Origin: Desulfuromonas sp. SDB
Lineage (GTDB): Bacteria > SDB-A
Assembly: GCA_001412365.1 (NCBI GenBank)
Contig: LKUE01000324.1
Coordinates: 1-5,894, forward strand
Length of the DNA: 5,894 nt
Direction of reading: 5' to 3'
How positions within the stretch are numbered: the stretch's first letter is position 1; the number at the start of each line of letters is the position of its first letter. This document shows positions 1 through 5,894 of the stretch, piece by piece. The translations under genes were made by a program, and so were the position numbers. The notes beneath the pieces were generated by a model. It searched no databases. It was not told the DNA's origin and was given only the letters and a program-made list of their open reading frames with translations.

Positions 1-174
1 CTGACAGGCAAGTCCTTTAAAAAACAGCAAGTCAGAATGCTGATTGAGTAAATTATGTTGTTCAGTGAGGGGCAGGTACTTACTTACCAAATCTAAAATC
101 TGATCAGGTGATAATTTTCGATGTTCTTTAAAATCAGCAATAGCCTCATTAATTTGTTGTTCAATTTCTTTCAA
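1..174 (-). CDS. N-terminal 58 residues of an unrecognised helical protein, cut by the window edge
   Basis: This reading frame is open from a TTG at 172-174 to the left edge. TTG is the only sensible start: an in-frame TGA lies two codons upstream, and a GGGTGAG ribosome-binding-like stretch sits about six bases before it. The GTG a few bases upstream is in another frame and stops after seven codons. The visible protein begins LKEIEQQINEAIADF and is rich in Glu, Gln, Leu and Lys, with no signal peptide or membrane segment. It looks like amphipathic helices. The last visible stretch (SDLLFFKGLACQ) resembles the first helix of a TPR-type helical repeat, but that is only an impression. It lies 84 bp downstream of the cyclase on the same strand, so it could be co-transcribed with it or use the weak promoter noted in the gap. 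Function unknown. I am fairly sure that it is coding, because codon use and start context are consistent. Confidence 0.6.
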   Translation of the reverse strand, partial: MKEIEQQINEAIADFKEHRKLSPDQILDLVSKYLPLTEQHNLLNQHSDLLFFKGLACQ

Positions 175-216
175 CTTTACTCACCCAACGGATTATTAAG
201 TTTACCTTTACCGTGC

Positions 217-246
217 TTTCTAATTTAAGTTTACCTTAAATGACAA
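217..246 (-). promoter_or_regulatory. Candidate promoter for the TTG-started gene
   Basis: On the minus strand, TTGTCA (241-246, five of six matches to the -35 consensus) is followed after 18 bp by TAGAAA (217-222, four of six matches to the -10 consensus). This would start transcription near position 210 and give a leader of about 36 bases before the TTG start. The -10 box is weak and the local sequence is AT-rich, so chance similarity is possible. The spacer coincides with the inverted repeat at 223-241. Confidence 0.3.
223..241. repeat. Perfect 7-bp inverted repeat, possible operator
   Basis: The arms ATTTAAG (223-229) and CTTAAAT (235-241) are perfect inverted complements around the 5-base centre TTTAC. 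The repeat lies between the candidate -35 and -10 boxes of the downstream gene, a classic place for a repressor operator. As RNA it would be a weak AT stem without a following U-run, so an intrinsic terminator is unlikely. Confidence 0.4.
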
Positions 247-258
247 AAAAAATGAATT

Positions 259-3200
259 TTACCTTGAATAAAACAAACATTGAATTTCCTGGATTTTATT
301 TTTTATCTCCATGGTCTTCTTGGTTTCATCTAAATCATTTAATAAGCTTAAACTAATTTGTTTAAATTTTTCCCTGTCAAATTTATGTTCAACCTTAACA
401 TTATACAATAATTTGGTAAATTCATAAAAACCTAAAGCTTTGTACAATCCCTCCTGGATGTTATTGATAAAATCCAGCATTAATTGAAGATGTTTGTTTA
501 AATCAGATGGCGAAGTGTTAGCTAATATCATAATCTTGTTAATTAAAATTTCAGATTTATAAAAGATTTCCTTATGATTTTGTTTCTGAGATAGTTCAGA
601 AGCCTGCCGGGCAATTGATTCAGCATTATCATAGTGTTTTAACTGAAAGTTCCATTCCGCCTTTAAATACAATGCATGGCTTAAATAATAGTTTAAATTA
701 TGCTTGATACTGAGCTTTTCAGCTAATTCAGCAAATAAAATTACCTGATCCCAATTATCCCATATTTTGTTTATTTTTGCTTTCTGCAAATACAGCACTA
801 TTTTTAGAAGTGGATTCGCCATCTTTTTAATATAAACTTCCGCTTGGTTAAGGTGATCCATAGCAGCTTGATACTGACCTTGGTCATAGTAAATAAGTTC
901 TAAATATCCATATCCTAATGCTAAAACATGCAAATCCTTTAGATCTTCAGCTAATTTCAAACCTTGGTTAATCCATTTTTTAGCTTGTTCAATATTTCCC
1001 AGGTTGCTATAGATGTTTCCTATATTCATACTGGCACTAGCTACTCCCTTTTTATCACCAATTTTTTTTCGGAATTTTAAATTTTCTTGATAATGTTCTA
1101 TAGCTAAATCCAGTTTCCCCATTTCAAAATAAACTGTACCTAAATTTCCAGTAGTTATGGCAATAGATCTTTTATTTCCCACTTTTTCAAATAAGCATAA
1201 CGCTTGTTTGAAGTAATTTTCAGCTTTATCAAATTCTCTTTTATTCAAAAAAACCATTCCCAAATTTCCTAAGGCAGATCCTAATTTATCTTTATCATCT
1301 AGATACTCAGTTAATTTTACTATTTTCCGATAATGCTGTTCAGCTTGGTCAAATTGACTGGTCTTTAATAAACTCATCCCAACGTTATTCAAACCGGAAA
1401 TTATTAATGAACGATCTTTAATTATTTCAGCCAATTTTAAGCTTTCTTTAAAGTTTTTTTTTGCAGTGGAGTAATCGGCTTGACTAAAATAAATTAAACC
1501 TAAATTATTAAAATAAACATAATTCCCTTTATTATCCTGGTAATTATCAAGGTATTTTTTTAGTTTTTTTAAATCTTGTAATGCTGATTCCCATTGACCA
1601 AGCAGGTTTTTTAAATCAACTGTTTGGTGGATAATTTCAATAACATCTTTAACCATAAATTCAATTTCGGATTCGGAATATTTAGCTGCATCAGAAATTT
1701 CATCCGGCTGTGGATAGTACTGTAAAAGAGTCTGGAAGTATTTTAAAGAAAGTTCATTTAAATAATTCTTCTTTGCATATTTCGCTGATTTCATTAAATA
1801 ATCTTTGATTTTATCTTCCACTTCCGCCCTGGTGTAATGTTCTAAAATTTCAAAGTAATATTCTTCTAAATTATCCTGATACAACTCCTCTAAAACCTGG
1901 CCGATATTCCGGTGAATTTTTCTAAGGGTTTGTTTCAGCTGCATCTGATAAGCTACTTCACACAGCAGCAGGTTGACAAAAGAATACAGATTCATTTGCT
2001 CATTTAACCATAGATTTTGACGAATACCCTGATCCAGTAAAAATTCAAGATAATCCTCCTGAATAATTTTTTTTAAAACAGCCAGAGAAAAACGGCTGCC
2101 AATCACTGCAGCAGTTTTGACCAGGTTTTTCAATCTAATCTCCAGCCGGTCAATACGAGACATTACTATTGAATTTATGGTGGAAGGGACTTGAAAATCA
2201 CCGTTAATTAATTCATTTTCCTCATCTAATAAATTATTTTCCATCATATATTGAGTAAGTTGTTTAATGTAAAATGGATTGCCACCGCTTTCCTTGTAAA
2301 TAAACTCCAGATGTTTCTCTGAAATTTCAGTAGAGCTGATGATATCCATAACAATACCCTTAGTTGCTTCTCTATCTAAATTTTTCAACTCCAGTCTGGA
2401 GGTTTGAACATTATCAATATTTAAATCAATTAATTCACCATTATCTCTTCTCCGGCAGGTAGCAATTACCAACAGCGGATATTGTCCAATTCCAGTCAGC
2501 AAATAATTAATAAATTTTAAACCATCATTATCTATATGCTGGATATCTTCAATTCTCAGCACCACCGGACCAGTTAGAGTTTTAGCGATAATCATATTTT
2601 TCATAGCCTGGAATATGTTGTTGTACCTTTCCCTGGGGCTAAGAGTTTCATATAGTGATCCTTCCCAGAAAATACCAAGTAAAGCTCCAATCATGGATTT
2701 GGTTCTGATCAATTCATCCTTGATTTCTTGATCCGGGCAGGTTGAAATCAACTCCTGGTAAATTTGTTGAAATTTCTCTAATTTACTGTGTTCTCCGGTT
2801 TCCAAAAAGAAATAGTTTTTCAGCCAAAAAATAAATGGATTGAAACTGGTTGGGATAATCGGATTGCAGAGACAGTTCAACCAGGAGATATCACCATGGT
2901 GGTATATTTTTTGAACCTCGTCCAACAGATGAGTCTTGCCAGCTCCCATGTCTCCATCTATATAAACAATTCCCTGGAAATCACAACTATTTAGAAGATC
3001 ATCAATCCTTTGTTTTAAAAACTTTATTGAATCATTTCTGCCAAAAGTTTTTAAATCAGATATTTTTGTCAGAAAATTGGATGCACTGTAACTTGATTTC
3101 AACTGGTAGACGCTTTCCGCATTTGAAAAACCTTTGAAATTTTTTTTACCCAGGTTTACTATTTCAAACTTTTTATCAGATTGCTTGGCTAAAGCTTGAT

Positions 3201-4272
3201 TTATATGTATCTGTCCAGGATTGGCTCCTGTCATCATCCGGGCAGCTAAGTTAACCGAACTTCCCTGGGCTGTATATTCTGCCCGGGAGTTACTGCCGAT
3301 AAAACCGGTAAAAGCACGTCCATAGGTCATTCCAATTTTCAGGGAAGCAGATAGATTTAAAATTTTCAAAGCAAAACTGCAGCTTCTCTCCACTATGTCT
3401 TCAGGAGTGACAGGAGCTCCAAAGAATATCAGGACAAAACATCCCTTGTCCCCAAAATTCACTCGGTTGAAATACCCCTGATACCTATCAGTCCATTTAA
3501 TAATATCAGATATCAAATGATCTTTATCCGGTTCCCCGGAGATTGATATAAAACAACTGATCACGTCTCTGAATTCATTAACCTGTCCGGTTAGTAAAAT
3601 TTCCGGATAAAATTTATTCTGAACCTCTTTTCCCAGTGTTTTTCTTTGGTGCTTGGTTGGTGATGAGGGAATTAGTGCAGTTAATTTACAGTACTTATCA
3701 TCAACTTTCCGAGTGCGGATATTAAGCTCAGCGGGATTAATTTTTTCAATAAATTCACCGGGGAAAATAATTTCATTTTTCCGGGCTTTTTTTTCAGATT
3801 CAGATGCCTGGTTAATTGCAGAACCGGCATAATAGTAAGCATAGTGGTTATCCTGCCCAATAATTTTCCAATTGATATCTCCGTATCCCAGTCCAATTTT
3901 TACTGAAATCAGATAGTCCCCGAATTTAGTCCTGAAATGTTCAATTTTGGCAAAACTTTGCCGGTTTTTCCAAGCGGAGATAAATAATTCAGACAAGCAG
4001 TTAACTTTTCCCGGAAATACCGCATTAAATGCATCTCCTGCAAAATGGGTAATAAATCCGTAGTTTTCATAGACAATTTGAACTGCGGGAGTGAAAATTT
4101 CATTGATTGCCTGGGCAATCAACTCCGCACCTTCCTGCCCATTTTTCATCAACTCCTGGGTCATTCTGGTGAATCCGGAAGTGTCCACAAACATCACTCC
4201 GCCTTTAAAAGATCCCTGGTAATTATTATTGCGGAAATCTACACCAATATTGTATGGAATTAAATTCCTCAC
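259..4272 (-). CDS. Soluble-adenylyl-cyclase-like protein: two class III cyclase domains, P-loop NTPase, TPR array
   Basis: A 1337-aa protein expected to make cAMP from ATP in the cytoplasm; no signal peptide or membrane segment is visible. Cyclase domain C1 spans about residues 24-175, with FVDTSGFT (metal Asp30) and FAGDAF (metal Asp80). Domain C2 spans about 235-392, with GDKGCF (Lys276, base recognition), EYT (Thr334, the class IIIb position) and VNLAARMM (Asn341 and Arg345, transition state). Together they complete one heterodimer-type active site, as in human sAC. A STAND/AAA_16-type NTPase follows: Walker A GDMGAGKT (440-447), Walker B VVLRIED (570-576), VIATCRR (602-608), the GGNPFYI motif (663-669) and a winged-helix-like stretch near 696-740. 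Helical repeats begin near 820, and regular 40-residue TPRs run from about 878 to 1237. Human sAC is somewhat longer, about 1600 residues. The start is uncertain: the GTG at 4270-4272 lacks a clear upstream ribosome binding site. It lies 54 bp after the secreted-protein gene, with no visible terminator between them, so an operon is likely. cGMP as product is less likely. Confidence 0.9.
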   Translation of the reverse strand: MRNLIPYNIGVDFRNNNYQGSFKGGVMFVDTSGFTRMTQELMKNGQEGAELIAQAINEIFTPAVQIVYENYGFITHFAGDAFNAVFPGKVNCLSELFISAWKNRQSFAKIEHFRTKFGDYLISVKIGLGYGDINWKIIGQDNHYAYYYAGSAINQASESEKKARKNEIIFPGEFIEKINPAELNIRTRKVDDKYCKLTALIPSSPTKHQRKTLGKEVQNKFYPEILLTGQVNEFRDVISCFISISGEPDKDHLISDIIKWTDRYQGYFNRVNFGDKGCFVLIFFGAPVTPEDIVERSCSFALKILNLSASLKIGMTYGRAFTGFIGSNSRAEYTAQGSSVNLAARMMTGANPGQIHINQALAKQSDKKFEIVNLGKKNFKGFSNAESVYQLKSSYSASNFLTKISDLKTFGRNDSIKFLKQRIDDLLNSCDFQGIVYIDGDMGAGKTHLLDEVQKIYHHGDISWLNCLCNPIIPTSFNPFIFWLKNYFFLETGEHSKLEKFQQIYQELISTCPDQEIKDELIRTKSMIGALLGIFWEGSLYETLSPRERYNNIFQAMKNMIIAKTLTGPVVLRIEDIQHIDNDGLKFINYLLTGIGQYPLLVIATCRRRDNGELIDLNIDNVQTSRLELKNLDREATKGIVMDIISSTEISEKHLEFIYKESGGNPFYIKQLTQYMMENNLLDEENELINGDFQVPSTINSIVMSRIDRLEIRLKNLVKTAAVIGSRFSLAVLKKIIQEDYLEFLLDQGIRQNLWLNEQMNLYSFVNLLLCEVAYQMQLKQTLRKIHRNIGQVLEELYQDNLEEYYFEILEHYTRAEVEDKIKDYLMKSAKYAKKNYLNELSLKYFQTLLQYYPQPDEISDAAKYSESEIEFMVKDVIEIIHQTVDLKNLLGQWESALQDLKKLKKYLDNYQDNKGNYVYFNNLGLIYFSQADYSTAKKNFKESLKLAEIIKDRSLIISGLNNVGMSLLKTSQFDQAEQHYRKIVKLTEYLDDKDKLGSALGNLGMVFLNKREFDKAENYFKQALCLFEKVGNKRSIAITTGNLGTVYFEMGKLDLAIEHYQENLKFRKKIGDKKGVASASMNIGNIYSNLGNIEQAKKWINQGLKLAEDLKDLHVLALGYGYLELIYYDQGQYQAAMDHLNQAEVYIKKMANPLLKIVLYLQKAKINKIWDNWDQVILFAELAEKLSIKHNLNYYLSHALYLKAEWNFQLKHYDNAESIARQASELSQKQNHKEIFYKSEILINKIMILANTSPSDLNKHLQLMLDFINNIQEGLYKALGFYEFTKLLYNVKVEHKFDREKFKQISLSLLNDLDETKKTMEIKNKIQEIQCLFYSR
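562..1641 (-). repeat. TPR-encoding array with exact 120-bp period
   Basis: This part of the cyclase gene encodes about nine tetratricopeptide units (residues 878-1237). The small residue at TPR position 8 falls at G925, G965, G1005, G1045, G1085, E1125, A1165 and A1205, an exact 40-residue step. The usual position-20 Ala appears at 897, 937 and onward. The NLG-type motif leaves a DNA echo: related CCTAAATTTCC-like words at 1139, 1259, 1379 and 1499 on the plus strand. Forty-residue TPRs are typical of NTPase-coupled and kinesin-light-chain-like arrays and usually bind proteins. The last units (after about residue 1150) are degenerate. Confidence 0.85.
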
Positions 4273-4273
4273 C
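4267..4273 (-). promoter_or_regulatory. GGTGAGG ribosome-binding-like sequence overlapping the annotated cyclase start
   Basis: The only Shine-Dalgarno-like stretch near the start of the cyclase gene, GGTGAGG, overlaps the GTG codon itself instead of preceding it. Six bases after its GAGG lies ATT (4258-4260, residue Ile5), a rare initiation codon. In-frame upstream codons back to the TAA include only CTG as an alternative, and the next ATG (Met27) lies inside the first strand of the cyclase fold. Initiation is therefore at the GTG with poor context, or at the ATT with good context. The difference is four residues. Confidence 0.35.
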
Positions 4274-4326
4274 AGATCATCAGCTGTGGTTGTTAGTTAA
4301 AATGTCAACAATTGATTTAAATGATA

Positions 4327-4911
4327 TCAATCAACAAACTGGATAGTAAACCTTTTAAATTCTCCCTGATCTATTATATTATCAAGATCTTGGTCGTAGT
4401 AGTAGATCAGATAGACAAATTGGGAGTCAAAATTCTCAATATCCTGTTTAATTTCTCCTTGGATATTGTCAACGGTCCAACCCAACTGCAGAGTTTTTCC
4501 ATCAACCCTTATCAGTTCAGCTCTGCTTATATCCGGATTTTCCAAATCATAGAAAAGGTAATGGCAGGCGTGCTCATTTAAATAAAGAGAAGAATAAATT
4601 CCCGCGGCAGCCAGACCTGCTCCCGGAAAGAAAAACTGAGTTTGTTCAGTATGATCTCCAGGCTGAATATTGAAAATATCCGGATTTAATGAGGCAGTAA
4701 TTCTTGCAGCATACCACCTGTCCTGTTCAGCATTGTAGTCATCAACGGTGAAGTTAATTTTAAAGGGAAGTTTTTCCAATACTAAACTATCCTGATCAGC
4801 TATATTAAATTGCTGAGAACCCTGGATTAACCACAATTCCGATACTTCTTCTGCGGAAAGTACATTGATGGATAATACCATCATCATAATCATAAATATT
4901 ATATTTTTCAT
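4327..4911 (-). CDS. Secreted 194-aa protein with an EF-hand-like loop
   Basis: I do not recognise a family. The start is firm: ATG with AAGGAG six bases upstream. Residues 1-20 form a signal peptide with a short positive N-terminus, a hydrophobic Met/Ile/Val/Leu core and a likely signal peptidase I site after LSA (20); there is no lipobox Cys. The mature part (about 174 residues) is acidic, rich in aromatic residues and looks mostly beta-stranded, with a Gly/Ala-rich patch at 97-104. Residues 173-184 read DQDLDNIIDQGE, with acidic residues at loop positions 1, 3, 5, 9 and 12 and Ile at 8. This is the calcium-coordinating pattern of EF-hand and dockerin-type loops; the usual Gly at position 6 is Asn. 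Two Cys are absent except for a single Cys116, so no internal disulfide is expected. It is the first gene of a probable two-gene unit with the cyclase. Expected location: outside the cytoplasmic membrane. Confidence 0.8.
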   Translation of the reverse strand: MKNIIFMIMMMVLSINVLSAEEVSELWLIQGSQQFNIADQDSLVLEKLPFKINFTVDDYNAEQDRWYAARITASLNPDIFNIQPGDHTEQTQFFFPGAGLAAAGIYSSLYLNEHACHYLFYDLENPDISRAELIRVDGKTLQLGWTVDNIQGEIKQDIENFDSQFVYLIYYYDQDLDNIIDQGEFKRFTIQFVD

Positions 4912-4917
4912 TTATAT

Positions 4918-4923
4918 CTCCTT
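4918..4923 (-). promoter_or_regulatory. Strong ribosome binding site AAGGAG
   Basis: AAGGAG lies six bases before the ATG of the 194-aa secreted protein. It fixes that start and indicates conventional Shine-Dalgarno initiation in this organism, in contrast to the cyclase and the plus-strand gene, which lack such a site. Confidence 0.85.
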
Positions 4924-4939
4924 AAAAACCAATTTAATG

Positions 4940-4958
4940 TTCAAATTAGGAATTTGAA
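4940..4958. repeat. Perfect 8-bp inverted repeat at the predicted transcription start
   Basis: The arms TTCAAATT (4940-4947) and AATTTGAA (4951-4958) are perfect inverted complements around AGG. The repeat overlaps the transcription start predicted from the minus-strand promoter (about 4957). It could be a dimeric repressor's operator or a hairpin at the 5' end of the mRNA. With 7 of 8 pairs being A-T, an RNA hairpin would be weak, which favours a DNA-level role. Confidence 0.45.
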
Positions 4959-4963
4959 AAATA

Positions 4964-4991
4964 AATATAACAGGTTTAAGCTAAATAGCAA
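4964..4991 (-). promoter_or_regulatory. Predicted extended -10 promoter for the secreted protein and cyclase
   Basis: On the minus strand, TTGCTA (4986-4991, four of six to consensus), a 16-bp spacer and TATATT (4964-4969, five of six) are visible, with TG one base before the -10 box (extended -10, TGTTATATT). Transcription would start near 4957, leaving a leader of about 46 bases with the AAGGAG site at its end. Because no terminator is visible after the 194-aa gene, this is also the likely main promoter of the cyclase gene. Confidence 0.55.
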
Positions 4992-4995
4992 AATA

Positions 4996-5024
4996 TTGTT
5001 ATCTAATATTTTTAATAATATAAT
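4996..5024 (+). promoter_or_regulatory. Predicted promoter for the holin/phosphodiesterase gene
   Basis: TTGTTA (4996-5001, four of six to the -35 consensus), an optimal 17-bp spacer and a perfect TATAAT (5019-5024). Transcription would start near 5031, leaving a leader of only about 16 bases before the ATG, without a Shine-Dalgarno sequence. The -35 box is separated by only four bases from the -35 box of the divergent promoter. Confidence 0.6.
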
Positions 5025-5046
5025 CATCTAAAATTAAATAAATGTT

Positions 5047-5894
5047 ATGATAAGCTGGATTAGAAGAGTAATAATTGTTTGGTCTGGTGAATTTACCAGT
5101 CTGATTTTATTATCCTATATACTGCCTAACTTTAAAATTACCCAGTGGTGGTATGCTCTGATCGCGGTAGTGGTAATCAGCCTGCTAAATGCAGTATTAA
5201 GACCTCTGCTGATCAAGCTGACCCTGCCCATTACCGTCTTTTCGCTGGGATTATTTTCTGTGGGACTAAATGCTCTGGTAATTTCCATAGCCGGTTATTT
5301 AATTCCGGGAATTGAAATCACCCACCCCCTCACTCCACTGGTAATCACCTTAGTGCTTTCCACAGTTAATACTCTTATTTGTAATCTTCTTTCTCTGGAT
5401 GATGAAAATCCCTTCTACCGGAATATTATTGTAAAATACAACCAAATTGTTAAATCCAAAAATAATTCAGGTAAACCCGGATTAATAATTCTAGAAATTG
5501 ACGGTTTAAGTTTTAAAAGTATCCGTAAAGCTATTGAACAAAATTACATGCCCAATGTCAGAAATTGGATCCACTGGGGAAGTCATAAGCTGATAAAATG
5601 GGACTGCGGAATTCCCTCCCAAACTTCTTCCAGTCAAGCCGGCATCTTATTCGGAGATAATTATGATATTCCCGGTTTCAGGTGGTATAACAAAAAAGAA
5701 AAAAGGCTGATTGTTTCCACCAACCCGTTAAATGCTGCTGAAATTGAACAAAAAATATTTAATAATCAGGGATTGCTTGCAGATAACGGATCGGGATTTT
5801 GTAATATGTTTTCCGGGCAAGCTTCTAAAAATGTCCTTACCTTAAGCCGCATCAATGAACTGGGCAAAGGCTTTCAAAAAAATATGGATTACTT
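5047..5894 (+). CDS. Membrane protein: Phage_holin_4_2-type domain fused to type I phosphodiesterase/alkaline-phosphatase-like domain, 3' end cut off
   Basis: 282 complete codons are visible, open to the right edge. Residues 1-115 hold about four hydrophobic segments (near 8-28, 34-55, 60-86 and 96-115), with NAVLRPLL and LPITVFSLGLF, the hallmark of the small 4-TM 'phage holin' family (PF04020). A soluble domain starts at about residue 143. LIILEIDGL contains the probable first metal ligand Asp152, and PSQTSSSQAG (190-199) carries the candidate nucleophile Thr193. Next come PGFRWYNK (210-217) and GLLADNGSG. This combination is known in bacterial proteins annotated as 'phage holin family protein' with a phosphodiesterase/nucleotide-pyrophosphatase-like domain. 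The natural substrate is not established, though a phospho-ester at the envelope is likely. The name does not imply a prophage or lysis role, and no phage genes are near. An in-frame TAA at 5035-5037 rules out an upstream start; no ribosome binding site precedes the ATG. The remaining catalytic metal ligands lie beyond the window. Confidence 0.85.
   Translation, partial: MISWIRRVIIVWSGEFTSLILLSYILPNFKITQWWYALIAVVVISLLNAVLRPLLIKLTLPITVFSLGLFSVGLNALVISIAGYLIPGIEITHPLTPLVITLVLSTVNTLICNLLSLDDENPFYRNIIVKYNQIVKSKNNSGKPGLIILEIDGLSFKSIRKAIEQNYMPNVRNWIHWGSHKLIKWDCGIPSQTSSSQAGILFGDNYDIPGFRWYNKKEKRLIVSTNPLNAAEIEQKIFNNQGLLADNGSGFCNMFSGQASKNVLTLSRINELGKGFQKNMDY

Follow-up and report, generated by a model that had tools for sequence, protein, structure and literature searches.

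The window, by which we mean the whole 5,894-nt stretch of Desulfuromonas sp. SDB DNA analysed here, encodes a bacterial double cyclase of the soluble adenylyl cyclase (sAC) type, and this protein is an ordinary member of a known and widespread type. The gene (259..4272, minus strand, as are all features given below) was delimited from its open reading frame and Pfam matches; it starts with GTG and encodes 1337 amino acids comprising a C1-C2 class III cyclase, a STAND NTPase and TPRs. The GTG start is backed by the sequence M[RK]NLIP, which is common to the start sites of most of the paralogues. The C1 domain (residues about 18 to 180; 3733..4221) and the C2 domain (about 228 to 394; 3091..3591) were assigned by phmmer alignment to sAC residues 35-191 and 275-461, respectively, and by their positions in the C1 and C2 clades described below. 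They are followed by an NTPase with helical, winged-helix and arm regions (about 410 to 875; 1648..3045), assigned by Pfam AAA_16 (residues 410-603) and by the structural model, and by a TPR array (about 920 to 1231; 580..1515) matched by TPR_12 (E 6.8e-32) and TPR_MalT (E 5.7e-18). The Pfam family Guanylate_cyc (PF00211, E 4.3e-18) matched in two stretches, the best at residues 309-392. Pfam and the model thus bear out the cyclase-cyclase-NTPase-TPR order of sAC that had been read from the sequence alone. Upstream, 54 bases from the cyclase start, lies a 194-aa ORF (4327..4911) whose start resembles a signal peptide and which is possibly co-transcribed; it has no match in Pfam or NCBIfam and no homologue in the four genomes compared (the window genome and three related ones). 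The other neighbour within the window, where the view is bounded by the contig ends, is a holin-4-type membrane protein.

The predicted structure of the C1-C2 unit had a pLDDT of 90.5 and a pTM of 0.89. In a Foldseek search with this model the best 24 matches were all sAC, with the transmembrane cyclases (tmACs) next, and human sAC outranked every other fold. Superposed as one unit on human sAC, residues 1-395 gave a Z of 41.6 and an rmsd of 2.6 Å over 380 residues of one chain at 27% identity, as the sequence-only reading had anticipated, although AlphaFold training could include the public human sAC structures and the model is therefore only partly independent evidence. CyaC of Spirulina (1wc0) and CyaB of P. 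aeruginosa (3r5g) share the class III fold and the active-site chemistry, but they are obligate homodimers with a single cyclase domain and match only one half of the model. The NTPase model was nearest to MalT (Z 23.8), PH0952 (22.9) and Apaf-1 (22.3). The C-terminal half contains a Walker A motif, GDMGAGKT (residues 440-447; 2932..2955), whose glycines and lysine are invariant in the alignment, a Walker B motif, LRIEDIQ (2539..2559), assigned from the alignment and the position of the motif, a GNPF motif, a MalT/Apaf-1-like fold and TPRs after the NTPase, which places it among the STAND proteins with a TPR sensor. MalT and PH0952 are STAND ATPases with the same succession of NTPase and TPRs; their effector is DNA-binding, whereas that of the window protein is the N-terminal cyclase. 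A P-loop and a predicted STAND region are described for human sAC in PMC12802110.

Among solved structures the best cyclase match was human ADCY10/sAC (phmmer, E 2.6e-23), to which both halves aligned in order, query residues 18-172 with sAC 35-191 and 215-390 with sAC 275-461. A tree was calculated from C1 and C2 halves of the own phylum, other bacteria and human. All C1 halves, including the human one, fell into one clade (support 100/99) and all C2 halves, again including the human one, into another (99/95); we concluded that the pair is shared anciently and does not stem from a recent tandem duplication. Such a duplication in bacteria, with a convergent likeness to sAC, could draw on the generic class III fold that is common to both halves, but each of the two clades spans the own phylum, other bacteria and human, and the profile scores agree with separate clades: human C1 scored 103.9 with the C1 profile vs 9.5 with the C2 profile, and human C2 scored 25.5 vs 109.2. 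Recent duplication is thus rejected by the tree, and we give it practically no weight. The separate phylogeny, a check named beforehand, therefore came out as predicted for an sAC-type protein, each half grouping with the matching half of sAC. Within the type, the window gene lies outside an 11-row subclade that holds human sAC (support 100/94), and a constrained clade of the window gene and human sAC was rejected (p-AU 0.0208), while another gene of the same genome, on contig C156, lies inside that subclade. That the window gene itself is a good candidate for the study of sAC origin is thus not supported. The C156 paralogue shares the architecture; it differs in grouping with human sAC and in having the K95 lysine, a Tyr at the R176 position and a Val at the K334 position.

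The catalytic residues were compared with human sAC by column alignment, and the counts below refer to 64 aligned double-cyclase proteins. All motifs lie exactly where they had been placed: FVDTSGFT (residues 28-35) and FAGDA (77-81) in C1, and NRVNFGDKGC (269-278), FGAP (284-287), EYTAQG (332-337) and VNLAARMM (340-347) in C2. The putative metal ligands are D30 (sAC D47; 4183..4185), which is Asp in 61 of the 64 proteins, and D80 (sAC D99; 4033..4035), Asp in all 64. In C2, T334 (sAC T405; 3271..3273) corresponds to the adenine-binding threonine (Thr in 45/64), N341 (sAC N412; 3250..3252) is Asn in 61/64, and R345 (sAC R416; 3238..3240), the predicted α-phosphate contact, is Arg in 58/64. The cyclase fold, the two metal aspartates and the transition-state pair N341/R345 mark the protein as a class III cyclase, and since the same columns are kept in the 17 paralogues and in relatives in other genomes, the motif match is far beyond chance. 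The alignment also supports the division of active-site roles between C1 and C2 of one chain. Five of the six residues first named for the site (D30, D80, T334, N341 and R345) were correct. The sixth, K276 (3445..3447), aligns with sAC K340 in the loop named FDKG in Table 1 of PMC12867704, and the counterpart of the base-recognising K334 is R270 (3463..3465); the earlier claim of a full catalytic set is therefore not supported. K125 (3898..3900; K in 48 and R in 14 of 64), absent from that first list, is the equivalent of the catalytic sAC K144, to which the same Table 1 gives the role of pyrophosphate receptor.

Of the base-recognising pair of sAC, then, the threonine is present and the lysine is replaced by arginine, and for this reason the substrate preference is only predicted. 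The replacement also raises the question whether the C1-C2 unit merely binds nucleotides, as a pseudoenzyme, or has a cyclic nucleotide other than cAMP as its product. Within the family the residue at the K334 position varies (K in 25, R in 15 and other residues in 24 of 64), degenerate paralogues occur in the window genome (L119) and in the three related genomes (L115, L116 and L118), and the ATP-binding class III cyclase-like protein 6yii of P. aeruginosa, for which our literature search found no publication, is built on a comparable two-domain fold (Z 26.1). Furthermore, Xanthomonas has a class III enzyme linked to TPRs that produces cGMP, according to PMC3770947. However, the window protein retains Thr334 and every residue that contacts the metals and phosphates, and Arg270 preserves the positive charge. 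The protein also lacks the Glu/Cys pair with which guanylyl cyclases read guanine. We therefore regard this reading as unlikely and an adenylyl cyclase as the better prediction.

Both residues that bind bicarbonate in human sAC are replaced in the window protein: K95 corresponds to H76 (4045..4047), a position that is Lys in only 4 of the 64 proteins, and the switch residue R176 to S157 (3802..3804), where Arg occurs in none of the 64 and in none of the genes added from the surveys. A bicarbonate sensor akin to mammalian sAC might still be expected from the review PMC3085406, which reports bicarbonate regulation for sAC-like cyclases across evolution, one of them bacterial, citing Kobayashi et al. 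2004. Against this, PMC12867704 describes sea urchin and salmon sAC, in each of which one of K95/R176 is missing, as free of HCO3- control. Since both residues are replaced here and the R176 arginine is found in no bacterial relative examined, sAC-type HCO3- control is not expected, and we consider such a sensor improbable. A response to bicarbonate by some other route is still conceivable in bacterial cyclases that lack the human residue pair. According to a 2026 report, non-mammalian sAC is without HCO3- control, with which the absence of R176 from all bacterial relatives examined agrees; seen in this way, the bicarbonate switch looks as if it had been acquired late.

Taken as a whole, the window protein is quite probably an sAC-type adenylyl cyclase with one intrachain active site, blind to bicarbonate, controlled by its STAND/TPR half and read out by cNMP-binding proteins. 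For this proposal the architecture, fold, kinship, residue states, copy number and presence of cNMP-binding proteins were computed; the cAMP product, the STAND/TPR control and the link to effectors we infer. C1 and C2 of a single chain would wrap into a pseudo-dimer with one working active site at the interface, in which D30 and D80 of C1 would bind two metals, K125 of C1 would receive the pyrophosphate leaving group, N341 and R345 of C2 would work at the phosphates, and T334 together with R270 of C2 would recognise adenine. The mirror-image site is predicted to be degenerate and, as it is without K95 and R176, bicarbonate should not switch the enzyme. Control would come from the C-terminal half, in which the STAND NTPase may be clamped by the arm and the TPR sensor, an autoinhibition model taken from PMC6468293. 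By analogy with MalT and PH0952, binding of a ligand or partner to the TPRs would free the NTPase, and the freed NTPase may then alter C1-C2 geometry or assembly. The resulting cAMP would be sensed by a small set of cNMP-binding proteins, of which each of the four genomes has five. In two genomes the gene for one of them, a cNMP-GGDEF protein, is the divergently oriented neighbour of a related double cyclase, at loci of relatives of the window gene; the pairing resembles XC_0250/XC_0249 of Xanthomonas as given in PMC3770947.

The Desulfuromonas sp. SDB genome contains about 17 sAC-type double-cyclase genes, and each of the three related genomes about 15. A four-row alignment gave a usable conserved pattern, while an alignment of 15 paralogues was too variable for one. 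The surveys of 60 and of 386 genomes used non-random samples; the architecture was found in 42 of the 386 genomes, for each of which at most four candidates were scored, so that copy counts there are lower bounds. The expectation that the architecture might not be new is therefore correct, and bacterial sAC-like double cyclases were already published (Kobayashi, Buck and Levin 2004, as cited in PMC3085406); for a Chloroflexus sAC, our literature search found no paper. Bacterial examples such as those of a Lewinellaceae member (L070), an Anaerolineales member (L076) and Ca. Syntrophosphaera (L077) share the domain order, the length of about 1300 aa and the catalytic columns with the window protein and differ from it in nothing structural, but the window genome is unusually rich in copies. 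An expansion unique to the own phylum was dropped, with 15 matches in genome G108, 14 in G244 and nine each in G106 and G243, as was a single recent burst behind all copies, the copies from the own phylum being spread over the tree (9 changes). We also considered an anti-phage cyclase of the Pycsar type. The PADLOC PycC models gave weak local matches (best 2e-11), but these are confined to the common cyclase fold, no recognised Pycsar effector adjoins the gene within the window as bounded by the contig ends, the double-domain STAND-TPR build is unlike a Pycsar cyclase, and 17 such genes per genome fit general signalling. This reading was dropped as very improbable.

What stands out is thus the copy number: for a phylum about which little is known, the set of predicted cAMP enzymes is unusually large. 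It is conceivable, and we put it forward as a tentative idea, that in this candidate phylum much of the signalling passes through 15-18 distinct sAC-type STAND-TPR cyclases in each 2-3 Mb genome, that every one of these responds to an input of its own and all of them act on about five cNMP receptors, with the cNMP-GGDEF protein relaying to c-di-GMP, and that the double cyclase of the animal sAC lineage in the same genome would allow a direct test of an ancestral bicarbonate-blind sAC. Animal sAC thus shares an old C1-C2 pairing that many bacteria also have, and its bacterial root is better sought in the orthogroup of the C156 gene than in the window gene.

The double-cyclase ORF lies on the minus strand at 259-4272 and encodes a protein of 1337 aa with a GTG start, the start point (M[RK]NLIP) being common to most of its paralogues. 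Pfam analysis placed class III cyclase in two stretches of the protein (C1 and C2), and detected an AAA_16 NTPase at residues 410-603 plus a TPR array. Among solved structures, human soluble adenylyl cyclase (sAC) was the top cyclase match, with C1 pairing with C1 and C2 with C2. Immediately upstream on the same strand is a 194-aa signal-peptide-like protein (4327-4911), which gave no family match and no homologue in the phylum's four genomes. Immediately downstream, another minus-strand ORF starts (LKEIEQQINEAIADFKEHRK...; 1 to about 170) and is cut at the contig end. An ORF on the plus strand (5047-5892), which leaves the contig, carries a Holin-superfamily-IV membrane domain (PF04020) and then, by eye only, an alkaline-phosphatase/phosphodiesterase-like stretch.

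The AlphaFold2 model of residues 1-395, for which the protein and ten relatives were used as input, had a pLDDT of 90.5 and a pTM of 0.89. Foldseek ranked 24 human sAC entries on top (E 2e-32 to 1e-28), with membrane cyclases next (E 2e-18); by VIA-align the model matched sAC with a Z of 41.6 (380 residues across 1-395 superposed at 2.6 A) and AC9 with a Z of 36.6 (15% identity). The two halves of the model superpose on sAC simultaneously, so a single interface site should bring together the catalytic residues contributed by each domain. Alignment to human sAC (control row DKDKVRKDKTNR), read with the functional table of PMC12867704, showed that five residues named in the sequence-only reading, D30, D80, T334, N341 and R345, are the equivalents of sAC D47, D99, T405, N412 and R416, and that K125 corresponds to K144, the pyrophosphate receptor (PMC12867704). 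The sixth, K276, was misassigned: it aligns to K340 in the FDKG loop and not to the base-recognising K334, which lies six residues earlier and is R270 in this protein. In 64 double-cyclase proteins, the two metal positions are Asp in 61 and 64, respectively, and Asn, Arg and Thr are kept in 61, 58 and 45; the K334 position holds K in 25, R in 15 and others in 24. Arg at the bicarbonate-switch position R176 was found in none of the 64 and in none of the further survey genes, and Lys at the K95 position in only 4/64. Mammal-type bicarbonate control of this enzyme is unlikely.

In a tree of 83 domains, every C1 half, including that of human sAC, fell in one clade (100/99) and every C2 half in a second (99/95), the bootstrap being not wholly settled; 27 single-domain bacterial cyclases were separate from both, and profile scores agreed with the two clades. 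The concatenated tree of 49 double proteins placed human sAC within a clade of 11 rows (100/94) that also holds the paralogue L027 from the same genome as the window gene, the L027 orthologues (L107, L109) and genes of other bacterial families. The window gene is outside this clade and groups with L010, L011 and L080. A forced clade of human sAC and this group was rejected (p-AU 0.0208), where the group was picked post hoc from the tree and the human sequence is a long branch. L027 (also L129; contig C156, about 900-5205), a second double cyclase, joins human sAC in both trees and retains lysine at the K95 position. It is a better starting point than the window gene for work on sAC origin.

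The Desulfuromonas sp. SDB genome (3.14 Mb in 433 contigs, 98.7% complete) gave 18 strong double-cyclase matches, two of which are halves of one gene split between contigs whose ends share 16 identical bases, thus 17 genes. Beyond these, a 408-aa two-domain ORF (L119, contig C250) has both domains degenerate and is without the NTPase. Three other genomes of the phylum have 15-17 strong matches each, some of them fragments. All three retain a degenerate full-length double cyclase (L118, L115 and L116 in G001, G002 and G003), in which H, N and N, respectively, replace the first metal Asp, and the counterparts of DKG and Arg416 have been lost. These three and L119 are possibly pseudocyclase regulators. 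The double architecture was present in 42 of the 386 genomes surveyed, across about 30 family codes, and genomes outside the phylum with 15, 14, 9 and 9 copies show that large sets are not unique to it. One locus (L069, JAFGIG01 contig 136) is a tandem pair of dissimilar double-cyclase genes (about 509-4500 and 4501-8215).

The model of residues 390-880 (pLDDT 82) was nearest to MalT, PH0952 and Apaf-1, which makes this part a STAND NTPase. ATP would probably be cyclised at a single intact C1-C2 site. With MalT and PH0952 as models (PMC6468293), the STAND-TPR half probably controls the cyclase by relieving autoinhibition. For the steps after catalysis, which are inferred, the five cNMP-binding proteins found per genome may be readers of the product. 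In G002 and G003, one of the five, a cNMP-binding and GGDEF fusion (L176 852-1955 and L175 814-1995, respectively) divergently adjoins a double cyclase of the window subgroup; a TPR histidine kinase is convergent on its other side. The pairing suggests a relay from cyclic mononucleotide to c-di-GMP. Similarly, in Xanthomonas campestris a cNMP-GGDEF effector is tied to a TPR-bearing class III cyclase, with cGMP as the messenger (PMC3770947); the product of the double cyclases is therefore worth testing.

The architecture and its occurrence in bacteria were already described by Kobayashi, Buck and Levin (2004), as cited in PMC3085406, and sAC is nearer to bacterial cyclases than to the membrane cyclases (PMC3085406). 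The window gene thus adds one member to a previously described bacterial sAC-like architecture. Of some interest are the high double-cyclase copy number in a phylum of small genomes, the lack of the bicarbonate arginine in every bacterial relative seen, and the presence of an sAC-lineage sibling gene within the same genome.
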